Source: Planctomycetaceae bacterium (GTDB lineage: Bacteria > Planctomycetota > Planctomycetia > Pirellulales > Pirellulaceae). From it: 64,000 bases of DNA. Below the pieces are notes generated by a model. That model was given only the letters and a program-made list of their open reading frames with translations, did no database searches and was not told the origin of the DNA. Position 1 is the stretch's first letter. Every line of letters begins with the position of its first letter. The DNA is taken from positions 1-64,000 of the forward strand of contig JAAYDI010000169.1 in the NCBI GenBank assembly GCA_012729315.1. The letters run 5' to 3'. Made by a program: the position numbers and the translations under genes. Positions 1 to 64,000 of the stretch are shown here, piece after piece.

Positions 1-1
1 G

Positions 2-34
2 AAGGACGCCATTTTCACCAAGATCACTTTCTGA
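2..34 (+). CDS. C-terminal tail of a gene cut by the window edge
   Basis: The first bases read in frame 2 as KDAIFTKITF followed by a TGA stop at 32-34. A perfect hairpin with a T-rich tail follows about 90 nt later on the same strand, which fits the end of a rightward gene. Ten residues are too few to name a family. Confidence 0.4.
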   Translation, partial: KDAIFTKITF

Positions 35-126
35 ACGGGATTCCCTCGCAGGACCACTTATCCATAAACCACCGTCACGAACGAGAAAAATCGCCCACGT
101 TGGCGCGCACCAGAGAGATCGCACCC

Positions 127-172
127 GCGGGAGGTGGTTGTGCAGCGGCCACCTCCCGCTCCTTTATTTCTT
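127..172 (+). terminator. Intrinsic terminator, rightward
   Basis: An 11-bp perfect stem (127-137 with 149-159, sequence gcgggaggtgg and its complement) closes an 11-nt loop and is followed by the T-rich run tcctttatttctt. The T run lies on the plus-strand side, so it serves the gene entering from the left edge rather than metF. Confidence 0.7.
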
Positions 173-216
173 GCCGGCATTCTTACTGGCATTCTTACTG
201 GCATTCTTGCCGGCAC
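165..216. repeat. 12-bp tandem repeat downstream of metF
   Basis: About four copies of a 12-bp unit (gcattcttactg with variants ending gccg) stand in tandem between the terminator and the metF stop. On the minus strand the unit reads as repeated K-N-A-S/G in the same frame as metF, one stop codon downstream of it. Confidence 0.7.
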
Positions 217-256
217 GTTGCGCGCTCCGGCTCATGCGCACGCCGGACCGGGGGGG

Positions 257-1123
257 TTAGAGCTGCGAGACGGCCTGGAGCACGGCGAGTGTCGACTGGG
301 ACTTGTTGAGCACGTAGAAGTGGATGCCCGGCACGCCGCACTGGACCAGCTCGCGGACCTGCCGCGCTGCGAACTCGACCCCCACCTGATATTGCCACTG
401 TGGATCATCCCGGGCCGACAACTTCTCGACAAACGCCGGCGGCAGCGTGGCGCCGCACATCGAGGATATGCGCTGGATCTGCGACAGGTTGTTCACGGGC
501 AGGATGCCCGGCACCAGAGGGACGCGGATGCCTGCGGCCTGGTACCGGTCGCGGAAACGCAGGAAGTCGTCATTGTGATAGAACAGCTGCGTGATCACCA
601 CGTCGGCGCCCATATGCACCTTGTGCTTCAGGTGCTGCAGATCCTCCTCGCGGCTGAGCGCCTCGCGGTGTACCTCCGGATAACCGGCCACGGCAATGCC
701 AAAACCGGGAAACTCGGCTTTGATCAGCGACACGAGTTCGCTCGCGTGCCGCAAACCGTTGGCCGGCGACCGAAACACCGTCTCGCCCGATGGCGGATCG
801 CCCCGCAGTGCCACGATGTAGTCGACCCCGGCCTGCTGAGCGGTTGCCAGGTAGCTGCGCAGCTGGTCGACCGTCGAATCCACACAGGTCAGGTGCGATG
901 CCATGGGCACGTGGAACCGTTCCTTTACCTGCTTGATGACCTCCAGTGTCTGGGTGCGCGTCGAGCCGCCCGCGCCGTACGTGCAGCTGATGAAACTTGG
1001 CTGGCAGGTGACCAGTTCACGCACGTGCCGCAGCAGCGCCGCTTCGCCCTGCCGCGTCTTGGGGGGGAAGAGTTCAAAAGACAGGCCGAACCTGCCGGCA
1101 CCATAGGTCGCAGCTAGTGACAT
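257..1123 (-). CDS. metF: 5,10-methylenetetrahydrofolate reductase
   Basis: This cytoplasmic flavoprotein reduces 5,10-methylene-THF to 5-methyl-THF for methionine synthesis. The 288-residue product is close to the usual ~290-300 of bacterial MetF. Family blocks are visible in order: FELFPPKT near the N-terminus (catalytic Glu), TYGAGGSTR, LTCVD, ALRGDPP, AGYPEVH and TQLFYHNDDF. The frame is open a further 30 codons upstream, but that stretch is translated 33-nt repeat, so I start at the ATG at 1121-1123, directly before MSLAATYGAGRFG. It lies downstream of the GlmU-like gene on the same strand, but the inverted repeat array between them makes co-transcription uncertain. A lysine-rich frame continues after the stop (see findings). 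Confidence 0.95.
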   Translation of the reverse strand: MSLAATYGAGRFGLSFELFPPKTRQGEAALLRHVRELVTCQPSFISCTYGAGGSTRTQTLEVIKQVKERFHVPMASHLTCVDSTVDQLRSYLATAQQAGVDYIVALRGDPPSGETVFRSPANGLRHASELVSLIKAEFPGFGIAVAGYPEVHREALSREEDLQHLKHKVHMGADVVITQLFYHNDDFLRFRDRYQAAGIRVPLVPGILPVNNLSQIQRISSMCGATLPPAFVEKLSARDDPQWQYQVGVEFAARQVRELVQCGVPGIHFYVLNKSQSTLAVLQAVSQL

Positions 1124-1154
1124 GGCGTTCTTGTTGCGTAAATACGAGTGGAAC

Positions 1155-1427
1155 CGTGGATAATAACGAATGACGAGATACCCATGAATAATAGCGAATG
1201 ACGAGATACCCAAGCACGAAGGAAGGATGAATGATGAATGATGAGATACCCAAGGGCGAAGGATCCCGTTCAGACGTCGCCGCCAACGTTATTACACCCA
1301 GATTGTGCCCCACATTCGTGTTTCGTCCTTCCTTCGTGCTTGGGTATCTCGTCATTCGTCCTTCCTTCGTGCTTGGGTATCTCGTCATTCGTTATTATCC
1401 ATGGGTATCTCGTCATTCGTAATTAAC
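1155..1427. repeat. Inverted array 1 of the 33-nt MTNDEIPKHEG repeat
   Basis: The left arm (1155-1262) carries three forward copies with the GATA of gacgagatacccaag at 1177, 1205 and 1245. The right arm (1320-1427) carries three reverse copies with TATC at 1345, 1378 and 1406. The centre, 1263-1319, is unrelated. The outermost pair on each side is separated by 28 nt instead of 33 and carries the same variant spacer (catggataata and catgaataata), so the array is nearly mirror-symmetric. A folded strand would give a stem of about 100 bp. It fills most of the gap between metF and the GlmU-like gene. Confidence 0.9.
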
Positions 1428-1443
1428 AATAGCGCTTGGTTGT

Positions 1444-2694
1444 CTAGAGCAACAGGGGGTCGCCCCCCAGCTGTCGTTCATCGCGTGTGACGACGAACAT
1501 GTCGCGTATCAGCTGCTGGTCGAGCGGGCGTTGCGTGACCTTGCGCCGGGCGAACATCCGCCGCTGCGACGCGATCATCACGTCGGGAGGCAGTTCCGTG
1601 ACCTGGCCGAACAGCCGTGCGTAGTTGACGAAGCTCGGGACGTTGGAGGTCACAAACCCATACAGCATGCTGCACGCGCCGATGGTCTTACCGGTGAAGA
1701 TCCCCGTGTTGATGGCGGTTTTGGCGTAGTCGCCCATGATACAGCCGACGAACTGCATGCCGGTGGGCACCTTGTGACCGGCATACTCCATCTTCACTTC
1801 GCCGTAGGTATTCTTCAGGTCGCTGTTGCAGGTGCCGGCTCCCAGGTTGATCCAGCTGCCCAGGTAACTGTGTCCGAGGAACCCGTGATGCTGCTTGTTC
1901 GTGTACGACTCGATGATCGACGTCTCGACTTCGCCCCCGATCTTCGCGGTATGGCCGATTGAGACGTAGTCCTTGATCGCAGCGTGCTCGGTCACACGCG
2001 TGTGGGCACCGATGTGGGCGGGGCCGGCCAGGTAGGTGAACGGGCCGATGCACGAGTGAGCTTCCAGCACGATCGGGCCGGTGCGTGTGTCGGTTACCAT
2101 ATGCGCCCCAAGCCGTGTGCTGGGCGTGCCAAACACCCCATCCGCCAGCTCCTCGTAGCTGCCCGTGCGCAGGCGATAGAGGAGGTTGTCGTTGAGGGTG
2201 TCCTGGTTATATTGGATGAGTTGATGGGGGAAGTCGATCAGCTGCAGTTGAGCATCCAGTGGCTGGAGTTTGGCCAATCCGAGGTGTTCGAAGTACTCGC
2301 GGAGCGTCGCGGCCCGTAAGGCGACTGGCGGGGAGGGGGTGTTGGCCGGGAGGATCGCCACGGCCACGGCGGAACCGCAGTGCACGATGCCGGTTTCGGC
2401 GCGCTCCCGCAGCGTCCGGAGTGTCTCATACGTCTGCCACGAGGGGACGAGCCGCGCGTTGATCCACATCGTGTGCGTTTGCGGCGTCTGGACGTCCCGT
2501 TTGCGGAAACAGGGATAGTCAGCCTCCTGAAGTTCGACCAGGTAATCCCGCACGACCGCCTGTGGCGCGTCATCGAGCAACTCGATCCAGTCGACCAGTC
2601 GGAAGCTGCCGCACAGCATCGCATACGCGGGGCGCGCGAGGGTGATCGGAAACAGTTGTTGTACGTATTCGTCTTCGAAAGTGATTGTTTGCAC
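1444..2694 (-). CDS. GlmU-like UDP-N-acetylglucosamine diphosphorylase / glucosamine-1-phosphate acetyltransferase (alternative bacterial type)
   Basis: This is a two-domain sugar-nucleotide enzyme. The N-terminal half is a degenerate nucleotidyltransferase of the putative sugar nucleotidyl transferase type (FEDEYVQQLFPITLARP at the start, LVPSW further on). The C-terminal half is a left-handed beta-helix of hexapeptide repeats, for example IGPFTYLAGPAHIGAHTRV and LGSWINLGAGTCNSDLK. This layout matches the 'alternative' GlmU family of Bacteroidetes and Planctomycetes, expected to make UDP-GlcNAc for the cell envelope. I take the GTG at 2694 as start: GGAAGGA lies nine bases upstream and homology begins there. 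An in-frame upstream ATG would add 36 unconserved residues. The product is 416 residues. A role in UDP-GlcNAc synthesis is family inference. Confidence 0.82.
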   Translation of the reverse strand: MQTITFEDEYVQQLFPITLARPAYAMLCGSFRLVDWIELLDDAPQAVVRDYLVELQEADYPCFRKRDVQTPQTHTMWINARLVPSWQTYETLRTLRERAETGIVHCGSAVAVAILPANTPSPPVALRAATLREYFEHLGLAKLQPLDAQLQLIDFPHQLIQYNQDTLNDNLLYRLRTGSYEELADGVFGTPSTRLGAHMVTDTRTGPIVLEAHSCIGPFTYLAGPAHIGAHTRVTEHAAIKDYVSIGHTAKIGGEVETSIIESYTNKQHHGFLGHSYLGSWINLGAGTCNSDLKNTYGEVKMEYAGHKVPTGMQFVGCIMGDYAKTAINTGIFTGKTIGACSMLYGFVTSNVPSFVNYARLFGQVTELPPDVMIASQRRMFARRKVTQRPLDQQLIRDMFVVTRDERQLGGDPLLL

Positions 2695-2991
2695 TCGGTG
2701 TGGTCCTTCCGCTGTACGGTCGCACGGCAAGGGCTCCGTGCCCGGGTCGATTGCTGCGGCCGGCATGCCGCGCGTCTGACAGGGACACGGGGGGGCCGGC
2801 ACTTCGCCACGCGAGTTGGGCTTGCGCAGGGTATCGTCCCGCGAGGCCTGTAATTTATCGTAGGTTTTAGCAGCGCTGCGCGGCCGATCGAAAAGGCTGC
2901 CGGTGCGAGATAGAGACAGAAAGTGGAGTGTGGCAGGCCGCCCGCCCCCCGTAGACCCGATACGATCGTCATACGCGGCAGCACAGGATCA

Positions 2992-4068
2992 ATGACCATG
3001 GCCGACCTCTGGCTGGCAGGCTTCTCGATAACGTTCCGCGAAGGCACCCTGGCTGTTGCCCTGCTCGGTGTCGGTCTGGCTGCCGGCCTGCTGATCGGCC
3101 GCCGGCAGACCCATCACTGCGGTACCGCACTCCCGCCCGCCGAGATGCAGCGGCTGGTGAACCTCCTGGTCCCGCTGGTGAAGTGGACGCGCAGCCTGGC
3201 CGACGACATGTCGCAATACCGTGCGGTCGTCGGCAGCCTCTCCCGGCTGTTTCGTGATGGCCCGGAGCAGCTGGGGGAACGCCAGCGGCAGGCGACGGCA
3301 GGCGTGCTCTCTCAGGCGATCGAAGCGAACGAGCAGCTGCAGACACGACTCAACGAAGCCGAACGGATGCTGCAGGAGCAGGCCGGTGAGCTGTCGATCT
3401 ACATGTCCGAGGCCCGCACGGACGCCCTGACATGCCTTCCCAATCGCCGCGCCTTCGATGAAGACCTGGCCCACCGCCTGACCGAGTGGCGCCGATACCG
3501 GCGGCCGCTGTCCGTCGTGATGGCCGACATCGATCACTTCAAACAATTCAACGACAAGTACGGCCACCAGACGGGTGACGAAGTGCTGTGCCGCGTGGCC
3601 CAGCTGCTGCGCGACACGATGCGGGAATCCGATCTCGTAGTGCGGTATGGCGGCGAAGAGATGGCCGTCATCCTACCCGCCACCGATATTCGCGAGGCCT
3701 GCCGTGCTGCCGAGCGGGCGCGGCGCGCGATCGCGGCGGCGCCCTTCTACAGCCAGCGGGATGCGTGGTGCGTGACGCTCAGCCTGGGTGTGGCGGAGTG
3801 CATCGGTACGGATACCGCCAGTGTCCTGGTCAAACGGGCCGACGATGCACTTTACGCTGCCAAACAGGCGGGACGCAACTGCACTTTCTGGCACGACGGA
3901 TACCGCTGCCTCCCTGTGACGGACGAACTGGTTCCTGGCTCCCTGCCCGCATCACAACCGCCCCGCGAACTCGCTCACGACAAGGCCGGTGCAACATTCG
4001 CCGAGGTCTGCCATCAGCTACGGCAGCGCATGGAGCAGGTGATCTCGGCGGCATCAGGTCGGGAGTGA
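2992..4068 (+). CDS. Membrane-anchored GGDEF diguanylate cyclase
   Basis: The 358-residue protein makes the second messenger c-di-GMP. One membrane segment lies at about residues 19-36, followed by a predicted helical or coiled-coil linker (about 85-140) and a GGDEF domain (about 143-302). The active-site loop is GGEEM at 220-224, preceded by VVRY, and the metal-binding MADIDHF motif is at about 177-183. RESD at 211-214 stands exactly five residues before GGEEM, the spacing of the product-inhibition I-site, so the enzyme should be active and feedback-inhibited. A 55-residue tail follows the domain. ATG at 2992 follows AGGA; ATG at 2998 is an alternative. It is divergent from the GlmU-like gene and convergent with the pilin gene. 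Confidence 0.93.
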   Translation: MTMADLWLAGFSITFREGTLAVALLGVGLAAGLLIGRRQTHHCGTALPPAEMQRLVNLLVPLVKWTRSLADDMSQYRAVVGSLSRLFRDGPEQLGERQRQATAGVLSQAIEANEQLQTRLNEAERMLQEQAGELSIYMSEARTDALTCLPNRRAFDEDLAHRLTEWRRYRRPLSVVMADIDHFKQFNDKYGHQTGDEVLCRVAQLLRDTMRESDLVVRYGGEEMAVILPATDIREACRAAERARRAIAAAPFYSQRDAWCVTLSLGVAECIGTDTASVLVKRADDALYAAKQAGRNCTFWHDGYRCLPVTDELVPGSLPASQPPRELAHDKAGATFAEVCHQLRQRMEQVISAASGRE

Positions 4069-4078
4069 CGATCTGAGG

Positions 4079-4252
4079 TCAGTTGATCGCGTCGATGATG
4101 GCGCTGGCCGAGCGGTTGTAGCTGGCCGCGGTTTCCTGAGTCAGCGCTTGCACGCCAGCCAAGCACACGACCACAATTAACGCCAGCATTACGGCGTACT
4201 CCACCGTCGTCGGGCCGTCCTCGCTGCGGAGGAATCGAAGGAGTTGTCTCAT
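4079..4252 (-). CDS. Flp/Fap-type pilin subunit
   Basis: The 57-residue product has the Flp pilin layout: a short basic leader MRQLLRFLRSEDG, then TTVEYAVMLALIVVVCLAG, where the Thr-Val-Glu-Tyr block leads into the hydrophobic helix used for membrane anchoring and assembly, and a short polar tail. Flp pilins are processed by TadV/CpaA-type prepilin peptidases and assembled by Tad machinery. No Tad gene is visible nearby, so this is an orphan copy. The frame extends upstream to other starts, but ATG at 4252 gives the canonical size. Ribosome-binding support is weak. Confidence 0.8.
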   Translation of the reverse strand: MRQLLRFLRSEDGPTTVEYAVMLALIVVVCLAGVQALTQETAASYNRSASAIIDAIN

Positions 4253-4526
4253 GGTGTTTCGGGCTCGCTCTATCGCTGCGACGACCGCTCGCTGACGGCT
4301 GCTCGCATGCAACACCGGGGCTTGGCTGATGACCATTGCAATGATGTGACGCGCAATAAACAAAGCCATGCCCGCGATGGGGCCGAGCCGCCGGCTCACC
4401 ACGCAACCATCGCAGCTGTTTTGAATGCTTATGCACCACCCGGAAGTGATTGGCGGCGCGGTAACATCTCTCCTACCCAAAACGTAGCTTGCAATCCCCC
4501 AGTGGGCAAGTGCCAGTTGGCGGGGA
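4253..4526. other. Intergenic stretch upstream of the pilin gene
   Basis: This holds the leader of the orphan pilin gene. I see no convincing coding frame and no clear -10/-35 pair. Confidence 0.4.
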
Positions 4527-4557
4527 GGGCAGGTCGCGAACCTCACGCGACCTGCCC
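4527..4557 (-). terminator. Hairpin after the peroxiredoxin gene
   Basis: A perfect 12-bp stem (4527-4538 with 4546-4557, gggcaggtcgcg and its complement) with a 7-nt loop lies 27 nt past the peroxiredoxin stop. No U-tract follows on the minus strand, so it may be a Rho-assisted or mRNA-stabilising hairpin. Confidence 0.55.
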
Positions 4558-4583
4558 CGTCCGCTCGCTCCTGTCCCCTGCGG

Positions 4584-5180
4584 CTACTTCCCCTTGTACT
4601 CCGCCCCGAAGAACTCCTTGCTGGCGCTGGGGCTCGGCTTGATCGTCGCCTTCCCCTCCTGCCAGTTGGCCGGGCATACCTCACCATGCGTCTCGACGAA
4701 CTGAAGCGCCTTGACCATCCGCAGCGCTTCGTCCACGCTGCGGCCCAACGAGAGATCGTTGACCACCTGGTGCCGGACAATCCCGCTCTTGTCGATCAGG
4801 AACAGGCCGCGCAGCGCCACGCCGTCCGGCACGAGCACGTCAAAGGCCTGGCTGATCGATTTGTTCAGGTCGGCAATCAGCGGGTACTCGATCTTGCCAA
4901 TTCCCCCCTCGGAGCGCGGCGTGTTGCGCCAGGCCAGATGCGTGTACTGGCTGTCAATCGACACGCCCAGCACCTGCACGTTGGCTGCGGCGAAATCCTT
5001 CACACGATCCGAGAACGCGATGATCTCCGTCGGGCAGACGAAGGTGAAATCAAGCGGATAGAAGAACAGCAGGACGTACTGGCCACGGTAGTCCGTGAGC
5101 GAGACTTCCTTGAACGAACCATCCGGCATGACTGCTTGGGCCTGGAAATTCGGCGCTTCTTTTGTAACCAGCACACTCAT
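4584..5180 (-). CDS. 2-Cys peroxiredoxin (AhpC/Tsa type)
   Basis: This thiol peroxidase reduces H2O2 and organic hydroperoxides in the cytoplasm. The 198 residues match typical 2-Cys Prx. The peroxidatic Cys49 is in FTFVCPTE, and the resolving Cys169 is in [12 protein letters not shown] at 92-95 is one of the two motifs linked to overoxidation-sensitive peroxiredoxins, but I do not see the C-terminal YF motif. AAGGA lies eight bases before the ATG. It stands alone between hairpins; no dedicated AhpF-like reductase is adjacent, so thioredoxin is the likely reductant (inference). Confidence 0.95.
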
Positions 5181-5317
5181 TGTCAGTTTCCTTGTACCAT
5201 GAAGAACAGAGTCGACTTACCTCACATGCGCTGTATCAGCGCAAACCGTTGCAGATGATAGAACAGACACCCGGCCACTCGACCCGGTCGCCACATTGTC
5301 CAGACGCGTGCTTCAGG

Positions 5318-5794
5318 CTAACTGGACGCGCAGGGCTGCCCAAGTTCGAGCAGCCTCTGGATCTCATCCGGGCAGATCGTGGCAGCCATTTCGAAACCGG
5401 CAGGCGTCAGCGTGAACTCGTGGAACAGATGATGCATCACCAGGCCACGCGCACACAGCTGCCGAAATCCATCCAGGAACCGCACGTTCTGCCGCACGTC
5501 CCGGCTGTCCCGAAACCGGATCCGCGTATCGTCCGCGGTTTCGACGAACACGGTGAGCAACCGCGAGGGGGACTCGTAGGCCGCATTGGTCCCTTTTACC
5601 TCGAGCATCCCGCGTTGTCCGGCAGTGAACAGTATCGCTTTCGCCTCGGGCGACAACTCCTCCGTTGCAACCTGGCCAGTGACCCATGCGCGACTGCACA
5701 GTTGAGCAAACGCAACGAGTGTGGGAGCACCTACCCCCAGCTCGGTCCAGGTGGCCGTCAGCAATTCGTCAATTCCCAGCGAACGTTCTAACAT
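5318..5794 (-). CDS. Conserved-looking hypothetical protein
   Basis: This gives a 158-residue soluble protein from the ATG at 5794; an in-frame GTG at 5806 is an alternative and neither has a strong ribosome site. The sequence is protein-like with mixed helices and strands: an N-terminal helical part (GIDELLTATWTELGV), a central strand-rich part (RGMLEVKGTNAAYESP, then VFVETADDT) and a C-terminal FLDGFRQLCARGLVMHHLFH helix. There is no signal peptide, membrane helix or catalytic motif I recognise. It lies alone between the peroxiredoxin and pyruvate kinase genes. Confidence 0.6.
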   Translation of the reverse strand: MLERSLGIDELLTATWTELGVGAPTLVAFAQLCSRAWVTGQVATEELSPEAKAILFTAGQRGMLEVKGTNAAYESPSRLLTVFVETADDTRIRFRDSRDVRQNVRFLDGFRQLCARGLVMHHLFHEFTLTPAGFEMAATICPDEIQRLLELGQPCASS

Positions 5795-6141
5795 GACACC
5801 GTTCACGCCCCGCGTCGCATCGGTCGGGCTCGCCTATCTCTTTGTATCGGACCCCTGCAAAATGACAAGGCCGCCCGCCGGAAATCGCGGTTCCGGCGAG
5901 CGTCATGAGGTGGCCTCAGGAGGGGGTGCTGCGCGGGCCGTCCGGTGGCGTCGACAATGGACCCGTACACCCCAGCACGCAGAATAGTGGGAAAGGTCAT
6001 ACGCCGGCCCCACCGATTGTTTCTGCGCGGGTCACTGCATTGCCACGGCAGTCGTGATCGCTGTCTTTGTGGAACGGTTCTTTCTTCGTAAGGAGCCGTC
6101 AGATGCAGAGCTGCATAGTTGTCGAAGATGAATAGACTGGC
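5795..6141. other. Intergenic stretch downstream of pyk
   Basis: No convincing coding frame. An 8-bp inverted repeat (5876-5883 with 5891-5898, cgccggaa / ttccggcg) could end leftward transcription from pyk, but no U-run follows it. Confidence 0.4.
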
Positions 6142-7560
6142 CTACTCCAGTGTCACCACCACCAGTCCATTGGTGTTCCCGGGCACGTCGAACGGGTGGC
6201 CAGCCAGGATGATGATACGTTCGCCCGGCTGCGCGAGTTTCAGTTGGGCGCAGACGCGGGTGGCCAGCTGCACGGCGCCGACGGTGTCCCGCGGAGTCTC
6301 GACGGGGTGCGGCATCACGCCGTGGTACAGGCAGCAACGGCGGAGAGTAGAGACGCTGGCCGACAAGGCCACGATGGGGCAGGGGGGGCGGTTCTTGGCG
6401 ATCAGGCGGGCCGTGGTTCCGCTGACGGTGAACACCGCCACTGCCGCCACTGGCTGCAGATGCATGATCTCGCCCAGTGCACCGGCCAGCGCGGCGGTCG
6501 TGCTGGCCTGATGCAGTTCCAGGTGCACGGGGGTGTCGCACGTGTCCTGGAACTTGTCGGCGGCGATCACCGTCTCACGCATGGCGGTGACGGCGGCGAC
6601 CGGAAAACTGCCGATCGCCGACTCGGCGGACAGCATCACGGCGTCGGCGCGGTCGAAGACAGCGTTGGCCACATCCGAGACTTCGGCCCGGGTGGGACGC
6701 GGCGACGTGATCATGCTTTCGAGCATCTCGGTGGCGATGATGCACGGTTTGCCGGCCCGTTCGCACTTGTGGGCGATCATCTTCTGAGTGATCGGGACGG
6801 ACGGGAAATCCATCTCGACCCCCAGGTCACCGCGCGCGACCATGATGGCATCCGCTGCGTCGATGATTTCATCGATCCGGCTCAGCGCCTGCGGTTTCTC
6901 GATCTTGGCCACGATCTGGGCATCGCAGTGGCGCTCTGCCAGCAGGCTGCGCAGCTGCCGCACATCGCTCGCCTGCTGGACGAACGACAGCGCCACGTAG
7001 TCGAAATCGTGCCGCGTGATGAACTCCACGTCCTGCAAGTCTTTTTCTGTGAGCGACGAAATCGTCAGCTGCGAATGAGGCAGATTCACTCCCTTGCCGC
7101 TCGACAGCACGCCTCCCACCTGGATCCGACAGGTGATCTGGTCTGGCGGTTGGGTGGTTACCACTTCCAGCCGTAGCCGGCCGTCCGCCAGCAGGATCGC
7201 GTCGCCCGGCCGGGCCATGTCCACTAACTCGGGCAGGGTCGTCGAGATCCGGTCAGCCGTGCCGATGACAGGCGCACGCTGGATCGTGAGGGAATGGCCC
7301 GTGAGCAGTTGCACTTCGCCATTGCCGATCAGCCCGACGCGGATCTTGGGCCCGCACAGATCCCCGCAGACAGCGACGGGGCGGCCGACCCGCGCTTCGG
7401 CTGCGCGGACCGCTTGCAACGCCGCCGCATGTTGCGACTGCGTCCCGTGCGAGAAGTTGACACGAAACAGATCGACACCCGCGTGAATCAACTCCTCCAT
7501 CCGGTCCTGAGTCGCACTGGCCGGACCCAACGTGGCGATGATCTTCGTCCGCTTCCACAT
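6142..7560 (-). CDS. pyk: Pyruvate kinase
   Basis: This catalyses the last step of glycolysis, phosphoenolpyruvate plus ADP to pyruvate plus ATP. The 472 residues match the bacterial enzyme. Visible motifs: the N-terminal TKIIATLGPAS; RVNFSHG (about 33-39); DLCGPKIRVG; the catalytic block IVAKIEKPQ with Lys219 and Glu221; VARGDLGVE; and the switch-helix region ATEMLESMITSPRPTRAEV. Two family positions are altered: the usual TQMLESM reads TEMLESM, and ETAxGxYP reads ESAIGSFP. The C-terminal domain ends GNTNGLVVVTLE. AGGAGGG lies nine bases before the ATG, one of the strongest ribosome sites in the window. Confidence 0.96.
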   Translation of the reverse strand: MWKRTKIIATLGPASATQDRMEELIHAGVDLFRVNFSHGTQSQHAAALQAVRAAEARVGRPVAVCGDLCGPKIRVGLIGNGEVQLLTGHSLTIQRAPVIGTADRISTTLPELVDMARPGDAILLADGRLRLEVVTTQPPDQITCRIQVGGVLSSGKGVNLPHSQLTISSLTEKDLQDVEFITRHDFDYVALSFVQQASDVRQLRSLLAERHCDAQIVAKIEKPQALSRIDEIIDAADAIMVARGDLGVEMDFPSVPITQKMIAHKCERAGKPCIIATEMLESMITSPRPTRAEVSDVANAVFDRADAVMLSAESAIGSFPVAAVTAMRETVIAADKFQDTCDTPVHLELHQASTTAALAGALGEIMHLQPVAAVAVFTVSGTTARLIAKNRPPCPIVALSASVSTLRRCCLYHGVMPHPVETPRDTVGAVQLATRVCAQLKLAQPGERIIILAGHPFDVPGNTNGLVVVTLE

Positions 7561-7952
7561 GCTGCGGTTCCCTCCTATTTCTGACCGGACGCCCCTTCCA
7601 CTCGATCGATACCTGTCGCGGCAAGGGATTCAACCACTTGAGTAGCCCGCGAGAGTGCCCGTATGTCCGCTTGACGGTCGAACCCTGCACGAGTTCCCAG
7701 TCCAGGATTTCGTAACGCTTCATGGTCGCTTCGTCATCCCTCGGCCACCCAACTCCAGCATTCCCAGGTGGCAGAACGCAGTTCGCACACGGCAATACCC
7801 GACAGCCACGATTCTAATTCCCCGGACACCACGGTGAAAGCCAACAGTGGAGCCCAGGGTGGGGGCCCCACGCGGCCCGGCATGGGACGGCACCGAGCGG
7901 TGGCCGCACCATGCATGCCTCCATACCCGCGCACAGCACGTGCCGCCGTCGC
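7561..7952. other. Intergenic stretch between galM and pyk
   Basis: This is the leader region of pyk. On the minus strand an ATG at 7724 opens a frame beginning MKRYEILDWELVQG with natural-looking composition for about 45 codons, but it runs without a stop far into the pyk coding region, so I do not call it a gene. No clear promoter or hairpin was found. Confidence 0.4.
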
Positions 7953-9098
7953 CTATTGCCCGGCCACCGGGCTCTGTGTCCAGAACCGGTGCAGGGTGAT
8001 TTCGTGGAATGCCTCACCAGGACGCAGCAGAGTCGTGGGGAAGTGCGGGTGGTTGGGCGAGTCGGGGAAATGCTGAGTCTCGAGGCACAGGCCGTGGTAG
8101 GGTCCATAGGTCGCGCCGCCTCCGCCCGCCTGACCGCCGAGTCCCTTGGCCGTGTAGAACTGGACGCCCGGCTGCGTGGTGTAAACCTCCATCCCACGGC
8201 CGCTCTGCGGATCGACGACGCGCGCTGCCAGTGCCAATGCGTGCTGCTCCTGTTTGTGAAGCACATAGCAGTCGTCGTAGTTCTGATCTTCAACCTGATC
8301 GATGCGGTCGCCTACGCGGCGCGGCACGCGGAAATCGAGAGCGGTGCCGGCCACGTCCCGCAGCTCGCCGGTCGGAAACCGCTGTGCGTTGGCTACAACC
8401 ACCTCGTTGGCGTTGATCTGCACGACGTGATCCAGCACGTTGCCGGAACCGGCACCGGCGAGATTCCAGTAGGCATGATTGGTCACGTTCAGGTGCGTGG
8501 TCCTGTCGGTCCGCGCCCAGTACTCCATCACCAGTTCGTTGCCGTTGGTCAGCAGGTACCGTACCCGGACCTCGAGTGTTCCGGGGTACCCTTCGTGGCC
8601 GTCCGGACTGGCGTGAGTCAGCTCAACTCCCGCACGATCGTCCAGGCGAACGGGCTGTGCCCGCCAGTTGATCCGGTGGAAACCGTCCGTGCCGCCGTGG
8701 ATCTGATGCGGGCCCATGTTCTTCGTCAGCTCAAAACGCTGGCCATCAATCTCAAAGGCTCCGCCGGCAATACGATTCGCGTAGCGCCCCACAACCGATC
8801 CAAACAGCGGATGCCCGCGGAGATAGTCGGCACACGTGTCGAGGTGCAACGTGACGTTCTCTATGTGCCCGTCACGGTCGGGCAGCAGTACGCCGGTGAG
8901 CGTTGCACCGTAGGTCAGCACGCGGACCTCGGTCTGCAGGGCATTGGTCACCGTATACTGCTCGATGACCGCACCGTCCGGCATTGTCCCCACCGCAGCG
9001 ACCACGACGTCGACGTCAGCGGCGACATCTGGCGAGGTCGCGCTGTCGGTGCCTGGCAGCCCGATGAGGTAGAACAGCAGGAGAATATGTGGCGTCAT
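7953..9098 (-). CDS. galM: Exported aldose 1-epimerase (mutarotase)
   Basis: This interconverts alpha and beta anomers of aldoses. The 381-residue protein starts at ATG 9098 (GAGGA ten bases upstream) with a signal peptide (MTPHILLLFYLIGLP, cleavage probably near residue 18-20), so it should act in the periplasm on released sugars. Mutarotase motifs follow in order: GRYANRIAGG, HGGTDGFHRINW, the catalytic-His block NVTNHAYWNL (about residue 207) and, near the end, the catalytic-Glu block GLCLETQHFPDSPNHP (about residue 337). It is divergent from the TPR gene. The export signal suits the secreted glycosidases elsewhere in the window. Confidence 0.93.
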   Translation of the reverse strand: MTPHILLLFYLIGLPGTDSATSPDVAADVDVVVAAVGTMPDGAVIEQYTVTNALQTEVRVLTYGATLTGVLLPDRDGHIENVTLHLDTCADYLRGHPLFGSVVGRYANRIAGGAFEIDGQRFELTKNMGPHQIHGGTDGFHRINWRAQPVRLDDRAGVELTHASPDGHEGYPGTLEVRVRYLLTNGNELVMEYWARTDRTTHLNVTNHAYWNLAGAGSGNVLDHVVQINANEVVVANAQRFPTGELRDVAGTALDFRVPRRVGDRIDQVEDQNYDDCYVLHKQEQHALALAARVVDPQSGRGMEVYTTQPGVQFYTAKGLGGQAGGGGATYGPYHGLCLETQHFPDSPNHPHFPTTLLRPGEAFHEITLHRFWTQSPVAGQ

Positions 9099-9427
9099 GT
9101 GGTCCGTTCCTCGGGTCGAGTGAATGCAGGCCGGTCTGCGCATGAAGCGTGGTCCCATGAAACTGGACCGGCCAGCGCTGACCATCCATCCTACACGACT
9201 CGCGAGGAAAAATGGGCTGCTGGCCAGCATTCTCGCCCAGCCCGCGGTGCGGTGTTGCTGCCACCGTCCGGCAAAAAGATCCCGGGTCGGCTGGAGGCGG
9301 CAGGTATGTCTGGACGATCAACACGAAGAGCGATACCATTGCCGTATGTCCGGAGACTGCGGCTGTGGGATGCTGTACGTCGTCCAGGGCGGTTGGTGAT
9401 CGAGAGTTCCTTGCCGGGGGGGTAGTC
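9099..9427. other. Divergent intergenic region between galM and the TPR gene
   Basis: This region must hold promoters for both flanking genes. I see no recognisable -10/-35 pair, operator palindrome or credible small gene; short open frames here have unnatural composition. Confidence 0.4.
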
Positions 9428-10285
9428 ATGATCTCATTGTCGTCGCGCGGACTTGCCGTGTTGATGGCCATGCTCTGGCTGAGTGCTGCATCGGTGTGGG
9501 CTGGGAGCGACGCGGGCACTGCCTTTTCCGAGGGGGAGAAGTTGCTGGCCGGTGGCGACCTGCGGGCTGCGCTCAAGCAGTACGTAGCTGCGGTGAAGCT
9601 GGACCGCACGAATCAGGAGTATCTGCAGCAGTACATGCTGGTGCGCCGCGCGGTGGCTCTGCAGGATACCTTGGCCAGGGAGCCGAACTCGCCGCAATGG
9701 GAGCAGACGGCTGTTGCATTACGGTCGTTTTACAGTGCCGCGGGTCTGCACGCCCAGGCGTTGCCGTTGGACCGCAAGCTATTCGAGCGGTCGAAGACAC
9801 CCGACAATGCGATACAGCTGGCAGAGACACACTTGTCGCTGGACCAGTCCGATGAAGCGGTAGCGGTGCTCAGCAGCCTGAATGCGGCGCAGGGCACGAG
9901 CGCGAGCCAGGCGTTGCGGGCCGTGGCCCTGGCACGGCAGGGGCAGGTGGACGCAGCCCGGCAGATTGCCAGCCAGGTGCGGGTCTCCGGCCCGAGCGAT
10001 CCGGGCACGTTGTACATGGTCGCACGGATGTACGCCGCAGTCGGCGACGTCGAGCCGGCTATGGCGACGTTGACGCGGTGCTTCGAAGCGGTTCCTCCAA
10101 GCCGGCTTGACCTGCTCAAGAGCCATGCCAGGCAATGTCCGGACTTCTCGTCGGTTGCATCGCGTGCCTCGTTCACCGCGGCGTTGCGGACCGAGTCCAA
10201 GGTATCGGAATCGAAGTGCAGTGGCGGCAGCAGTTGCAGCAGCTGTCCCATGCGCGGCAACTGTGCGCGCAGCGCGAGCAAGTAG
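9428..10285 (+). CDS. Exported TPR protein with a cysteine-rich tail
   Basis: The 285-residue protein has a signal peptide (about 1-25, ending SAASVWA) and a run of degenerate TPR-like helical pairs with repeated A-L-x-Y/L spacing (about 30-235). It ends with five cysteines: KCSGGSSCSSCPMRGNC. The tail reads like a metal- or cluster-binding handle. Its stop is nine bases before the GTG of the polyferredoxin gene, so the two are almost certainly co-transcribed, and the tail may dock with that Fe-S protein (inference). Without the context it would be an anonymous TPR protein. Confidence 0.72.
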   Translation: MISLSSRGLAVLMAMLWLSAASVWAGSDAGTAFSEGEKLLAGGDLRAALKQYVAAVKLDRTNQEYLQQYMLVRRAVALQDTLAREPNSPQWEQTAVALRSFYSAAGLHAQALPLDRKLFERSKTPDNAIQLAETHLSLDQSDEAVAVLSSLNAAQGTSASQALRAVALARQGQVDAARQIASQVRVSGPSDPGTLYMVARMYAAVGDVEPAMATLTRCFEAVPPSRLDLLKSHARQCPDFSSVASRASFTAALRTESKVSESKCSGGSSCSSCPMRGNCARSASK

Positions 10286-10294
10286 AGGGCTGAC

Positions 10295-11557
10295 GTGAGG
10301 CGGAATCGGCGCGTCGTCCAGGGGTGTTTTCTGGCGCTGGTGCTCGTGGGCGTGTTCGGGCTGCACGCGAACTGTGAACGCTGGTGCCCGTTTGGCGGCG
10401 TCGAGTCGCTCTATACGTACTGGACCGAAGGGAACATGCTGTGTTCGCTCGGCGTGTCCAACTTCTTCATCCTGGGGGGCGTTCTGGCTGCCACGCTGCT
10501 GGTGCGCCGCGCGTTCTGCGGCTACATGTGCCCGCTTGGCACGATCTCTGAGTGGCTGTTTCGTGTGGGCCAGCGCTGGCAGGTCCCGCAGGTGCGTGTT
10601 CCGGTTCTCTGGGATCGGGCGCTGAGCATGTTGAAATACGGCGTGCTGGTGGTGGTGCTGGTGCTCACCTGGCGCGCAGGCGAACTGATCTTCCGGGGCT
10701 TTGACCCGTGCTATGCCCTGATCAGCCGGCATGGCGAGGACATTACCTGGTGGGCGTACGTTGTGAGCGCGCTGCTGATCGTGGCGTCGCTGGTGCTGCT
10801 CCTGCCGTTCTGCCGCTGGCTCTGCCCGCTGGCAGCCGTGTTGAATCTATTCTCCAGATTCGGGTTGAGCGGGGTGCAGCGCGATGCGGAGCACTGCAGT
10901 GAGTGTGGCAAATGTGCCCGCCGGTGCCCGATGCGGATCCCCGTCGATCGGGTGCAACAGGTGACCGCGGCACGATGTATTGCCTGTCTGGAGTGTGTTG
11001 CCGCCTGTCCGGTTCCCGTCGCGCGTCAGAGCCCGCCCGCAGCAGATCCGGTGGATGGGTGCCTGGCCAGCGCGCCGAGGCTGGCCGTGGCGGGGGTCGC
11101 GCCAGCCCTGCACTGGGGACCTGTCGTGGCGCGCCGACAACGCTGGCCGCAGTGGCTGGTGATCGCCATCCTGCTGTGCTGCACCATGGGGGCCGTCACC
11201 ACTTCGTACCTGGTGCCCGTGCCATCGTTCGTAAAACGCAGGGGGGAAGCGCCTCCGCACACCGAGACGGTGACGCTGCAGATCGGCGATCTCACCTGCC
11301 GCGGCCGCGCTAATCTGTTCGGCTACTTTCTGGACCGCGACGATCTGTTCGCGATCCCCGGCTATCTGCACGTCGCGGCCTGGCCCGGGCCAGGCTGGGC
11401 AGACGTGCAGATTACCTTCGACCCCACCCAGACCGATCGGGAGGCGCTCAAGCACGCGATCACCGAGCCCTATTTCGAGACGGAGGACAACTACTGGCGG
11501 CCCTCCCCCTTCCAGATCCAGGGCTATGACCCGCTCGAGATCCCGGACCTTGATTAG
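10295..11557 (+). CDS. NapH/CcoG-like membrane polyferredoxin with C-terminal HMA-like domain
   Basis: The 420-residue membrane Fe-S protein has about five membrane segments (near 8-24, 57-72, 113-126, 154-171, 288-306). Three CxxxCP pairs sit at their edges: CERWCP (27-31), CGYMCP (75-79) and CRWLCP (173-177). Two [4Fe-4S] ferredoxin motifs follow (Cys 201/204/207/211 and 228/231/234/238). Proteins of this type (NapH, NosR C-terminus, CcoG) move electrons across the membrane or to metal centres. The last ~95 residues (TVTLQIGDLTCRGRANLFG onward) look like a beta-alpha-beta heavy-metal-associated fold keeping one cysteine where HMA domains have two; that reading is inference. GTG start at 10295 follows GAGGG. 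Confidence 0.85.
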   Translation: MRRNRRVVQGCFLALVLVGVFGLHANCERWCPFGGVESLYTYWTEGNMLCSLGVSNFFILGGVLAATLLVRRAFCGYMCPLGTISEWLFRVGQRWQVPQVRVPVLWDRALSMLKYGVLVVVLVLTWRAGELIFRGFDPCYALISRHGEDITWWAYVVSALLIVASLVLLLPFCRWLCPLAAVLNLFSRFGLSGVQRDAEHCSECGKCARRCPMRIPVDRVQQVTAARCIACLECVAACPVPVARQSPPAADPVDGCLASAPRLAVAGVAPALHWGPVVARRQRWPQWLVIAILLCCTMGAVTTSYLVPVPSFVKRRGEAPPHTETVTLQIGDLTCRGRANLFGYFLDRDDLFAIPGYLHVAAWPGPGWADVQITFDPTQTDREALKHAITEPYFETEDNYWRPSPFQIQGYDPLEIPDLD

Positions 11558-11590
11558 CCCAGCTGATTAGCCCGGCTGATTAGCCCGGCG
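11552..11590. repeat. Triplicated 13-bp unit containing the stop codon
   Basis: Three tandem 13-bp copies (gattagcccagct, gattagcccggct, gattagcccggcg) begin at the last Asp codon of the polyferredoxin gene, so its TAG stop is itself part of the first copy and is repeated twice more downstream in shifting frames. It looks like recent slippage at a gene end. Confidence 0.85.
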
Positions 11591-11617
11591 CAGTCCGTCC
11601 ACGACGACTTTCCACGT

Positions 11618-12589
11618 TCACAACCCGAACGCCTGCTGCATTTGCTGCCGTACGGTCGTGAGCCGTTGCACGTCGCCGCCGCCGACTTCAGCGGTGGCCC
11701 AGCCGGCGAAGCCGATCTCGTCCAGCGCCGCGCGGACCTGATCCCACGGGAGATCCCCCTCGGTGATTTCCGTCCACTTGTTTTCCGATCGGCTGAAGCC
11801 CTTCACATCCAGCTTGACGCATCGCCTGCCAAACTGGCGGATCCATTCGGCCGGCTGACCGTACTTCCAGTGGTTGCCGATGTCATAGTACATCCCGACC
11901 CACGGGCTGTTGATGCTGTCGATGAATGCGATGAACTGATCGGCGTCTTGTTCCGGACCTGCATCGTGGTCATAGAACATGTGGTTCCAGACGTTCTCGA
12001 TCAGGATCATCTGGCCCAGAGAAGCGGCTAGTGGGAGCAGTTGCTGGATCTCTTCGCGGCAGCGTTCGGCGATGGCATCGGCCGGTCCATCGTTGGCGTG
12101 ACCGACGACGATCAGTACACCGCTGCCGCCGGCCGCGTGCGACACGCGCATGCAGTGTTCGATGTTGGCGCGTCCAGCCGCTCGCACGGCGGCGTCGGCG
12201 TTGGTGAGCGTTTTGGACCAGTGTTCGTGGTTGATCGCGTTATGCACGAAGACGCCCGATTCCTGGACCGCTGCGCGGGCCTGTTCCGGCGTGAACTTGC
12301 CGGCCTCATCCAGGTCCACGCCGTCAAAGCCGGCTTCGGCAGCACGGCGCAATCGAGCGGCCAGCGGCTCGTCGTCCGACTGCGGCTCGATCATGGTCAG
12401 TTTGCAAGAGAGCAGAATACGTTTGCCTGCCGGCGGGACGACGATTTGTTCCGGTTCGGCGGCGCGAGCCTGGGCGTGTCCGGCGCTGCCAAACACATGG
12501 GCTCCGGCGACCGACGCGGCTCCGGTGGCGAGGAAGGTTCTGCGATCGAACGACACACGGCGATTAGCGGCAGGGCGCAGCTTGGTCAT
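11618..12589 (-). CDS. Tat-exported sugar phosphate isomerase/epimerase-like TIM barrel
   Basis: The 323-residue protein begins with a twin-arginine signal (FDRRTFLATGAASVAG, about residues 14-29) followed by an AP-endonuclease-2 / xylose-isomerase-like TIM barrel. Barrel landmarks: FDGVDLDEAG, VFVHNAINHEHW, LIVVGHAN, ILIENVWNHMF (metal-binding Glu and His), VGMYYDIGNHW (Asp, His), VKLDVKGFS and WATAEVGGG (Glu). These are the expected divalent-metal ligands of the family, so it is probably catalytic. The substrate is unknown; an exported sugar or inositol isomerase is likely. GGAGGAG lies eight bases before the ATG at 12589. Confidence 0.88.
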   Translation of the reverse strand: MTKLRPAANRRVSFDRRTFLATGAASVAGAHVFGSAGHAQARAAEPEQIVVPPAGKRILLSCKLTMIEPQSDDEPLAARLRRAAEAGFDGVDLDEAGKFTPEQARAAVQESGVFVHNAINHEHWSKTLTNADAAVRAAGRANIEHCMRVSHAAGGSGVLIVVGHANDGPADAIAERCREEIQQLLPLAASLGQMILIENVWNHMFYDHDAGPEQDADQFIAFIDSINSPWVGMYYDIGNHWKYGQPAEWIRQFGRRCVKLDVKGFSRSENKWTEITEGDLPWDQVRAALDEIGFAGWATAEVGGGDVQRLTTVRQQMQQAFGL

Positions 12590-12818
12590 GGCGATACTCC
12601 TCCTGCAACAGATTGTCAGTACCCAGCTACTGAGTCTCGATTATCACGCACGCCGCAGGGTCTGGAAAGGGCCCGGTGGGCGGATCCTGCACCAGTCTGG
12701 CAGACATTTTGCGGACCTGGCTTCGCGGCCGGCCGACACTAATTCAATGCGCCATGCACGCAGGATGTTCCGTGCTGCGCGAAACTGCAGCGGTTGAGCA
12801 GAGTGAAAGGAGCATGGA

Positions 12819-13052
12819 GTGAGTTCCTTCATCAGATTGCGAGCATGCCTGGTGCTGATGGCATCAGCCCTGGTGGGGTTGGGAACCCGGACCGGATGGA
12901 GCCAGGATGGCGGCCCGGTGAGTGGCACCGTGGCATTTCTGACAGGCCGGGACGCGGACCGGGGCGACTATTCGTGGGCCACTGTAAACTGTGGGGCGGG
13001 GCGTTCCTCGAAGGCACCGCAGGTCCCAACCAGGCGGCGGACGCCGACATGA
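12819..13052 (+). CDS. Small putative secreted protein, possibly frameshifted
   Basis: GTG at 12819 follows AAAGGAG at good spacing and gives a 77-residue product with a signal-peptide-like start (about 1-29, ending RTGWSQ) and then GPVSGTVAFLTGRDADRGDY. After a G-rich run near 12992-13001 the frame becomes low-complexity (SSKAPQVPTRRRTPT). The other frame reads plausibly there (GTAGPNQAADADMMYFLYQ) and stops at 13081. A one-base indel in ggggcgggg would join the two into a protein of about 87 residues. I recognise no family. Confidence 0.4.
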   Translation: MSSFIRLRACLVLMASALVGLGTRTGWSQDGGPVSGTVAFLTGRDADRGDYSWATVNCGAGRSSKAPQVPTRRRTPT

Positions 13053-13185
13053 TGTATTTCCTGTACCAGGTCCGGTGGTAGGTCGGCGGCGGCCGGCGTG
13101 TGCCGGCCACGTGACTGTGGCCGCTCCATCCACTATGATGCGGCCGGTTGGAATCAAACGCATGCCTGGCGGGAAGTGAGTGGTT

Positions 13186-14187
13186 ATGAGGCGTTACGAC
13201 GTATGTGGATTGGGCAATGCCCTGGTCGACATTGAGTATCATGTTGATGAGGACGATCTGCAGGCGCTAGCGATCCAGAAGGGTGTCATGACGCTTGTGG
13301 ATGAATCGCAGCAGCAGTCGATTGTAGCGCGGCTCGGCGCGCGGACGTGCAATCGAGCGAGCGGTGGATCGGCCGCCAATACGATCATCGCCGTGAGCCA
13401 GCTGGGCGGCCGCGCGTACTACGCCTGCCGCGTCGCGGACGACGACCTGGGGCACTTCTATATCGACGACCTGATGCGCGCCGGCGTGGCGACCAGGACG
13501 GCGGCCGGCCGCTATGTCCAGGGGGTGACCGGCAAGTGCCTGGTCCTTGTCACTCCGGACGCCGACCGTACCATGAATACTTTCCTGGGCGTATCGGCGG
13601 ACGTCTCGCCGGACGATGTGGATGCCGACGCCATCCGGAACTCGCGGTATCTGTATCTCGAGGGCTACCTGGTGACGAGCGACAGCAGCAAGTCAGCGGC
13701 GTTGTTCGCCAAGTCGCAGGCGCGGTCGGCCCAGACCTCCATTGCACTATCGCTCTCGGACCCCAATATCGTCAATTACTTCCGCTCGTCGGTCGAGGAA
13801 TTGCTGGACGGCGGCGTCGACCTGCTGTTTGCCAACGAGGACGAGGCGAAGTGCCTGGCGCAGACGGACGACCTGGAGCGGGCGGTGGAGCATCTGCAGC
13901 GTGTTGCGCGCGAGTTCGTGGTTACGCGCGGAGCGCGGGGCGCCGTCGTGCATGACGGCCACGCGCTCCATCAGATCCCGCCGATGCCTACCGAGGCCAT
14001 CGATACCTTGGGGGCGGGCGACATGTTCGCCGGCGCGTTTCTCTACGGAATCTCGCACGGGATGGCCCATCCGCGGGCCGGCATGCTCGCGGCCGCGGCC
14101 GCGTCGCGCATCGTGGCCAACCTGGGCCCGCGTCTGAAAGCCGAAGATACGCGGGCCGTGCTGGACCGCTTCCGGGCCAGTTGCTGA
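13186..14187 (+). CDS. PfkB-family carbohydrate/adenosine kinase
   Basis: This is a ribokinase-fold kinase that phosphorylates a sugar or nucleoside with ATP. Both PfkB signatures are present: the substrate-side ASGGSAANTIIAVSQLGG (about 60-77) and the nucleotide-side DTLGAGDMFAGAFLYGI (about 270-286) with the catalytic Asp in GAGD. The N-terminus (YDVCGLGNALVDIEY) and FLGVSADVSPDD resemble the adenosine-kinase branch, but the substrate cannot be fixed from sequence. The product is 333 residues from ATG 13186; an in-frame GTG at 13180 is too close to GGAAG to be preferred. Confidence 0.9.
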   Translation: MRRYDVCGLGNALVDIEYHVDEDDLQALAIQKGVMTLVDESQQQSIVARLGARTCNRASGGSAANTIIAVSQLGGRAYYACRVADDDLGHFYIDDLMRAGVATRTAAGRYVQGVTGKCLVLVTPDADRTMNTFLGVSADVSPDDVDADAIRNSRYLYLEGYLVTSDSSKSAALFAKSQARSAQTSIALSLSDPNIVNYFRSSVEELLDGGVDLLFANEDEAKCLAQTDDLERAVEHLQRVAREFVVTRGARGAVVHDGHALHQIPPMPTEAIDTLGAGDMFAGAFLYGISHGMAHPRAGMLAAAAASRIVANLGPRLKAEDTRAVLDRFRASC

Positions 14188-14403
14188 CGTCGGACCGGCG
14201 ATTCTCTGGATCGGAGGCTGCCGCCGGGAACTCCGGGGCTGGGTGCCGGGTCCCGGATCGGACTGGCTCCGCCCTGTCGCCACACGGCACGTACGAGAGC
14301 GACCCGAGCGGTGAGAACGCCGTGAACACGATGTGTTCCTGGTGGCGGAATCGCAGCAGTTTCTGCTGGGTCAGCAGCGGGTGGGTGAGAGAGCGGGTGG
14401 AGC
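14188..14403. other. Intergenic stretch before the isomerase-like gene
   Basis: No convincing coding frame. Short GC-rich inverted repeats occur but none has a T-run. The region leads into the extended -10 promoter at 14404. Confidence 0.35.
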
Positions 14404-14412
14404 TGGTATAAT
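14404..14412 (+). promoter_or_regulatory. Extended -10 promoter
   Basis: TGGTATAAT is a perfect TGn plus TATAAT extended -10 element, about 80 nt before the ATG at 14494. There is no good -35, as expected for extended -10 promoters. Two more genes in the window have TGGTACAAT in the same position. Confidence 0.6.
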
Positions 14413-14493
14413 GATGGCCTGGTAATGGTGGCCTGGGCACGGGCCGGGCGGTTTTTACTCTGCAATACACCGGAGTTACACGGAGAACAATCG

Positions 14494-16071
14494 ATGAAGA
14501 TGTCTAAAGTGATGTCGGGGTGTGCATGCTGCCGGTTCGACCGGCGACGGTTCCTGGCAGCCGGGTGTGCGGCCTGTGTCGGTGCCGCATCGCTCGCACT
14601 CCCTGCACGGCCTGCTCGTGCTGCACGGGCATCGGACAAGCTGCGGCTGCGCATCATCTATGCCAAGCACGCGGATACGAACGCTCAGCCGGACTGGCCC
14701 AATATCGGTTTTGACTTCGATCCGGTGATGAAACGCATCGAGGCGCAGTTCAGGCAGCAGTGCCCCGATTTCGAGTTCGTGACATCGACGGCGACCGGGG
14801 CCGAAGAGGCCAAGGCCATTATCGATGCAGATCAGGCCGGGAATAATATTGACGGCTATATTGTCTACCAGCTCAACTGCTGGAATCAGGTCGCGCAGAC
14901 CGCTGTCGCGTCAGGTAAACCGGTGCTCTACGCGGACTTCCAGTACGGCGGAAGTGGTGGATTCCTGGTATATACGGCCGGCTTCCTGCGCGCTGGCGCC
15001 CCCAACGTCGGCTTTGTCGCCTCCTCGCGGATGGAAGATCAAGTCGCAGCAGTCAAATGCTTTGCCGCGCTGCGGGACGGTGGTTCCATCCAGGATTTCG
15101 TTGACGCCACGAAGCAGGCACGCCTGCAGCGCACGGGCGAGCCGGATGCGACCGCCTGCAAGCCGGACAACCTGGTGACGCTCACGCCTGAAGAGTGCCT
15201 GCGGCGGATGAAGGAATCCCGCATTGTGGAGGTGGAGAAAGGCTGGGGCGATCTCGGCCCGATGATCAAGCAGGAAATGGGCATTGACGTCGTGAGCGTG
15301 AAGTTCGCGGAACTCAACGCAGCCTGGGAAGCGGCCGACAAGGACCAGTGCCGGGAAATCGCCGACAGGTGGGAGAAGACCGCCGAGAAGATCGAAGCGG
15401 TGTCGCGCGCGACGCTCGAAACCAGCGCCGCCATGTACCTGGCTGAACGCGCGATACTCAAAAAGTACGATGCCAACGCCATCACCATCAACTGCCTGGG
15501 AGGCTTCTACGGCAATCACATTCACGCCTATCCCTGCCTCGGATTCCACGAACTGTGCAATGAAGGTCTGGTGGGGGGGTGCGAATGTGACGTGCGATCG
15601 GCGGCCACGATGGTCATGCTCACGGCGCTGACCCAGGGCCGGCCAGGGTTCATATCCGACCCGGTGATCGACACTGCCAAGCGGCAGGTTATCTATGCAC
15701 ATTGCGTGGCCTCCAACCGGGCGTTCGGACCGGAGGGGGAGGTAAACCCGTTCCAGATCCTGACCCACTCAGAAGATCGCATGGGAGCTGCAGTGCGGTC
15801 ACTGTTCCCGCTCGGCTACATGACCACCACGATCGAAGTCGCCCCGGAACGGAAAGAGATCCTCTTCCACCAGGGTAAGGCGGTGGAAAATGTCATTGAT
15901 GACCGGGCCTGCCGCACGAAACTGGCCGTGGATCCAGTCGGCGATCTGGAAAAACTGTTCACCGAATGGGATCGCTGGGGGTGGCATCGCGTCACCTGCT
16001 TCGGCGATCTGAAGGAACCGATCTTTGCCCTGGCCGACGCTCTGGGATGGAAGGTGACGCTCGAAGCGTAG
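14494..16071 (+). CDS. Tat-exported L-fucose/L-arabinose isomerase-like protein
   Basis: The 525-residue protein carries a twin-arginine signal (RFDRRRFLAAG, about 14-24) in a cysteine-rich N-terminus. The body matches the L-fucose isomerase-like fold: an N-terminal region typical of binding-protein-like domains (ATGAEEAKAII, IDGYIVYQLNCWNQV), then the isomerase C-terminal domain (NAITINCLGGFYGN, YPCLGFHELCNEG). Such isomerases interconvert aldoses and ketoses in the cytosol; an exported version is unusual and may act on released sugars or bind them. GGAGA sits seven bases before the ATG. Further upstream lies the extended -10. Confidence 0.85.
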   Translation: MKMSKVMSGCACCRFDRRRFLAAGCAACVGAASLALPARPARAARASDKLRLRIIYAKHADTNAQPDWPNIGFDFDPVMKRIEAQFRQQCPDFEFVTSTATGAEEAKAIIDADQAGNNIDGYIVYQLNCWNQVAQTAVASGKPVLYADFQYGGSGGFLVYTAGFLRAGAPNVGFVASSRMEDQVAAVKCFAALRDGGSIQDFVDATKQARLQRTGEPDATACKPDNLVTLTPEECLRRMKESRIVEVEKGWGDLGPMIKQEMGIDVVSVKFAELNAAWEAADKDQCREIADRWEKTAEKIEAVSRATLETSAAMYLAERAILKKYDANAITINCLGGFYGNHIHAYPCLGFHELCNEGLVGGCECDVRSAATMVMLTALTQGRPGFISDPVIDTAKRQVIYAHCVASNRAFGPEGEVNPFQILTHSEDRMGAAVRSLFPLGYMTTTIEVAPERKEILFHQGKAVENVIDDRACRTKLAVDPVGDLEKLFTEWDRWGWHRVTCFGDLKEPIFALADALGWKVTLEA

Positions 16072-16183
16072 GTTGAATCTGCTGCCTGCTCACCCAGCGA
16101 TCGGCCGCTGGACAGTCCTGCACGCGGGACGCCGGCGGCCGGTCGCGTGCAGGGCCGCGCGGCGCGAACCGTGTGCCGCGAGT

Positions 16184-17689
16184 TCATTGCCGGATCGCGC
16201 GCCAGATCGCGCCCGAGCGCGCTGGAACTGGCAGCTGCACATGCTGGCCAGCTACCGTGGCGTGTGTCTCGGATCCGAACACGGCTGCCAGCGGTTGTCC
16301 GTCCACCAGATGCGGACTCACCGGCACCCGCAGCTCTGCCGGGCTTTCGGCGGCGTTCACAGCGACCAGCAGCGTGTCGGAGTCATCGCGCCGCAGGCAC
16401 ACATACTGCTGTCCCTTGGCGTGTAGTTGGTGAAACGCGCCGCTGCGCAGTGCCGGGCAGGCGTGCCGCAATGCAATGAGCTCGCGGAAATATCCGAGCA
16501 TGGCGCGGTCCCAACTGGAAGTGTCATGCCAGGGGAACGGCCAGCGCGCATCCGGATCCCGGTGCGGGCGGTCATAACGTTTCGCGCCACGCAGGGCGAT
16601 CTCGTCCCCGTAATAGATGCACGGGGCGCCAGGGTAGGTCATCTGCAGCAACGTCGCCAATCGCAATGTAGCCTTATCCCCACGCGCAATGCTTACAACA
16701 CGCGGCGCATCATGACTGGCCAGCAAGTTGAATTGCACCAGTGTCGTCTCCCAGCCGTAGGCCGACTGGAGCTGCTCAATGCGCTGCGCATATCCGGCCG
16801 CGTCCGTACCGGGAAACGGCCGGTACGAGCGGTTGCTCACCAGCGCCTTGCTGACCCGATCCCCCCCCGCAAACGCGATCGCCGCCGCGGCGAACTCGTA
16901 ATTCATGGTGGCATCAAAACGATCGCCGCGCAGCCAGTCCGCAGCCTCCCGCCAGATCTCGCCTACGAGGTAGAGGTCGGGTTTGAGCGCCCGGGTGCGA
17001 CTGCGGAATTCCTCCCAGAAGCCAGGGGTCCGAATATCCACCGGTACGTCCAGCCGCCAGCCATCAATGTCGTACTCGCGAATCCAGTACTCGCCCACCT
17101 GCATCAGATACTCACGCACCGCCGGATTGTCCGTGTTGAACTTGGGCAGCGCCCGGTTGTTCACCCAACTCGTGTAGTTGGCCGGCCGACCGCCATCGTA
17201 CGGAACCAGCGGCCAGGCGTGAATGTGGAACCAATCCAGCCACGCTGAATCCGGCCCGTTCTCCAGAATGTCGTGAAACTGAAAAAAGCCGCGACTGGCA
17301 TGGTTGAATACGCCGTCGAGTACGATGCGGATGCGCCGGGCATGCGCCGCCGTGATCAGACTGCGCAACGCCTCGTTGCCCCCCAACATCGGATCGACCT
17401 GATAGTAGTCGTGCGTGTGATAGCGGTGATTGCAGGCCGACTGGAAAATGGGCGTCAAGTAGACGGCGTTGATCCCCAGGTCCACCAGGTGATCGAGATG
17501 CTCGATGATGCCCCACAAGTCGCCACCGTGATAGCCCTGCGGTGTGGGTGGGGAACTCCAGGTGCGCACGTTGGACGGCTTCGCCACACGCTCGCTGCGC
17601 GCGAACCGATCAGGAAAAATCTGGTAGAACACGGCATCGCGCGCCCAGGCAGGTCGGCAGCCGAGCGTAGGCGTCATGGGGGCAGTCAT
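16184..17689 (-). CDS. GH13 alpha-amylase family enzyme (neopullulanase/cyclomaltodextrinase-like)
   Basis: The 501-residue enzyme hydrolyses alpha-1,4-glucans or small maltodextrins. All four GH13 conserved regions are present: I DGVFNH (125-130), II GWRLDVPVD with nucleophile Asp214, III VGEIW with acid/base Glu244, and IV LLASHDAPR with Asp327. The start (WARDAVFYQIFPDRFARS) and QGYHGGDLWGI are typical of the neopullulanase / maltogenic amylase subgroup, although the N-terminal beta domain of those enzymes is missing. No signal peptide, so cytoplasmic. ATG at 17689 follows AGGA; Met5 is a possible alternative. Confidence 0.94.
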   Translation of the reverse strand: MTAPMTPTLGCRPAWARDAVFYQIFPDRFARSERVAKPSNVRTWSSPPTPQGYHGGDLWGIIEHLDHLVDLGINAVYLTPIFQSACNHRYHTHDYYQVDPMLGGNEALRSLITAAHARRIRIVLDGVFNHASRGFFQFHDILENGPDSAWLDWFHIHAWPLVPYDGGRPANYTSWVNNRALPKFNTDNPAVREYLMQVGEYWIREYDIDGWRLDVPVDIRTPGFWEEFRSRTRALKPDLYLVGEIWREAADWLRGDRFDATMNYEFAAAAIAFAGGDRVSKALVSNRSYRPFPGTDAAGYAQRIEQLQSAYGWETTLVQFNLLASHDAPRVVSIARGDKATLRLATLLQMTYPGAPCIYYGDEIALRGAKRYDRPHRDPDARWPFPWHDTSSWDRAMLGYFRELIALRHACPALRSGAFHQLHAKGQQYVCLRRDDSDTLLVAVNAAESPAELRVPVSPHLVDGQPLAAVFGSETHATVAGQHVQLPVPARSGAIWRAIRQ

Positions 17690-17775
17690 CGGGGATCCTG
17701 TCAGAAGCCTCCGGCATGGAGCGGGCCGCCAGTGCGTTCACGACGTCCCGGGATGTGGATCGCTGCTGCGTCCGG

Positions 17776-18051
17776 TCAGGACCGGCAGGTCATCCTCCGC
17801 AGCGTCTGATGACACAGCGTAAAGATTCGCGCCGATTGTCGCCAGCCGACGGCAATGCGCCGCGCCGTGCCCATGCCACCGCCTGATTCCAGGGCCGGTA
17901 CGACCACGAGCGTGACCAACCCGCCGATGAACAGCAAGCTGAGCGACCACCCGATCGTCGAAAGTGTCAACTTCCGATGAAATGAGGGTGTGGTTTTTGC
18001 CGATAGCAGCAGATGGGCGAGTTGTGTATAGCCGCTGGCGGGGTCTGCCAT
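17776..18051 (-). CDS. Possible small membrane protein
   Basis: A 91-residue frame with one clear membrane helix (about 35-58, LSTIGWSLSLLFIGGLVTLV) and basic flanks. The N-terminus MADPASGYTQLAHLLLSAK looks natural and the C-terminus is basic with two cysteines. No ribosome site precedes the ATG at 18051, and no family is recognised. It could be a leaderless or spurious frame; the hydrophobic core is the only positive evidence. Confidence 0.35.
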   Translation of the reverse strand: MADPASGYTQLAHLLLSAKTTPSFHRKLTLSTIGWSLSLLFIGGLVTLVVVPALESGGGMGTARRIAVGWRQSARIFTLCHQTLRRMTCRS

Positions 18052-18203
18052 GTCTGCTATGGAGGGAGGCAGATGCCGCTGGACGGTACAGTGTGGTCGA
18101 CGGCACCCACCCCAGCCGCCTGGAGGCTGCCATTCCTGGTGGCTGTGCTGTCTGCTGGACCGTTCATACACTTCCTGACATTGTGCTCGCGAAGGGGCTG
18201 GTG

Positions 18204-19493
18204 ATGATAGACTTCCGCCGCTGGGTTATTGGGGTGATCGTGGCGACGATTCCCACCACGGTCTGGGCTCAGGGTGCGCTGTTGTCCAGCTTTGGGCCGG
18301 TCAATGCGTCGATGGGCGGCGCTTCGACGGCTGCGCCCATCGAGGCGATGAGTGCGATGGGGTGGAACCCGGCCACGATCAGCGGTCTGCCGAATTCCGA
18401 ACTCGGTGTCGGGCTGGGCCTGCTCTTGTCGGACCTGGTGCTGGACTCATCGGCGCCTGACCAGGGTGCGGGCAGTACGGGTGCGGAATCGGGCACCACT
18501 CCGATCCCCGGCTTTGCGTGGGTCCACAAGCTCAACGAATACACGACGGTCGGGCTGGGGGCCTTGTCGGTGGCAGGGTTCAGAGCCAACTATCCGGCCG
18601 ACGTCACCAATCCGGTGTTGGCACCCGTCTCCAACACGCCGGGAGTGCCGGGCGGGCTGGGCAGCCTGTACTCGGAAGTGCAATTCATGGAGGTGTTGCC
18701 GGTGGTGTCCTTCGCCGTGACCGAGCGTCTGGCGATCGGGTTTGGCCCCACGATTACGACAGGCCAGGTGGTGGTCGACCCGCTGCTGTTGGCACCGCCG
18801 ACGGACACGGACGGAAGTGGTGTCCCACGCTACCCGGCCGGACGCGGGACGCGTTACTCGTGGGGAGGCGGAGCCCAGTTGGGTGTGTACTACATCACCG
18901 AGTGTGCCTGGCACTTCGGCGCGTCGATCAAATCGCCGCAGTGGATGGAAGCGCATCGAGTGCATACGGAATGCGAGGAGGGGATGCCGTATGTGGCAAC
19001 CTTCAAACTGGACCTGCCGATGATCGTGTCGGTTGGCACGGCCTATTCCGGATTCGAAGATCTGGTGCTGGCGCTCGACCTGCGGTTCATCGACTATGCC
19101 AACACGGACGGATTGGGCGACAGTGGTTACAGTCCGTACGGAGCGTTGAATGGACTCAACTGGTCCAGTCAGTTCGTGGTGGCCACCGGCGCGCAGTACC
19201 GGCTGACTGACCGTCTGCTCGCGCGAGTCGGCTACACGTTCAACACCAGTCCGTATGGGAGTGCTGACACGTTCTACAACGTGGCGTCAGCGCTGGGGTA
19301 CCAGCACCAGTTGTGTCTGGGTGGTTCGTGGGAGGTCACGCCGTGCGTGGCGTTCCACGTGAGCTACCAGCACTATTTCCAGTGGGACAACACGGGGCCC
19401 ATCGTGTTGCCGAGCGGCGTCATGCCCGGTTCATCGGTGACCACGACCGCCTCCGCGCATCTTGCGCAACTCGGCGTCACCGTCAAGTACTGA
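18204..19493 (+). CDS. FadL/OMPP1-type outer-membrane transport protein
   Basis: The 429-residue outer-membrane barrel begins with a signal peptide (about 1-22, ending TTVWAQ), then the FadL-like plug start GPVNASMGGASTAAPIEAMS and WNPATISGLPNSELGVGL. Amphipathic beta strands follow to a C-terminal LAQLGVTVKY, ending in an aromatic residue as barrel-assembly signals do. FadL proteins move hydrophobic molecules (fatty acids, aromatics) across the outer membrane. GAAGGGG precedes the ATG at 18204. The stop is 23 bases before the metal exporter gene, indicating an operon. Confidence 0.85.
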   Translation: MIDFRRWVIGVIVATIPTTVWAQGALLSSFGPVNASMGGASTAAPIEAMSAMGWNPATISGLPNSELGVGLGLLLSDLVLDSSAPDQGAGSTGAESGTTPIPGFAWVHKLNEYTTVGLGALSVAGFRANYPADVTNPVLAPVSNTPGVPGGLGSLYSEVQFMEVLPVVSFAVTERLAIGFGPTITTGQVVVDPLLLAPPTDTDGSGVPRYPAGRGTRYSWGGGAQLGVYYITECAWHFGASIKSPQWMEAHRVHTECEEGMPYVATFKLDLPMIVSVGTAYSGFEDLVLALDLRFIDYANTDGLGDSGYSPYGALNGLNWSSQFVVATGAQYRLTDRLLARVGYTFNTSPYGSADTFYNVASALGYQHQLCLGGSWEVTPCVAFHVSYQHYFQWDNTGPIVLPSGVMPGSSVTTTASAHLAQLGVTVKY

Positions 19494-19516
19494 CGACTCT
19501 GAGTCGAGGTGTGCCT

Positions 19517-20500
19517 GTGTCGCAATCCAGTCAACAGGGCGTCGGGTATCACGACCACTCGTTTGGCGAGCATCAGCGGAAACCGGGCGAGCTGCGCACG
19601 TTGCTGGTGGTCCTGTTGACTGCCGCCACCATGATCCTGGAGATTGCGGCGGGCCTCGCATTCGGCTCGATGGCGCTGTTGGCTGACGGCCTGCACATGG
19701 CCTCGCATACGACGGCGCTGGCCATCGCCATGTTCGCCTATGTCTATGCGCGCCGCCATGCGCACGATGAGCGGTTCACTTTTGGCACCGGTAAGGTGAA
19801 CTCACTGGCCGGGTTCACGGGCGCCGTGCTGCTGGTGATCTTCGCCCTGTTCATGGTCTTCGAGAGCGTCAAACGTCTGTTCGCGCCGATCTCGATTGCA
19901 TTCAATCAGGCGCTGGTTGTGGCCTGCGTCGGACTGATTGTCAACGGGCTGTCGGTGGTTATTCTGGGGCATCGGGACGAGGGGCATCCTGCTGGGGATC
20001 ACGGTGAGGTCGATGCGCCGGGATATGGCCCGGCCGGACCGCTGCGGGAGACGGTACATGCACAGGGCGACCACCACGCGCACGATCACAATCTGCGTTC
20101 GGCGTACCTGCACGTGCTGGCCGATGCGTTGACATCGGTGCTGGCCATCCTCGCACTCCTGGCCGGAAAGTTTGGCGGGCTGTTCTGGCTGGATCCGGTC
20201 ACGGGGTTGGTCGGGGCGCTGCTGGTCGCACACTGGTCCATCGGGCTGCTGCACACCACCAGCCGCGTGCTGCTGGATCGTCAGGGACCGGAGCACGTAT
20301 GTGCGGAGATCCGCGCAGCGGTCGAGGCACTGGAGGGCTCGGTGGTGACGGACCTGCACCTGTGGGCCATTGCGCCCAGGATGTACAACCTCATGCTGGT
20401 CGTCACTACTAGCGGGTCGGACACGCCCGAACGCGTCCGCCAGCGGCTCCCCGGCGGCACCGGCATCGTTCACACAGTCATCGAAGTCAACCGTCAGTAA
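19517..20500 (+). CDS. dmeF: Cation diffusion facilitator, DmeF type
   Basis: The 327-residue inner-membrane exporter of divalent metal (Co/Ni/Zn) has about six membrane helices. The second carries ADGLHMASHTTALAIAMF, the DmeF form of the metal site (His and Asp). Helix five carries YLHVLADALTSVLAILAL. Between helices four and five is a histidine-rich loop (HRDEGHPAGDHGE and HAQGDHHAHDHN), typical of this subfamily. The cytoplasmic C-terminal domain contains VTDLHLWAIAP. I place the start at GTG 19517, seven bases after GAGG; GTG 19511 is possible. It follows the FadL-type gene by 23 nt. Confidence 0.9.
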   Translation: MSQSSQQGVGYHDHSFGEHQRKPGELRTLLVVLLTAATMILEIAAGLAFGSMALLADGLHMASHTTALAIAMFAYVYARRHAHDERFTFGTGKVNSLAGFTGAVLLVIFALFMVFESVKRLFAPISIAFNQALVVACVGLIVNGLSVVILGHRDEGHPAGDHGEVDAPGYGPAGPLRETVHAQGDHHAHDHNLRSAYLHVLADALTSVLAILALLAGKFGGLFWLDPVTGLVGALLVAHWSIGLLHTTSRVLLDRQGPEHVCAEIRAAVEALEGSVVTDLHLWAIAPRMYNLMLVVTTSGSDTPERVRQRLPGGTGIVHTVIEVNRQ

Positions 20501-20503
20501 CGA

Positions 20504-20528
20504 CCGGCCGGGACCTACAGGCGGCCGG
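20504..20528. terminator. Hairpin between convergent genes
   Basis: A 7-bp stem (20504-20510 ccggccg with 20522-20528 cggccgg) and 11-nt loop lie in the 35-nt gap between the convergent metal exporter and peptidase genes. It could serve both strands; no T-run is present. Confidence 0.45.
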
Positions 20529-20535
20529 CATCGAG

Positions 20536-21870
20536 CTACTTCGCCGGCGTCAGGGCGACGACGATGCTGCCGTCATTGTCGCTCAGCTGGCCCCAGTGAT
20601 CGTGGCACCGCAGATAGAGATGGCCGTCGCCAGGTGCCGAAAAGGTGCCTTGGCAACCGAGCAGAATCGGGTCACTCAGCTGATAGTCCCGCATGACGAC
20701 CGCCTCCAGCCGGCCGCGATCCTGACTCCGGCCATCGGCCGAAGTCGCTCCGTCCCGCGCGTCCGCGGTCCAGCTTCCGGTCGCTTTGTAGTCATACGAT
20801 TCTCCCGCCGTAACCACCAGTCCGGACGCCTGATACCCGCGGGCCGCGTCGACCCGGACACGATATGGCCGGTTACCGGTCAGGCGGCGGATCCGCTTGC
20901 CCCAGTCCCACGCGCACAGGTCGACGCGATAGCCGGGCGTCATGTGAGCGACTGTGAACTCATACTCAAACAGCAGCTCGCGGGCGACCGGGCTGAAATG
21001 CTTGCTGAACGTTTCCTTGCGCCCGACCAGATAGTCCCGGCCGAGCGTCTGGAAGCGGTTGCGGTAATTCGGGTTGTGTTCCAGCAACTGGCAGGTGAGC
21101 CAGCTCCATGCGTAAGTGTGTTTGATGTCTTCAAGTGATTGAATGTCGGCCTCATTCCAGGCGCTGTCGGGCACCAGGCCGACCAGTCCGTCGTGCGCGG
21201 TAGTTTTATCGTCAAAGGAATCGCACAGCTGCTGCACGTTCTGGCCGCTCTGCACCACGGTGGCAAGCGACTGTTTCTTGTCGGCCGTCAGGCATTCCTG
21301 GATCTCGGCTGGAAAGACCAGGCCGTGGGTCACGTCGTGCCCGCTCGTCAGCATCTGTGCCATGCCCTCGCGATACCAGAGCGGTCCGGTGGTACCGAAC
21401 GTCTGACCGCAATATGCGTGGACGACCTCATGCTCCGCCACACCGGGGCGAGCGGCGGCCAGCACCACAATCTTGTGACTCTCCTTTTCCGCGTCAACGA
21501 CGCGCACGGCGATTGCCGCACCGCCCACTCGCCCAATCAGGATCCTGGCCATCGGATGCGGCAACTCACGATCGTGCCAGTTGTCCAGATGCTCGGCCAC
21601 GTAGCACTGGATGGTCCCGCGCAGGGGGCGTTTCCAGTACGCGCTGACGAGGTCCAGCGTCGCCTCGAGCCGTTCGAGCAGCGCATTGGCCTCCAGTGTG
21701 GACAGGTCCGTGTAGAGTGACACGTTGGTCGAGCGGAGATACTGCCGTGCGCCGACTTTCGCCGCTGACGTTTCCGCCGCGAGCCGCGGTCCACTGCCAG
21801 CCAGGACGGCACAGAGTGTTCCCAGCACTACGCAGCGCGAGAGATACAGTCCCGCCAGGGAATCCTTCAT
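20536..21870 (-). CDS. Secreted HExxH metallopeptidase-like protein with LecA-type C-terminal domain
   Basis: The 444-residue secreted protein has a signal peptide (about 1-32), a gluzincin-like peptidase domain and a carbohydrate-binding-like tail. The zinc motif is HEVVH (147-151) in VAEHEVVHAYCG, with a likely third ligand Glu168 in WYREGMAQM, the arrangement of peptidase MA-like proteins. The last ~110 residues (GYQASGLVVTAGESYDYKA to NDNDGS-type end LYLRCHDHWGQLSDNDGSIV) resemble the galactose-binding PA-IL/LecA sandwich with its acidic Asn/Asp calcium loop. A protease targeted to glycans or glycoproteins is a reasonable inference. The ribosome site is weak. Confidence 0.82.
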   Translation of the reverse strand: MKDSLAGLYLSRCVVLGTLCAVLAGSGPRLAAETSAAKVGARQYLRSTNVSLYTDLSTLEANALLERLEATLDLVSAYWKRPLRGTIQCYVAEHLDNWHDRELPHPMARILIGRVGGAAIAVRVVDAEKESHKIVVLAAARPGVAEHEVVHAYCGQTFGTTGPLWYREGMAQMLTSGHDVTHGLVFPAEIQECLTADKKQSLATVVQSGQNVQQLCDSFDDKTTAHDGLVGLVPDSAWNEADIQSLEDIKHTYAWSWLTCQLLEHNPNYRNRFQTLGRDYLVGRKETFSKHFSPVARELLFEYEFTVAHMTPGYRVDLCAWDWGKRIRRLTGNRPYRVRVDAARGYQASGLVVTAGESYDYKATGSWTADARDGATSADGRSQDRGRLEAVVMRDYQLSDPILLGCQGTFSAPGDGHLYLRCHDHWGQLSDNDGSIVVALTPAK

Positions 21871-22225
21871 AGGGCGACCCGATCATCCGTTAATAGTACG
21901 ACGAGAAATGTACGACGAGAGTCATCAAGACGGGTGAGTTGAATGAAACTCCGCTTCACTTCGCCTTCCGTTAGCGCGGCACGTGCTGACCATCAGAACT
22001 CCCTCGAACGATGCGAGATCAGCACACCTGCGCCACGGCACGAATGCCCGACGCCGCTTCCTGCATCTCACCCAGACGAGTGTAGATGGAACCGCTTTAC
22101 GTTTCGACGCGCTGAGTTTCGACGCGCTGACTGCGCTCAACACTCAACGGTTCCCAGTCTAACTGTCTGGAAAGTGGCCGCAATCACCCCTTTAGGAAAA
22201 ACACCGATTCGCAGGGAGTGGCAGG
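21871..22225. other. Intergenic stretch with short direct repeats
   Basis: There is no credible gene. It contains a direct repeat tacgacgaga (near 21897 and 21912) just upstream of the peptidase gene and the 15-bp tandem duplication at 22101-22130. The minus-strand promoter of the peptidase gene should lie here. Confidence 0.45.
22101..22130. repeat. 15-bp tandem duplication
   Basis: gtttcgacgcgctga occurs twice in direct succession (22101-22115, 22116-22130) in noncoding DNA. Confidence 0.85.
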
Positions 22226-23461
22226 CTATTGGGGAGTAGTAGTGATGTGCAGGTCGTCCAAGGCGCATTCACCCGTCGCGCCGAACATGGCCACGGTGAT
22301 GACGGCGAACCGGGATCGGCCGGGGACGGCGATTTCCTGGGTCTCGCGCGACCACGGGCTGTTGCCGGTCCAGGGCCCCAGGATCAGGGTCCGGATCAGT
22401 GCCCGGTCTTCGTCGTAGAACGCCAGCTCGACGCGCGGCTGCCGAGCCTTGTCCGAGCGCCCGTGAAATCCGCGGGTACGGCGGTAGACCGACAGGGTCA
22501 CACTCTTGATCTGACGCCCGTCCAGACCCACCGCCTGCAGCGCATGGGCGTTCTGGCCGGGGATGTCATTGGCCAGCACCAGGCAGCGGCGGCCGTCCGG
22601 CGCCGTGCTGTCTTCCACCACCTCGGCCTGCCGGACATAGAACCAGCCAGGCACATCCCGACCGTCGCCCGACTCCTCAAAGCTGGCGTTGACCGGCCGC
22701 GGAATCCCCGAATCGTCCGGCGCCATTCGCGCTGCTTCGGCCATGCCGGTCATGGGGACGAAGAACGTGGACTCCAGTTTCTCCTTCTCCAACTGTCCCT
22801 GGACCTTGCGGAAGAGGTACAGGTTCTGCTGGAAACGTTCCCCTAGAGGCACCACCAGGCGACCACCCTCCCGGAGCTGATCGACCAGCGCGCGGGGAAT
22901 GTCCTGAGGCGAGCAGGTGACGATGATCTTGTCGAAGGGGGCGTGCTCCGGCCAGCCCTGGTAGCCGTCGCCGATCTTGACGTGGATGTTACGGTACCCC
23001 AGTCGCTGCACGGTCCGGGTCGCCCGCTGCCCGAGCGGCTCGACGATCTCGATCGTATACACCTCGGCGACCAGACGACTCAGGACCGCCGCCTGGTAAC
23101 CGCTGCCGGTGCCGATCTCCAGGACGCGGTCGGCAGGCTGCGGCTCCAGCTTCTCGGTCATGAACGCGACCACGTACGGTGACGTAATAGTCTGGCCGTT
23201 GCCGATCGGCAGCGCTCCATCGATGTAGGCGTTTTTGCGCTGGTCGGCCGGCACGAACAGATGCCGGGGCACCTCGCGCATGGCCGCACGGACCCGCTCG
23301 TCGCGCACGCCGCGGCCGCTCACTTCACGCTGTACCATCGCGGCCCGCGCGGCGGCATAGTCGTCGGGCCGCTGCGCGCAGGCTCGCCCTGTCAGCCGGC
23401 ACGACCACCAGCCGGCGCCGGCCAGCGCCACCAGGCAATAAATCACTTGCCGCGTACACAC
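22226..23461 (-). CDS. pcm: Secreted protein-L-isoaspartate O-methyltransferase with C-terminal binding domain
   Basis: The 411-residue protein has an N-terminal signal (about 1-29, ending GRACAQ), a PCMT domain (about 32-245) and a beta-rich C-terminal domain (about 262-411). PCMT motifs: VPRHLFVP, NGQTITSPYVVAFMTEKLE, the SAM motif VLEIGTGSGYQAA (113-125), then FDKIIVTCSPQDIP and LVDQLREGGRLVVPLG. PCMT repairs isoaspartyl damage using SAM. The tail (PGWFYVRQAEVVEDS, then VTLSVYRRTRGFHG) looks like a carbohydrate-binding jelly roll. Start is GTG 23461 with GGAG seven bases upstream. Export is odd because SAM is cytoplasmic. Confidence 0.88.
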   Translation of the reverse strand: MCTRQVIYCLVALAGAGWWSCRLTGRACAQRPDDYAAARAAMVQREVSGRGVRDERVRAAMREVPRHLFVPADQRKNAYIDGALPIGNGQTITSPYVVAFMTEKLEPQPADRVLEIGTGSGYQAAVLSRLVAEVYTIEIVEPLGQRATRTVQRLGYRNIHVKIGDGYQGWPEHAPFDKIIVTCSPQDIPRALVDQLREGGRLVVPLGERFQQNLYLFRKVQGQLEKEKLESTFFVPMTGMAEAARMAPDDSGIPRPVNASFEESGDGRDVPGWFYVRQAEVVEDSTAPDGRRCLVLANDIPGQNAHALQAVGLDGRQIKSVTLSVYRRTRGFHGRSDKARQPRVELAFYDEDRALIRTLILGPWTGNSPWSRETQEIAVPGRSRFAVITVAMFGATGECALDDLHITTTPQ

Positions 23462-23654
23462 CGATCCGCTCCTTGTGCCAGTTCCGTCCCGCCCGCCAAG
23501 TCTAATCCCGGGCTGCGGCCCCGGCAACAAGTATTCCGCCGCCGCAAGCCCGGCCACCGAGGCTGGTTAGCGGTGCCGCGGCGCCGTACGATGAGTAGAT
23601 CCCCGGACGAACCCCTGGGTATCGAAGGCCTACCTGTAAGAGAGGAGTATTCCC

Positions 23655-25151
23655 GTGGCATTTGAAATCAACCGTCGCAAGTTCGTGCGATCCACCGTGG
23701 CTGCTGGTCTGTTCTCGGTCGTCCCGCGGCACGTGTTGGGTGGACCCGGCTATGTGGCGCCGAGCGAGAAGATCACGCTGGCGCACATTGGCATGGGGAC
23801 CCAGGGATTCAGCGAACTGGGGGCGCTGCTGGAGGATCCGCAGGTCCAGATCGTTGCCGTCTGCGATCCGAACACGGACAGCAGTGACTACGTGGAGTGG
23901 GGCAAGCACAGCATCCGCGCGTGCATTCGCAAGTACCTGGACAATCCATCCTGGCGCGAAGGGGATGACGGCTGTCCGGGCGGGCGGGAAGTCGGCCGCG
24001 AAGTGGTGGACACATACTACGCCAGGCAGCGCGGCGCGGACAACTACCGGGCGTGCACCGCATACGCTGATTTCCGCGAACTGCTGGCGCAGGAAGCGGA
24101 CCTGGACGCCGTCAAGATCATGACTCCCGACCACCTGCACGCGACCATCGCCGTTGCCGCCATGAAGCAGGGCAAGCATGTGATGGTGCACAAACCGCTC
24201 GCCAATCGCCTGTACGAGGGCCGGCTGGTTGTCGAGACGGCCCGCCAGACCCAGGTGGCCACGCACCTGCTGGCCTACGGCAGCGGCACCGGCAACGGAA
24301 AGATCGCCCAGTGCATCAAGGACGGGATGATCGGGCGACTGCGGGAAATCCACAATTGGACGAACCGGCCGGTGTGGCCGCAGTACACGGAGCTGCCGAC
24401 TGAGACGCCGCCGATCCCGCAGGGATTCGACTGGGACCTGTGGCTGGGTCCCGCAGTGGCACGCCCCTATCACCCGCACTACACCCATACCGTCTTCCGC
24501 GGCTGGTTCGACTTCGGCGGCGGATCGATGGCGGACATGGGTATCTACAGCCTGTGGCCGATTTTCACCGCGCTGGAGGTGGGCGTGCCGGCCAGCGCCG
24601 AGGCCTGGGCGACCCACACGTGCGCGATCCACGACAACGTGAGCCGTCCGACGGCCAACGACTTCTCGTATCCCACCGCGTGCACGCTGCGGTTCGGGTT
24701 TGCAGCGACCGAAAGCATGCCGGCATGGGAGCTGTTCTGGTACGACGGCGGCATGAAACCGCGTCTGCCGGACGAACTGGAAGCGCAGGACATCCAGCTG
24801 GAACGCGAAGGCATTCTGTACCTTGGCGACGCCGGCGCGATCCTCGCCGGTTTCCTGGGTCAGGAACCGCAGTTGCTGGCACAGGGCAAACGCCAGCTGC
24901 TGGAGATCGGCGAAGTGGCAGAACGGGCGCCGCGCCGCTACGGCAGCTGGCAGCAGGCGGTCCGAGGAGGGGACCCGTCGCCCGGCAACTTCCTCAACGC
25001 CGCCGCCATCACCGATACCGTCAACCTCGGAACGGTGGCCCTCCGTGCTGGCCGCAAGGTGCTGTTCGACAGCCAGCAGATGAAGATCACCAACGCCGAC
25101 GACGCGAACCGGTACCTGTACCGCGAGTATCGGCCGGGCTGGGAACTGTAA
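23655..25151 (+). CDS. Tat-exported Gfo/Idh/MocA-family oxidoreductase
   Basis: The 498-residue NAD(P)-dependent oxidoreductase has a twin-arginine signal (INRRKFVRSTVAAG, about 5-18). The Rossmann start KITLAHIGMGTQG binds the nucleotide. VAVCDPN and IMTPDHLHATIAVAAMKQGKHVMVHKPLA carry the family's catalytic-Lys region (HKPL in place of the common EKP). The second half is the sugar-binding domain (WDLWLGPAVARPYHP, FDFGGGSMADMGIY). Planctomycetes carry many exported members acting on unknown sugars. GAGGAG lies eight bases before a GTG start. Two small genes follow 25 nt downstream and are probably co-transcribed. Confidence 0.92.
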   Translation: MAFEINRRKFVRSTVAAGLFSVVPRHVLGGPGYVAPSEKITLAHIGMGTQGFSELGALLEDPQVQIVAVCDPNTDSSDYVEWGKHSIRACIRKYLDNPSWREGDDGCPGGREVGREVVDTYYARQRGADNYRACTAYADFRELLAQEADLDAVKIMTPDHLHATIAVAAMKQGKHVMVHKPLANRLYEGRLVVETARQTQVATHLLAYGSGTGNGKIAQCIKDGMIGRLREIHNWTNRPVWPQYTELPTETPPIPQGFDWDLWLGPAVARPYHPHYTHTVFRGWFDFGGGSMADMGIYSLWPIFTALEVGVPASAEAWATHTCAIHDNVSRPTANDFSYPTACTLRFGFAATESMPAWELFWYDGGMKPRLPDELEAQDIQLEREGILYLGDAGAILAGFLGQEPQLLAQGKRQLLEIGEVAERAPRRYGSWQQAVRGGDPSPGNFLNAAAITDTVNLGTVALRAGRKVLFDSQQMKITNADDANRYLYREYRPGWEL

Positions 25152-25175
25152 CCGGTCGGCTGGGACGCAATTACC

Positions 25176-25448
25176 GTGTTGTGGGGCTCTCTCGCTGCCG
25201 TCTGCAACGGGCAGACGGTGGCGATGGCTGGCCAGGATCCACGCGCAGCGGATGTGGCGCTCCGCCGGCAGGTGGGCCAGGAAGTGACGGTGGCCGGACG
25301 GGTGTCGCGCACGGGCGAGTCGCAGAACGGCATGCAGTTTCTGTATTTCACCGACAGCGAGTTCACGGTTGTCTGTCACATGGCGGATGCCGCCCGGTTT
25401 CCGGGCGGCACCCCCGCCGACACGTACAGATCGGCGACTGGACTATGA
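25176..25448 (+). CDS. Small OB-fold-like protein
   Basis: The 90-residue product has a hydrophobic start (MLWGSLAAVCNGQTVAMAG) and a beta-rich core VGQEVTVAGRVSRTG, then MQFLYFTDSEFTVVCHMADA, which reads like strands 1-3 of an OB fold of the 'GxVxxxG...F.L.D' kind. A full OB fold would need about 20 more residues, so it may be truncated. It begins 25 bases after the oxidoreductase stop, and its own TGA stop overlaps the ATG of the next gene (ATGA at 25445-25448), a sign of translational coupling. The coupling is the best evidence that it is real. Confidence 0.6.
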   Translation: MLWGSLAAVCNGQTVAMAGQDPRAADVALRRQVGQEVTVAGRVSRTGESQNGMQFLYFTDSEFTVVCHMADAARFPGGTPADTYRSATGL

Positions 25449-25822
25449 AGCACCCGGATCAACTTCCGCACATCGCACTCTGCGGATCCTGCGAACAAGG
25501 TTTACTGCGGTTCATGCGGTGTAACAGCTGCACTACCGTGTTGGCCGTGTGCGAGGAATGTGAACTCGTCTGGCTCGATATCGCGGCGGTGAAGGACGAT
25601 CCGCACATGCCGTCTTCGTCTGCGCTCCCCAAGTGCCCGGCCTGCCACTCCAAGCATGCCTGCTGGTCGTGGCTCACACGCGAGGAAACTGAAGGCTCCA
25701 GCCTCGTGCGATACATGGCCCAGCCCCTCGACCCGGCACCCGGCACTCAGGTCCCCGACAACGGGACCCCGGACCCGGAACCCGGCAGCCAGCAACCGAA
25801 GCACCGAAGCACCGGACGCTAG
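25445..25822 (+). CDS. Small zinc-ribbon-like protein
   Basis: The 125-residue protein has paired cysteines CGSC (13-16), CNSC (26-29), CEEC (36-39) and CPAC (64-67), enough for two zinc ribbons, followed by a low-complexity Pro-rich tail after residue 90. Its ATG overlaps the previous stop. It may act as a zinc-binding adaptor for nucleic acid or protein; no specific family is recognised. The stop falls in a CTAG shared with the stop of the convergent gene on the other strand. Confidence 0.7.
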   Translation: MKHPDQLPHIALCGSCEQGLLRFMRCNSCTTVLAVCEECELVWLDIAAVKDDPHMPSSSALPKCPACHSKHACWSWLTREETEGSSLVRYMAQPLDPAPGTQVPDNGTPDPEPGSQQPKHRSTGR

Positions 25823-26583
25823 CTCCCCGTCCCGACCTCGGCCGTGAATCGCACCGCCGTCGTCGCATGGATCCCGCTGGCCAGCTCAATAATGTCGCGG
25901 AAAGACGCATAGCGGCTTTGAGCTGCGGGCAGTTCCTGCTGATAGGCCGTCAACTGCTGGGCGAGGAGCTTTTGGCGCAGGCGGACCGCTTTGTGCAGAT
26001 ATAGCGGCTTGTTCCCGGGCGTGGCGAGCCAGGTATCGATCTGGTGATACTCCCGTTGCGCCGCACGGATCTGCCGCTGCAGATCCTTGACCCGCCGCTG
26101 AAATGACCAGAGCGTCCGCTTGATGCGATCATGTGTGAACTCGACCGGATTCGCCCGCCCGATGTCGATCAGCGGTGAGACGCGCGCTGCCAGCTCCTGA
26201 CCCCGGTGGACGATCGACAGTCGAATGCGGACGCCGGGCGACTTGACCAGCACGATGTCGACCGGCTGTCCGATACGCACGACGCCTGCAGCGGGAATCA
26301 GCTGGTACGATGACGGCAGCGGATCCGCCTCCACATCGCACAAGAACGTGCGCGCAGCCGAACCCGGGATCGTCACGTACGTGTCCTGCTTGGACAGGTC
26401 GATCAGCACCGTGTAGGTGCGGCGCACCGGCGATTCCGGATCACTGCTCCAGACACTGCACCACACGCCACCACCGCCCCACACGGTCACACCCGCCAGC
26501 AGCAGGAGGCACCAGGTGCCCCGCCTCAGCCGGCGCGGTCGTTCGACATGCCACCCACGGCGGACGTCCGCGCACGTATGCAT
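25819..26583 (-). CDS. Membrane-anchored coiled-coil protein of unknown function
   Basis: The 254-residue protein has a basic cytoplasmic start, one membrane anchor (about 22-45, GTWCLLLLAGVTVWGGGGVW), a beta-rich middle (VVRIGQPVDIVLVKSPGVRI) and a helical coiled coil (about 150-230, rich in Q, R, L). GGGAGGTG six bases upstream of ATG 26583 is a strong ribosome site. I recognise no family. The layout suggests an envelope or periplasmic structural protein. Its stop overlaps that of the convergent zinc-ribbon gene. Confidence 0.75.
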   Translation of the reverse strand: MHTCADVRRGWHVERPRRLRRGTWCLLLLAGVTVWGGGGVWCSVWSSDPESPVRRTYTVLIDLSKQDTYVTIPGSAARTFLCDVEADPLPSSYQLIPAAGVVRIGQPVDIVLVKSPGVRIRLSIVHRGQELAARVSPLIDIGRANPVEFTHDRIKRTLWSFQRRVKDLQRQIRAAQREYHQIDTWLATPGNKPLYLHKAVRLRQKLLAQQLTAYQQELPAAQSRYASFRDIIELASGIHATTAVRFTAEVGTGS

Positions 26584-26676
26584 GCCGCACCTCCCTTGCG
26601 ATCACCGCTCTGCAAGTCAATCAACAAACGGGTCGATGACCCCTCACCGAATCGGCTTTTTTTCTGACCAGCCAAG

Positions 26677-27018
26677 GTGCGGCGCGTTGCGACCCACAAC
26701 TTCCACGCAGCGGGAATGGCTGCTAGCGTGGCCCGGCGCCACATCACGCTCATCACGCTGCAGGTACGGAGTGTGGACCGAGTGGGTAAACGGCTGTTGC
26801 TGTGGCTGGACAGTGATGAGGCGATCCGCCATGAAGGGTCGACGCTGTCCGATGGCACCTATCGGACGGTGCTGAACAACTCCGATGGTTACCAGAATTG
26901 CCATCGTGTCTACGACCGTGCGGACGAGTTGTGCCCAACCTGTGAACGCGCGGTGATTCGCCGCATCGTCCAGGCGCAGCGGAGCACGTTTTTCTGCCCG
27001 ACGTGCCAGCGGAGATGA
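26677..27018 (+). pseudogene. Internally deleted formamidopyrimidine-DNA glycosylase (Fpg/MutM) remnant
   Basis: The C-terminal ~60 residues are unmistakably the Fpg end: GSTLSDGTYRTVLNNSDGY, then a zinc finger with Cys-x2-Cys in ELCPTCERAVIRRIV and FFCPTCQRR. The 30 residues before it (VRSVDRVGKRLLLWLDSDEA) match the early strand region that follows helix 1 in Fpg (V.R.GKRLLL.LDS). Between them about 150 residues are missing, including the DNA-binding helices, and the catalytic N-terminal Pro-Glu start is absent. The open frame of 113 codons is therefore an internal-deletion remnant, not a working glycosylase. It could in principle be kept as a zinc-finger mini-protein. Confidence 0.75.
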
Positions 27019-27064
27019 CGCGGCGCGTGGCTGGAACCAACGTCCGTCCTGTTTTCTTGTTTCT

Positions 27065-27646
27065 TCAGGTGGCCGTTGAGCCGTGGCCAGGAGCGGTCAG
27101 TTTCTGTACGTTCTCGACGAAGCCGGACCAGGGGCCTTCGAATACCAGCGTGTCTCGACAACCGCCGAACGCGGGATCGTCAGTAATCGTCCGAACAAGC
27201 TTCAGGCCCAGCCGCGTCAGTGTTCGGGAGGACGTACGATTCTCGCGCCAGGTCTTGGCCCAGATGCGCGTGGCCCGGCCGTGCCCTTCCTGCTCGACCT
27301 GCCGCACCATGGCCTGATACAGCCGTATCAGGACGGTGCCCATCTGCGACTCGCTCACGCACATGTTGCTCAGATAGATCGATTCTTGACCCGGCACGGT
27401 TCCGCTCGGTTCGTAGCGGAACGCCAGGTACCCGATGATGCGTTGGTCTCGTGCGTGGAGCAGGACGCGCCCTTGCCCATCAGCCAGGCTGTAATCGAGG
27501 TAGGCCTCGAGGCTTCCATACCGCAGACTGCTGGACAGGGGGGGCACGAACTGGTGGTCGACCTGCCGCAGAAACTCCAGCGTCGGCTGGCGATCAGCGG
27601 GCGTATACAACCGGACCGACGTGCGCGCCTCGTGTTCGTTCAACAC
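27065..27646 (-). CDS. GNAT-family N-acetyltransferase-like protein
   Basis: The 193-residue protein has the GNAT order: RLYTPADRQPTLEFL (strand 1, helix 1), RVLLHARDQRIIGYLAFRYE (strands 2-4), SIYLSNMCVSESQMGTVLI (strand 4-helix 3, acetyl-CoA region; the usual Q/RxxGxG/A is weak), and RENRTSSRTLTRLGLKLVR near the end, which matches the N-x-x-S-x-x-L-x-x-L-G-F helix of GNATs. Start is GTG 27646 with GGAGG close upstream. The degenerate pyrophosphate loop lowers confidence in activity. Confidence 0.65.
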   Translation of the reverse strand: MLNEHEARTSVRLYTPADRQPTLEFLRQVDHQFVPPLSSSLRYGSLEAYLDYSLADGQGRVLLHARDQRIIGYLAFRYEPSGTVPGQESIYLSNMCVSESQMGTVLIRLYQAMVRQVEQEGHGRATRIWAKTWRENRTSSRTLTRLGLKLVRTITDDPAFGGCRDTLVFEGPWSGFVENVQKLTAPGHGSTAT

Positions 27647-27892
27647 CCTCGTCCTCCGCGATCTACCCTGTCACCCCCGACACACTACCGCTGCGCCCGG
27701 ATCTTGTCGACCGACCCTGTGGCTGGTTCTGTGTCTGGCGATGGCTGGTATCCGACGACGGCTGGTGTCCGGCAGTGGCGGGCGACTGAACGGCCGAAAA
27801 GCTCGCGGTGAACCGTTTGCACGGCGCTGCCGGGTCGGCCAAGATAGCTCGTGATGCGCCTGCCTGTTTTCCTTTGCCATGGGGGAGAAGCG

Positions 27893-30800
27893 ATGAGCCA
27901 ACCTGGCGATGTCCGGTGTGGATCCAGATTCGAGTCGATACCGCGCGCCGCGCGCACCTGCGGTGCACTGCTGCTGCTGGTGTTGCTTGCCGCCTGGCCG
28001 GGGTGGCAGCTCCAGGCCGCCGAGATCATGGATCGCTACTACGCGTATCCGGCCGTGCACGATGCGGAGGGGGTGATCGCGCCGTGGTACACGGCTCAGA
28101 ACGGGCAGCTCGATTTTCGCATCCGTGTGGCGGCAGAGACCTTGAAGCGCTACCCCTGGACGACCCGCGACGAGGCGATCGATTGCCTGCCGCACTTTTT
28201 GTTCAGCGGCCACTGGAGCATTGCCGCGGATGGCGCCATCACGCCGCTGGTGACCAGCGACTGGGACAACGCGGACCTCGGACAGCGGTCTGCCTACGTG
28301 CTGTCCGGAATGGTGGACTACTATCGTTACACCGGCGATCCGGCCGCCCTGGCGCTCGTGACACTGCAGGCCAACTTTCTCCTGGACCACTGCCTGACGC
28401 CGGACGATCATCCGTGGCCTCGGTTCCTCATCAGCGTCCCTCATCGCGGCAAGTCGTACGGCAAGTGTGATCCGCAAGGCATGATCCAGCTGGACATCGC
28501 GGCAGAAGTCGGCTTGGCCATGCTGCGCGCGTACCAGCTGACGGGCCAGCAGCGCTGGCTGGAGGCCTGCCAGCACTGGGGCGACCTGCTGGCGGCCAAA
28601 CGCGACCGCGACGTTGGCGCACGGCCGTGGTCCCGGTACGCCAATCCGGAAGCGGCGCCCTGGAGCGACGACACTCAAACGGGCGGCGTCTCGTTCCTGC
28701 TGTATTTCCTCGACGAGCTGGTGCGGCTCGGTTACACCGGTGAGCACAACGAGATTGTGGAAGCGCGCGACGCAGGGCGCGCTTACCTGCGCGACGTGCT
28801 GCTCGAGAAGTGGACGGTCGACGATACGTGGGGACGCAATTACTGGGACTGGGTGGACAATGTACAGGCCGAGAACGTTACTGAGTTCACCGCCCGCTAT
28901 TTCATGGACCATCCGGACGTGTTCCCCAACTGGCGACAAGACGCGCGGAATATCCTGACGCTGTTCCTGAACCACACGGGTGTCTGTCCGATGTCCGCCG
29001 GCGACGTTTACAGCGGTGCGTGGGCCTTCCCGGAGTCGTCCAGCTGTTGTGGCCGCTCGCTCTGGTACGGCCCGATGGAGTTGGCGGTTCCCATCGCCCA
29101 GTACGCGGTGCAGGCGAACAGTGCCTGGGCCCGGGAACTGGCGCGGCGGATCCAGATTCTGGCCACCTACGATGGTCGCGAAACAGGCGTGTCGGAGGAC
29201 AATATTGATGGTGGCTTTGTCGTTAACAACAACTGGTTCAAGATCGCGCATCCGATGGCGCTGACACACCTGCTCGGTACGCTGGCGTGGCTGCCGGCTG
29301 AGTTCGGGGCGGCGCGGGAGAACCACATCATGCGGTCCACCTCCGTCGTGAACTCCGTCTTCTACCGCCAGGGGGCCGTGCACTACAGCACGTTCGACGC
29401 GCCACCGGGAACTACTGATCTGCTGCGTCTGGCATTTGTGCCGCAGCGCGTCACGGCCGATGGCCAGCCTCTGCCGCAGCGCGACGATCTGACGCACAAC
29501 GGTTTCAGCGTGACGATGCTCTCCAACGGCGACGCTCTGGTCACGGTCCGGCACGATGGTGCCCGCCGCATGGTGGTTGAAGGAGAGGATGACCCGCAGC
29601 AGCAGGTGGATGATGCGACGCTTGCCTTTACGGGCGCGTGGGAGAGCGTGAAGGATCCGGACGACGCAGCCGGCGGCTGCCATGTGAGTGATGCGGCGGG
29701 CGCGGCGGTGACGGTCCCGTTCGTCGGCAACCAGGTACGTCTGATCGGACGCGCCGCTCCGGACGGAGGTCTGGCCGACGTGTATGTTGACGACCAGAAG
29801 CAGTTGGTCGGCATCGATTGCTGGTGCCCCACTGTGCACCACGAACAGGTGCTCTATTACCGGAACGGATTGCCAGACGGTCCACATACGCTGCGGGTGG
29901 TGGTGCGCGGTGCGCACAATGCGAAGTCGAGCGGCGGACGCGTCTATGTGGACGCGGCGCAGTGGTCGGCAGCCACGGGAACGAGTGGTGATGGCACGGG
30001 GGGCGGCCCGACCGAGACACAGTGCCTGTTGATGGGCTACCCCGGTCGGCAGGATGTTCGCGACGCGCGCGGCAACCTGTGGCGGCCAGGCACGGAGTTC
30101 ATCATTCGTACGGGCGCGATGACCGACAGCGTGGTGGAGAGTTGGTGGACCACGCCGGCGCCACTGCCGGTCCTGGCGACGGATGAGCAGGAATTGTATC
30201 GCTACGGCGTGCACGGCAAGGAGTTCTGGGTAAATGCGACGGTCGCCCCAGGTACATACCATGTCCGACTCAAGTTCGCCGCCAATCGCCGCCTGGACAC
30301 GTGCACGCACTGTGTGTCTGTGACGATCAACGGTCAGCCGGTAGTGTCGCAGATGGACGTTGCGGCGACAGCCGGCGGCGCGATGCGCGCCGTCGATCTG
30401 GTGTTCAATGGCATACGGCCGCGTAATGGTGTGATCGACATCCGATTCATCGGTGGCAACGCCGCCATGTCGCTCCCTGGCGAGGCGTTTGTGCAGGGCA
30501 TCGAAATCGGGCAGGGCACAGGCGGCACAGGGGCGACGCCCGTGGTCGTTCTGGGGCGGAACCTGTTGCGGAACGCCGGGTTTGAACAGTGGGCCGCCGA
30601 CGAGCAGGGGGCGAACCGTCCCGCCGGCTGGCGATTCGACGTGGCCGCTCGGGCGGCGGCAAGCCTGGAATGCTGCGCTCCATTGCAGGATGACAGCGGC
30701 CCGTGGATACCGATCGCGGAAGGGACCGCTGCCGCACGCGTGCAGGGGGCGGGGGCAAGCCGCCTGGTACAGGAGGTGGCTGCGTGTCCGAACAGCGCCT

Positions 30801-31915
30801 ACCGTGCATCGGTGCTTGTGTCCCCATCCGTGCCGGCCGGCCAGGAGACGGCCGCGCCGTCGCGCTGCTCCGCCGCGCTGCTGTTGGAAGAACTCGATGC
30901 CGACGGACGCGTGATCGCCCGGCATCACCAGCCGGTGCCGGACAACGCCGACTGCTTCCAGTACGTGTCGACGCAGCTGACCACATCAGCGTCGGCCGCG
31001 CGACTCCGCTTCGTGCTCGAAACGTCAGCGCCTGCGGAGGCCGACGGCGGCACCATGACGTACGATCTGTGTGTCCTCGATGGGCCGCCGGCCCTGGCGC
31101 AACTCACCGGGATGGTTACCGACGACGCCCAGAAACCGCTGGCTGATGCGGTGGTGGTGGTCGGCGCACAAGCCGTCAGGACCGGCGCCGATGGCCGGTT
31201 CACGATCCACGGACTGGCCGATCTGCAGCAGATCGCGGTCGAAGTAAACAAGCAAGGCTACTTCGGCCAGGCACACGTACTCCAATTGCAGGCCGGCGAC
31301 AACCACACCGACCTGACGCTCGTGCGACTGCCGGGCAACAACCTGCTGAACAACGGCGGGTTCGAGGACGGGTTTCCCGCGGCACGCAGCATCGAGCATG
31401 GCGTGGAAGGGGTCCGCGATGCGTGGCGTTTTCGCTTCTCTCCCGGGATCAACTGCTATATCTATCAGGAATCCATCTACGAATGGCGCCAGCCGCACAT
31501 GCGATACGGCAAGGAAGCGATCAGCCAGGTGACGGACGGTGGCGGTACCAGCGAGCTGTTCCAGGATGTGGTGGTCAATACGAATCAACCGCTGGTGGCT
31601 TCCGCCTGGGTCCTCGGCCTCGACGTGCGTAACGATGGCCAGGGGTTTGGAGCCGGACCGGACGACTTCGCGGGGCTGGTGGTGCAGGAACTGGATCTGC
31701 AGGGTCAGGTCCTGGTCACGCACGAGCGGGTCGGCATCACGCAGGCCACTGAGGGCTTCCAGCACATCCGGCTGCCGTTCACGACCGGGCCCGATACGGC
31801 CAAGGTACGTGTGACACTGACGAGCCACATCCAGTGCATCTGGCGGAACGGGGCCGCCATCTTCGATGAATGTGCCCTGGAGCCGGTGACCACCGAGCCG
31901 GACCGTGCCCCGTAG
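27893..31915 (+). CDS. Large secreted modular glycosidase-like protein
   Basis: The 1340-residue protein has a signal peptide (about 15-42) and several modules. Roughly residues 45-480 form an all-helical alpha/alpha-barrel typical of unsaturated glucuronyl hydrolases and similar glycosidases (QRSAYVLSGMVDYYRY, LDIAAEVGLAMLRAYQLTG). A beta domain (about 580-700, VTVPFVGNQVRLIGRAA) resembles carbohydrate-binding modules, and a malectin-like region follows. One carboxypeptidase-regulatory-like repeat (about 1080-1150, LTGMVTDDAQKPLADAVVVV) precedes the C-terminal jelly roll (NLLNNGGFEDGF). GGGGGAG precedes the ATG at 27893. It stands alone; the substrate is unknown. Confidence 0.8.
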   Translation: MSQPGDVRCGSRFESIPRAARTCGALLLLVLLAAWPGWQLQAAEIMDRYYAYPAVHDAEGVIAPWYTAQNGQLDFRIRVAAETLKRYPWTTRDEAIDCLPHFLFSGHWSIAADGAITPLVTSDWDNADLGQRSAYVLSGMVDYYRYTGDPAALALVTLQANFLLDHCLTPDDHPWPRFLISVPHRGKSYGKCDPQGMIQLDIAAEVGLAMLRAYQLTGQQRWLEACQHWGDLLAAKRDRDVGARPWSRYANPEAAPWSDDTQTGGVSFLLYFLDELVRLGYTGEHNEIVEARDAGRAYLRDVLLEKWTVDDTWGRNYWDWVDNVQAENVTEFTARYFMDHPDVFPNWRQDARNILTLFLNHTGVCPMSAGDVYSGAWAFPESSSCCGRSLWYGPMELAVPIAQYAVQANSAWARELARRIQILATYDGRETGVSEDNIDGGFVVNNNWFKIAHPMALTHLLGTLAWLPAEFGAARENHIMRSTSVVNSVFYRQGAVHYSTFDAPPGTTDLLRLAFVPQRVTADGQPLPQRDDLTHNGFSVTMLSNGDALVTVRHDGARRMVVEGEDDPQQQVDDATLAFTGAWESVKDPDDAAGGCHVSDAAGAAVTVPFVGNQVRLIGRAAPDGGLADVYVDDQKQLVGIDCWCPTVHHEQVLYYRNGLPDGPHTLRVVVRGAHNAKSSGGRVYVDAAQWSAATGTSGDGTGGGPTETQCLLMGYPGRQDVRDARGNLWRPGTEFIIRTGAMTDSVVESWWTTPAPLPVLATDEQELYRYGVHGKEFWVNATVAPGTYHVRLKFAANRRLDTCTHCVSVTINGQPVVSQMDVAATAGGAMRAVDLVFNGIRPRNGVIDIRFIGGNAAMSLPGEAFVQGIEIGQGTGGTGATPVVVLGRNLLRNAGFEQWAADEQGANRPAGWRFDVAARAAASLECCAPLQDDSGPWIPIAEGTAAARVQGAGASRLVQEVAACPNSAYRASVLVSPSVPAGQETAAPSRCSAALLLEELDADGRVIARHHQPVPDNADCFQYVSTQLTTSASAARLRFVLETSAPAEADGGTMTYDLCVLDGPPALAQLTGMVTDDAQKPLADAVVVVGAQAVRTGADGRFTIHGLADLQQIAVEVNKQGYFGQAHVLQLQAGDNHTDLTLVRLPGNNLLNNGGFEDGFPAARSIEHGVEGVRDAWRFRFSPGINCYIYQESIYEWRQPHMRYGKEAISQVTDGGGTSELFQDVVVNTNQPLVASAWVLGLDVRNDGQGFGAGPDDFAGLVVQELDLQGQVLVTHERVGITQATEGFQHIRLPFTTGPDTAKVRVTLTSHIQCIWRNGAAIFDECALEPVTTEPDRAP

Positions 31916-31973
31916 CTGTCTGGCCGCGCTGGTTCAAGTCACAGAGGCCTGCCCCTCCGCGGCATGATCCCGT

Positions 31974-32120
31974 TGAGGTCGGGTTTCGTTCGCCCCGCTC
32001 GATTCCACCGATGTAAGTGCGGTGTATCTTGGTCCTGTCGGCCAAGTCCTCTTGCGACACGCCCATCCCGATGCGAAGCTCTCGCACCGCTTTGCCGAAG
32101 GCAACATGGCTCATCGACAC
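31974..32120 (-). pseudogene. Truncated XRE-family HTH regulator (R-M controller-like)
   Basis: From ATG 32120 the frame reads FGKAVRELRIGMGVSQEDLA, then DRTKIHRTYIGGIERGERNP, a full XRE helix-turn-helix as in restriction-modification controller (C) proteins, before the frame collapses to low complexity near 31974. A frameshift near 31985 would restore a P-D-L-N-G-I reading. The element overlaps the methyltransferase remnant on the other strand by about 10 nt. Confidence 0.65.
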
Positions 32121-32319
32121 CTATCTTGCCATACGGGAAGACTGGCGGCGGGTTGCAGAGATCCTGGACACTCTGAAAAACACGAAGAGGGAATACCTGA
32201 AGATCCGTGCGATTCAGCCAACCGGTTTGGATCTGTTCCGTCGCGCTGCGCACTTGATCTACCTGAACAAGACTTGCTTTCGGGGATTGTTCAGGGTCAA
32301 TCAGAAAAATGAATTCAAT
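32110..32319 (+). pseudogene. Fragment of a D12-class DNA adenine N6-methyltransferase
   Basis: A 70-residue frame reads LIDTYLAIREDWRRVAEIL, TKREYLKIRAIQPTGLDLF, and RRAAHLIYLNKTCFRGLFRV, ending NQKNEFN. This is the central block of Dam/DpnM/MboI-type D12 methylases, where AA.xIYLNKTCFxGLxRVNxxGEFNVPYG is conserved. The N-terminal SAM motif (FxGxG) and the C-terminal DPPY catalytic motif are both missing, and the frame turns to noise right after EFN. So it is a gene fragment. With the controller-like piece beside it this is the wreck of an R-M locus. Confidence 0.8.
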
Positions 32320-32360
32320 GCTGCGCCGCGTCGCCCAGACCGCCGTCTATTACATGTTCG

Positions 32361-33752
32361 TCATGGTGATAGAGGTTGCAGATCAGCCGTCGCGCCCTCG
32401 CAAGCTGACATTGCCGCGCTCAACTGCTTCACCTGGTCCACGATGCGATCTTCCAGGCCTGGCAGGAAAGGCCCGTGGAATCCGAAGTACACCATGGAAT
32501 CGCCTGCTTCGTAACCGCCTTCCTTCAGCACGCGTTCGGACGGGACGTAGGCGAATACCTCGTTACAGTAGCCGGCCACCCACAGCCGCTCTGTGGGAAA
32601 CTCCTTTCGCAATCGCAGGGCGTAGTCTACGACAGTTTCGCCCGACAGCCCGACGAGCGACAGATCGCGGCCAAAGCGCATTACCTGCACAGGACAGGGG
32701 TAGCTCCGCGCCAGTCCGCCATCTTCGTCAAAGCGATCCAGCAGCAATTGCGTCAGCCGTTGCTGATAGACATCTCCTTTTTCGCGGCGCGCGACGAGTT
32801 CCTCGCGACTGGGTGGGTCCACGAACGGCAATTCCACGCGCGCCAATGCGGTGGTCAGTGGCCCGCGGATCGGCTGCATCGCCTGGGCCAGTGCACTGTC
32901 GACTGCCTCGCTCAAGGCCTTTCCGTATTCCTGCGCGTGCGTCACCTGACCGCGGGGATTCGGGTTTGCATCGGCGCCGCAGCCGATCATGAACAGGGCT
33001 GTCGTCCCCGGATGGCTTTGCTCCAGTGCGAGCTGCGCGAAGCCGGCATAGTCGCCGTTCAACTCGTAAATTGCTGTCGTCGTATTGTGGCACGCGTAGC
33101 CGAACAACACCGCCAGCAGCTGGCCGTCTTCCGCCCGCGCCGCGAGCACGGGGACAACGTGGTCGACCGGCCCTTTCGGGTTCGCGCCGAATCCGTAGCC
33201 GCCATCGCGTCGCACGCGGCGATTGATCGCGAAGGTCGCTGTACCTTCGCCGTAGGCGAGCGTGGCCGGCTGCATCGCGCGGCAAGCCGCTTCGATCACC
33301 GCCACCAGCCGGTCCTCCAGGTGTCGCCCATACTCCGCGATGATCTCGGACTGCCTGGCATCCAGTCCATACGCGACTTCCGCGCACTTGCGCACCACCG
33401 GCCCGCAATGCGTGTGCGAGCAGCTCAGAAGCACACTTTGCCGCGAGATGCCCGTGCTCTTCTCCACCCGCGCGCAAACTGGCTCCGAGACCTCGCGGAC
33501 CAGACCGATCAGGTCAGTCGTGACGATCACTGCTCGATGCCCCTGCGAATCCTCCACGGCCAATGCCTTGGCCCACAGCGGGTGCAGGACGCCTTCGCAT
33601 GGATGGTCCCGTGACGCGTAGCCCGCCATCCAGATCGGCCCGACCGGTGTGATATCCTGCCGTGCCACGCCGACACGCCACTCGGCAGACGTCGCCCACG
33701 AGCACGAAATCAACAGAAGTCCACATGTCCACCACCAACGCAGTCCGGTCAT
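32361..33752 (-). CDS. Neutral ceramidase-fold secreted hydrolase
   Basis: The 463-residue secreted protein (signal about 1-23) matches the N-terminal domain of neutral/alkaline non-lysosomal ceramidases: WRVGVARQDITPVGPIWMAGYASR, VLLSCSHTHCGPV (zinc His pair), FGYACHNTTTAIYELNGDY, and MIGCGADANPNPRG. In characterised ceramidases the last block holds the nucleophile serine (GNLSPN or GDVSPN); here the aligned residue is Asn, so classical ceramidase activity is doubtful. The C-terminal immunoglobulin-like domain of ceramidases is absent. Its ATG overlaps the sialidase stop (ATGA at 33749-33752), so the two are translationally coupled. Confidence 0.85.
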   Translation of the reverse strand: MTGLRWWWTCGLLLISCSWATSAEWRVGVARQDITPVGPIWMAGYASRDHPCEGVLHPLWAKALAVEDSQGHRAVIVTTDLIGLVREVSEPVCARVEKSTGISRQSVLLSCSHTHCGPVVRKCAEVAYGLDARQSEIIAEYGRHLEDRLVAVIEAACRAMQPATLAYGEGTATFAINRRVRRDGGYGFGANPKGPVDHVVPVLAARAEDGQLLAVLFGYACHNTTTAIYELNGDYAGFAQLALEQSHPGTTALFMIGCGADANPNPRGQVTHAQEYGKALSEAVDSALAQAMQPIRGPLTTALARVELPFVDPPSREELVARREKGDVYQQRLTQLLLDRFDEDGGLARSYPCPVQVMRFGRDLSLVGLSGETVVDYALRLRKEFPTERLWVAGYCNEVFAYVPSERVLKEGGYEAGDSMVYFGFHGPFLPGLEDRIVDQVKQLSAAMSACEGATADLQPLSP

Positions 33753-34849
33753 GGTTGATCTCCACCTGTCTGCTCGCTTGTGTCAGGAACGATCCACTGT
33801 ACCCCGTCCTCCGTGATCCGAAACCGTTTGGCGCGGATGCTCGATCCGGCCCCTTCCTCGTAGTAGACGATCAGCACGCTGCCGTCCTGCAGGTTGACCA
33901 TCGACGGATACGCGCCGATCACATCGTCCACCGGCACGTTCTCGCTCCAGGTCTGGCACTCATCGCGGCTGTAGTGCAGGCTGGTCGCCGGCACGCGGTG
34001 GGCCAGCAGTATGACATCGTCCACCGTCCGCAGGAAATACGGGCAGTGTCCTTCGAAACCCATGAGTTTCGAGACGCTCCAGGTGCGGCCTCGATCGGTC
34101 GATACCGACGAGCACATGGCCGGCCGCTGAGCGGCGTAGAGCGTGCCATCTTTAAGTTCGATGATGTCGGTCTCGGCGTCGAGCCGGTGGCCGCCATTGT
34201 CGATCTCTATCACGTCGCTCCAGGTTTCACCTCCGTCGTCGCTGTAGGTGACTGCTCCGACTGCTGTATCGGACTTCTCGCGATACAGTCCCAGGATCAG
34301 GCGGCCGTCGGACAGTTCGCGGATGGGGGAGCTGCAGTACGCATCCGCCGCAATCTGCCGTGCGGGGGACCAGGTGCGCCCCAGGTCGTCAGAGGTAACC
34401 ATCCACGTTCCCTGTCCGTCCCAGTGCCGCCCCGGCGTCTGGCTCTTGGCAAGTGAGAAGAAGTTACAGATCAGGCGGCCGTTCTTGAGCTGGCAGATGG
34501 ACGGGTCGCGGTCGTCGTGCGGGCTGTCGTAGAGCATCGACGGCGGGCTCCACGTCAGGCCTTCGTCGTCTGACGTGCAGCAGGCGATCTGCCCGCCGCG
34601 GGGCAGACGCTCTGAGGGCATCGACACGTGATCGTACCCGGCGTAGAAGACGGCCATCAGGCGGCCATCCTGCAGGCGGCAGACATCCGGGAACGCCTCG
34701 TAACCGCCTGCGCCTGCGTCCTGGCATACGTAGACGAACGAACGCGGCGGGGTCTGCGCCGCCAACGCGGCGCTGGACACGGCTCCCGGCACTGCAGTTG
34801 TTTGAATAGCAGTTGCAGCGATAACTACAGCAAGCGTAATCGATAACAT
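33749..34849 (-). CDS. Secreted exo-sialidase (BNR/Asp-box propeller)
   Basis: The 366-residue protein (signal about 1-30) is a six-bladed beta-propeller with five Asp boxes of the S-x-D-x-G-x-T-W form: SDDEGLTWS (93-101), SDDLGRTWS (153-161), SDDGGETWS (203-211), STDRGRTWS (250-258) and SRDECQTWS (about 298-306). Sialidases cleave terminal sialic acids. The canonical N-terminal FRIP arginine motif is not obvious, so related exo-hydrolase activities are possible. GAGGA precedes the ATG at 34849, and a TACAAT box lies 42 nt upstream. Its stop overlaps the next gene's start. Confidence 0.85.
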   Translation of the reverse strand: MLSITLAVVIAATAIQTTAVPGAVSSAALAAQTPPRSFVYVCQDAGAGGYEAFPDVCRLQDGRLMAVFYAGYDHVSMPSERLPRGGQIACCTSDDEGLTWSPPSMLYDSPHDDRDPSICQLKNGRLICNFFSLAKSQTPGRHWDGQGTWMVTSDDLGRTWSPARQIAADAYCSSPIRELSDGRLILGLYREKSDTAVGAVTYSDDGGETWSDVIEIDNGGHRLDAETDIIELKDGTLYAAQRPAMCSSVSTDRGRTWSVSKLMGFEGHCPYFLRTVDDVILLAHRVPATSLHYSRDECQTWSENVPVDDVIGAYPSMVNLQDGSVLIVYYEEGAGSSIRAKRFRITEDGVQWIVPDTSEQTGGDQP

Positions 34850-34890
34850 GGCAGATTCCTCATGGCACGAGCGAGAGTAACACCGGAGTT

Positions 34891-34896
34891 ATTGTA
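34891..34896 (-). promoter_or_regulatory. Candidate -10 box before the sialidase gene
   Basis: TACAAT on the minus strand (attgta at 34891-34896), 42 nt upstream of the sialidase ATG and in the 64-nt gap after the GH42-like gene. No good -35 was seen. Confidence 0.35.
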
Positions 34897-34913
34897 TCCT
34901 ATCGAACGACGCA

Positions 34914-37067
34914 CTACCGTTCTGTGACCACCAGGCACATGGACCACGGCTCGACCGCCGGGATCTGGAAGTGCCGGTATGGGCCGTCGGAAGGTCCCCC
35001 CGCGACGGTTGCCGCGCGACCCTGCATGTCGAACACCGTGACCGTGCTGTGATCCGTGTGCAGGACCAGTTCGAGTTGCTCAGCCGCATCGAAACTCGAA
35101 TTGACCAGAGCGACGGCCAGGGGTCCATCGGCCGCCGGGCGTGCCCACAAGTTGACCTTGTGGAACGAACCGACGTAGGCCGGCAGCTGATCGCGCGACA
35201 GCCAGCGCATGACCGACTTCATCTGGCTGGACTTGCTCAGGTTGTGGAGGAAGCTCCACGGATAGTAGCCGCACACCACGACGCGGCCCCCCAGCTCGTT
35301 TTCGAACAGCGCCATGCTGGTGGCTGCCTGCTCCTGGCCGCCGTAATCGACCAGGCGGGCGAGCGTCTGCATCTGCGGATGGGCCGGTTTCAGCACGTGG
35401 CCGGGCTGATGATAAAACGACTGCCGGCAATCGCGCTGACGCCCGGCAAAGGGGCCGTTGAGCGGATGGTCGGTGAGTTCTTCGATGCAGTCTTCATGCA
35501 GTGCCTGCTCCACGGTCACGCCGGTGAGGTGACCGAACCCTCGGCCGTTGACCGCTGCGAGGGTCTCGGCGTCCATGTACACACCGGCCGACAGGGTACG
35601 GCGCAGCGCCTCGTCGGACATGGCCGCCACGCTCTGAGTGAACAGCAGCGTCACGGCGGCGCCCTGGGGACTGTAAGCCGCCGGCAGGCCGATCTCCCAC
35701 AGCTGCGGGGCCAGGCCGAGCATCCCCAGGTCGGCGACCGCCCACGCATCCTTGTTCCATGCGGCATGCAATCCGACAGGATGCGCACGGCCAAGATGCT
35801 TCGCTGCCAGGTCGTACAGCGGCCGCGCGGCATGGATCCGGGCCACCAGCGGCTCGAATTCATCGAGCGGCTCGTCGTTACCGGACAGCACGTTGAAAGC
35901 GGCACCGGTGCAGCCGGCACCCATGTGCGAAGCGGCCTCGAGCACCGTGATGTGCGCCGCCTTCTTCAGCCGGTGGTAGGGAAAATTCTCGATCTCCGAC
36001 TGGATCGTGGCGACGTCAGAGGGGAGCAGTGAAATCTGGCGGCCAATTTCATGCGACTTGCCCGTCAGGCCGCTGGTCACCGTGTCTTCATAGTACCCGC
36101 CGCCAGGACGCCAGCCCACCGGCGCGCCGGCGGGACCAGCCAGCGCGCGGGCCCAGTTGTCGAAGTCGTACCCTTCGTAATACCGCTCGCCTGTCATGAA
36201 CCCCAACGGCAGACCGGGACGCACCTGGTGGACCGTGCGTTCCACCAGCGACAGCAACCCGGCAATCTTGGCCCGGTTGTTCGCCAGCCACGCCTTGCGC
36301 ACCGCGAGACGCGCTTCCGGGGGACCTGCATGCAACGCCTCTTTCAGACTGGCACGCGTGTACGACGTGCCCGTAATCTGCGAGAACTGTGCCACACAAC
36401 GGTCACAGAAACAGGTCTCAAACACCGGCATGTGACCTGCCAGACGCACGTCGTCGTCGACCCAGATGTAATCGGGATTGGCTTCCGCCACGACCCGGTA
36501 GATCTGCTCTACGTACTCCTGAAACTGCGGGTCGAGCGGGCAGAACGAGCCCCGGGACACATTGCCGTCGGCATCGGTCACACGCGTGAAGTCGGCCGCC
36601 AGCGAGTTCGGCAGGTTTTCTTCGTGATGCCCCATGGTGCCGAGCACGTTGATGCCGGCTCGATAGCCCAGCGCCTGTGCCTGCGGGATCCGCTGTGCCA
36701 GTATCGCACAGCGCCGCTGCATTTCCTCCAGAGGGAGTGGCGGGTGCGTGAACGACGTGAAGAATGTGATCTCGTCGGTCACTCCCTTGTAACGTTCAAA
36801 CAGCGCCAGCAACTCACGATAACGATTCTCCGGCATCCACTGCGCCACCGAGATGCGGAATGAAATCGACGCTCGATCGAGCACCGACCCGGAAGCGGGT
36901 GGTGCCGGATCCGACGGCACAGCGCCGGCAACTGCGCCGGCCTGCTGGGCGGCCGCGCCGCTCACCGCCAGCGACTCGGCGGCCATGGCGTGGCCAGCCA
37001 GCAAAAAGACGAGCGCGATGCGGGAAACGGTGGCGACAATCCGACGGGTGACTGGATGATGCGGCAT
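34914..37067 (-). CDS. Secreted GH42-like TIM-barrel glycosidase
   Basis: The 717-residue protein has a signal peptide (about 1-30, ending HAMA). A TIM-barrel glycosidase domain (about 60-400) includes YIWVDDDVRLAGHMP, then FETCFCDRCVAQFSQITG, a cysteine cluster typical of GH42/beta-galactosidase-like barrels. LGFMTGERYYEGYDF and a trimerisation-like domain follow (about 400-600). I start at ATG 37067 with GAGG upstream; the frame is open 36 codons further. It precedes the sialidase and ceramidase-like genes by 64 nt, probably the first gene of that operon. Exact substrate unknown. Confidence 0.75.
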   Translation of the reverse strand: MPHHPVTRRIVATVSRIALVFLLAGHAMAAESLAVSGAAAQQAGAVAGAVPSDPAPPASGSVLDRASISFRISVAQWMPENRYRELLALFERYKGVTDEITFFTSFTHPPLPLEEMQRRCAILAQRIPQAQALGYRAGINVLGTMGHHEENLPNSLAADFTRVTDADGNVSRGSFCPLDPQFQEYVEQIYRVVAEANPDYIWVDDDVRLAGHMPVFETCFCDRCVAQFSQITGTSYTRASLKEALHAGPPEARLAVRKAWLANNRAKIAGLLSLVERTVHQVRPGLPLGFMTGERYYEGYDFDNWARALAGPAGAPVGWRPGGGYYEDTVTSGLTGKSHEIGRQISLLPSDVATIQSEIENFPYHRLKKAAHITVLEAASHMGAGCTGAAFNVLSGNDEPLDEFEPLVARIHAARPLYDLAAKHLGRAHPVGLHAAWNKDAWAVADLGMLGLAPQLWEIGLPAAYSPQGAAVTLLFTQSVAAMSDEALRRTLSAGVYMDAETLAAVNGRGFGHLTGVTVEQALHEDCIEELTDHPLNGPFAGRQRDCRQSFYHQPGHVLKPAHPQMQTLARLVDYGGQEQAATSMALFENELGGRVVVCGYYPWSFLHNLSKSSQMKSVMRWLSRDQLPAYVGSFHKVNLWARPAADGPLAVALVNSSFDAAEQLELVLHTDHSTVTVFDMQGRAATVAGGPSDGPYRHFQIPAVEPWSMCLVVTER

Positions 37068-37304
37068 GGTGATACCTCGTGAGAGAATCCTGCATATTCC
37101 GGGGGCGCTGGCCTGTTCTATCCCCCCCCGGCACTTGACCTGATGATATCGCAGACCACTGCGAAGTGGTATCATCCTGCCAGTTTGTCAGTGACAGTCT
37201 GTCAGTACGTCCGAGAACGGCATTCCCATGCACTTCCACTCTTCGGGCCCGGAGACGTGCTGGGTGGCGGTCGTCTCAGCAGTGTCCACCCGATGGTGCG
37301 GACG
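37068..37304. other. Divergent intergenic region
   Basis: This separates the GH42-like gene (minus) from the AKR-like gene (plus). It contains direct repeats cagtttgtcagtgacagtctgtcagta near 37181-37207 in which gtcagt recurs three times; these could be operator half-sites. No coding frame is credible. Confidence 0.4.
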
Positions 37305-37313
37305 TGGTACAAT
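37305..37313 (+). promoter_or_regulatory. Extended -10 promoter
   Basis: TGGTACAAT, an extended -10, 65 nt before the ATG of the Tat-exported reductase-like gene at 37378. No good -35 was seen. Confidence 0.5.
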
Positions 37314-37377
37314 AGCGCGTTATGGTTCCAGGTCGCCGGTCGGAATGTGGTGTGTCATTCCTTTGGAGGACGGATCA

Positions 37378-38331
37378 ATGGCTCGCGGAAGTGATGCTCG
37401 TGAAGTACAGCGGCGCGCGTTCCTGGCCCATGTTGGAGGTTGGGTGGCGGCCGCAGGACTGGCCGGGGTCGGTCGAGCGGTGGCAGGCGAATCGGGGCCG
37501 GCGGCGGCCGCCGCCACGTTGCCCACCATCACACTCGGCACACATTCCATCTCACGATTGGTCGCCGGCTGGAATCCGATCGGAGGATACTCCTACCTCG
37601 GGCCGCATGCCGACCGGCACATGAAAGAGTACTTCACAGCGGACCAGACCGTGAAGTTCCTGCTCGATTGCGAGGCGGCGGGCATCAATGTGCATCAGTT
37701 CTCCGTCGGAGAGACGACGGTGGAGGTGTTGCGGCGAGTGCGTGAGCATGGGTCCCAGATGCAGTTCTTCGGACTGCATGCCGGTCGGGACAGCATCGAC
37801 AAGACGATTCAGGACACGCAGCCGTTCGCACTATCCCATCACGGTGGCGTGACGGACTCGCTGTTCCGCGAAGGGAAGGGGCAGGAGGTGCACGATTACG
37901 TGAAGGCCGTGCACGATCGCGGACTCCTGGCCGGCGTCTCGGCGCACAATCCGGACTGCATTCGCACGATTGCCGACCAGGGATGGGAAGTGGATTTCTT
38001 TATGTGCTGCTTCTACTTCCTGACCCGCAGGACGGCGCCGGGAGGGAATGGCCCCCTGGCCCCAGAGACGCTGCAGATCGCGTACCCGTTCTATCGCACG
38101 GACCCGCAGGCCATGACCCGCGTGATCCGCGAGGTGGAGCAGCCCTGCCTGGGCTTCAAGATCCTCGGTGCCGGACGATTGTGCGACAGCCAGGACATCG
38201 TCCGTAACGCGTTCAAGTTCGCGTTCGAGAATATCAAGCCTACCGATGGTGTAATCGTCGGTATGTACCCACGGTTCTTCGACGAGATCACGGCCAACGC
38301 CCAGTATACTCGCGAGCTGGCAGCCGGGTGA
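37378..38331 (+). CDS. Tat-exported aldo/keto-reductase-like TIM-barrel protein
   Basis: The 317-residue protein has a twin-arginine signal (QRRAFLAHVGGWVAAAG, about 10-26) and a TIM barrel beginning LPTITLGTHSISRLVAGWNPIGG, the aldo/keto reductase start. FLLDCEAAGINVHQFSVGET and FGLHAGRDSID follow, then VEQPCLGFKILGAGR and KPTDGVIVGMYPR at the C-terminus, which in AKRs bind the cofactor. I do not see the AKR catalytic Tyr/Lys/His set clearly, so it may be a barrel without reductase activity. GGAGG lies eight bases before the ATG at 37378. Confidence 0.8.
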   Translation: MARGSDAREVQRRAFLAHVGGWVAAAGLAGVGRAVAGESGPAAAAATLPTITLGTHSISRLVAGWNPIGGYSYLGPHADRHMKEYFTADQTVKFLLDCEAAGINVHQFSVGETTVEVLRRVREHGSQMQFFGLHAGRDSIDKTIQDTQPFALSHHGGVTDSLFREGKGQEVHDYVKAVHDRGLLAGVSAHNPDCIRTIADQGWEVDFFMCCFYFLTRRTAPGGNGPLAPETLQIAYPFYRTDPQAMTRVIREVEQPCLGFKILGAGRLCDSQDIVRNAFKFAFENIKPTDGVIVGMYPRFFDEITANAQYTRELAAG

Positions 38332-38390
38332 GGACGATCGCGTGCAGCGCGATGCAGCGAGTCTGTCGAGCGGTGGCGCGGGCCGCGTGG

Positions 38391-39863
38391 TCAGAGCAGC
38401 TGGGACACGCGGCGGAAGTGATAGCCGATGATGGCCAGTTCCAGCGCGTGATGGAACTGGCGCGGCCGCCGGACCAGAATCGTGAGGCAGAGTCGCCAGT
38501 AGGCGAGCCGGCCACGGTGCCAGACGCCCAGCAGCCAGAGCGATTTCAGGAATGCCTGGATGTCGGACCAGGACAGTCTGCCGCGTGAGACGCCGGGCCG
38601 TTTGTGCTGCAGGAATGTGCAGATGCGCTGGTAGTAGTTGCGAGGCTCGTACAGCTTCTTCATCAGGTCGCGGTAGCCGTTGAGGAGGAACTCGCGCCCC
38701 AGAACCGGCCGGAAATTGAGCTCGGCCTGTGTGTTGTTCCCGGTGCTTTCCGTCTCGAGGCGCCCTTCCTGCTGGAGCCGCCGGTATAGCCGCGTCTCGG
38801 GCAGGGCGGTCAGAAGTCCCACCATCGCGGTCACCACCCCCGACCGCTGGATGAAGTCGAACTGGCGCTTGAAGATGTCGACGGGATCGTTGTCGAACCC
38901 CACGATGAATCCGCCCATGACGTCCAGCCCGGCGCGCTGCAGAATCACGACCGATTCCGCCAGGTCGCGGCGGCAGTTCTGCAGTTTGCCGCACTCCTGC
39001 AGGCTCTCTGTCGACGGTGTCTCCAGACCCACGAATACCTTCTTGAAGCCGGCCTGCACCATGAGTTCACACAGCTCCGGGTCGTCGGCCAGGTTGGTCG
39101 ACGCTTCCGTCAGGAACCCCATCCGTGTGCCTGTACGCTGCCGCCACCGGATCAGCTCCTGCAGCAGCAAAATGGCTTGCTTCTTATTGCCGATGAAATT
39201 GTCGTCGACAATGAACACCATGTCCCGCCAGCCGCGCACCCGCAGTTGCTCCAGTTCGGCCACCAGCTGTGCCGGCGTTTTCGTGCGCGGGACATGCCCG
39301 TTCATGACCACGATGTCGCAGAACTCGCAGTCAAACGGGCAGCCCCGCGAGTACTGCACGGACATCGTCACGTAGTGCCGCAGATTGATCAGGTCCCAGC
39401 GCGGTATGGGGACCTGTGTGATTTCAGGACGACGTGTTGCCGCATACATGCGACGCAGTGTCCCGCAACGCATGTCTTCTACCAGCTGCGGCATGAGCTC
39501 TTCAGCTTCCCCCAACACCAGGTGATCAATGTCCGGGAATGCCTCGTGGCCCGTGGTGAAGAGCGGCCCGCCGGCAATGACCGGCTTGCCAAAGCTGTGG
39601 CACCGGTCCACGATGCCCGCGATCGATTCCTTGTGCACGATCATGGCGCTCAGCATGACGTAGTCTGCCCACTGCAGATCACGGTCGGTCAGCCGGCGCA
39701 CGTTCATATCTACCAGCTTGAGGTGCCAATCGTCCGGCAGTGTCGCAGCCACCGTCAACAGCCCCAGCGGCGGAAAGGCGGCCCGCTTCGAGACGAATCG
39801 GAGCACATGCTTAAAACTCCAGAACGTGGCGGGCGTCGGCGGGCTGATCAGCAGAATGTTCAT
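38391..39863 (-). CDS. B12-binding radical SAM protein (DUF4070 type)
   Basis: The 490-residue enzyme has an N-terminal cobalamin-binding domain (about 1-145, MNILLISPPTPATFW, PPLGLLTVAATLP, VDMNVRRL, VIAGGPLFTTG). The radical SAM core has CxxxCxxC at Cys175, Cys179, Cys182 (YSRGCPFDCEFCD), followed by VFIVDDNFIGNKKQAI and VGLETPSTESL. A C-terminal DUF4070-like region follows from about 360. Related enzymes (HpnR-like) methylate unreactive carbons of hopanoids or other lipids; the substrate here is unknown. ATG 39863 with AGGTG is preferred over a start 16 codons upstream. Confidence 0.92.
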   Translation of the reverse strand: MNILLISPPTPATFWSFKHVLRFVSKRAAFPPLGLLTVAATLPDDWHLKLVDMNVRRLTDRDLQWADYVMLSAMIVHKESIAGIVDRCHSFGKPVIAGGPLFTTGHEAFPDIDHLVLGEAEELMPQLVEDMRCGTLRRMYAATRRPEITQVPIPRWDLINLRHYVTMSVQYSRGCPFDCEFCDIVVMNGHVPRTKTPAQLVAELEQLRVRGWRDMVFIVDDNFIGNKKQAILLLQELIRWRQRTGTRMGFLTEASTNLADDPELCELMVQAGFKKVFVGLETPSTESLQECGKLQNCRRDLAESVVILQRAGLDVMGGFIVGFDNDPVDIFKRQFDFIQRSGVVTAMVGLLTALPETRLYRRLQQEGRLETESTGNNTQAELNFRPVLGREFLLNGYRDLMKKLYEPRNYYQRICTFLQHKRPGVSRGRLSWSDIQAFLKSLWLLGVWHRGRLAYWRLCLTILVRRPRQFHHALELAIIGYHFRRVSQLL

Positions 39864-40403
39864 GGGATGCACCTGTGTCTTGATGCAGGCAGTATATCGG
39901 TCTGCATTCACCCGTCAATTCAGAACGCTGCCAGCTTCCTGCCGCGCGACGGAGCGCGACAGCGATCCGCAGGCGGTGGTGTATCAGCCGTGTTTGCGCG
40001 ATGTAAGCAATGTGTAATTGCAGTGTTCAGAGCAACGTTCCGCGGACGTGGCGCGGGCGATTGCAGCGAGTTTCGCGGCCTTCACGGCGCGATTGGCGGC
40101 CCAGACGCGGACGGCCGGGCATCGTGTAATTCTTGGGTAATTGTTGAGCGTGCCCGGCGGCTGCGCATCGGCGTCGGTCTTCGCGGCCGTCGCGCGAAGC
40201 GGCGTCACGGTTCGGGCGACGTCAGGCCGGCTCCCCGTCGCACCTCGTCAGCGCTCAGGCCGTGGTGGATCACCGACTTCAACGCCTCGAACCCAGCACG
40301 CACACCCGGAATACCCCAGATATTGTGCCTATTTCGAACGTTGCCAGCACGCTCTACTGCCGGCTGCAGGTACAGGAACGCACTTTCTCGAGAGAGGGAC
40401 CAG
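39864..40403. other. Long noncoding stretch with degenerate sequence
   Basis: About 540 nt without a convincing gene on either strand. Reading frames on the minus strand (such as FEALKSVIHHGLSADEV near 40230-40290) look like decayed coding sequence, but no start, stop or family could be assigned. It runs into the GAATTC repeat and the double hairpin. Confidence 0.5.
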
Positions 40404-40449
40404 GGGAATTCAGGAATGTGGGAATTCGGGAATTCGGAATTGGCAATTG
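40404..40449. repeat. GAATTC-rich low-complexity repeat
   Basis: GGAATTC-like units recur with short spacers (ggaattcagg, ggaattcggg, aattcggaatt), ending in the palindrome caattg. This is a dispersed type of slippage repeat and is not coding. Confidence 0.75.
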
Positions 40450-40606
40450 CTGGTATCCTTTCCCCACTGGAGAGGCGAATTGGCTTGCTTGGGGAGTGCG
40501 GGAGAGAAGGTGGCCCGTGCTCTGGACAAGAAGCTGACGCATCAGCACGCGGCTCATTTCCAAAGTACGGCGTCTTGCCCCGGCTGTCCGCTTGTCCGCA
40601 GTTCTT
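40450..40606. other. Noncoding stretch between repeats
   Basis: About 160 nt with no gene or clear signal; it separates the GAATTC repeat from the double hairpin after the rhamnosidase gene. Confidence 0.35.
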
Positions 40607-40666
40607 TACCGCGAAGCGGTTACACTCCGCAGCCCAGGGTCGCTGCGCAGCAGCGCACCCTGGGTT
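40607..40666 (-). terminator. Double hairpin after the rhamnosidase gene
   Basis: Two hairpins lie in tandem just past the rhamnosidase stop: cccagggt (40633-40640) with accctggg (40657-40664), extended by cgctg with cagcg around a one-base bulge, and accgc (40608-40612) with gcggt (40616-40620). They probably end leftward transcription. The sequence may also be a dispersed repeat, since it flanks other low-complexity DNA. Confidence 0.55.
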
Positions 40667-40676
40667 CGGTTTCAGC

Positions 40677-43600
40677 TCATTGCACGCGGAAGACGTACTC
40701 GCCCGACCCGACTTCGAACAGTGCATAGCCGTCTTCAGCGCGCAGGAATGTCACCCCCTTGGCCGCCGTCGCGGCAACGTCGCCCTCGCGCACGCTGGCC
40801 GCGTCGCGAGCTGGAACGTAGACGGTGGCCGTCGTGTTGGCCGGTACCGTCACCTTCAGCCGGAACCCGGCCGCGTCGCGAGTCCAGTCGCTGACGATTC
40901 TCCCGCGAATCGAATCGTAAGCTCCCCGTGCGGCAGAGAGCCCTTGTCCCGGCGAGGCGAGCTTGGGCCGGATGGTGATCCGGGCAAACCCGGGTCCGTC
41001 GGTATCGATGCCCGCCACCGAACACTGCAGCCACTCGCCCACGCATCCCAGCCAGTAGTGATTGAACGAGTTCATGCCGGGGTCCTGGAATCCCTTGTCG
41101 GGCAGCCAGCCATCCCACCGCTCCCACATCGTAGTCGCACCCAGTTCAACCTGCAGCAGCCATGACGGATAGGTCTTGTTGAGCACGAGGCGGTAAGCCA
41201 GATCGGTCTGGCCGGCCTTCTCCAGCGCGAACAGCACGAACGGTGTACCGAGGAATCCGGTGGCCAGATGCCAGTCCTGCTTCTCGATTTCCTGGACGAA
41301 ATGTCTTGCCACCGACTCGCGTTGGGCCTCGGGGACCAGATCCAGACCGAAGGCCAGGGCATAGAACGTCTGGCCGGTTTCGCCCTGGGCGTCCACGATG
41401 CGGCCATCCTGCTTCACAAACTCCTTGACAAACGTCGCTTTGATCCGCTCGGCCAACTGATTGTACTTCCGCGCGTCGTCGGTCTGGCCCACGATTTCCG
41501 CCAGTTTGGCCATGAGCGTGGCGGAGTAGTAGTAATATGCCGTGCCGATGGCTTCGGAGTGCTGGGGGCCAGCCAGACGCAGCCAGTCTCCGTACGCGCC
41601 GGTGCCACGCGTGTAGTCCTTGCTGGTATTGGCCAGGTAGTCCATATAGCGCACCAGCGCCGGATAGTGCTGAGCGACAACCCGCGTATCACCGTACATC
41701 TCGAACATGCGCCAGTTGCAGACCGGACCTGCGTCTGCCCAGCCGGTGTTGCCGAAGCTGACTGCATTCACGTGCGGCGCGACGTCGCCCAGAGCGCCGT
41801 CGTCGCGCTGCGAGTCCTGGCACAGGTCGATCAGCCACTTGGTGAAGAATGCCGGCGCGTCGAGATTCAGGCAGGCGGTCTTCATGAACACCTGGGCGTC
41901 GCCGGTCCAGCCGGCCCGTTCATCCCGCTGCGGGCAATCGGTCGGGACATCCAGGAAGTTGCCCTTCTGTCCCCAGACCGTGTTCTCGACCAGCTTGTTG
42001 ACCAGCGGTTCGGAACATTGGAAGGTGCCGGTGCGCGCGAGGTCCGACGACACGACGATCCCCGTGACATCGGACGGCTCGAGCGGGTAGTCCAATCCAG
42101 TGACTTCCACGTACCGGAACCCGTGGAATGTAAACACTGGCTCGTACGTGCGCGGCGTCTCACCGGCCAGGTAGTACGTGTCCGTAGCCTTGGCCGCGCG
42201 CAGATTAGTGGTGTACAGGGTGCCGTCCGGATTGAGCATCTCGGCATGCCGTACCACCACTTTCTGGCCGGGCTTGCCGTGCGCCTTCAAGCGGGCCCAC
42301 CCTACCATGTTCTGGCCCAGATCGACCACGTATACGCCCGGCTGCGGCTGAGTGACCGCGAGCCCCGGCAGCTCCTCCAGACGCCGGATCGGCGTGCCGG
42401 GGTGCGCCTCGAGCTGAGCATCCACATCGGAGTCCACGAGGGCGGCATGCCAGCCGCTCTCGTCGGCGCCCACCTGACTCCAGCCAGTCAGTTCACGCCG
42501 GGCGTCGTAGACGCATCCCATCATCAAGTCGGACTGGCGGATCGGACCGTCGGTGGCCTTCCACGTGCCATCGGTGCCGATCACCGTGTGCGTGCCATCC
42601 TGGAAATCCAATCGCAGGTGGGCAATGAAACGGGTCTGTTCGCCGTAATAGTGGCGGCGCCCCGTAAACGCGAGGTACCCGGCGTACCAGCCATCACCCA
42701 ACATGGCGCCCAACGCGTTCTTGCCCGGCACCAGCTGCCGCGTCACGTCGTACCCGAAATAGTGCACACGCTTGTGATAGTCGGACCAGCCTGGCGACAG
42801 CACATCGGTGTCAATCGGCTGGCCGTTGAGCTGCAGTTCGTAGACGCCGAGGGCGGACGCGAAGAGCGTCGCACGCTCGAGCGGCTTGTCGATGGTAAAC
42901 TCCTTCCGCAGAAACGGCGCCGGCAGTATCTGCACGATCTGCACTTGCAGCTCGCCCCACGGCCCATCGCCGTGTCGCGCCACAACGCTCGACGCGGTCC
43001 ACTGCGCGGTATCGTAGTCTGCCATCGCCCACTGCTCCCCCGCCTCGCGCGTGCTGAGCCAGCTGGTGTCGATCGGAATGATCAGCGGTTCGCCGGAATC
43101 AAACAGCACGATCACCTTGCCCAGCACACCGGCAGGGTTCGGCGCCTCGCCGCCATTGGTCACCTGGATGCCGATGACGTTGGTGCCGGCGGTGAGCTGG
43201 TCGGTGATGTCGTGTCCGCCCGGCGTCTTCCAGTTGCTGCCAGCGCCCGCTGCGTGCCCGTTGACAAACAGCGCAAATGAGTCATCCCCCGCAATGATCG
43301 CAGTCGCCTGTGACACTGTGCGGTCCGCTGGCAACTGGATCACCTTGCGGAAGTAAGCGGGACCCGTCGGCTGATTGCCACTCTGGGAGCCGCCGACCCA
43401 GATCCACGAGTGCCCGGCGAGTGATGCCTGCTGCTGCAGGACGCTGGTCTGAGCATCATCGGACGCCGCGTTGTCCTGGCCGATCCACTCGGCCTGCCAA
43501 TCTCCCCGCTGCAGCAGTCCCATGGTCCAGCGCGCCGGAGCGCTCCAGGCGGAGGGCTGGTGGTCCTGGTCCCACACACGCACCTTCCAGAAACAATGCT

Positions 43601-43937
43601 GTGCGGAAGTCAGGTTCTGCCCACCGTATTCGATGTGCGTGGACTGGTCCGACTTCGTCCGGCCGCTGTCCCACAGATCGCCGTCGTCCGCCTGCAACTT
43701 CTCCAGCGAACTGGCCACCACGACCTGCCAGGCCGTCTGCTTGAGACCGCGCAGCGCCGGGTCGACTGCCGCCAGCTGCCAGCTCAGCCGCGGTTGCATC
43801 ACGTCGATGCCGACCGGGTCTGTCTTATACTCGCACCGCAAGCGTTCGACCTTGACAGTGGCAGCCGCTGCGAGCGGCGCGCACAGGGGCAGAACCAACA
43901 GGAATGCCGTGGCGGTGCGGAGCGTCAATGTGAGCAT
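40677..43937 (-). CDS. Secreted alpha-L-rhamnosidase, GH78
   Basis: The 1086-residue enzyme (signal about 1-26, ending LAAAA) has the multi-domain GH78 layout: N-terminal Fn3-like and carbohydrate-binding domains (LSWQLAAVDPALRGLKQTAWQV, CFWKVRVWDQDHQPSAW), a central beta domain (YELQLNGQPIDTDVLSPGW), then the alpha/alpha-barrel with the family signature DCPQRDERAGWTGDAQVF at about residue 664, which holds acidic catalytic residues, and a C-terminal beta-sandwich. It releases rhamnose from plant or algal polysaccharides. I take ATG 43937 rather than the upstream TTG frame. The double hairpin follows. Confidence 0.95.
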   Translation of the reverse strand: MLTLTLRTATAFLLVLPLCAPLAAAATVKVERLRCEYKTDPVGIDVMQPRLSWQLAAVDPALRGLKQTAWQVVVASSLEKLQADDGDLWDSGRTKSDQSTHIEYGGQNLTSAQHCFWKVRVWDQDHQPSAWSAPARWTMGLLQRGDWQAEWIGQDNAASDDAQTSVLQQQASLAGHSWIWVGGSQSGNQPTGPAYFRKVIQLPADRTVSQATAIIAGDDSFALFVNGHAAGAGSNWKTPGGHDITDQLTAGTNVIGIQVTNGGEAPNPAGVLGKVIVLFDSGEPLIIPIDTSWLSTREAGEQWAMADYDTAQWTASSVVARHGDGPWGELQVQIVQILPAPFLRKEFTIDKPLERATLFASALGVYELQLNGQPIDTDVLSPGWSDYHKRVHYFGYDVTRQLVPGKNALGAMLGDGWYAGYLAFTGRRHYYGEQTRFIAHLRLDFQDGTHTVIGTDGTWKATDGPIRQSDLMMGCVYDARRELTGWSQVGADESGWHAALVDSDVDAQLEAHPGTPIRRLEELPGLAVTQPQPGVYVVDLGQNMVGWARLKAHGKPGQKVVVRHAEMLNPDGTLYTTNLRAAKATDTYYLAGETPRTYEPVFTFHGFRYVEVTGLDYPLEPSDVTGIVVSSDLARTGTFQCSEPLVNKLVENTVWGQKGNFLDVPTDCPQRDERAGWTGDAQVFMKTACLNLDAPAFFTKWLIDLCQDSQRDDGALGDVAPHVNAVSFGNTGWADAGPVCNWRMFEMYGDTRVVAQHYPALVRYMDYLANTSKDYTRGTGAYGDWLRLAGPQHSEAIGTAYYYYSATLMAKLAEIVGQTDDARKYNQLAERIKATFVKEFVKQDGRIVDAQGETGQTFYALAFGLDLVPEAQRESVARHFVQEIEKQDWHLATGFLGTPFVLFALEKAGQTDLAYRLVLNKTYPSWLLQVELGATTMWERWDGWLPDKGFQDPGMNSFNHYWLGCVGEWLQCSVAGIDTDGPGFARITIRPKLASPGQGLSAARGAYDSIRGRIVSDWTRDAAGFRLKVTVPANTTATVYVPARDAASVREGDVAATAAKGVTFLRAEDGYALFEVGSGEYVFRVQ

Positions 43938-44198
43938 GGCAATGTCTCGCGTCAAGTGTCGATGGAAAGCAGTCTGCGCCGGCCTGCCGTCACCCCCGTC
44001 GCAGGATCATGGCAGGCGCGCACCGAACCTCCATATCGTAGCGGAATCCGAGCCATGTCACCACTCGCCACTCGCCTCCCGGCGCACCCGGCGACCGAAG
44101 TCCGCACCCATACGATCGAGACGCCCGGCTGGCGAGCCCAGCAGCGCGGCGGCGGCGAGGTGGTGTCGATAAGTTCTGAACCGTTCCCGACTACGGCG

Positions 44199-47100
44199 TT
44201 ACCTGGTATCCGTCACGTTCGCTGTGCCATCGTCGTAGACTTTTTCCCCTTGGCGGATCGCATCGCGATTGCGCAGCTCGATGTCGCGGCGCTGCGCATA
44301 CTTGATCTCTCGGCGCTGGTCGGGCTCGGAGGGGACGAAGCCCGGCATGTCAGCGCGTGGGCGGCGGCGCAGCTGTTCCTGCCCCGCCTGGATGATGGCC
44401 AGCGCTTCGCGGTAACGCGGATCGCTTGTATCGGAGAATTGAGCCAGCAGCGGGCTGAGCTCCGGCCGGTCGAAACTCACTTCCGGACCCTGGTTGGAGT
44501 AGTAGTTGCGCTGCGCGCCGAAGTCCAGTCCTGTCAGCTCTGCCAGTCGGGTCAGCTGTGCCGCGTCGAGCGGGCAGCGGCCGGTCAAGCTGTCGGGATA
44601 GGCGCAGGCGTAGGTCGAGTAGTAGACGCCGTTCAGGTCCACCCAGGTCACGATTCGATCGAGCTCCTCGGCCGTCAGCTGCAGGTGTTCATGCCCGGGC
44701 GTTCCCGGCGAGCGCAGGACCTGGACCAGCTTGCTGGCATGCGCACCCCAGGAGTATGCAGGCTGGATTTCGGCCGGTCCGCCCCCCACGCACCGCAGGT
44801 ACCCTTTGCGCCACAGTTCGGTATAGGCGGTGTTAAATGTCAGCGTGCGATCGGGTGCCAGGTTCAGCTTCCGGCCGGCCTCCTGGCCGTAGTCATGGCA
44901 GCCGACGCAGCGCCGCGTGAATACGCTCTGCACTTCCGCCATAAAACCGAACTCGCGCGGCGGCCCATACCAGGGGCTCAGGCGGCTGGGCGGCCGCTGC
45001 CAGGCGCGCGGCAGTTGGGCGGACGGGGAGAGATCGGACAGGGCAGGGGGGGCGGTGCGGCGGTCTTCGTGGCAACCCACGCACGTCATCCGCTCACCCG
45101 ATTGCACATGCGCACCGCTCCGCATCGACTGGATCATCATGCCGTCGGCGTCGAGCAACTGGAAGTAGACGAACCGGTCGGAGGGTACGTAGAACGCTGC
45201 CGAGCCATCCTCTTCCACCGGTACGGTGCCGAGGATGCGTTTGTTTTCCAGGCTGTGCCAGTTCATCGCGGGTGCCGTGTAACCCTGGCCGTTCCAGGAG
45301 CCGGGGGACCAGTGCCGCTTCTCCGGCGATTCGATGACCCGCAGGCTCTTGACCGCGCCGCGCTGGACGCCTGCCATGTGCGTGCCGCGATAGACGTCCG
45401 CCACGTAGAACAGCCCTTCGCCGCTGTTGAAGTCGCGCCGCGGCGGAATCACAGGCGGGCGCGGCTGCCGGCGCACCGGCTGCGGGTCGTAACAACCGGG
45501 CTCCTCCACGTGCAGCAGCAGTTCGTTGCCGAACACGTCGACCAGATAGATGCCCATCTCTTCACCGAACTGCGCATCGCCCGGGCCCGGCGGCTGGCCG
45601 GCCCGCATCGTCATGCGTGCGCAGAGGAAATACTTGTCGCTCAGCGGCCACGGGCACTCGTACTTGGGATAGATCGACACGAAACCGTCGCAGTCGAAAT
45701 CGCCGCCGGTCCGCACCCGCTCCACCGCGTCTGCCGGCCAGGTGCGGATGACCGGGTCGCGCCCGTCCAGTCCGCGCTGGCGGTCGACGATGGCCAGGGC
45801 ACCCCACAGGCGGAAATGATGCATGCCGAACACGCACAGCATCTGCTGCGTCCCGGGGATCGGCCGCGGATAGTAGACCGCGCCGGGAGAGGCCGTGTTG
45901 TTGCCCCAGTAGATGGCCTGATTCGTCCCGTCCGGATTCACGGTCCAGATGCCGTGCGCATCGCCGAAGTTGCGGTCCACGTATTCCCAGCGGGCGTACA
46001 GGATGCGGCCATCCGCCATCACGACCCCCTGGTTGTCGAACAGGTTGTTCTTGCTGATCTGGTGGATGTTCGCGCCGTCCGGGTCCATGCAGAACAGATT
46101 CGCCCCATGGTCGCGGCTGCACTGGTTGTACTTCGGTTCACGCGTGGACGAGAACACGATCCGCTCGTCGGGCAGATAGAACGGATCGAAGTCCGACACC
46201 CCCGCGGCCGAGGTCAGCTGGCGCAGCCCGGTGCCGTCCGTGTGGATCTCCCAGATGTTATAGTCCTCATCCCGGTGGCGGCGCACCGCACAGAGAAGTC
46301 GCTGGCCGTCAAAGTGCACGCGCGGGTCGCGCACCACGCCGTCAGGGAGATCCATCAATGTCTGCACGTGGCCGGTACCCAGGTCGATGAGCTTGAGTGC
46401 CGCGCCACCCTGGAACAGATCGGCGTGCGGGGTCATGCCGCGTTCCGCGTTGAGCTCGAGCGTATGGAACAGCGTGTCGATGGCATGATAGTGGCTGCGG
46501 TACTGGTGCCGGACCACGAACACGATAGGCTGGCCGCTGACCAGCGGGTTGGCGATCAGCGCCTCGCGCTGCACGGCAGCCAAGTCGGCAAGCACCGCGG
46601 GGGCCTGGTCGGGCGGCGCGTCTGCCAGGCGCGCCTCCAGGGAATCGAGCTGGTGGAGGAACTCCGCACCGCGCGGGTAGCGCTCCGGATAGGTGTGCAT
46701 GAGATCGGCGATCGCTTGCCGCAGCGCCGGCAGATTGATCGCGCGGATCGCCGCCTCCCGCTGCTGCTCGGCTCGCTGGGCGGCCAGCGCTGCCCAGCGC
46801 TGCTGAGTCTGGTCCACGTCGATCCGGCCGCAGGCGTGGAAGTCGTCGAATGTGACGTGCCCCCAGTCCCTGATCTCGCGGTCCACGATTCGCAAAAACA
46901 GCGGCTGCCCTATCCACGCCGATGCGTCCCAATCGACGCGCTGCATCACCTCCGTCTGGGCATGACCTCGCGCGACGAGCACCTCCTGGCCATCGAGCGT
47001 GCACAGGGCAACGTAGGTGCCGGGCTGGGTGCCCGAGCCCACCAGCATCGAGACATCTGGCGCGCTCAATATGAAGACGGGTGACTCGAGTACTCCAGTC

Positions 47101-47396
47101 AGGCGATCGTTCGACGGCTGCCCCGGCTGCTGCTCGACCGTCGACACGTAATACTGCCCCTGTTTGTTGTACTGGTTGCCAGGCTGATCCGGGTAGTGAT
47201 TGTGGTACACCGCCCGGTCCGACACGATGTAGTCGAACTGGCCGTCCACCACCTGCCAGCCCTGCAGATCGCCGGTTTCGAAGTCGAATCTGATCTCCGC
47301 CTCCTCCGCCACAGCGGCCCCCGCGGCGCAGGCCATCAGCAACAGCGGAACCAGTCCAGTACGCAACAACGTGGTGAAGAAGCTCCGGTCAGTCAT
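44199..47396 (-). CDS. Hydrazine-synthase-alpha-like secreted cytochrome with beta-propeller
   Basis: The 1065-residue secreted protein (signal about 1-30) begins with a concanavalin-like domain (FDFETGDLQGWQVVDGQFDY), continues as a TolB-like WD propeller (DEDYNIWEIHTDGTGLRQLT, then RIVFSSTREP and GANLFCMDPDG), and ends with a region like HzsA, having two haem motifs CVGCH at about residues 772 and 830. Planctomycetes commonly carry HzsA relatives outside anammox, so hydrazine chemistry is not implied; electron transfer or substrate binding is likely. GAGGAG lies five bases before ATG 47396. A -35/-10 pair lies about 75-105 nt upstream. Confidence 0.88.
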   Translation of the reverse strand: MTDRSFFTTLLRTGLVPLLLMACAAGAAVAEEAEIRFDFETGDLQGWQVVDGQFDYIVSDRAVYHNHYPDQPGNQYNKQGQYYVSTVEQQPGQPSNDRLTGVLESPVFILSAPDVSMLVGSGTQPGTYVALCTLDGQEVLVARGHAQTEVMQRVDWDASAWIGQPLFLRIVDREIRDWGHVTFDDFHACGRIDVDQTQQRWAALAAQRAEQQREAAIRAINLPALRQAIADLMHTYPERYPRGAEFLHQLDSLEARLADAPPDQAPAVLADLAAVQREALIANPLVSGQPIVFVVRHQYRSHYHAIDTLFHTLELNAERGMTPHADLFQGGAALKLIDLGTGHVQTLMDLPDGVVRDPRVHFDGQRLLCAVRRHRDEDYNIWEIHTDGTGLRQLTSAAGVSDFDPFYLPDERIVFSSTREPKYNQCSRDHGANLFCMDPDGANIHQISKNNLFDNQGVVMADGRILYARWEYVDRNFGDAHGIWTVNPDGTNQAIYWGNNTASPGAVYYPRPIPGTQQMLCVFGMHHFRLWGALAIVDRQRGLDGRDPVIRTWPADAVERVRTGGDFDCDGFVSIYPKYECPWPLSDKYFLCARMTMRAGQPPGPGDAQFGEEMGIYLVDVFGNELLLHVEEPGCYDPQPVRRQPRPPVIPPRRDFNSGEGLFYVADVYRGTHMAGVQRGAVKSLRVIESPEKRHWSPGSWNGQGYTAPAMNWHSLENKRILGTVPVEEDGSAAFYVPSDRFVYFQLLDADGMMIQSMRSGAHVQSGERMTCVGCHEDRRTAPPALSDLSPSAQLPRAWQRPPSRLSPWYGPPREFGFMAEVQSVFTRRCVGCHDYGQEAGRKLNLAPDRTLTFNTAYTELWRKGYLRCVGGGPAEIQPAYSWGAHASKLVQVLRSPGTPGHEHLQLTAEELDRIVTWVDLNGVYYSTYACAYPDSLTGRCPLDAAQLTRLAELTGLDFGAQRNYYSNQGPEVSFDRPELSPLLAQFSDTSDPRYREALAIIQAGQEQLRRRPRADMPGFVPSEPDQRREIKYAQRRDIELRNRDAIRQGEKVYDDGTANVTDTR

Positions 47397-47473
47397 CAAT
47401 ACTCCTCGTGCGTTCGCTTGGAACCCTCTCCTCGGCAGTCACGATTCCGAGTGCCGCCGCAGAATGAATCCGT

Positions 47474-47500
47474 ATTGTAGTAAACCCATATTGTAGTCAA
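47474..47500 (-). promoter_or_regulatory. Sigma70-like promoter for the HzsA-like gene
   Basis: On the minus strand TTGACT (47495-47500) and TACAAT (47474-47479) are separated by 15 nt. A second TACAAT-like ACAATA lies in the spacer. The -10 is about 80 nt before the start. The spacer is shorter than the preferred 17 nt. Confidence 0.5.
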
Positions 47501-47618
47501 AAAACAGGTCGCCGTTTCAACCTCCCTCAGTCGGGCGCAGAGTCCGGCCAGTGACGTGGAGTGTGAGGACGTCAGCTGAACGGCATGACGGCCCTCAATA
47601 CATACTCCATCACCGCGC

Positions 47619-49073
47619 TCAGCGCAGGATGGGACAGGTATCGAACCACTGCCGTTCCTGCGCGGTCATCCAATCGGTCGACGCTGTCGGCCCCCATTCC
47701 CCCGGTTCGTAGACGAGCAGCGGTGGCGGAGCACCGGCGTCCCAGGCTGTCTGGATCGGATCGACGATGCGCCAGGCGGCTTCCACTTCGTCCGCCCGCG
47801 CAAAGAGGCTGGGATCGCCCTGTATCGCATCCAGCAGCAGCCGCTGGTATGCCTCGGGCAGCGGGCCGGCAAACGTGTCGCGGAACCGGAAGCTCAAATC
47901 GGTCAGGCGCAGCTGCATGCCGGCGTCTGGCACTTTAGTGTAGAAATGGAGCTGGACCCCTTCCGCCGGCTGAATCTGAATGACCAGGCGGTTCGAGTCG
48001 CGCGGGACGCGCGGGCCGCTCTCAAAGAGCATGTGCGGTGGCTGCCGAAACTGAATGACCAGCTGCGTGGTGCCGCACGACATGGCCTTGCCGCTGCGCA
48101 GGTAGAACGGCACTCCCTGCCAGCGCCAGTTGTCGATGTGCAGCTTGACGGCGGCGAACGTGGCGGTCTGGCTGTCCGGTCGCACCCCCGGCTCATCGCG
48201 GTATCCGCGGTACTGGCCTCGCAGCGTGTCCGACGCGACATGCTCGGGCTGCAACTTCCGGACGGCGCGCAGGACCTTAACCTTCTCGTCTCGCACCGCC
48301 TCTGCTTCGAAACGCACAGGGGTCTCCATGGCGGTCAAGGTCAACAGCTGCAACAGGTGCCCCTGAAACATGTCGCGCAGCACGCCGGCCGTGTCGTAAA
48401 AGCCGGCGCGGTGGCCGACCGTCAGCGCCTCGGCAGCGGTGATCTCCACATGGTCGATGTAATTCCGGTTCCAGACCGGCTCGAAGATCGTATTGGCGAA
48501 CCGCAGCACCAACACGTTCTGTACCGTCTCTTTGCCCAGGTAGTGGTCGATACGATAGATCTGGTTCTCGGCGAACACCGCGCGCAGCTGGCGATTGAGC
48601 TGCTGGGCGCTGGCCAGGTCGGTGCCGAACGGTTTCTCGACCACCACGCGCCGGTGCCCGCGGGTCTCATCGGCCAGTCCGGTGGCGCCCAGGTTCACCA
48701 CGGCCGGTTCATAGAACTGCGGTCCGATGGCGAAGTAGTACAGACGCGCCGCGGTGCTGCTGTCTTCGATCTCCTCCAGGAAGCGGTCGAGCGCCCGGAA
48801 GTTGTCCGGCTGGTCCACGCTTCCCGGGAAGTAGAAGATGCGTGCCGCCAGCTCGTTCCAGGTGGCGATATTGAACTGAGCCCCCGCGAACTGCGCCGTG
48901 GATTCCGCCAGTTGCTCGCGCCACGCCTCATGCGAAAATGGTGTCCGCGCGAAGCCCACGATCCGTGTCGCTGGAGGCAGACGCTTCTTCTGGTGCAGAG
49001 CGTAGAGCGCGGGGATCAGTTTGCGGCTCGTCAGATCTCCCGAAGCCCCGAAGATCACGATGGTCTGGGCCAT
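47619..49073 (-). CDS. zwf: Glucose-6-phosphate dehydrogenase
   Basis: This cytoplasmic enzyme oxidises glucose-6-phosphate to 6-phosphogluconolactone with NADP, entering the oxidative pentose phosphate or Entner-Doudoroff route. The 484 residues match. Motifs: the dinucleotide motif TIVIFGASGDLTSRKLIPAL at the start, VEKPFGTD, and the catalytic signature RIDHYLGKETVQN with His and Lys. AGGAG six bases before ATG 49073. It follows an SMP-30 lactonase gene by 50 nt on the same strand; a classical pgl gene is not nearby. Confidence 0.96.
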   Translation of the reverse strand: MAQTIVIFGASGDLTSRKLIPALYALHQKKRLPPATRIVGFARTPFSHEAWREQLAESTAQFAGAQFNIATWNELAARIFYFPGSVDQPDNFRALDRFLEEIEDSSTAARLYYFAIGPQFYEPAVVNLGATGLADETRGHRRVVVEKPFGTDLASAQQLNRQLRAVFAENQIYRIDHYLGKETVQNVLVLRFANTIFEPVWNRNYIDHVEITAAEALTVGHRAGFYDTAGVLRDMFQGHLLQLLTLTAMETPVRFEAEAVRDEKVKVLRAVRKLQPEHVASDTLRGQYRGYRDEPGVRPDSQTATFAAVKLHIDNWRWQGVPFYLRSGKAMSCGTTQLVIQFRQPPHMLFESGPRVPRDSNRLVIQIQPAEGVQLHFYTKVPDAGMQLRLTDLSFRFRDTFAGPLPEAYQRLLLDAIQGDPSLFARADEVEAAWRIVDPIQTAWDAGAPPPLLVYEPGEWGPTASTDWMTAQERQWFDTCPILR

Positions 49074-49123
49074 GAGAACTCCTTTCACACGATCGGTACT
49101 GCCGGCGCCCGACATCTATATCT

Positions 49124-49996
49124 CTATCCCTGAAACTCGAACGCGGCCACCCCTCGAACTCCCGGCCGCACACGGAACAACCCGCCTGCCTGCGGCTGGC
49201 TGGCCAGGTCCGACTCGGTCAGCCCGGTACGGGCCGTCGTGATGTACAGTTCGTCCAGCTGCGCTCCGCCAAAGGCGCACGAAGTCACACGGCGGACGGG
49301 CAGGGAAATCGACAGCAATTGTGTGCCGCTGTGCGGATCCCATCGCCCGACACAGCTGCCTTCCCACAATGCGATCCAGAGCATGCCTGCCTCGTCGATG
49401 GTCATTCCGTCCGGCTTGCCGGCCGCGGCCGGGATCGAGATCACGACGCGCGGATTGGTGATCTGGCCACTGGCCAGTTCGTAGTCGAACGCGGTCACCT
49501 GCTGGGTCGGCGTGTCGATGTAGTACATCGTCCGCCGGTCAAGGCTCCAGGCGATGCCATTGGAGTTCGTGACGCCCGGCCACATGGTCCGTACCCGCCC
49601 GTCGGGCTCCAGACAGTAAAGACTCGCCGCACCCTGCTGCCGATCCAGGCTGATCGTCCCCGCCCAGAATCGCCCCGCTGGATCGCACTTGCCGTCGTTG
49701 AACCGATTGCGTGGCAAGTGCTGCTCCGGATCACCCCAGAACGCGAGCTCACCGGACTCCGGGTCGAAGGCGGCGAAGCCGTGCTGCAGCGCGACCATCA
49801 GGCCTCCTCCCGCGCGCGGCACGACGGTGCCGATCATCTGGCCCAGTTCGAAAACCTGGTCGGTTTCCGACACCGGGTCGTAGCGGTGCAGTCGGCCCAG
49901 GTCGATATCCACCCAGTAGAGCCGCTGTTCGCGGGCATGCCAGATCGCACCTTCGCCAAGTGTCGCCTGCGCGTCGAGAACCAGCTCCGGATTCAT
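49124..49996 (-). CDS. SMP-30/gluconolactonase-family lactonase
   Basis: The 290-residue six-bladed propeller hydrolyses sugar lactones with a divalent metal. The ligands are visible: Glu15 in LGEGAIW, Asn in RNRFNDGKCDPAGRFWAGT, Asn in NSNGIAWS, and Asp in GKPDGMTIDEAG. It lies 50 nt upstream of zwf and is likely co-transcribed, so its substrate is probably 6-phosphogluconolactone or gluconolactone, standing in for Pgl (inference). No signal peptide. AGGA precedes ATG 49996. Confidence 0.93.
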   Translation of the reverse strand: MNPELVLDAQATLGEGAIWHAREQRLYWVDIDLGRLHRYDPVSETDQVFELGQMIGTVVPRAGGGLMVALQHGFAAFDPESGELAFWGDPEQHLPRNRFNDGKCDPAGRFWAGTISLDRQQGAASLYCLEPDGRVRTMWPGVTNSNGIAWSLDRRTMYYIDTPTQQVTAFDYELASGQITNPRVVISIPAAAGKPDGMTIDEAGMLWIALWEGSCVGRWDPHSGTQLLSISLPVRRVTSCAFGGAQLDELYITTARTGLTESDLASQPQAGGLFRVRPGVRGVAAFEFQG

Positions 49997-50096
49997 GAGC
50001 GTTTCCTGTCCTGCAGTGGTGGGTTCTATCGCGGGTCATTACCCTGAGCATCCTGTCCTCATCGAACAGGGTATCTGCCGCACCATGGCGCACCTA

Positions 50097-51035
50097 TCAG
50101 GGATTGCCGGCGAACACGTCCCGCACGTACCGGCAACTTGCGCGGTGTGCCGCAGCGATCTCCATGGTCGCAGGCGATCCCTGCTCCGGACCCTGCTCGA
50201 GCACCAGCAGCGGCGCGGCGCTGTACGGAGCAATCGCCTGCCACAAGGCGCGATAGTCGATGTCCCCGTCCCCGAACGCTTCGCTCCAGACATTGCCCTG
50301 TGACTGGCGCAGATGCAGCGTGGCGACCCGTGAGCCGTAGAGTTTGACGATGTCGAACAGCGCGACCTGCGAATGGCCGGCACCACGGTATACCCAGTGC
50401 GCGTCCAGGCACAGCGACAGGCACTCGGGTTCGGTGGCCAGCATCATGTGGTGGAATTCCCGCGCCGCGTGCTCCAGCTCCACATCGTGCGTATGGTACG
50501 CCAAGGTCATCCCCAGCGCGGCGAGTTGCTCCCCCAGCTGATTCAGGTTCGCAGCCTGTGCCGTCAGCTGCGCGTCGTTCTTGCCTTGCCGGTTCGGCAA
50601 CGGGTTGGGATTGGTGACGATGATCTTCGTCCCGAACTCCCGGGCCCGCGTGGCAAGCGCCACGATTCGCTCGATCTCCCGCTGGGCGGCGGCGGGCTCG
50701 AGCAACTCGCTGCCCGTGTACACGGAACGCATTTCCAGGCCGTGCTTGGCCAGCTGTGTCGCCATCGCGCTGGCCTGCTCCGGCGTCTGCAGCCCGGGCT
50801 CCAGACCATTGATTCCGCAGGCCGCCAGCCCAGCCAGTTCCTCGTCCAGGGGCAGGTTCTTGCGCTGCGTGTCGCGGGCGCGCATGGCCCCGACCGACCA
50901 CTGGTTGATCGCCACGTGGAGTGTCTCGGCCTCCCGCGCGTTCGCCGCCGGCAGTGAGCCGCTCCAGTACAACGCTGCTGCCCCCAACCCCGCGCCGGCC
51001 AGGAATTCCCGGCGATCACAACGAAGTGTCCGCAT
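50097..51035 (-). CDS. Tat-exported sugar phosphate isomerase/epimerase-like TIM barrel
   Basis: The 312-residue protein has a twin-arginine signal (CDRREFLAGAGLGAAALYW, about 6-24) and an AP-endonuclease-2-like TIM barrel: LHVAINQWSVG, ACGINGLEPGLQ, IIVTNPNPLP, LAYHTHDVELE (His, Asp, metal site), LCLDAHWVYRGAG (Asp, His), VATLHLRQS and LVLEQGPE (Glu). These are the metal ligands of IolE/xylose-isomerase-like enzymes, so activity is plausible; substrate unknown. GGAG nine bases before ATG 51035. It is a paralogue in architecture of the gene at 11618-12589. Confidence 0.9.
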   Translation of the reverse strand: MRTLRCDRREFLAGAGLGAAALYWSGSLPAANAREAETLHVAINQWSVGAMRARDTQRKNLPLDEELAGLAACGINGLEPGLQTPEQASAMATQLAKHGLEMRSVYTGSELLEPAAAQREIERIVALATRAREFGTKIIVTNPNPLPNRQGKNDAQLTAQAANLNQLGEQLAALGMTLAYHTHDVELEHAAREFHHMMLATEPECLSLCLDAHWVYRGAGHSQVALFDIVKLYGSRVATLHLRQSQGNVWSEAFGDGDIDYRALWQAIAPYSAAPLLVLEQGPEQGSPATMEIAAAHRASCRYVRDVFAGNP

Positions 51036-51321
51036 CTGCAGTTCTCCCCCCCCGCCGGTTTCCAGCCGGACAACGTGGCCTGGTCGGCCAGTCAATCGCG
51101 AACGATCCCCGGTCCGGAAACCCAACTCACATGTTCTGGTGACCGAGTGTCAGTATCGGCGCGGTGGTCACCTGATGCAAGAGACACCGCCCCGCCGGCA
51201 ACTTTCCGCGTCTACTGGAGACAGGAGGTTTGCGGCTGGAGATTGACTGCTGGATGCGGCAGGTGTTCAAGCGGTGACATTGCCTCAGGGTACGGCCAGT
51301 GCCCGCGTCACGCGCAGTGCG

Positions 51322-52794
51322 CTATGGTGTGCGGGGAGCGAACCGCCCACTGGTTTTCGCGGGATCGTAGTCTGCGTTGGGTGTGGGGAACTTTGCGCCG
51401 ACCTGGTGCTGCCAGGCGTGCAACTCGTCGCGGAGCGTCTCCACCCGCGCCGGCTCGGAGTCGGCAAGATTGATCTGCTCCCCCGGGTCGCTGGCCAGCT
51501 GGTAGAGCTCGACGCGACGGTCCTCATACCACTCGATCAGCTTCCAGTCACCGCGGCGGATCGCGGCGCCCGGCGCACCCCCTTGGTTGCCGTAGTGCGG
51601 ATAGTGCCAGAACAGGGCGCGGTCCGGCAGCGTCCCGCCCTGCAGCAGCGGGACAAGGCTCACGCCATCGGGCGCCTGACCGGGCTGTGCCAGCAGGCCG
51701 GCGAGTTGTTGCAGCGTTGGCCAGAAGTCCGGGCTACTCACCGGCGTGTCCACAACGCTGCCCGCTGCCACTTTGCCGGGCCACCGCACCAGCAGCGGTT
51801 CCCGGATGCCGCCTTCGTAGAGCCATCCTTTGCCGGCCCGCCAGGGCAAGTTCGACGTAGGCCAGCCTTCGCTGGTGGCCAGCCCTCCGTTGTCGCTGGT
51901 GAAGATCACCAGCGTCTGCTCGCGCAGGCCCAGGTCGTCCAGCTTGGCGAGTACCGTGCCCACAGCCAGGTCCAGCGCCTCGACCATGCCCGCATACACG
52001 GCGTGCTCCTGGACGAGCCGCACATCGCGCGTGTCCTCCCGCCCCCACTGCGCTGTCAGACCGAGTCGCGTGCGTTTCTCTTCGTACTTCTGCCGCAGGT
52101 CCTCCCGCGCCATCAACGGCGTGTGGACGGAGTAGAACGCGAGATAGGCGAAGAAGGGCCGGTCCCGGTGGGATTCGATGAACGCCGCCGTTTCACGCGC
52201 CAGGCGGTCCGGCAGGTGCTCACCAACCGGGCCGTCGCTGAGCCGCGGATTGCCGTACGGCGAGAAGTACCGATTACCGCCGTACGGTCCGCCGCGGTCA
52301 ATGCCGCCCCGATTCAGATCGAACCCCTGGTCCTCCGGCCACCAGCCTTCCGGCCCCAGATGCCACTTGCCGGCAAAGAACGTCGCGTACCCCGCATCCT
52401 TCAACAGCTCGGCCAACGTCAGCGTGTCCAGCGCGAGTCGGTCCATGTAAGGGGCCGGGAGCAGCAGCGTGTTGCGCGCCCACGCTTCCGGTGCCGGCGC
52501 GCCGATATAATCGGTAATCCCCGTCCGCTGCGGCCACAGCCCTGTCATGATGCTGGCCCGCGTCGGGGAGCATACCGGACACGCCGCATACGCAGCGGTG
52601 AACCGCGCTCCCTCCTGAGCCAGCTGATCCAGCGCTGGCGTTTCGTAGAACGTGCTCCCGTAACAACCAAGGTCACGCTGACCGAGATCGTCGGCCAGAA
52701 TGAACACGATGTTCGGCAGCCGCTCCCCCAGGGCGGATTCGGCAACAGACCCGATCAGCCAGCAGCTGACTGCCAGCAGTAAACACGTGCGCAT
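51322..52794 (-). CDS. Secreted type I sulfatase
   Basis: The 490-residue enzyme (signal about 1-23) removes sulfate esters from sulfated polysaccharides. The active-site signature is CSPTR (Cys75 to Arg79), within AACPVCSPTRASIMTG, in which Cys75 would be converted to formylglycine by a maturation enzyme not seen in the window. Metal ligands are in NIVFILADDLGQRDLG (Asp pair) and FTSDNGGLA (Asp, Asn). GKWHLGPEGWWPEDQGFD holds the second conserved Lys-x-His. GAGGAG precedes ATG 52794. The strand points away from the repeat array. Confidence 0.95.
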   Translation of the reverse strand: MRTCLLLAVSCWLIGSVAESALGERLPNIVFILADDLGQRDLGCYGSTFYETPALDQLAQEGARFTAAYAACPVCSPTRASIMTGLWPQRTGITDYIGAPAPEAWARNTLLLPAPYMDRLALDTLTLAELLKDAGYATFFAGKWHLGPEGWWPEDQGFDLNRGGIDRGGPYGGNRYFSPYGNPRLSDGPVGEHLPDRLARETAAFIESHRDRPFFAYLAFYSVHTPLMAREDLRQKYEEKRTRLGLTAQWGREDTRDVRLVQEHAVYAGMVEALDLAVGTVLAKLDDLGLREQTLVIFTSDNGGLATSEGWPTSNLPWRAGKGWLYEGGIREPLLVRWPGKVAAGSVVDTPVSSPDFWPTLQQLAGLLAQPGQAPDGVSLVPLLQGGTLPDRALFWHYPHYGNQGGAPGAAIRRGDWKLIEWYEDRRVELYQLASDPGEQINLADSEPARVETLRDELHAWQHQVGAKFPTPNADYDPAKTSGRFAPRTP

Positions 52795-52850
52795 CGCACG
52801 CTCCTCTCACAAACGCAATGAGTTGCCGAATCGCGAGGCCAAGGAATGGG

Positions 52851-53145
52851 GAAGGACGGATGACCAGATACCCAAGCACGAAGGAATGACGGATGACGAG
52901 ATACCCAAGGACGAAGGGATGACGAATGACGAGATACCCAAGCACGAAGGAATGACAACAAATGACGAGATACCCAAGGACGAAGGGGAAATGACGAAAG
53001 AGGTCCCGGATGATCCGGATGCAATCCAAGTCCTCTTCGTGCTTCCGTTCTTTGTCCTTCCTTCGTGCTTGGGTATCTGGTCATCCGTCATTCCTTCGTG
53101 CTTGGGTATCTGGTCATCCGTCATTCCTTTTGGGTATCTCGCAAT
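52851..53145. repeat. Inverted array 2 of the 33-nt MTNDEIPKHEG repeat
   Basis: Left arm: four forward copies with GATA at 52867, 52900, 52933 and 52969 (33, 33, 36 nt apart; the last has one extra Thr codon). Right arm: three reverse copies with TATC at 53074, 53107 and 53135. Centre about 53005-53035. The units read MTDDEIPKDEG / MTNDEIPKHEG forward and the reverse strand reads F-V-L-G-Y-L-V-I. The first left copy and the first two right copies share gaccagata where the others have gacgagata. It fills the gap between the divergent sulfatase and Gfo/Idh genes. Confidence 0.9.
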
Positions 53146-53223
53146 ACATCATTTTTCCGCACGGTAGTGGGCAGTTGTTACGATGTCATGTTACCATGTC
53201 AGGAACTAGAAAGGAGTGCAGTC

Positions 53224-54474
53224 ATGACTCGGCCGATTGACGTGACGATTGTTGGGGGGGGCATGATCACGTTCGACCTGCTGTTGCCGTCGATCTACCA
53301 TCTGCAACGCACTGGAGTAATTGGGCGTATCGACATCTGCGCGCTGGACAGCCCACCGCTGAAGGCGTTGAAGGAGGGCTTTGGGCAGGCGTTTCCCGGC
53401 CAGGACTTCACGGCCCATCCGTCCGAGACCGAGGAGCCGCAGAAGAAATACCCGGACTTGTACAAGGAAGTCCTGGCGGCCATGCCCAAACGGCAGGCCG
53501 TGGTGGTCGCGATGCCCGACCCGCTCCACTATGAGGTGGTGATGGAGGCGTTGCGGAATGACCAGCATGTGTTGTGCGTGAAGCCGCTGGTGTTGCAATA
53601 TGCGCAGGCCGTGGAGATTGAGAAGCTGGCGTATGATAAAGGGCTGTTCATCGGCATCGAATACCACAAGCGTTTCGACCGCCGGGCTTTGATCGCCCGC
53701 CGCCATTACGAATTGGGGGACTTCGGCGAGTTCGTGATGGGGGAGGCCAAGATGATTGAGCCCTACTACTATCGCGCGTCGAACTTCCAGAACTGGTTCA
53801 CCTGCGACAAGACCGACCCGTTCGTCTACGTCGGCTGCCACTACGTGGATCTCGTCCAGTTCATCACGGGACTCAGGCCGGTGCAGGTTTCCGTTGTGGG
53901 GGTCAAGGGCAAGTTCCCCAACGGAAATGAGGGATTCATGTGGGCCAATGGCCGCGTCATCTACGAGAACGGCGCGATTCTCTCCGTGACCGACGGCCTC
54001 GGCTATCCAGACGAAGGCGCCGGGAGTAACGAGCAGTGTCTGATGATGTTCTGCGAAGGGGAGGGCAAGACCGGGCTGATTGCGCACGACGACCAGTTCC
54101 GAGGGGTTGAACACAGCTACCTGCGCGGCATTGGCTGTGCCGGCAGTACATTCAACTATGTGAATCCCGACTTCTATCGCCTGGTTCCGTGGGAAGGGCC
54201 CGGCTACCAGCCGGTCGGCTACGGATTCGATTCTGTCGCCGCGATACTCAACACGATTCAACGCATCGAGCATGCAGCGGCCGGCCTGCCGGAGGCGGAA
54301 TCGCTGGCCCGACGCCGCGCGATCATCAAGGAAGTGGATGAGAAGGCCATCATCGCTACCCCGGCCAATAGCAATACCAACGAACTGGTCACAGAGGCGG
54401 CTCGGCTGTCGATCCTCAACGGTGGACAGCCGGCATCCATCTGTTACGGCCAGGATCCGCATGTCGAACTGTGA
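53224..54474 (+). CDS. Cytoplasmic Gfo/Idh/MocA-family oxidoreductase
   Basis: The 416-residue NAD(P)-dependent oxidoreductase has no export signal. The dinucleotide motif VTIVGGGMITFDLLLP starts near residue 7. VVVAMPDPLHYEVVMEALRNDQ and HVLCVKPLVLQY include the conserved Lys region (CVKPL for EKP). The second domain has IGIEYHKRFDRRALIARR and YVGCHYVDLVQFITGL with His residues expected at the sugar site. AGGAG eight bases before ATG 53224. It lies just after repeat array 2 and is followed by the DUF4838 gene. Confidence 0.93.
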   Translation: MTRPIDVTIVGGGMITFDLLLPSIYHLQRTGVIGRIDICALDSPPLKALKEGFGQAFPGQDFTAHPSETEEPQKKYPDLYKEVLAAMPKRQAVVVAMPDPLHYEVVMEALRNDQHVLCVKPLVLQYAQAVEIEKLAYDKGLFIGIEYHKRFDRRALIARRHYELGDFGEFVMGEAKMIEPYYYRASNFQNWFTCDKTDPFVYVGCHYVDLVQFITGLRPVQVSVVGVKGKFPNGNEGFMWANGRVIYENGAILSVTDGLGYPDEGAGSNEQCLMMFCEGEGKTGLIAHDDQFRGVEHSYLRGIGCAGSTFNYVNPDFYRLVPWEGPGYQPVGYGFDSVAAILNTIQRIEHAAAGLPEAESLARRRAIIKEVDEKAIIATPANSNTNELVTEAARLSILNGGQPASICYGQDPHVEL

Positions 54475-54528
54475 CCAGTCGAGCGGGCGCTATGCGACTG
54501 ATTGACGCACCAGGCGCGGCATGATGGA

Positions 54529-54537
54529 TGGTACAAT
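54529..54537 (+). promoter_or_regulatory. Extended -10 promoter
   Basis: TGGTACAAT, identical to the element at 37305, about 110 nt before the ATG of the DUF4838 gene. ttgacg at 54502 is too far (24 nt) to be its -35. Confidence 0.45.
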
Positions 54538-54647
54538 CTGCATGGCGCGCTGTCGCCGGAGCGGATCTGGAGGCAGGGCCTGTTGAGCGGTAAAACTGGT
54601 AGTCGTGGTGGTCTGATTTCCTGGCCTTTGACGGTTGGAGTGGTGAC

Positions 54648-57353
54648 ATGTGTATCCTGCGAATTGGGCTGGTCGTGTTGGTCGCCGGTACCTGGGGTTT
54701 GCGGAACACGCAAGGCGCGGAGCTGGCCGTCACAGCGGTGACTGCAGTCAGCCGGGCAGCGGTCGCGGTTGAGCGGATCGTCGTGGACCCGGCGGCCGAT
54801 GCGGTGGAGAAGGCTGCAGCGAAGGAATTACAGAGCTACCTGGCGCGCATGGGCGGCGGGACTGTGCCGGTTGTCGAGTCAGCAGATCCGGCGGTGGCCA
54901 CGCCAGGTACGATCTGTGTGGGGCGCGGCGAGGTATCTGCCTCGCTCTGCCCGCCGGCCACGCTGGACCAGCTCGGCCTTGACGGTTTTGTGCTCCGCGC
55001 CCAGGACGGCCGTCTGGTGGCTGTGGGCCGGAACCATCGCGGGACCACCTACGCCGTGTACCGGCTGCTCGAGCGTCTGGGCTGCCGTTTCTACGCCAGC
55101 GACCTGGAAGTCGTGCCGACATTGGCGGCGGTCACTGTGCCGGAAGACTTTGAAGTCACAGACAGCGCCGCGTTCGAGTGGCGGGCGATGCACGGCACCA
55201 TTGCACCGATGAAGTGCACCCTGTCGCCTGGTGAATGGGAAGCGAAGGTGGCGGACGTGGACGTGCCGAAGATGATGGCGTTTCCCCGTGGCGGCTTCTG
55301 GCACCACACCATGGGCTTCCTCCTGCCCGCCAAGCCGCTGGCCGAGACACACCCCGACTACCTCGCTCAGATCGGCGGGCAACGGCGGGTATCGGAGCCG
55401 GCGGTGCAGCAGTACTGTCTCTCCAATCCCGAACTGCTCGCGGCGATGACCGAACGGGTGCTCGCCTGGATCGCCAGCGATCCGGACAAGGACTACTACC
55501 CGGTCCATTATGGGGACGTAGTCAGCTTCTGCGAATGCGACAATTGCAAAGCGATGTATGCAGAGAAGGGGAGTATTACCGACGCGGTGATCTGGTTTGA
55601 CAACCAGGTTGCCAAGGCCGTGGCGGCCAAGTATCCGGACAAGTATGTCACGATCCTCGCCTATCTCAGCACGCGTACGCCTCCGAAGAAGGTGAAGCCG
55701 GAGCCCAACCTGCTGATCATCTTCTGTGCGATCGTGGAGTGTCAGGCGCGGCCGTGGACGCACCCGGTGAACGTTCAGCGCCGAGTGCTGCAGGACCTGG
55801 AAGATTGGATCGACCTGCACCCGCTGGGCCCGAAGGGGATCATCACGTTCGAGTACCCGACCACCTACAACTATTCCGGCTTCACCTATCCGGCGCTCTA
55901 TGCCTTTGTGGAGAACGTGCGCGAGTACCAGCGTCTCGGCCTGCGTGGCGTCTACATCTGCGGGCTCGGCAGCTGGAAGCACCTTGAACACGCCTACTCC
56001 TACGTGATCCCGCGGATCCTGTGGAATCCGGACCAGGACATGGGCGCGTTGCTCGACGAATTCTGCGCCGCCTGGTACGGCTCCGCCGCCAAGCCGATGC
56101 GCGAGTACATCGAATGGCTCCACACCAGAGCCATGCAGTCGCAGAGCAAGGGGGTGATGGACTGCCATGCGGGTCCTGGACAGCCGTTCTTCCGCGAGCT
56201 GTATACGCCCGAGTTTATGGAGCAGGCCTACGCGCTGTTCGCCCAGGCCGAGGCGCAGGCCGAGGACGATACGGTACGCCAGCGAATCGCCAAGGAGAAA
56301 TGGGGATTCCTGTTCACGGACCTGTATCTGCACGGCGTCAGGTCCGGCGAGATCGTGCCGGCGGACACGCCCAGCGGAATCGAAACGTCGCCACCCAGGC
56401 AGGACGACTTCCAGAAGGTCTCGGAACTGCTGCGGATCAGCCGGCTCTACAACCGGCCGTGGGTCATCAACCCGCGGGCCTGGCACCATTACAGCCTGTC
56501 GTCGCTCGTGGGGGTCGAACCGGCGGGGGAACGCTGGTGGGACGACCCGCGCGTCCGGGAACTGATGGACGATCCCGCGCGTGCCTTCGGCCAGGCGGAG
56601 GAGCAGCACCAGCAGCGCGTGCAGCGCCTCGTCACACTCGAGAACGACGACCTGCAGGCGATCATCGTGCCCACGCTGGGCGGGCGCATCTGGCGGCTCT
56701 ATCACAAGGGTCTGCAGGTCGACCTGCTGCGGCGCAGCGGCCTGCCGATCGGCGGCCTGGAAAAAGGCCTGCCGCACGAGCCGTATCTCAGCCTGGGGGG
56801 CTATGAAGAGTATGCCGGGCGCGAATTCGGCGCCATCGGTTGGGGCCAGGACTGCACGTGCGACGTCGCTGCCGACGGTACGTCCGCGACGCTCACCGCC
56901 GTGCTGGAAAACGGACTGAAGCTCGTCCGTGTGATCTCGCTGGCCGCCGACAAGGCCGAGGTGATCGTGGATTCGCGACTGGAAAACACGGGCACACAGG
57001 CTGTGCAGGATGTGGTCCTCCGCGTGCATCCCGAGTTCCGGCCACAGGCGGGCGGCGAGATGCCGGAACTGCTGGGCTTGAGCGACAGCGGCACGTGGGA
57101 AACGATCGCCTACCAGGGCGGTGACAACGCGCTGACAGGATCACGTCGCCCGCAGGGTGGCTGGGCAGTCCTCTTCCCCCAAGCCGGTCTGCGCGTGGAA
57201 AACAGGTTCGACCCGGCGCAGGTCGAGACCTGTTTCTTCTACGACGGCAGGACCTTTTTCAACCTGGAACTGTTTTCGCCGGGACGCGATCTGGAACCTG
57301 GTGCCAGCCTCGGGATTCGACACCGCTACCTCGTTCAACGCGTCGAGCGCTAA
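54648..57353 (+). CDS. Secreted DUF4838 / GH67-like glycosidase
   Basis: The 901-residue secreted protein (signal about 1-23) starts with a GH67-like N-terminal domain (PAADAVEKAAAKELQSYLARMGG, then TTYAVYRLLERLGCRFYASD). The DUF4838 TIM-barrel follows (about 190-530) with SFCECDNCKAMYA cysteines, GIITFEYPTTYNYSGFTYPAL and RGVYICGLGSWKHLEHAY. A beta-sandwich C-terminal domain (about 650-900, ARAFG then LEKGLPHEPYLSLGGYEEY) resembles a mutarotase-like or substrate-binding module. Related enzymes process uronate-bearing glycans. GGAG eight bases before ATG 54648. Confidence 0.85.
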   Translation: MCILRIGLVVLVAGTWGLRNTQGAELAVTAVTAVSRAAVAVERIVVDPAADAVEKAAAKELQSYLARMGGGTVPVVESADPAVATPGTICVGRGEVSASLCPPATLDQLGLDGFVLRAQDGRLVAVGRNHRGTTYAVYRLLERLGCRFYASDLEVVPTLAAVTVPEDFEVTDSAAFEWRAMHGTIAPMKCTLSPGEWEAKVADVDVPKMMAFPRGGFWHHTMGFLLPAKPLAETHPDYLAQIGGQRRVSEPAVQQYCLSNPELLAAMTERVLAWIASDPDKDYYPVHYGDVVSFCECDNCKAMYAEKGSITDAVIWFDNQVAKAVAAKYPDKYVTILAYLSTRTPPKKVKPEPNLLIIFCAIVECQARPWTHPVNVQRRVLQDLEDWIDLHPLGPKGIITFEYPTTYNYSGFTYPALYAFVENVREYQRLGLRGVYICGLGSWKHLEHAYSYVIPRILWNPDQDMGALLDEFCAAWYGSAAKPMREYIEWLHTRAMQSQSKGVMDCHAGPGQPFFRELYTPEFMEQAYALFAQAEAQAEDDTVRQRIAKEKWGFLFTDLYLHGVRSGEIVPADTPSGIETSPPRQDDFQKVSELLRISRLYNRPWVINPRAWHHYSLSSLVGVEPAGERWWDDPRVRELMDDPARAFGQAEEQHQQRVQRLVTLENDDLQAIIVPTLGGRIWRLYHKGLQVDLLRRSGLPIGGLEKGLPHEPYLSLGGYEEYAGREFGAIGWGQDCTCDVAADGTSATLTAVLENGLKLVRVISLAADKAEVIVDSRLENTGTQAVQDVVLRVHPEFRPQAGGEMPELLGLSDSGTWETIAYQGGDNALTGSRRPQGGWAVLFPQAGLRVENRFDPAQVETCFFYDGRTFFNLELFSPGRDLEPGASLGIRHRYLVQRVER

Positions 57354-57371
57354 ACGCCATCCCCGCGTGCA

Positions 57372-57462
57372 AAACCAGCAACTAAACCCTGAAAACTGAA
57401 CACTAAACCCTGAAAAGTGAACACTGAACACTGAAAACTGAAAACTGAACACTGAAAACTTC
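57372..57462. repeat. ctgaaaactgaacact low-complexity repeat between convergent genes
   Basis: Seven-base units ctgaaaa and ctgaaca alternate about ten times in the gap between the convergent DUF4838 and membrane-acyltransferase genes. This type of slippage repeat is common in planctomycete intergenic DNA (family knowledge). Confidence 0.85.
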
Positions 57463-57469
57463 CCCCACC

Positions 57470-58627
57470 TCAAACCCTAACGAACGTCTCCGTCCTGTAC
57501 ATCCAGTACATGATCAGCCACATCACGGTCAGTGCGGCACAGGCCTGGATCAGGTCCCGCACATCGGGTGCGCACAGCTCGCTGATTCCACCGACGACGA
57601 TGTTCCCGATCAGGCGGAAGTCGAACAGGTGCGCCATCATGTAGATGGCGATGGAATTGGCGCCCAGGACGACCAGGGCACAGGCCGTCCGCCGGTAGCC
57701 GAGCAGGTCGATCAGCAGCACGAAGGCGGCCAGCAGCAGCGTGGTCAAGCCACAGGTCACGAGCACATAGGAGCTGGTCCACAGGCTCCGGATCACAGGG
57801 AACCATGGCGCCCACACCAGGCCCGCTGCCAGCATCGCCGTGCCGGCAGCGGACAACAGCGCGATCTTGCGCTTGGCCGCCCCGGTGTGCTCCAGCACCT
57901 GGCCCATAAGCACGCCCAGCAGCACGTTGGCGATGAAGCTGATGGTCGCCAGGACCTGCCAGGAACCGGGCCGGTGGAACGGACCCAGCACGGCATTGTC
58001 GACATAGATCGCCAGATTCATGTCGGCGGAATAGATGCCTCCGTCCCAGCCGGGAACGGGGACGAACTGGAAGAGCAGCCAGTAGCCGGTCAGCAGCGCC
58101 AGGGCCAGGACCAGCTGAAACGGCCAGGCGGTATTGAGCACCATGACCGCGCACACCAGATAGCCGACGGCGATGTACTCCAGCACGTTGTTGTACAGCG
58201 GCATGTGGGCAAACTTGAGCTCCAACAGGTGCCCGCCCGCGATCAGGCCCAGCAGGAACAGTATCAACGAACGCCTGACGATCTGCAGGTAGATTCGGCG
58301 TTCACCGCCAACTCCCTGCGCCCGCCGCCGGTTGAGAGAGATCGGTATGACGAGCCCGACGACAAACAGGAACATGGGCATGGCCAGGAAGCACACGCGG
58401 AGCCCCTCGACGAAATCGTATCTGAACTGCTCCGCGAAAGAGCTGCCGAAACGGCTGTCCCACAGTTTTGCGAGCGCTGGGAGCACCGGCGCTCCGCCAA
58501 TGTCGATCGAGATAATCAGCAGCATGGCCAGGCCGCGCAAGGCGTCAATGCTGGCCATCCTGTGAGAGGCAATCGGACCTCGGTCGCGCGTGGGAGCGGA
58601 CGCCGGCATTCCGTGTAGCTGTGACAC
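57470..58627 (-). CDS. DUF5009/heparan N-acetyltransferase-like membrane protein
   Basis: The 385-residue integral membrane protein has about ten helices. It begins RMASIDALRGLAMLLIISIDIGG, the acyltransferase-3-like R-x-x-S-x-D-x-x-R-G-x-A/L start, with WPFQLVLALALLTGY and VLGANSIAIYMMAHLFDF further on, matching the DUF5009 / NagX-like family related to heparan-alpha-glucosaminide acetyltransferase. It may acylate a glycan in the membrane. Start is GTG 58627 with AAAGGA upstream. Confidence 0.88.
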   Translation of the reverse strand: MSQLHGMPASAPTRDRGPIASHRMASIDALRGLAMLLIISIDIGGAPVLPALAKLWDSRFGSSFAEQFRYDFVEGLRVCFLAMPMFLFVVGLVIPISLNRRRAQGVGGERRIYLQIVRRSLILFLLGLIAGGHLLELKFAHMPLYNNVLEYIAVGYLVCAVMVLNTAWPFQLVLALALLTGYWLLFQFVPVPGWDGGIYSADMNLAIYVDNAVLGPFHRPGSWQVLATISFIANVLLGVLMGQVLEHTGAAKRKIALLSAAGTAMLAAGLVWAPWFPVIRSLWTSSYVLVTCGLTTLLLAAFVLLIDLLGYRRTACALVVLGANSIAIYMMAHLFDFRLIGNIVVGGISELCAPDVRDLIQACAALTVMWLIMYWMYRTETFVRV

Positions 58628-58653
58628 GCTGAGGTCCTTTCCCCCAGTGGAAC

Positions 58654-59088
58654 TTACTCGGCCTCGGTACGCGGCGGGAACGGCTCAGTCTTGATGTAGG
58701 CCGTGCCCTGGAACAGTGCGACCAGCTCGTCGCTGTCATTCGTCACACGCACGGTGCAGGAGGAAATGCGTCTGCTGCGCGAGATCTCCGTGGCCTCGGC
58801 ATACAGCGTGCCGGCCGGCGTCGGTTTCAGGAACGAGAGATTCGTGTTCACCGCGACCGCCACGCGGCCACGCGAATTGCAGGCCAACGCAAATGCCAGA
58901 TCGGCCAAGGTGAACACCGCTCCTCCCTGCACAATCCCAATGCTGTTGAGATGCCGCCGCTCGACCTGCAGGACGGTCCGAGCGCGGCCAGGCGCCAACT
59001 CGGCGATCTCCACTCCATTGGTGGCGGCAAAACGGTCGGTCGCGAAATGCCGCCGGATGGCTTCCAGATCAGGGGACGGTTCGGGCAT
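58654..59088 (-). CDS. PaaI-type hotdog thioesterase
   Basis: The 144-residue acyl-CoA thioesterase has the hotdog fold: helix start DLEAIRRHFATDRFAATNG, central GIVQGGAVFTLADLAFALACN, then VAVNTNLSFLKPTPAGTLYA. VQGGAVFTLAD corresponds to HGGxxFTLAD of PaaI, with the usual His replaced by Gln. I start at ATG 59088 (GAGG upstream) and not at the ATG 20 codons upstream, which would translate the AACAAG repeat as a Phe/Leu run. Confidence 0.85.
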   Translation of the reverse strand: MPEPSPDLEAIRRHFATDRFAATNGVEIAELAPGRARTVLQVERRHLNSIGIVQGGAVFTLADLAFALACNSRGRVAVAVNTNLSFLKPTPAGTLYAEATEISRSRRISSCTVRVTNDSDELVALFQGTAYIKTEPFPPRTEAE

Positions 59089-59115
59089 GCTTCGCCTCGG
59101 CCTGGCAAATAGGTG

Positions 59116-59154
59116 CAGGAACAAGAACAGGAACAGCAACAAGAACAAGAACAG
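59116..59154. repeat. Hexamer repeat of caggaacaagaa
   Basis: A run of aggaac / aagaac hexamers between the thioesterase start and the nitrilase stop. Read on the minus strand it would be a hydrophobic Leu/Phe run, which is why the upstream thioesterase start is not used. Confidence 0.8.
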
Positions 59155-59190
59155 CGGGGTAAGAGCGGACGTGAGCCGGAAACCGGCCCG

Positions 59191-60165
59191 CTACTTGTGT
59201 TTTCTTTGTGGATTGTCCGAAGAGGGTGGAGTGCCGATTGGCTGCATGATTTCCGAGTAGACGTCGGGGCGCCGCTGCTGGAAGTTCCGGCTGTTGTGTC
59301 GCGCCTGACGCACCCGCTGCAGGTTAACCGTGGCGGTTACATAGTCTTCCTGGGGTTCATCGCAGCGGGCCAGAATGCGGCTCGGATACTCCGCGATCAT
59401 CGTCCCTGCGCCGTAGGCCTGATTGGTGGCGACCAGCGCTACCTCGTTCTGGAACATGGCCGACTGGACAATGAAGTCTTCCACCGTTCCCTGGCGGCCG
59501 TTGATCCAGACGAGAAGTTCAGCGCCTTTGAGCGACAGGATGCGGAAGGTCTCGGGGAACCAGCCATCGTAGCAGGTGAGGATGCCGATGCGCCCGAAGT
59601 CGAGTTCAAACACAGGGAATCCGTCGCCCCGCTGCATCTTCCACTCGGGGTCGTGGCGGAGAAACCAGGTCAGGTCCTTGTTGCGCGGCGGTTGCGACCA
59701 GGGTGGATCCCCCTCGAACTGGTCCACCGCAGCATGGACCTTGTGGTACTTGCCGGCGATCTGGCCGGCCCGGTCGAACAGCAGCGCCGTGTTCGCGTAC
59801 GACTCGTCCCGGTTCACCTCCCAGCATCCGACGATCACGTAGATATGCCCCGCCGCCGCAGCGCGGGAGATCCTGTCTGTCTCGGGGCCGGGAACGGAAA
59901 TCCTGCCCAGCAGGTATTCCGGGAACACCACCAGCTGGGCCCCATCCCGAGCTGCCCGTTCGATGTACCGCACTACGGTTTCGCTCGGATCGTATCCCGC
60001 TCGCGGCAGATCGGTCTTGTCATAGCCGAGCACCTGGACCGCTGCCAGCTTGACCTCCGCTGCCTCCGAGGGCGCGGGCCCAGCGCCGCATGCAGGCAGC
60101 GGCTCGGGCGCAGCAGCCAGCAACGCGGCCAGAACCGCGCCCACGGCAACTGTTGATTTCAGCAT
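59191..60165 (-). CDS. Secreted nitrilase-superfamily carbon-nitrogen hydrolase
   Basis: The 324-residue protein (signal about 1-26) has the nitrilase catalytic triad: Glu83 in VVFPEYLLG, Lys142 in GKYHKVH and Cys198 in GILTCYDGWFPE. The family hydrolyses nitriles or amides; exported members may release ammonia from amide substrates. The C-terminus HNSRNFQQRRPDVYSE is typical. AAGGAAGG precedes ATG 60165. It lies 32 nt downstream of the SYLF gene on the same strand. Confidence 0.92.
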   Translation of the reverse strand: MLKSTVAVGAVLAALLAAAPEPLPACGAGPAPSEAAEVKLAAVQVLGYDKTDLPRAGYDPSETVVRYIERAARDGAQLVVFPEYLLGRISVPGPETDRISRAAAAGHIYVIVGCWEVNRDESYANTALLFDRAGQIAGKYHKVHAAVDQFEGDPPWSQPPRNKDLTWFLRHDPEWKMQRGDGFPVFELDFGRIGILTCYDGWFPETFRILSLKGAELLVWINGRQGTVEDFIVQSAMFQNEVALVATNQAYGAGTMIAEYPSRILARCDEPQEDYVTATVNLQRVRQARHNSRNFQQRRPDVYSEIMQPIGTPPSSDNPQRKHK

Positions 60166-60197
60166 GGAAACCTTCCTTGGCAGCCTGCGAGCTGCCG

Positions 60198-61271
60198 CTA
60201 TTGCCGGCGAATCGCCTGGAAGTCGTCGGATGGTGGAGGAGGAAGCGTCAGCCGGGCAGAGGCCGCCTGTTCGGCACATCGAGCCCGCAACAGGGCGTGG
60301 GTCTGCTGGAACTCCGTTCGCTGGGCAAGCGACTGGTACTGCGGTTCGGCCGCGACACGGTCGAACTTGGCCAGGGATTTCTGGAGCAGTTCGAGCGATG
60401 GCTGGCGGTCTGTCCCGTAGACCTCGGCAGGCAGCGCCAAGTACTGGCGCCAATTCACGTCCAGAATGGCCGCCAGCCGGCGTGACGCGTCGGCAAGCGT
60501 CTGTTGCGCGACTTGGCCGTGCGCGACGTTGCCGGCGCCCGGCACCGCTGTGACTCGGACCCGATCGTGTTCTGTGTACGTGTATCGCGATACCTCGTCC
60601 AGCAGACGCTGTGCGGACGGAGGAACTGCCGGCGGCGGTCCTGCCCCGATGACGCCGTAGTAGGCTGCATTGGCACGCGTGTCCACCTGGATCACCGAAC
60701 CGTCCAACGCCACGCCGGCGAAAAGTCCCCGGCTCCGGGAATACGAGTAGATCTCGGCCCTGAGTCCGGCATCGGTACCGGCCTCCGCTTGCCGTCCCAC
60801 AGGTCCGGCTGCCGCCGCGATCCCGCCGCCGATTGTGAACTTGCCCCGCATCAGACTCTCGACGCTCGTTCGGGTCTTGAAAACCAGCACCAGATCCGCC
60901 GCCTGCACGCCAATCTGCCAGCCCAGGCTGCCGCCCGTGAGCGTGATGAATGCCGGCGGTCTCCAACTCCCGGCATCGTCCCGCACGAGGACCACACCGC
61001 GCCCGTGGCGAACCCCCACCACAAATCCGCCTTTGAGCAGCCCCGGCACGATCACGATCCCCTGAGCGTCGGCCAGCATCGACCCGGGAATACCTTGCGC
61101 CGGGATGGCCATGATCTCCCGCAGCACCTGGAATGCCGAATCCACGATGACCACTTCACGCGTGGCGAATTCCACGCCCTGCGGCTGGTATTCGCCCGCT
61201 CGGACGGCCGGGAACCCGCAGATGATCAGTCCAAGGGCGCACATTACCGCGTTGCGAGAAAGCGTCTTCAT
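60198..61271 (-). CDS. Secreted SYLF-domain lipid-binding protein
   Basis: The 357-residue protein (signal about 1-25) carries a SYLF/Ysc84 domain (about 50-235): REIMAIPAQGIPGSMLADAQ, IVIVPGLLKGGFVVGVRHGRG, FITLTGGSLGWQIGVQA, SLMRGKFTIGGGIAAAAGPVG and YSYSRSRGLFAGVALDGSVI. SYLF proteins bind phosphoinositides or other lipids; in bacteria the role is unclear. The C-terminal 120 residues are helical and Gln/Ala-rich. AGGAG is about ten bases before ATG 61271. The minus frame continues open far upstream but that is antisense to the GH28-like gene. Confidence 0.9.
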   Translation of the reverse strand: MKTLSRNAVMCALGLIICGFPAVRAGEYQPQGVEFATREVVIVDSAFQVLREIMAIPAQGIPGSMLADAQGIVIVPGLLKGGFVVGVRHGRGVVLVRDDAGSWRPPAFITLTGGSLGWQIGVQAADLVLVFKTRTSVESLMRGKFTIGGGIAAAAGPVGRQAEAGTDAGLRAEIYSYSRSRGLFAGVALDGSVIQVDTRANAAYYGVIGAGPPPAVPPSAQRLLDEVSRYTYTEHDRVRVTAVPGAGNVAHGQVAQQTLADASRRLAAILDVNWRQYLALPAEVYGTDRQPSLELLQKSLAKFDRVAAEPQYQSLAQRTEFQQTHALLRARCAEQAASARLTLPPPPSDDFQAIRRQ

Positions 61272-61490
61272 GACACGCCACGCTCCTTCGAGGACTTCGG
61301 AATCGTCTGTCGTGCTAGCAGAATCGGGCGACCGACAGCCGGCAACAGGTCCGCATTGTACGTGCAAACGGAGTTCGAACGCAATTCCAGCGGTGGTCCT
61401 GGTGTGCCTCAGCTCTGTGAGGATATAAGTTAGCAGCACACGCCACTTGTGACACTGAATTGAACACAGCCGTAGGGAAGGAGAACGCTC

Positions 61491-62939
61491 ATGCGTCGTC
61501 TGATATTCGTGTGGGTAATAGCAGCGTGGTTGGCCGAACTTGCCGCGGCGGGCACGGTGACGATCTGGCCGGCCCCGGAGGGGGAGGAGCTCTCGCGGGC
61601 CTTCACGGTGGCGGTGGAAGGCCAGGAAACGCCGGTGTATGTCGCCCGGGTCGCGCCGGAGAACCCGGAACTGCGCTGGAAGGCGATGGACGACAAGGCG
61701 AACTCGGCGGACTACTACGAGAATGCCGCCTTCACGACGTTCGGCATGGACGGGGCTGTGGAGGTCGTCGTCACGTGTCCTGAGCCGGTTGACTCGGCCC
61801 GCGTTCTGCCCACGTCGCTGGGGATCGCGCCGCGAGTTGAGGGACGCTGTGTCCACGTCACGATGGCGGAGCCACAGTCCCTGACGCTGGAGGTCAATGG
61901 CGACTGGGTCCACTCGCTGCACATCCTGGCCAATCCACCGGAGCCGGATCCGCCGCGGCAGGACGACCCCAATGTGATCTATTTCGGCCCGGGCATTCAT
62001 GAAGTGACGCATCTGGAGGTGGGCAGCGGCCAGACGCTGTACGTGGCCGGCGGTGCCGTGGTCCGGGGGGTGATCGGACCGGACGAGCCGTTCCGCATCA
62101 GCAGCTACAGCGGGTTGAAGACCTACTCGCCGACGTTTCATCTGCGTGGCGAGAACATCACGGTGCGTGGCCGGGGCATCATTGACGGCTCGCTCAGCAC
62201 CACGCATGCGCGCAATCTGATGCTGGTCGAGGGCGCCGACATCCGGCTCGAAGGGGTCATCCTCCGAGATTCCAGCACGTGGAACATCCCGATTCGCCGC
62301 AGCGACCGGGTCACGGTCCGCAACGTCAAGATCCTGGGCTATCGCGCGAACTCGGACGGCATCGACATCTGCAACAGCCGCGACGTGCTGGTCGAAGACT
62401 GCTTCATCCGTACGCTCGACGACCTGATCGTGGTGAAGACCGACCGCGGTGCGGGCGCGGCGCAGCGGATTGTCGCCCGCAACTGCGTGCTGTGGAACGA
62501 AGTGGCGCACGCGCTGAGCGTCGGCGCTGAACTGCGTGAAGACGTCGCTGACGTCCTCTTCACAGACTGTGATGTGATTCACGACAAAGGCCGCGAGTGG
62601 ACGCTGCGGGTCTACCACTGCGACGCGGCCCGTATCACGAACATCCGGTTTGAGAACCTGCGGATCGAGGAGTCCCCCCGGCTGATTTCGCTCTGGATCG
62701 ACAAGGCGTTCTGGACGCAGGACGAGCAGCGCGGCCACATCGACGGTGTCGTATTCCGCAACATCGTCGCCCCCGCCGCCCGCATCGAACTCAACGGGTT
62801 TGACGCGGAACACGCGATCGAGAATGTGCTGTTCCACGACGTGACGTTCGGAGGCAGGCCGTTGGAAGCCGCCGATATTCACCAGGACGAGTTCGTGCGC
62901 GGCGTGACGGTTACGCGGTCTGCCGAACCGCAGCCGTAG
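61491..62939 (+). CDS. Secreted GH28-like right-handed beta-helix glycosidase
   Basis: The 482-residue protein (signal about 1-20) is a parallel beta-helix. GH28 landmarks: ITVRGRGIIDGS, NSDGIDICNSRDVLVEDC with catalytic Asp at about residue 288, IRTLDDLIVVKTDRG with the second Asp pair at about 308, and HALSVGAELREDV in place of the GHG loop. The usual third-region His and RIK motif are weak (ISLWIDKAFW), so the enzyme may act on a different uronate or galactoside rather than polygalacturonate. GGAG eight bases before ATG 61491. Confidence 0.88.
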   Translation: MRRLIFVWVIAAWLAELAAAGTVTIWPAPEGEELSRAFTVAVEGQETPVYVARVAPENPELRWKAMDDKANSADYYENAAFTTFGMDGAVEVVVTCPEPVDSARVLPTSLGIAPRVEGRCVHVTMAEPQSLTLEVNGDWVHSLHILANPPEPDPPRQDDPNVIYFGPGIHEVTHLEVGSGQTLYVAGGAVVRGVIGPDEPFRISSYSGLKTYSPTFHLRGENITVRGRGIIDGSLSTTHARNLMLVEGADIRLEGVILRDSSTWNIPIRRSDRVTVRNVKILGYRANSDGIDICNSRDVLVEDCFIRTLDDLIVVKTDRGAGAAQRIVARNCVLWNEVAHALSVGAELREDVADVLFTDCDVIHDKGREWTLRVYHCDAARITNIRFENLRIEESPRLISLWIDKAFWTQDEQRGHIDGVVFRNIVAPAARIELNGFDAEHAIENVLFHDVTFGGRPLEAADIHQDEFVRGVTVTRSAEPQP

Positions 62940-63067
62940 CGCGGAGCATTGCATCCAGGTGGGGCCACGCGGGTCTGCAGTCGGAGGGTGAAAGGATCGA
63001 TGTGGGAAGTGGCGTGGTGAAAGGCCCGGAGAAACGGCCCTGGGTGCGGTCGAACGTACGCCGTCTG

Positions 63068-64000
63068 TCACTCTTCAGGTTGAGCCAACAAGAATAGGGC
63101 GGTTTCCCGCTCGGCCAGATCGACCTCAAACTCCTGCGTCTGCCCGGCAATCAGGCGGCGGTTGAACACGTCGTAGACGGGACGCGGGTGCGGCAGGCAG
63201 ATGCGTTTACGCCCCGCCGTGCACGTGTGCAGGCCGACCCAGTAGTCGCCAGCCATCAGGTTGTCACCAGCGCGGCTGTAGACGTGCACACCGCTCCGTT
63301 CATAGATGTGCTGCAGGATGCTCCAGTCCAGCGGCACCGTTGCGCAATAGACCGATCGCCAGCTGCCACAATCGCGGTGCACCAGCGCCGGCTCGCCCGT
63401 GTCCGCATAGCGACCCCAGACCGTCGCGGAGTGATCCAGTTCCTGTGGGACGAACCGCGGGCTGAGTTGTTTCACATCCGCGCCGAACGTGGATCGCCAC
63501 GCCTGGAACTGCCGGGGTGCACGCGGAAAGAGGTCGGGTGTCACCGCGACTTCCGCGAACGGCTGAGCGTCCTGCCGGAACTTGATGCCGGTCAGGGCCT
63601 CCATACGCTGCAGCGAGAGGCCGCTGGGGCCAGCGAAACCAGGGGCCCAGAACCAGATCAAGGTGCGCCCCTGGCATTTCAGTTTTTCGATGGCGGCGAG
63701 CTGCCGGTCTGTCAGGCAGAAGTCCACCAGGAAGACATACACTTTGTAGTCAGGCAGGCGGTCTTCTTCGAGATCTTCGATCAGGAACCGATCGTAGGGC
63801 GCCCCGGCCCGGCAGAGATGTTCTGTCTGCGCCACGAAGAACTGGGCTGACACATCCGTGCGGGACGCGATGACGTATTCGCTTTCCAACGCGCTGATGC
63901 AGGCCACTTCACTGCGCCGTGTCCGGGACAGCTTCATGCTCTGGTCGCTCCACTGCTGATACGCGGCGAAGTCCTGCCAGAATTCCGGCGCGTCGTACCA
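63068..64000 (-). CDS. C-terminal part of a GH42-like protein, 5' end beyond the window
   Basis: The frame is open to the right edge, with WYDAPEFWQDFAAYQQWSD already in frame before an internal Met at 63937, so the start lies outside. The visible 310 residues match the trimerisation and C-terminal domains of GH42 beta-galactosidase-like proteins: APYDRFLIEDLEEDRLPDYK, YVFLVDFCLTDRQLAAIEKL, and the C-terminal beta domain RPVYDVFNRRLIAGQTQEFE. The catalytic barrel is not in view. It is convergent with the GH28-like gene. Confidence 0.8.
   Translation of the reverse strand, partial: WYDAPEFWQDFAAYQQWSDQSMKLSRTRRSEVACISALESEYVIASRTDVSAQFFVAQTEHLCRAGAPYDRFLIEDLEEDRLPDYKVYVFLVDFCLTDRQLAAIEKLKCQGRTLIWFWAPGFAGPSGLSLQRMEALTGIKFRQDAQPFAEVAVTPDLFPRAPRQFQAWRSTFGADVKQLSPRFVPQELDHSATVWGRYADTGEPALVHRDCGSWRSVYCATVPLDWSILQHIYERSGVHVYSRAGDNLMAGDYWVGLHTCTAGRKRICLPHPRPVYDVFNRRLIAGQTQEFEVDLAERETALFLLAQPEE

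Follow-up and report, generated by a model that had tools for sequence, protein, structure and literature searches.

The inverted repeat array upstream of metF in a planctomycete contig is probably a non-autonomous, S23-less form of a mobile foldback element. In its complete form, this element consists of inverted arrays of approximately 7-nt repeats around an S23 gene. The DNA analysed, referred to as the window, is a stretch of 64,000 nt (Planctomycetaceae bacterium GCA_012729315.1, contig JAAYDI010000169.1, positions 1-64,000). In the full element of this genome, the approximately 7-nt repeats are organised into 33-nt units, and the gene encodes an S23, or 23S-rRNA-intervening-sequence, protein (PF05635, TIGR02436). 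As judged from sequence comparison, the array belongs to a dispersed family with a fixed inward polarity, one member of which carries an S23 gene between the same arms; S23 genes and heptads are associated in many phyla, and on plasmids such elements have replaced target DNA. Genes for S23 ("four helix bundle") proteins are common and structures have been solved, but to our knowledge no function is established; likewise, heptameric repeats have been noted repeatedly, and we know of no agreed explanation. Tying the two together yields a concrete hypothesis for both.

The array, termed element 1, and its neighbouring genes are arranged in the window as follows.

Positions 257 to 1123, reverse strand: metF, methylenetetrahydrofolate reductase (PF02219, E 1.2e-88 for the ORF at 257-1213).
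Positions 1161 to 1263, forward strand: left arm of element 1, three unit copies (cores at 1168, 1196 and 1236), from arm alignment and core search.
Positions 1264 to 1315, no strand assigned: loop of element 1, without an S23 gene or convincing S23 remnant, from the sequence and tblastn with the S23 protein.
Positions 1316 to 1425, reverse strand: right arm of element 1, three unit copies, inverted (cores at 1339, 1372 and 1400), from arm alignment and core search.
Positions 1444 to 2802, reverse strand: GlmU-like sugar nucleotidyltransferase, the 3ʹ end of which adjoins element 1 (PF13562, E 2.7e-18).

The ATG at 1123 was chosen as the metF start; the ORF as listed extends to 1213, inside the array. 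Element 1 lies between the co-directional GlmU-like and metF genes, directly upstream of metF. Three forward and three reverse copies of one unit had been reported here from the letters alone, and all six are recovered at the cores given above. As read, the 33-nt unit is made up of two GAATGAC copies followed by GAGATACCCAAGCACGAAG, the 7-nt heptad being contained in the unit; it spells MTNDEIPKHEG in one direction and ...LGYLVIRH... in the other, where the first-pass annotation had given the former and a hydrophobic Y-L-V-I run. Positions 1161-1237 and 1349-1425 are 94% complementary over 77 nt, and in the comparison with a shuffled model that had been proposed for arm identity, the arms score 62, whereas 200 single-base shuffles reach 12 at most. 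The outermost spacing of 28 nt and its variant spacer, said to be common to both arms, prove to be so, with ACCCATG in place of ACCCAAG in the outer copies of each. The 33-nt spacing expected inside the arms holds for the right arm (core-to-core steps of 33 and 28) but not for the left (28 and 40), where the 40-nt step is 33 nt plus one 7-nt heptad. The RNA of element 1 is predicted to fold at -171 kcal/mol. An Rfam search of window positions 1-3000, up to E 1, returned no family at its gathering score; the sole match, to the plant microRNA family MIR840 at 1196-1356, is sub-threshold (38.7 bits against a gathering cut-off of 150) and is probably a chance similarity, because element 1 is a long hairpin.

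Element 1 is one of many copies in its genome. Searching the whole genome with an 18-nt core, at up to two mismatches, gave 102 matches (56 forward, 46 reverse), and the reversed control gave none. At least 28 scattered clusters exist, this being the number read in 18 stretches chosen from the core matches and in the window; one further stretch with a different-looking repeat (L021) was excluded. The other array that the first-pass annotation had mentioned, located at about 52839-53153, is likewise an element of this kind, termed element 2:

Positions 52839 to 52992, forward strand: left arm of element 2, four unit copies, from core search and cluster reading.
Positions 53046 to 53153, reverse strand: right arm of element 2, three unit copies, inverted, from core search and cluster reading.

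Sixteen of the 28 clusters are two-armed, and all 16 run forward and then reverse, with no reverse-then-forward step; the number of unit copies per arm ranges from 1 to 7. A mobile hairpin had been one of the readings first offered for the array, to be given up if the unit were confined to the two arrays or its copies elsewhere never formed inverted pairs; instead, the unit is dispersed, and its inverted pairs share one polarity. Clusters in two other stretches (L023 and L035) also have the 28-nt step with ACCCATG at their outer ends, so that this outer end is a feature common to the family. Five contigs (C61, C113, C157, C192 and C210) terminate 136 to 317 nt past an array, as repeats would cause. 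GAATGAC arrays that lack the ATACCC part are likewise dispersed. Among 59 other relatives, the window's unit was found in three, at no more than three matches each, and it is absent from the one same-genus genome. The flanks of three array clusters are 98-100% identical between contigs (L023:1688-1815, L028:2163-2289 and L025:2109-2152), which suggests recent copying of more than the hairpin.

The distribution of the clusters among genes bears on a different role, in which the hairpins would be retained because they terminate transcription in both directions or stabilise RNA 3ʹ ends, their dispersal and the S23 gene being incidental. The predicted hairpin is very stable, and nine of the 16 two-armed clusters (14 of them classifiable, by a crude ORF rule) lie between convergent genes and none between divergent ones; several of those between convergent genes also carry a stop codon inside an arm. 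Convergent gaps may, however, simply tolerate insertions, element 1 itself lies upstream of metF between co-directional genes, elements on Nostoc plasmids interrupt genes, and such a role would leave the association of S23 with heptads across phyla unexplained. As the whole account, termination is therefore unlikely, although it is possible as a side effect of a mobile element.

The likeness of the two arms raises another alternative, namely recurrent local slippage and template switching at quasi-palindromes that arise from heptameric repeats. Units in the two arms of one element are on average 85.4% alike, compared with 82.6% (sd 0.6) for arms exchanged among elements, a difference not reached in any of 10,000 permutations, and the variable unit number per arm also fits slippage. 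Against it, the 33-nt unit and the outer ends are common to many loci, private repeat dialects of single genomes are shared with S23 loci, and empty sites exist. Purely local origin is thus quite improbable. Template switching, also suggested at the outset, may help to keep arms alike but does not by itself account for dispersal.

One cluster carries the gene that defines the full element. At L035:7088-7705, the family's arms enclose a long loop with an ORF on the minus strand (L035:7175-7576) that passes the cut-offs of both PF05635 (38.4 bits against 33.8, E 1.6e-9) and TIGR02436 (59.9 bits against 24, E 2.5e-16). Its first residues, MTNDEISKGGG, are the repeat unit read as codons, and the gene start lies inside the arm. 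This accounts for the "coding-like" appearance of the 11-codon unit, which had been noted in element 1 and in this one copy is the beginning of the S23 gene. A structure model of a close relative of the S23 protein (L072) has four helices at a pLDDT of 93.5 and matches PDB entries 2rld and then 2gsc (the product of the Xanthomonas campestris S23 gene xcc0516) best, from which a four-helix bundle is predicted for the S23 protein of the element.

Several observations weigh against the mobile foldback element as the best explanation. Only one of the 28 clusters contains S23, and tblastn of the S23 protein against the surroundings of the clusters found no convincing remnant (best E 0.23 besides the S23 copy itself). 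Two other PF05635 matches in the genome, one above the cut-off and one just below it, have no flanking inverted arrays, with a flanking inverted repeat of 16.6 bits each; S23 can therefore exist without arrays. One PF05635 gene without flanking arrays (L037:1501-1812, on G000:C118) lies upstream of what appears by eye to be a DNA polymerase III alpha gene and is possibly a settled S23 gene used by the host.

In other genomes, too, gene-less copies appear from sequence to use the same genome-private repeat dialect as the S23 copy. One genome (G099) has 19 matches to the arm unit of its S23 element; G106 has seven, the window's genome (G000) three, and the remaining 23 of 26 genomes none. The unit of another (G105) has 92 matches at home, 16 each in G107 and G109 and at most five in each other genome; that units of one genome are present in some others as well is a further point against the preferred reading. 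Counted from the listed matches, oppositely oriented neighbouring units no more than 500 nt apart are arranged forward and then reverse in 22 of 22 cases in G105 and seven of seven in G099.

The association of S23 genes with inverted heptad arrays extends well beyond planctomycetes. Three sets of S23 loci were compared. The first came from a protein search of named genomes (the best 80 of 298 relatives) that used six peptide patterns, and it is biased toward the arm type of this element because one of the patterns was MTNDEISK; it spans Planctomycetota, Verrucomicrobiota, Kiritimatiellota, several Patescibacteria-type phyla, Bacteroidota, Acidobacteriota and others, and many of its proteins start repetitively, in the manner of MTNDE or MTKSE. 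The second consists of the PF05635 loci with the highest scores among the window's relatives, picked without any repeat pattern, and the third of 19 loci from named plasmid records (15, 42 and 9 found), including Cyanobacteriota, Chloroflexota, Gemmatimonadota and Alphaproteobacteria. When the two flanks of each S23 gene, about 500 nt each, were compared at a threshold of at least 30 bits, an inverted repeat was present at 65 of 79 loci in the first set and 24 of 29 in the second, against none and none in dinucleotide shuffles; shifted positions gave none of 139 for the first set. Among the plasmid loci, 16 of 19 reached the threshold, as did none of 36 shifted controls. The loci that fall below 30 bits (14/79, 5/29 and 3/19) count against the preferred reading; the sole Bacteroidota plasmid locus is at 26.5 bits. 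A control in which arms of different loci were paired (15/80 at 30 bits or more, against 65/80 observed) is confounded because loci have repeats in common, and it was replaced by the shuffles and shifted positions.

The repeats of the second set vary from locus to locus (TCGGGAT, GAGGGGC, TCAGTGG and others), yet the 7-nt period is kept. At a lag of 7, matching is 7.4 points above background in 157 flanks (z 14.4) and 9.8 points above it in 59 flanks (z 12.6); no such excess is seen 1 kb away. Among arms of at least 26 nt, 7 is the best lag from 3 to 12 in 42/56, 21/22 and 13/15. The purine fraction of the left arm is above one half in 47/65, 20/24 and 13/16, which is a tendency only. Taken together, the link between S23 and heptads is strong. 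Rfam found no family at cut-off in the 40 S23 loci searched (20 of 80 from the first set and 20 of 30 from the second); these loci are therefore not insertions in rRNA. One planctomycete protein shares 58-73% identity with S23 proteins from 26 loci in several phyla. Nevertheless, a tree of 75 of 80 S23 rows (five without a usable core by the motif rule were dropped; 64 have a phylum name) requires 17 changes of phylum, not far above the 13 that 14 phyla need at the least, and therefore does not support frequent transfer between phyla. A search of phage records with the L041 S23 protein, at E 1e-5, gave no match.

Mobility is best documented on Nostoc plasmids, where occupied and empty sites can be compared. 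In plasmid pNsp_c of Nostoc sp. ATCC 53789, an S23 element (L196:2341-2806) interrupts a gene for a DNA cytosine methyltransferase that three relatives possess intact, and it replaces 328, 328 and 331 nt of the target (relative to L197, L198 and L199). An S23-less hairpin on the same plasmid, with AATTCGC arms like those of that element, lies near the end of a DUF1392 gene, where 212 nt correspond to 47 nt in L198. In Nostoc sp. TCL26-01, an S23 element (L192:2399-2984) takes the place of 61 nt (relative to L202) and 60 nt (relative to L203) at the 3ʹ end of cas1. Inspection of the Nostoc plasmid junctions revealed no evident target duplication; target DNA was lost instead. In the same-genus genome (G001), 96 nt separate the GlmU-like and metF matches, compared with 322 nt in the window, and the array of element 1 is absent. 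Because of the Nostoc plasmid cases, gain of element 1 here is likelier than loss in G001. The spacer has diverged too far for the insertion point to be placed, and at the locus of element 2 only the left-hand gene matches well in that genome. Such pairs of occupied and empty sites give the mobile hairpin its support: judged by these alignments, mobility is well supported for plasmids and likely for the planctomycete genome. A further S23 gene, on a Nostoc edaphicum plasmid, is located between both ribonucleotide reductase subunit genes in the opposite orientation to them, with inverted TAGGGAG arrays (L205:1483-1851).

The mechanism that we infer for this movement has no transposase. RNA or a single strand of the element would fold into a hairpin, and S23 would bind the arm repeats and serve S23-less copies in trans. 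New copies would then enter by capture during replication or at breaks (template switching), not through a transposase, and the same copying process would keep the arms alike. Among the families searched, Y1_Tnp and RVT_1, no transposase linked to the element was found; the genome has one RVT_1 gene, on contig C70. It also has one Y1_Tnp gene, and the element could be a REP/BIME-like repeat spread by such a RAYT transposase, the inverted repeats being short and dispersed and parts of two element loops on contig C192 matching repeats near the Y1_Tnp gene at 73-81%. This is very improbable, however: the unit is a direct repeat and not itself palindromic, the full element has S23, and the stretch around the Y1_Tnp gene (L040) contains a single GAATGA-type motif and no such array.

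The mobile foldback element resembles several known systems in part. REP, REPIN and BIME sequences are small, dispersed, inverted intergenic repeats without an enzyme of their own and are associated with RAYTs. Unlike their palindromic units of 20-40 nt with a linked RAYT, the unit here is a direct repeat, its partner gene is S23 rather than a Y1 transposase, and no array surrounds the single Y1_Tnp gene. Of the features of MITEs, inverted ends are present, the plasmid junctions have lost target without evident duplication, and the search for a parent covered Y1_Tnp and RVT_1. Eukaryotic foldback elements (FB, Galileo and Tetris) have long inverted arms composed of short modules in tandem, arms that differ in length, a variable loop and gene-less copies, and they are tied to eukaryotic transposases; here, in contrast, the gene in the loop is S23, and we know of no homology between them and this element. 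The Avd protein of diversity-generating retroelements belongs to a related four-helix-bundle family, according to the available part of its description (PMC10053308). One of four S23 proteins matches the Avd model NF033474, at 28.2 bits against a cut-off of 80, and, unlike in those systems, no retroelement was seen in association with the element.

The closest likeness is to the intervening sequences (IVSs) of rRNA genes. In the available text on the Coxiella 23S rRNA, a 428-nt IVS is described as a "selfish element" whose terminal inverted repeats enclose S23, with heptameric repeats arranged in tandem, in varying number, ahead of the S23 start (PMC4990558); rRNA insertions of CPR bacteria are a further known system of this kind (PMC11270868). 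As far as these sources go, both kinds of element share an S23 gene in a hairpin-forming inverted repeat, heptameric repeats before its start and a length of approximately 430-470 nt. S23 and heptads within terminal inverted repeats are found at L035:7088-7705 and at most S23 loci, whereas element 1 has the arms only. By contrast with an IVS, which lies inside an rRNA gene and is cut from pre-rRNA, element 1 is intergenic, and elements here lie between or inside protein genes, with no rRNA at the 40 S23 loci searched; moreover, the arms are repeat arrays, and each genome holds many S23-less copies. S23 inserts in rRNA and heptameric repeats are each already known; what is new relative to IVSs is the location outside rRNA, the many gene-less copies and the genome-private repeat dialects.

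Dispersed 7-nt repeat arrays are also familiar from cyanobacteria, as STRR sequences, and very small mobile repeats have reportedly been described from the same group. In the portions of the literature available, GGGAATC repeats of Xanthomonas and heptameric repeats of Nostoc are dispersed and mostly intergenic, as in this family, with 70 and 75 convergent pairs in Xanthomonas (PMC4692102), and sets of TAACTGA repeats in Beggiatoaceae are nearly all direct (PMC4679880). Those portions treat the heptads as simple repeats, G-quadruplexes or regulatory sites and do not name S23 (PMC4692102, PMC4679880). Similar heptamer repeats in Xanthomonas are reported there as 83% conserved in place between two species (PMC4692102), which speaks against a mobile element. 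It may be, though we put this forward tentatively and regard it as rather doubtful, that the heptad arrays (planctomycete GAATGAC, Xanthomonas GGGAATC, cyanobacterial STRR and Beggiatoaceae TAACTGA) and the rRNA IVSs form one transposase-less mobile class of inverted heptad-armed hairpins, served by S23 in trans, with folded RNA or single strand copied into broken or replicating DNA, where it would replace target without duplication. Intergenic S23 combined with inverted heptad arrays was not found described among the open-licence papers searched.

On this hypothesis, S23 would be the protein encoded by a selfish hairpin element, small and widespread, whose insertion sites include rRNA genes, CRISPR-cas loci and plasmid genes as well as intergenic DNA. 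If true, bacteria would have their own equivalent of foldback elements, with no known transposase, and the old question of how IVSs move would become directly testable. S23 genes in cas loci have been listed among interesting functions associated with CRISPR-Cas, in the accessible part of that survey (PMC3936711). Of five S23 loci in cyanobacterial CRISPR-cas regions, four have inverted arrays of at least 50 bits (L192, L204, L207 and L209) and one is at 27.4 bits (L216); insertion of an element is therefore a simpler reading there.

Two other repeats were observed in the window. An ACTGAAA-like, heptad-type array at 57381-57463 has a single orientation, with no inverted partner seen by eye within 57301-57560, and repeats 91% similar to it occur near the Y1_Tnp gene in L040. 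A stretch of 35-39 nt at 63005-63043 is a dispersed repeat, 95-97% identical to the loops of two elements that reach contig ends (L030 and L035:14518-14555).
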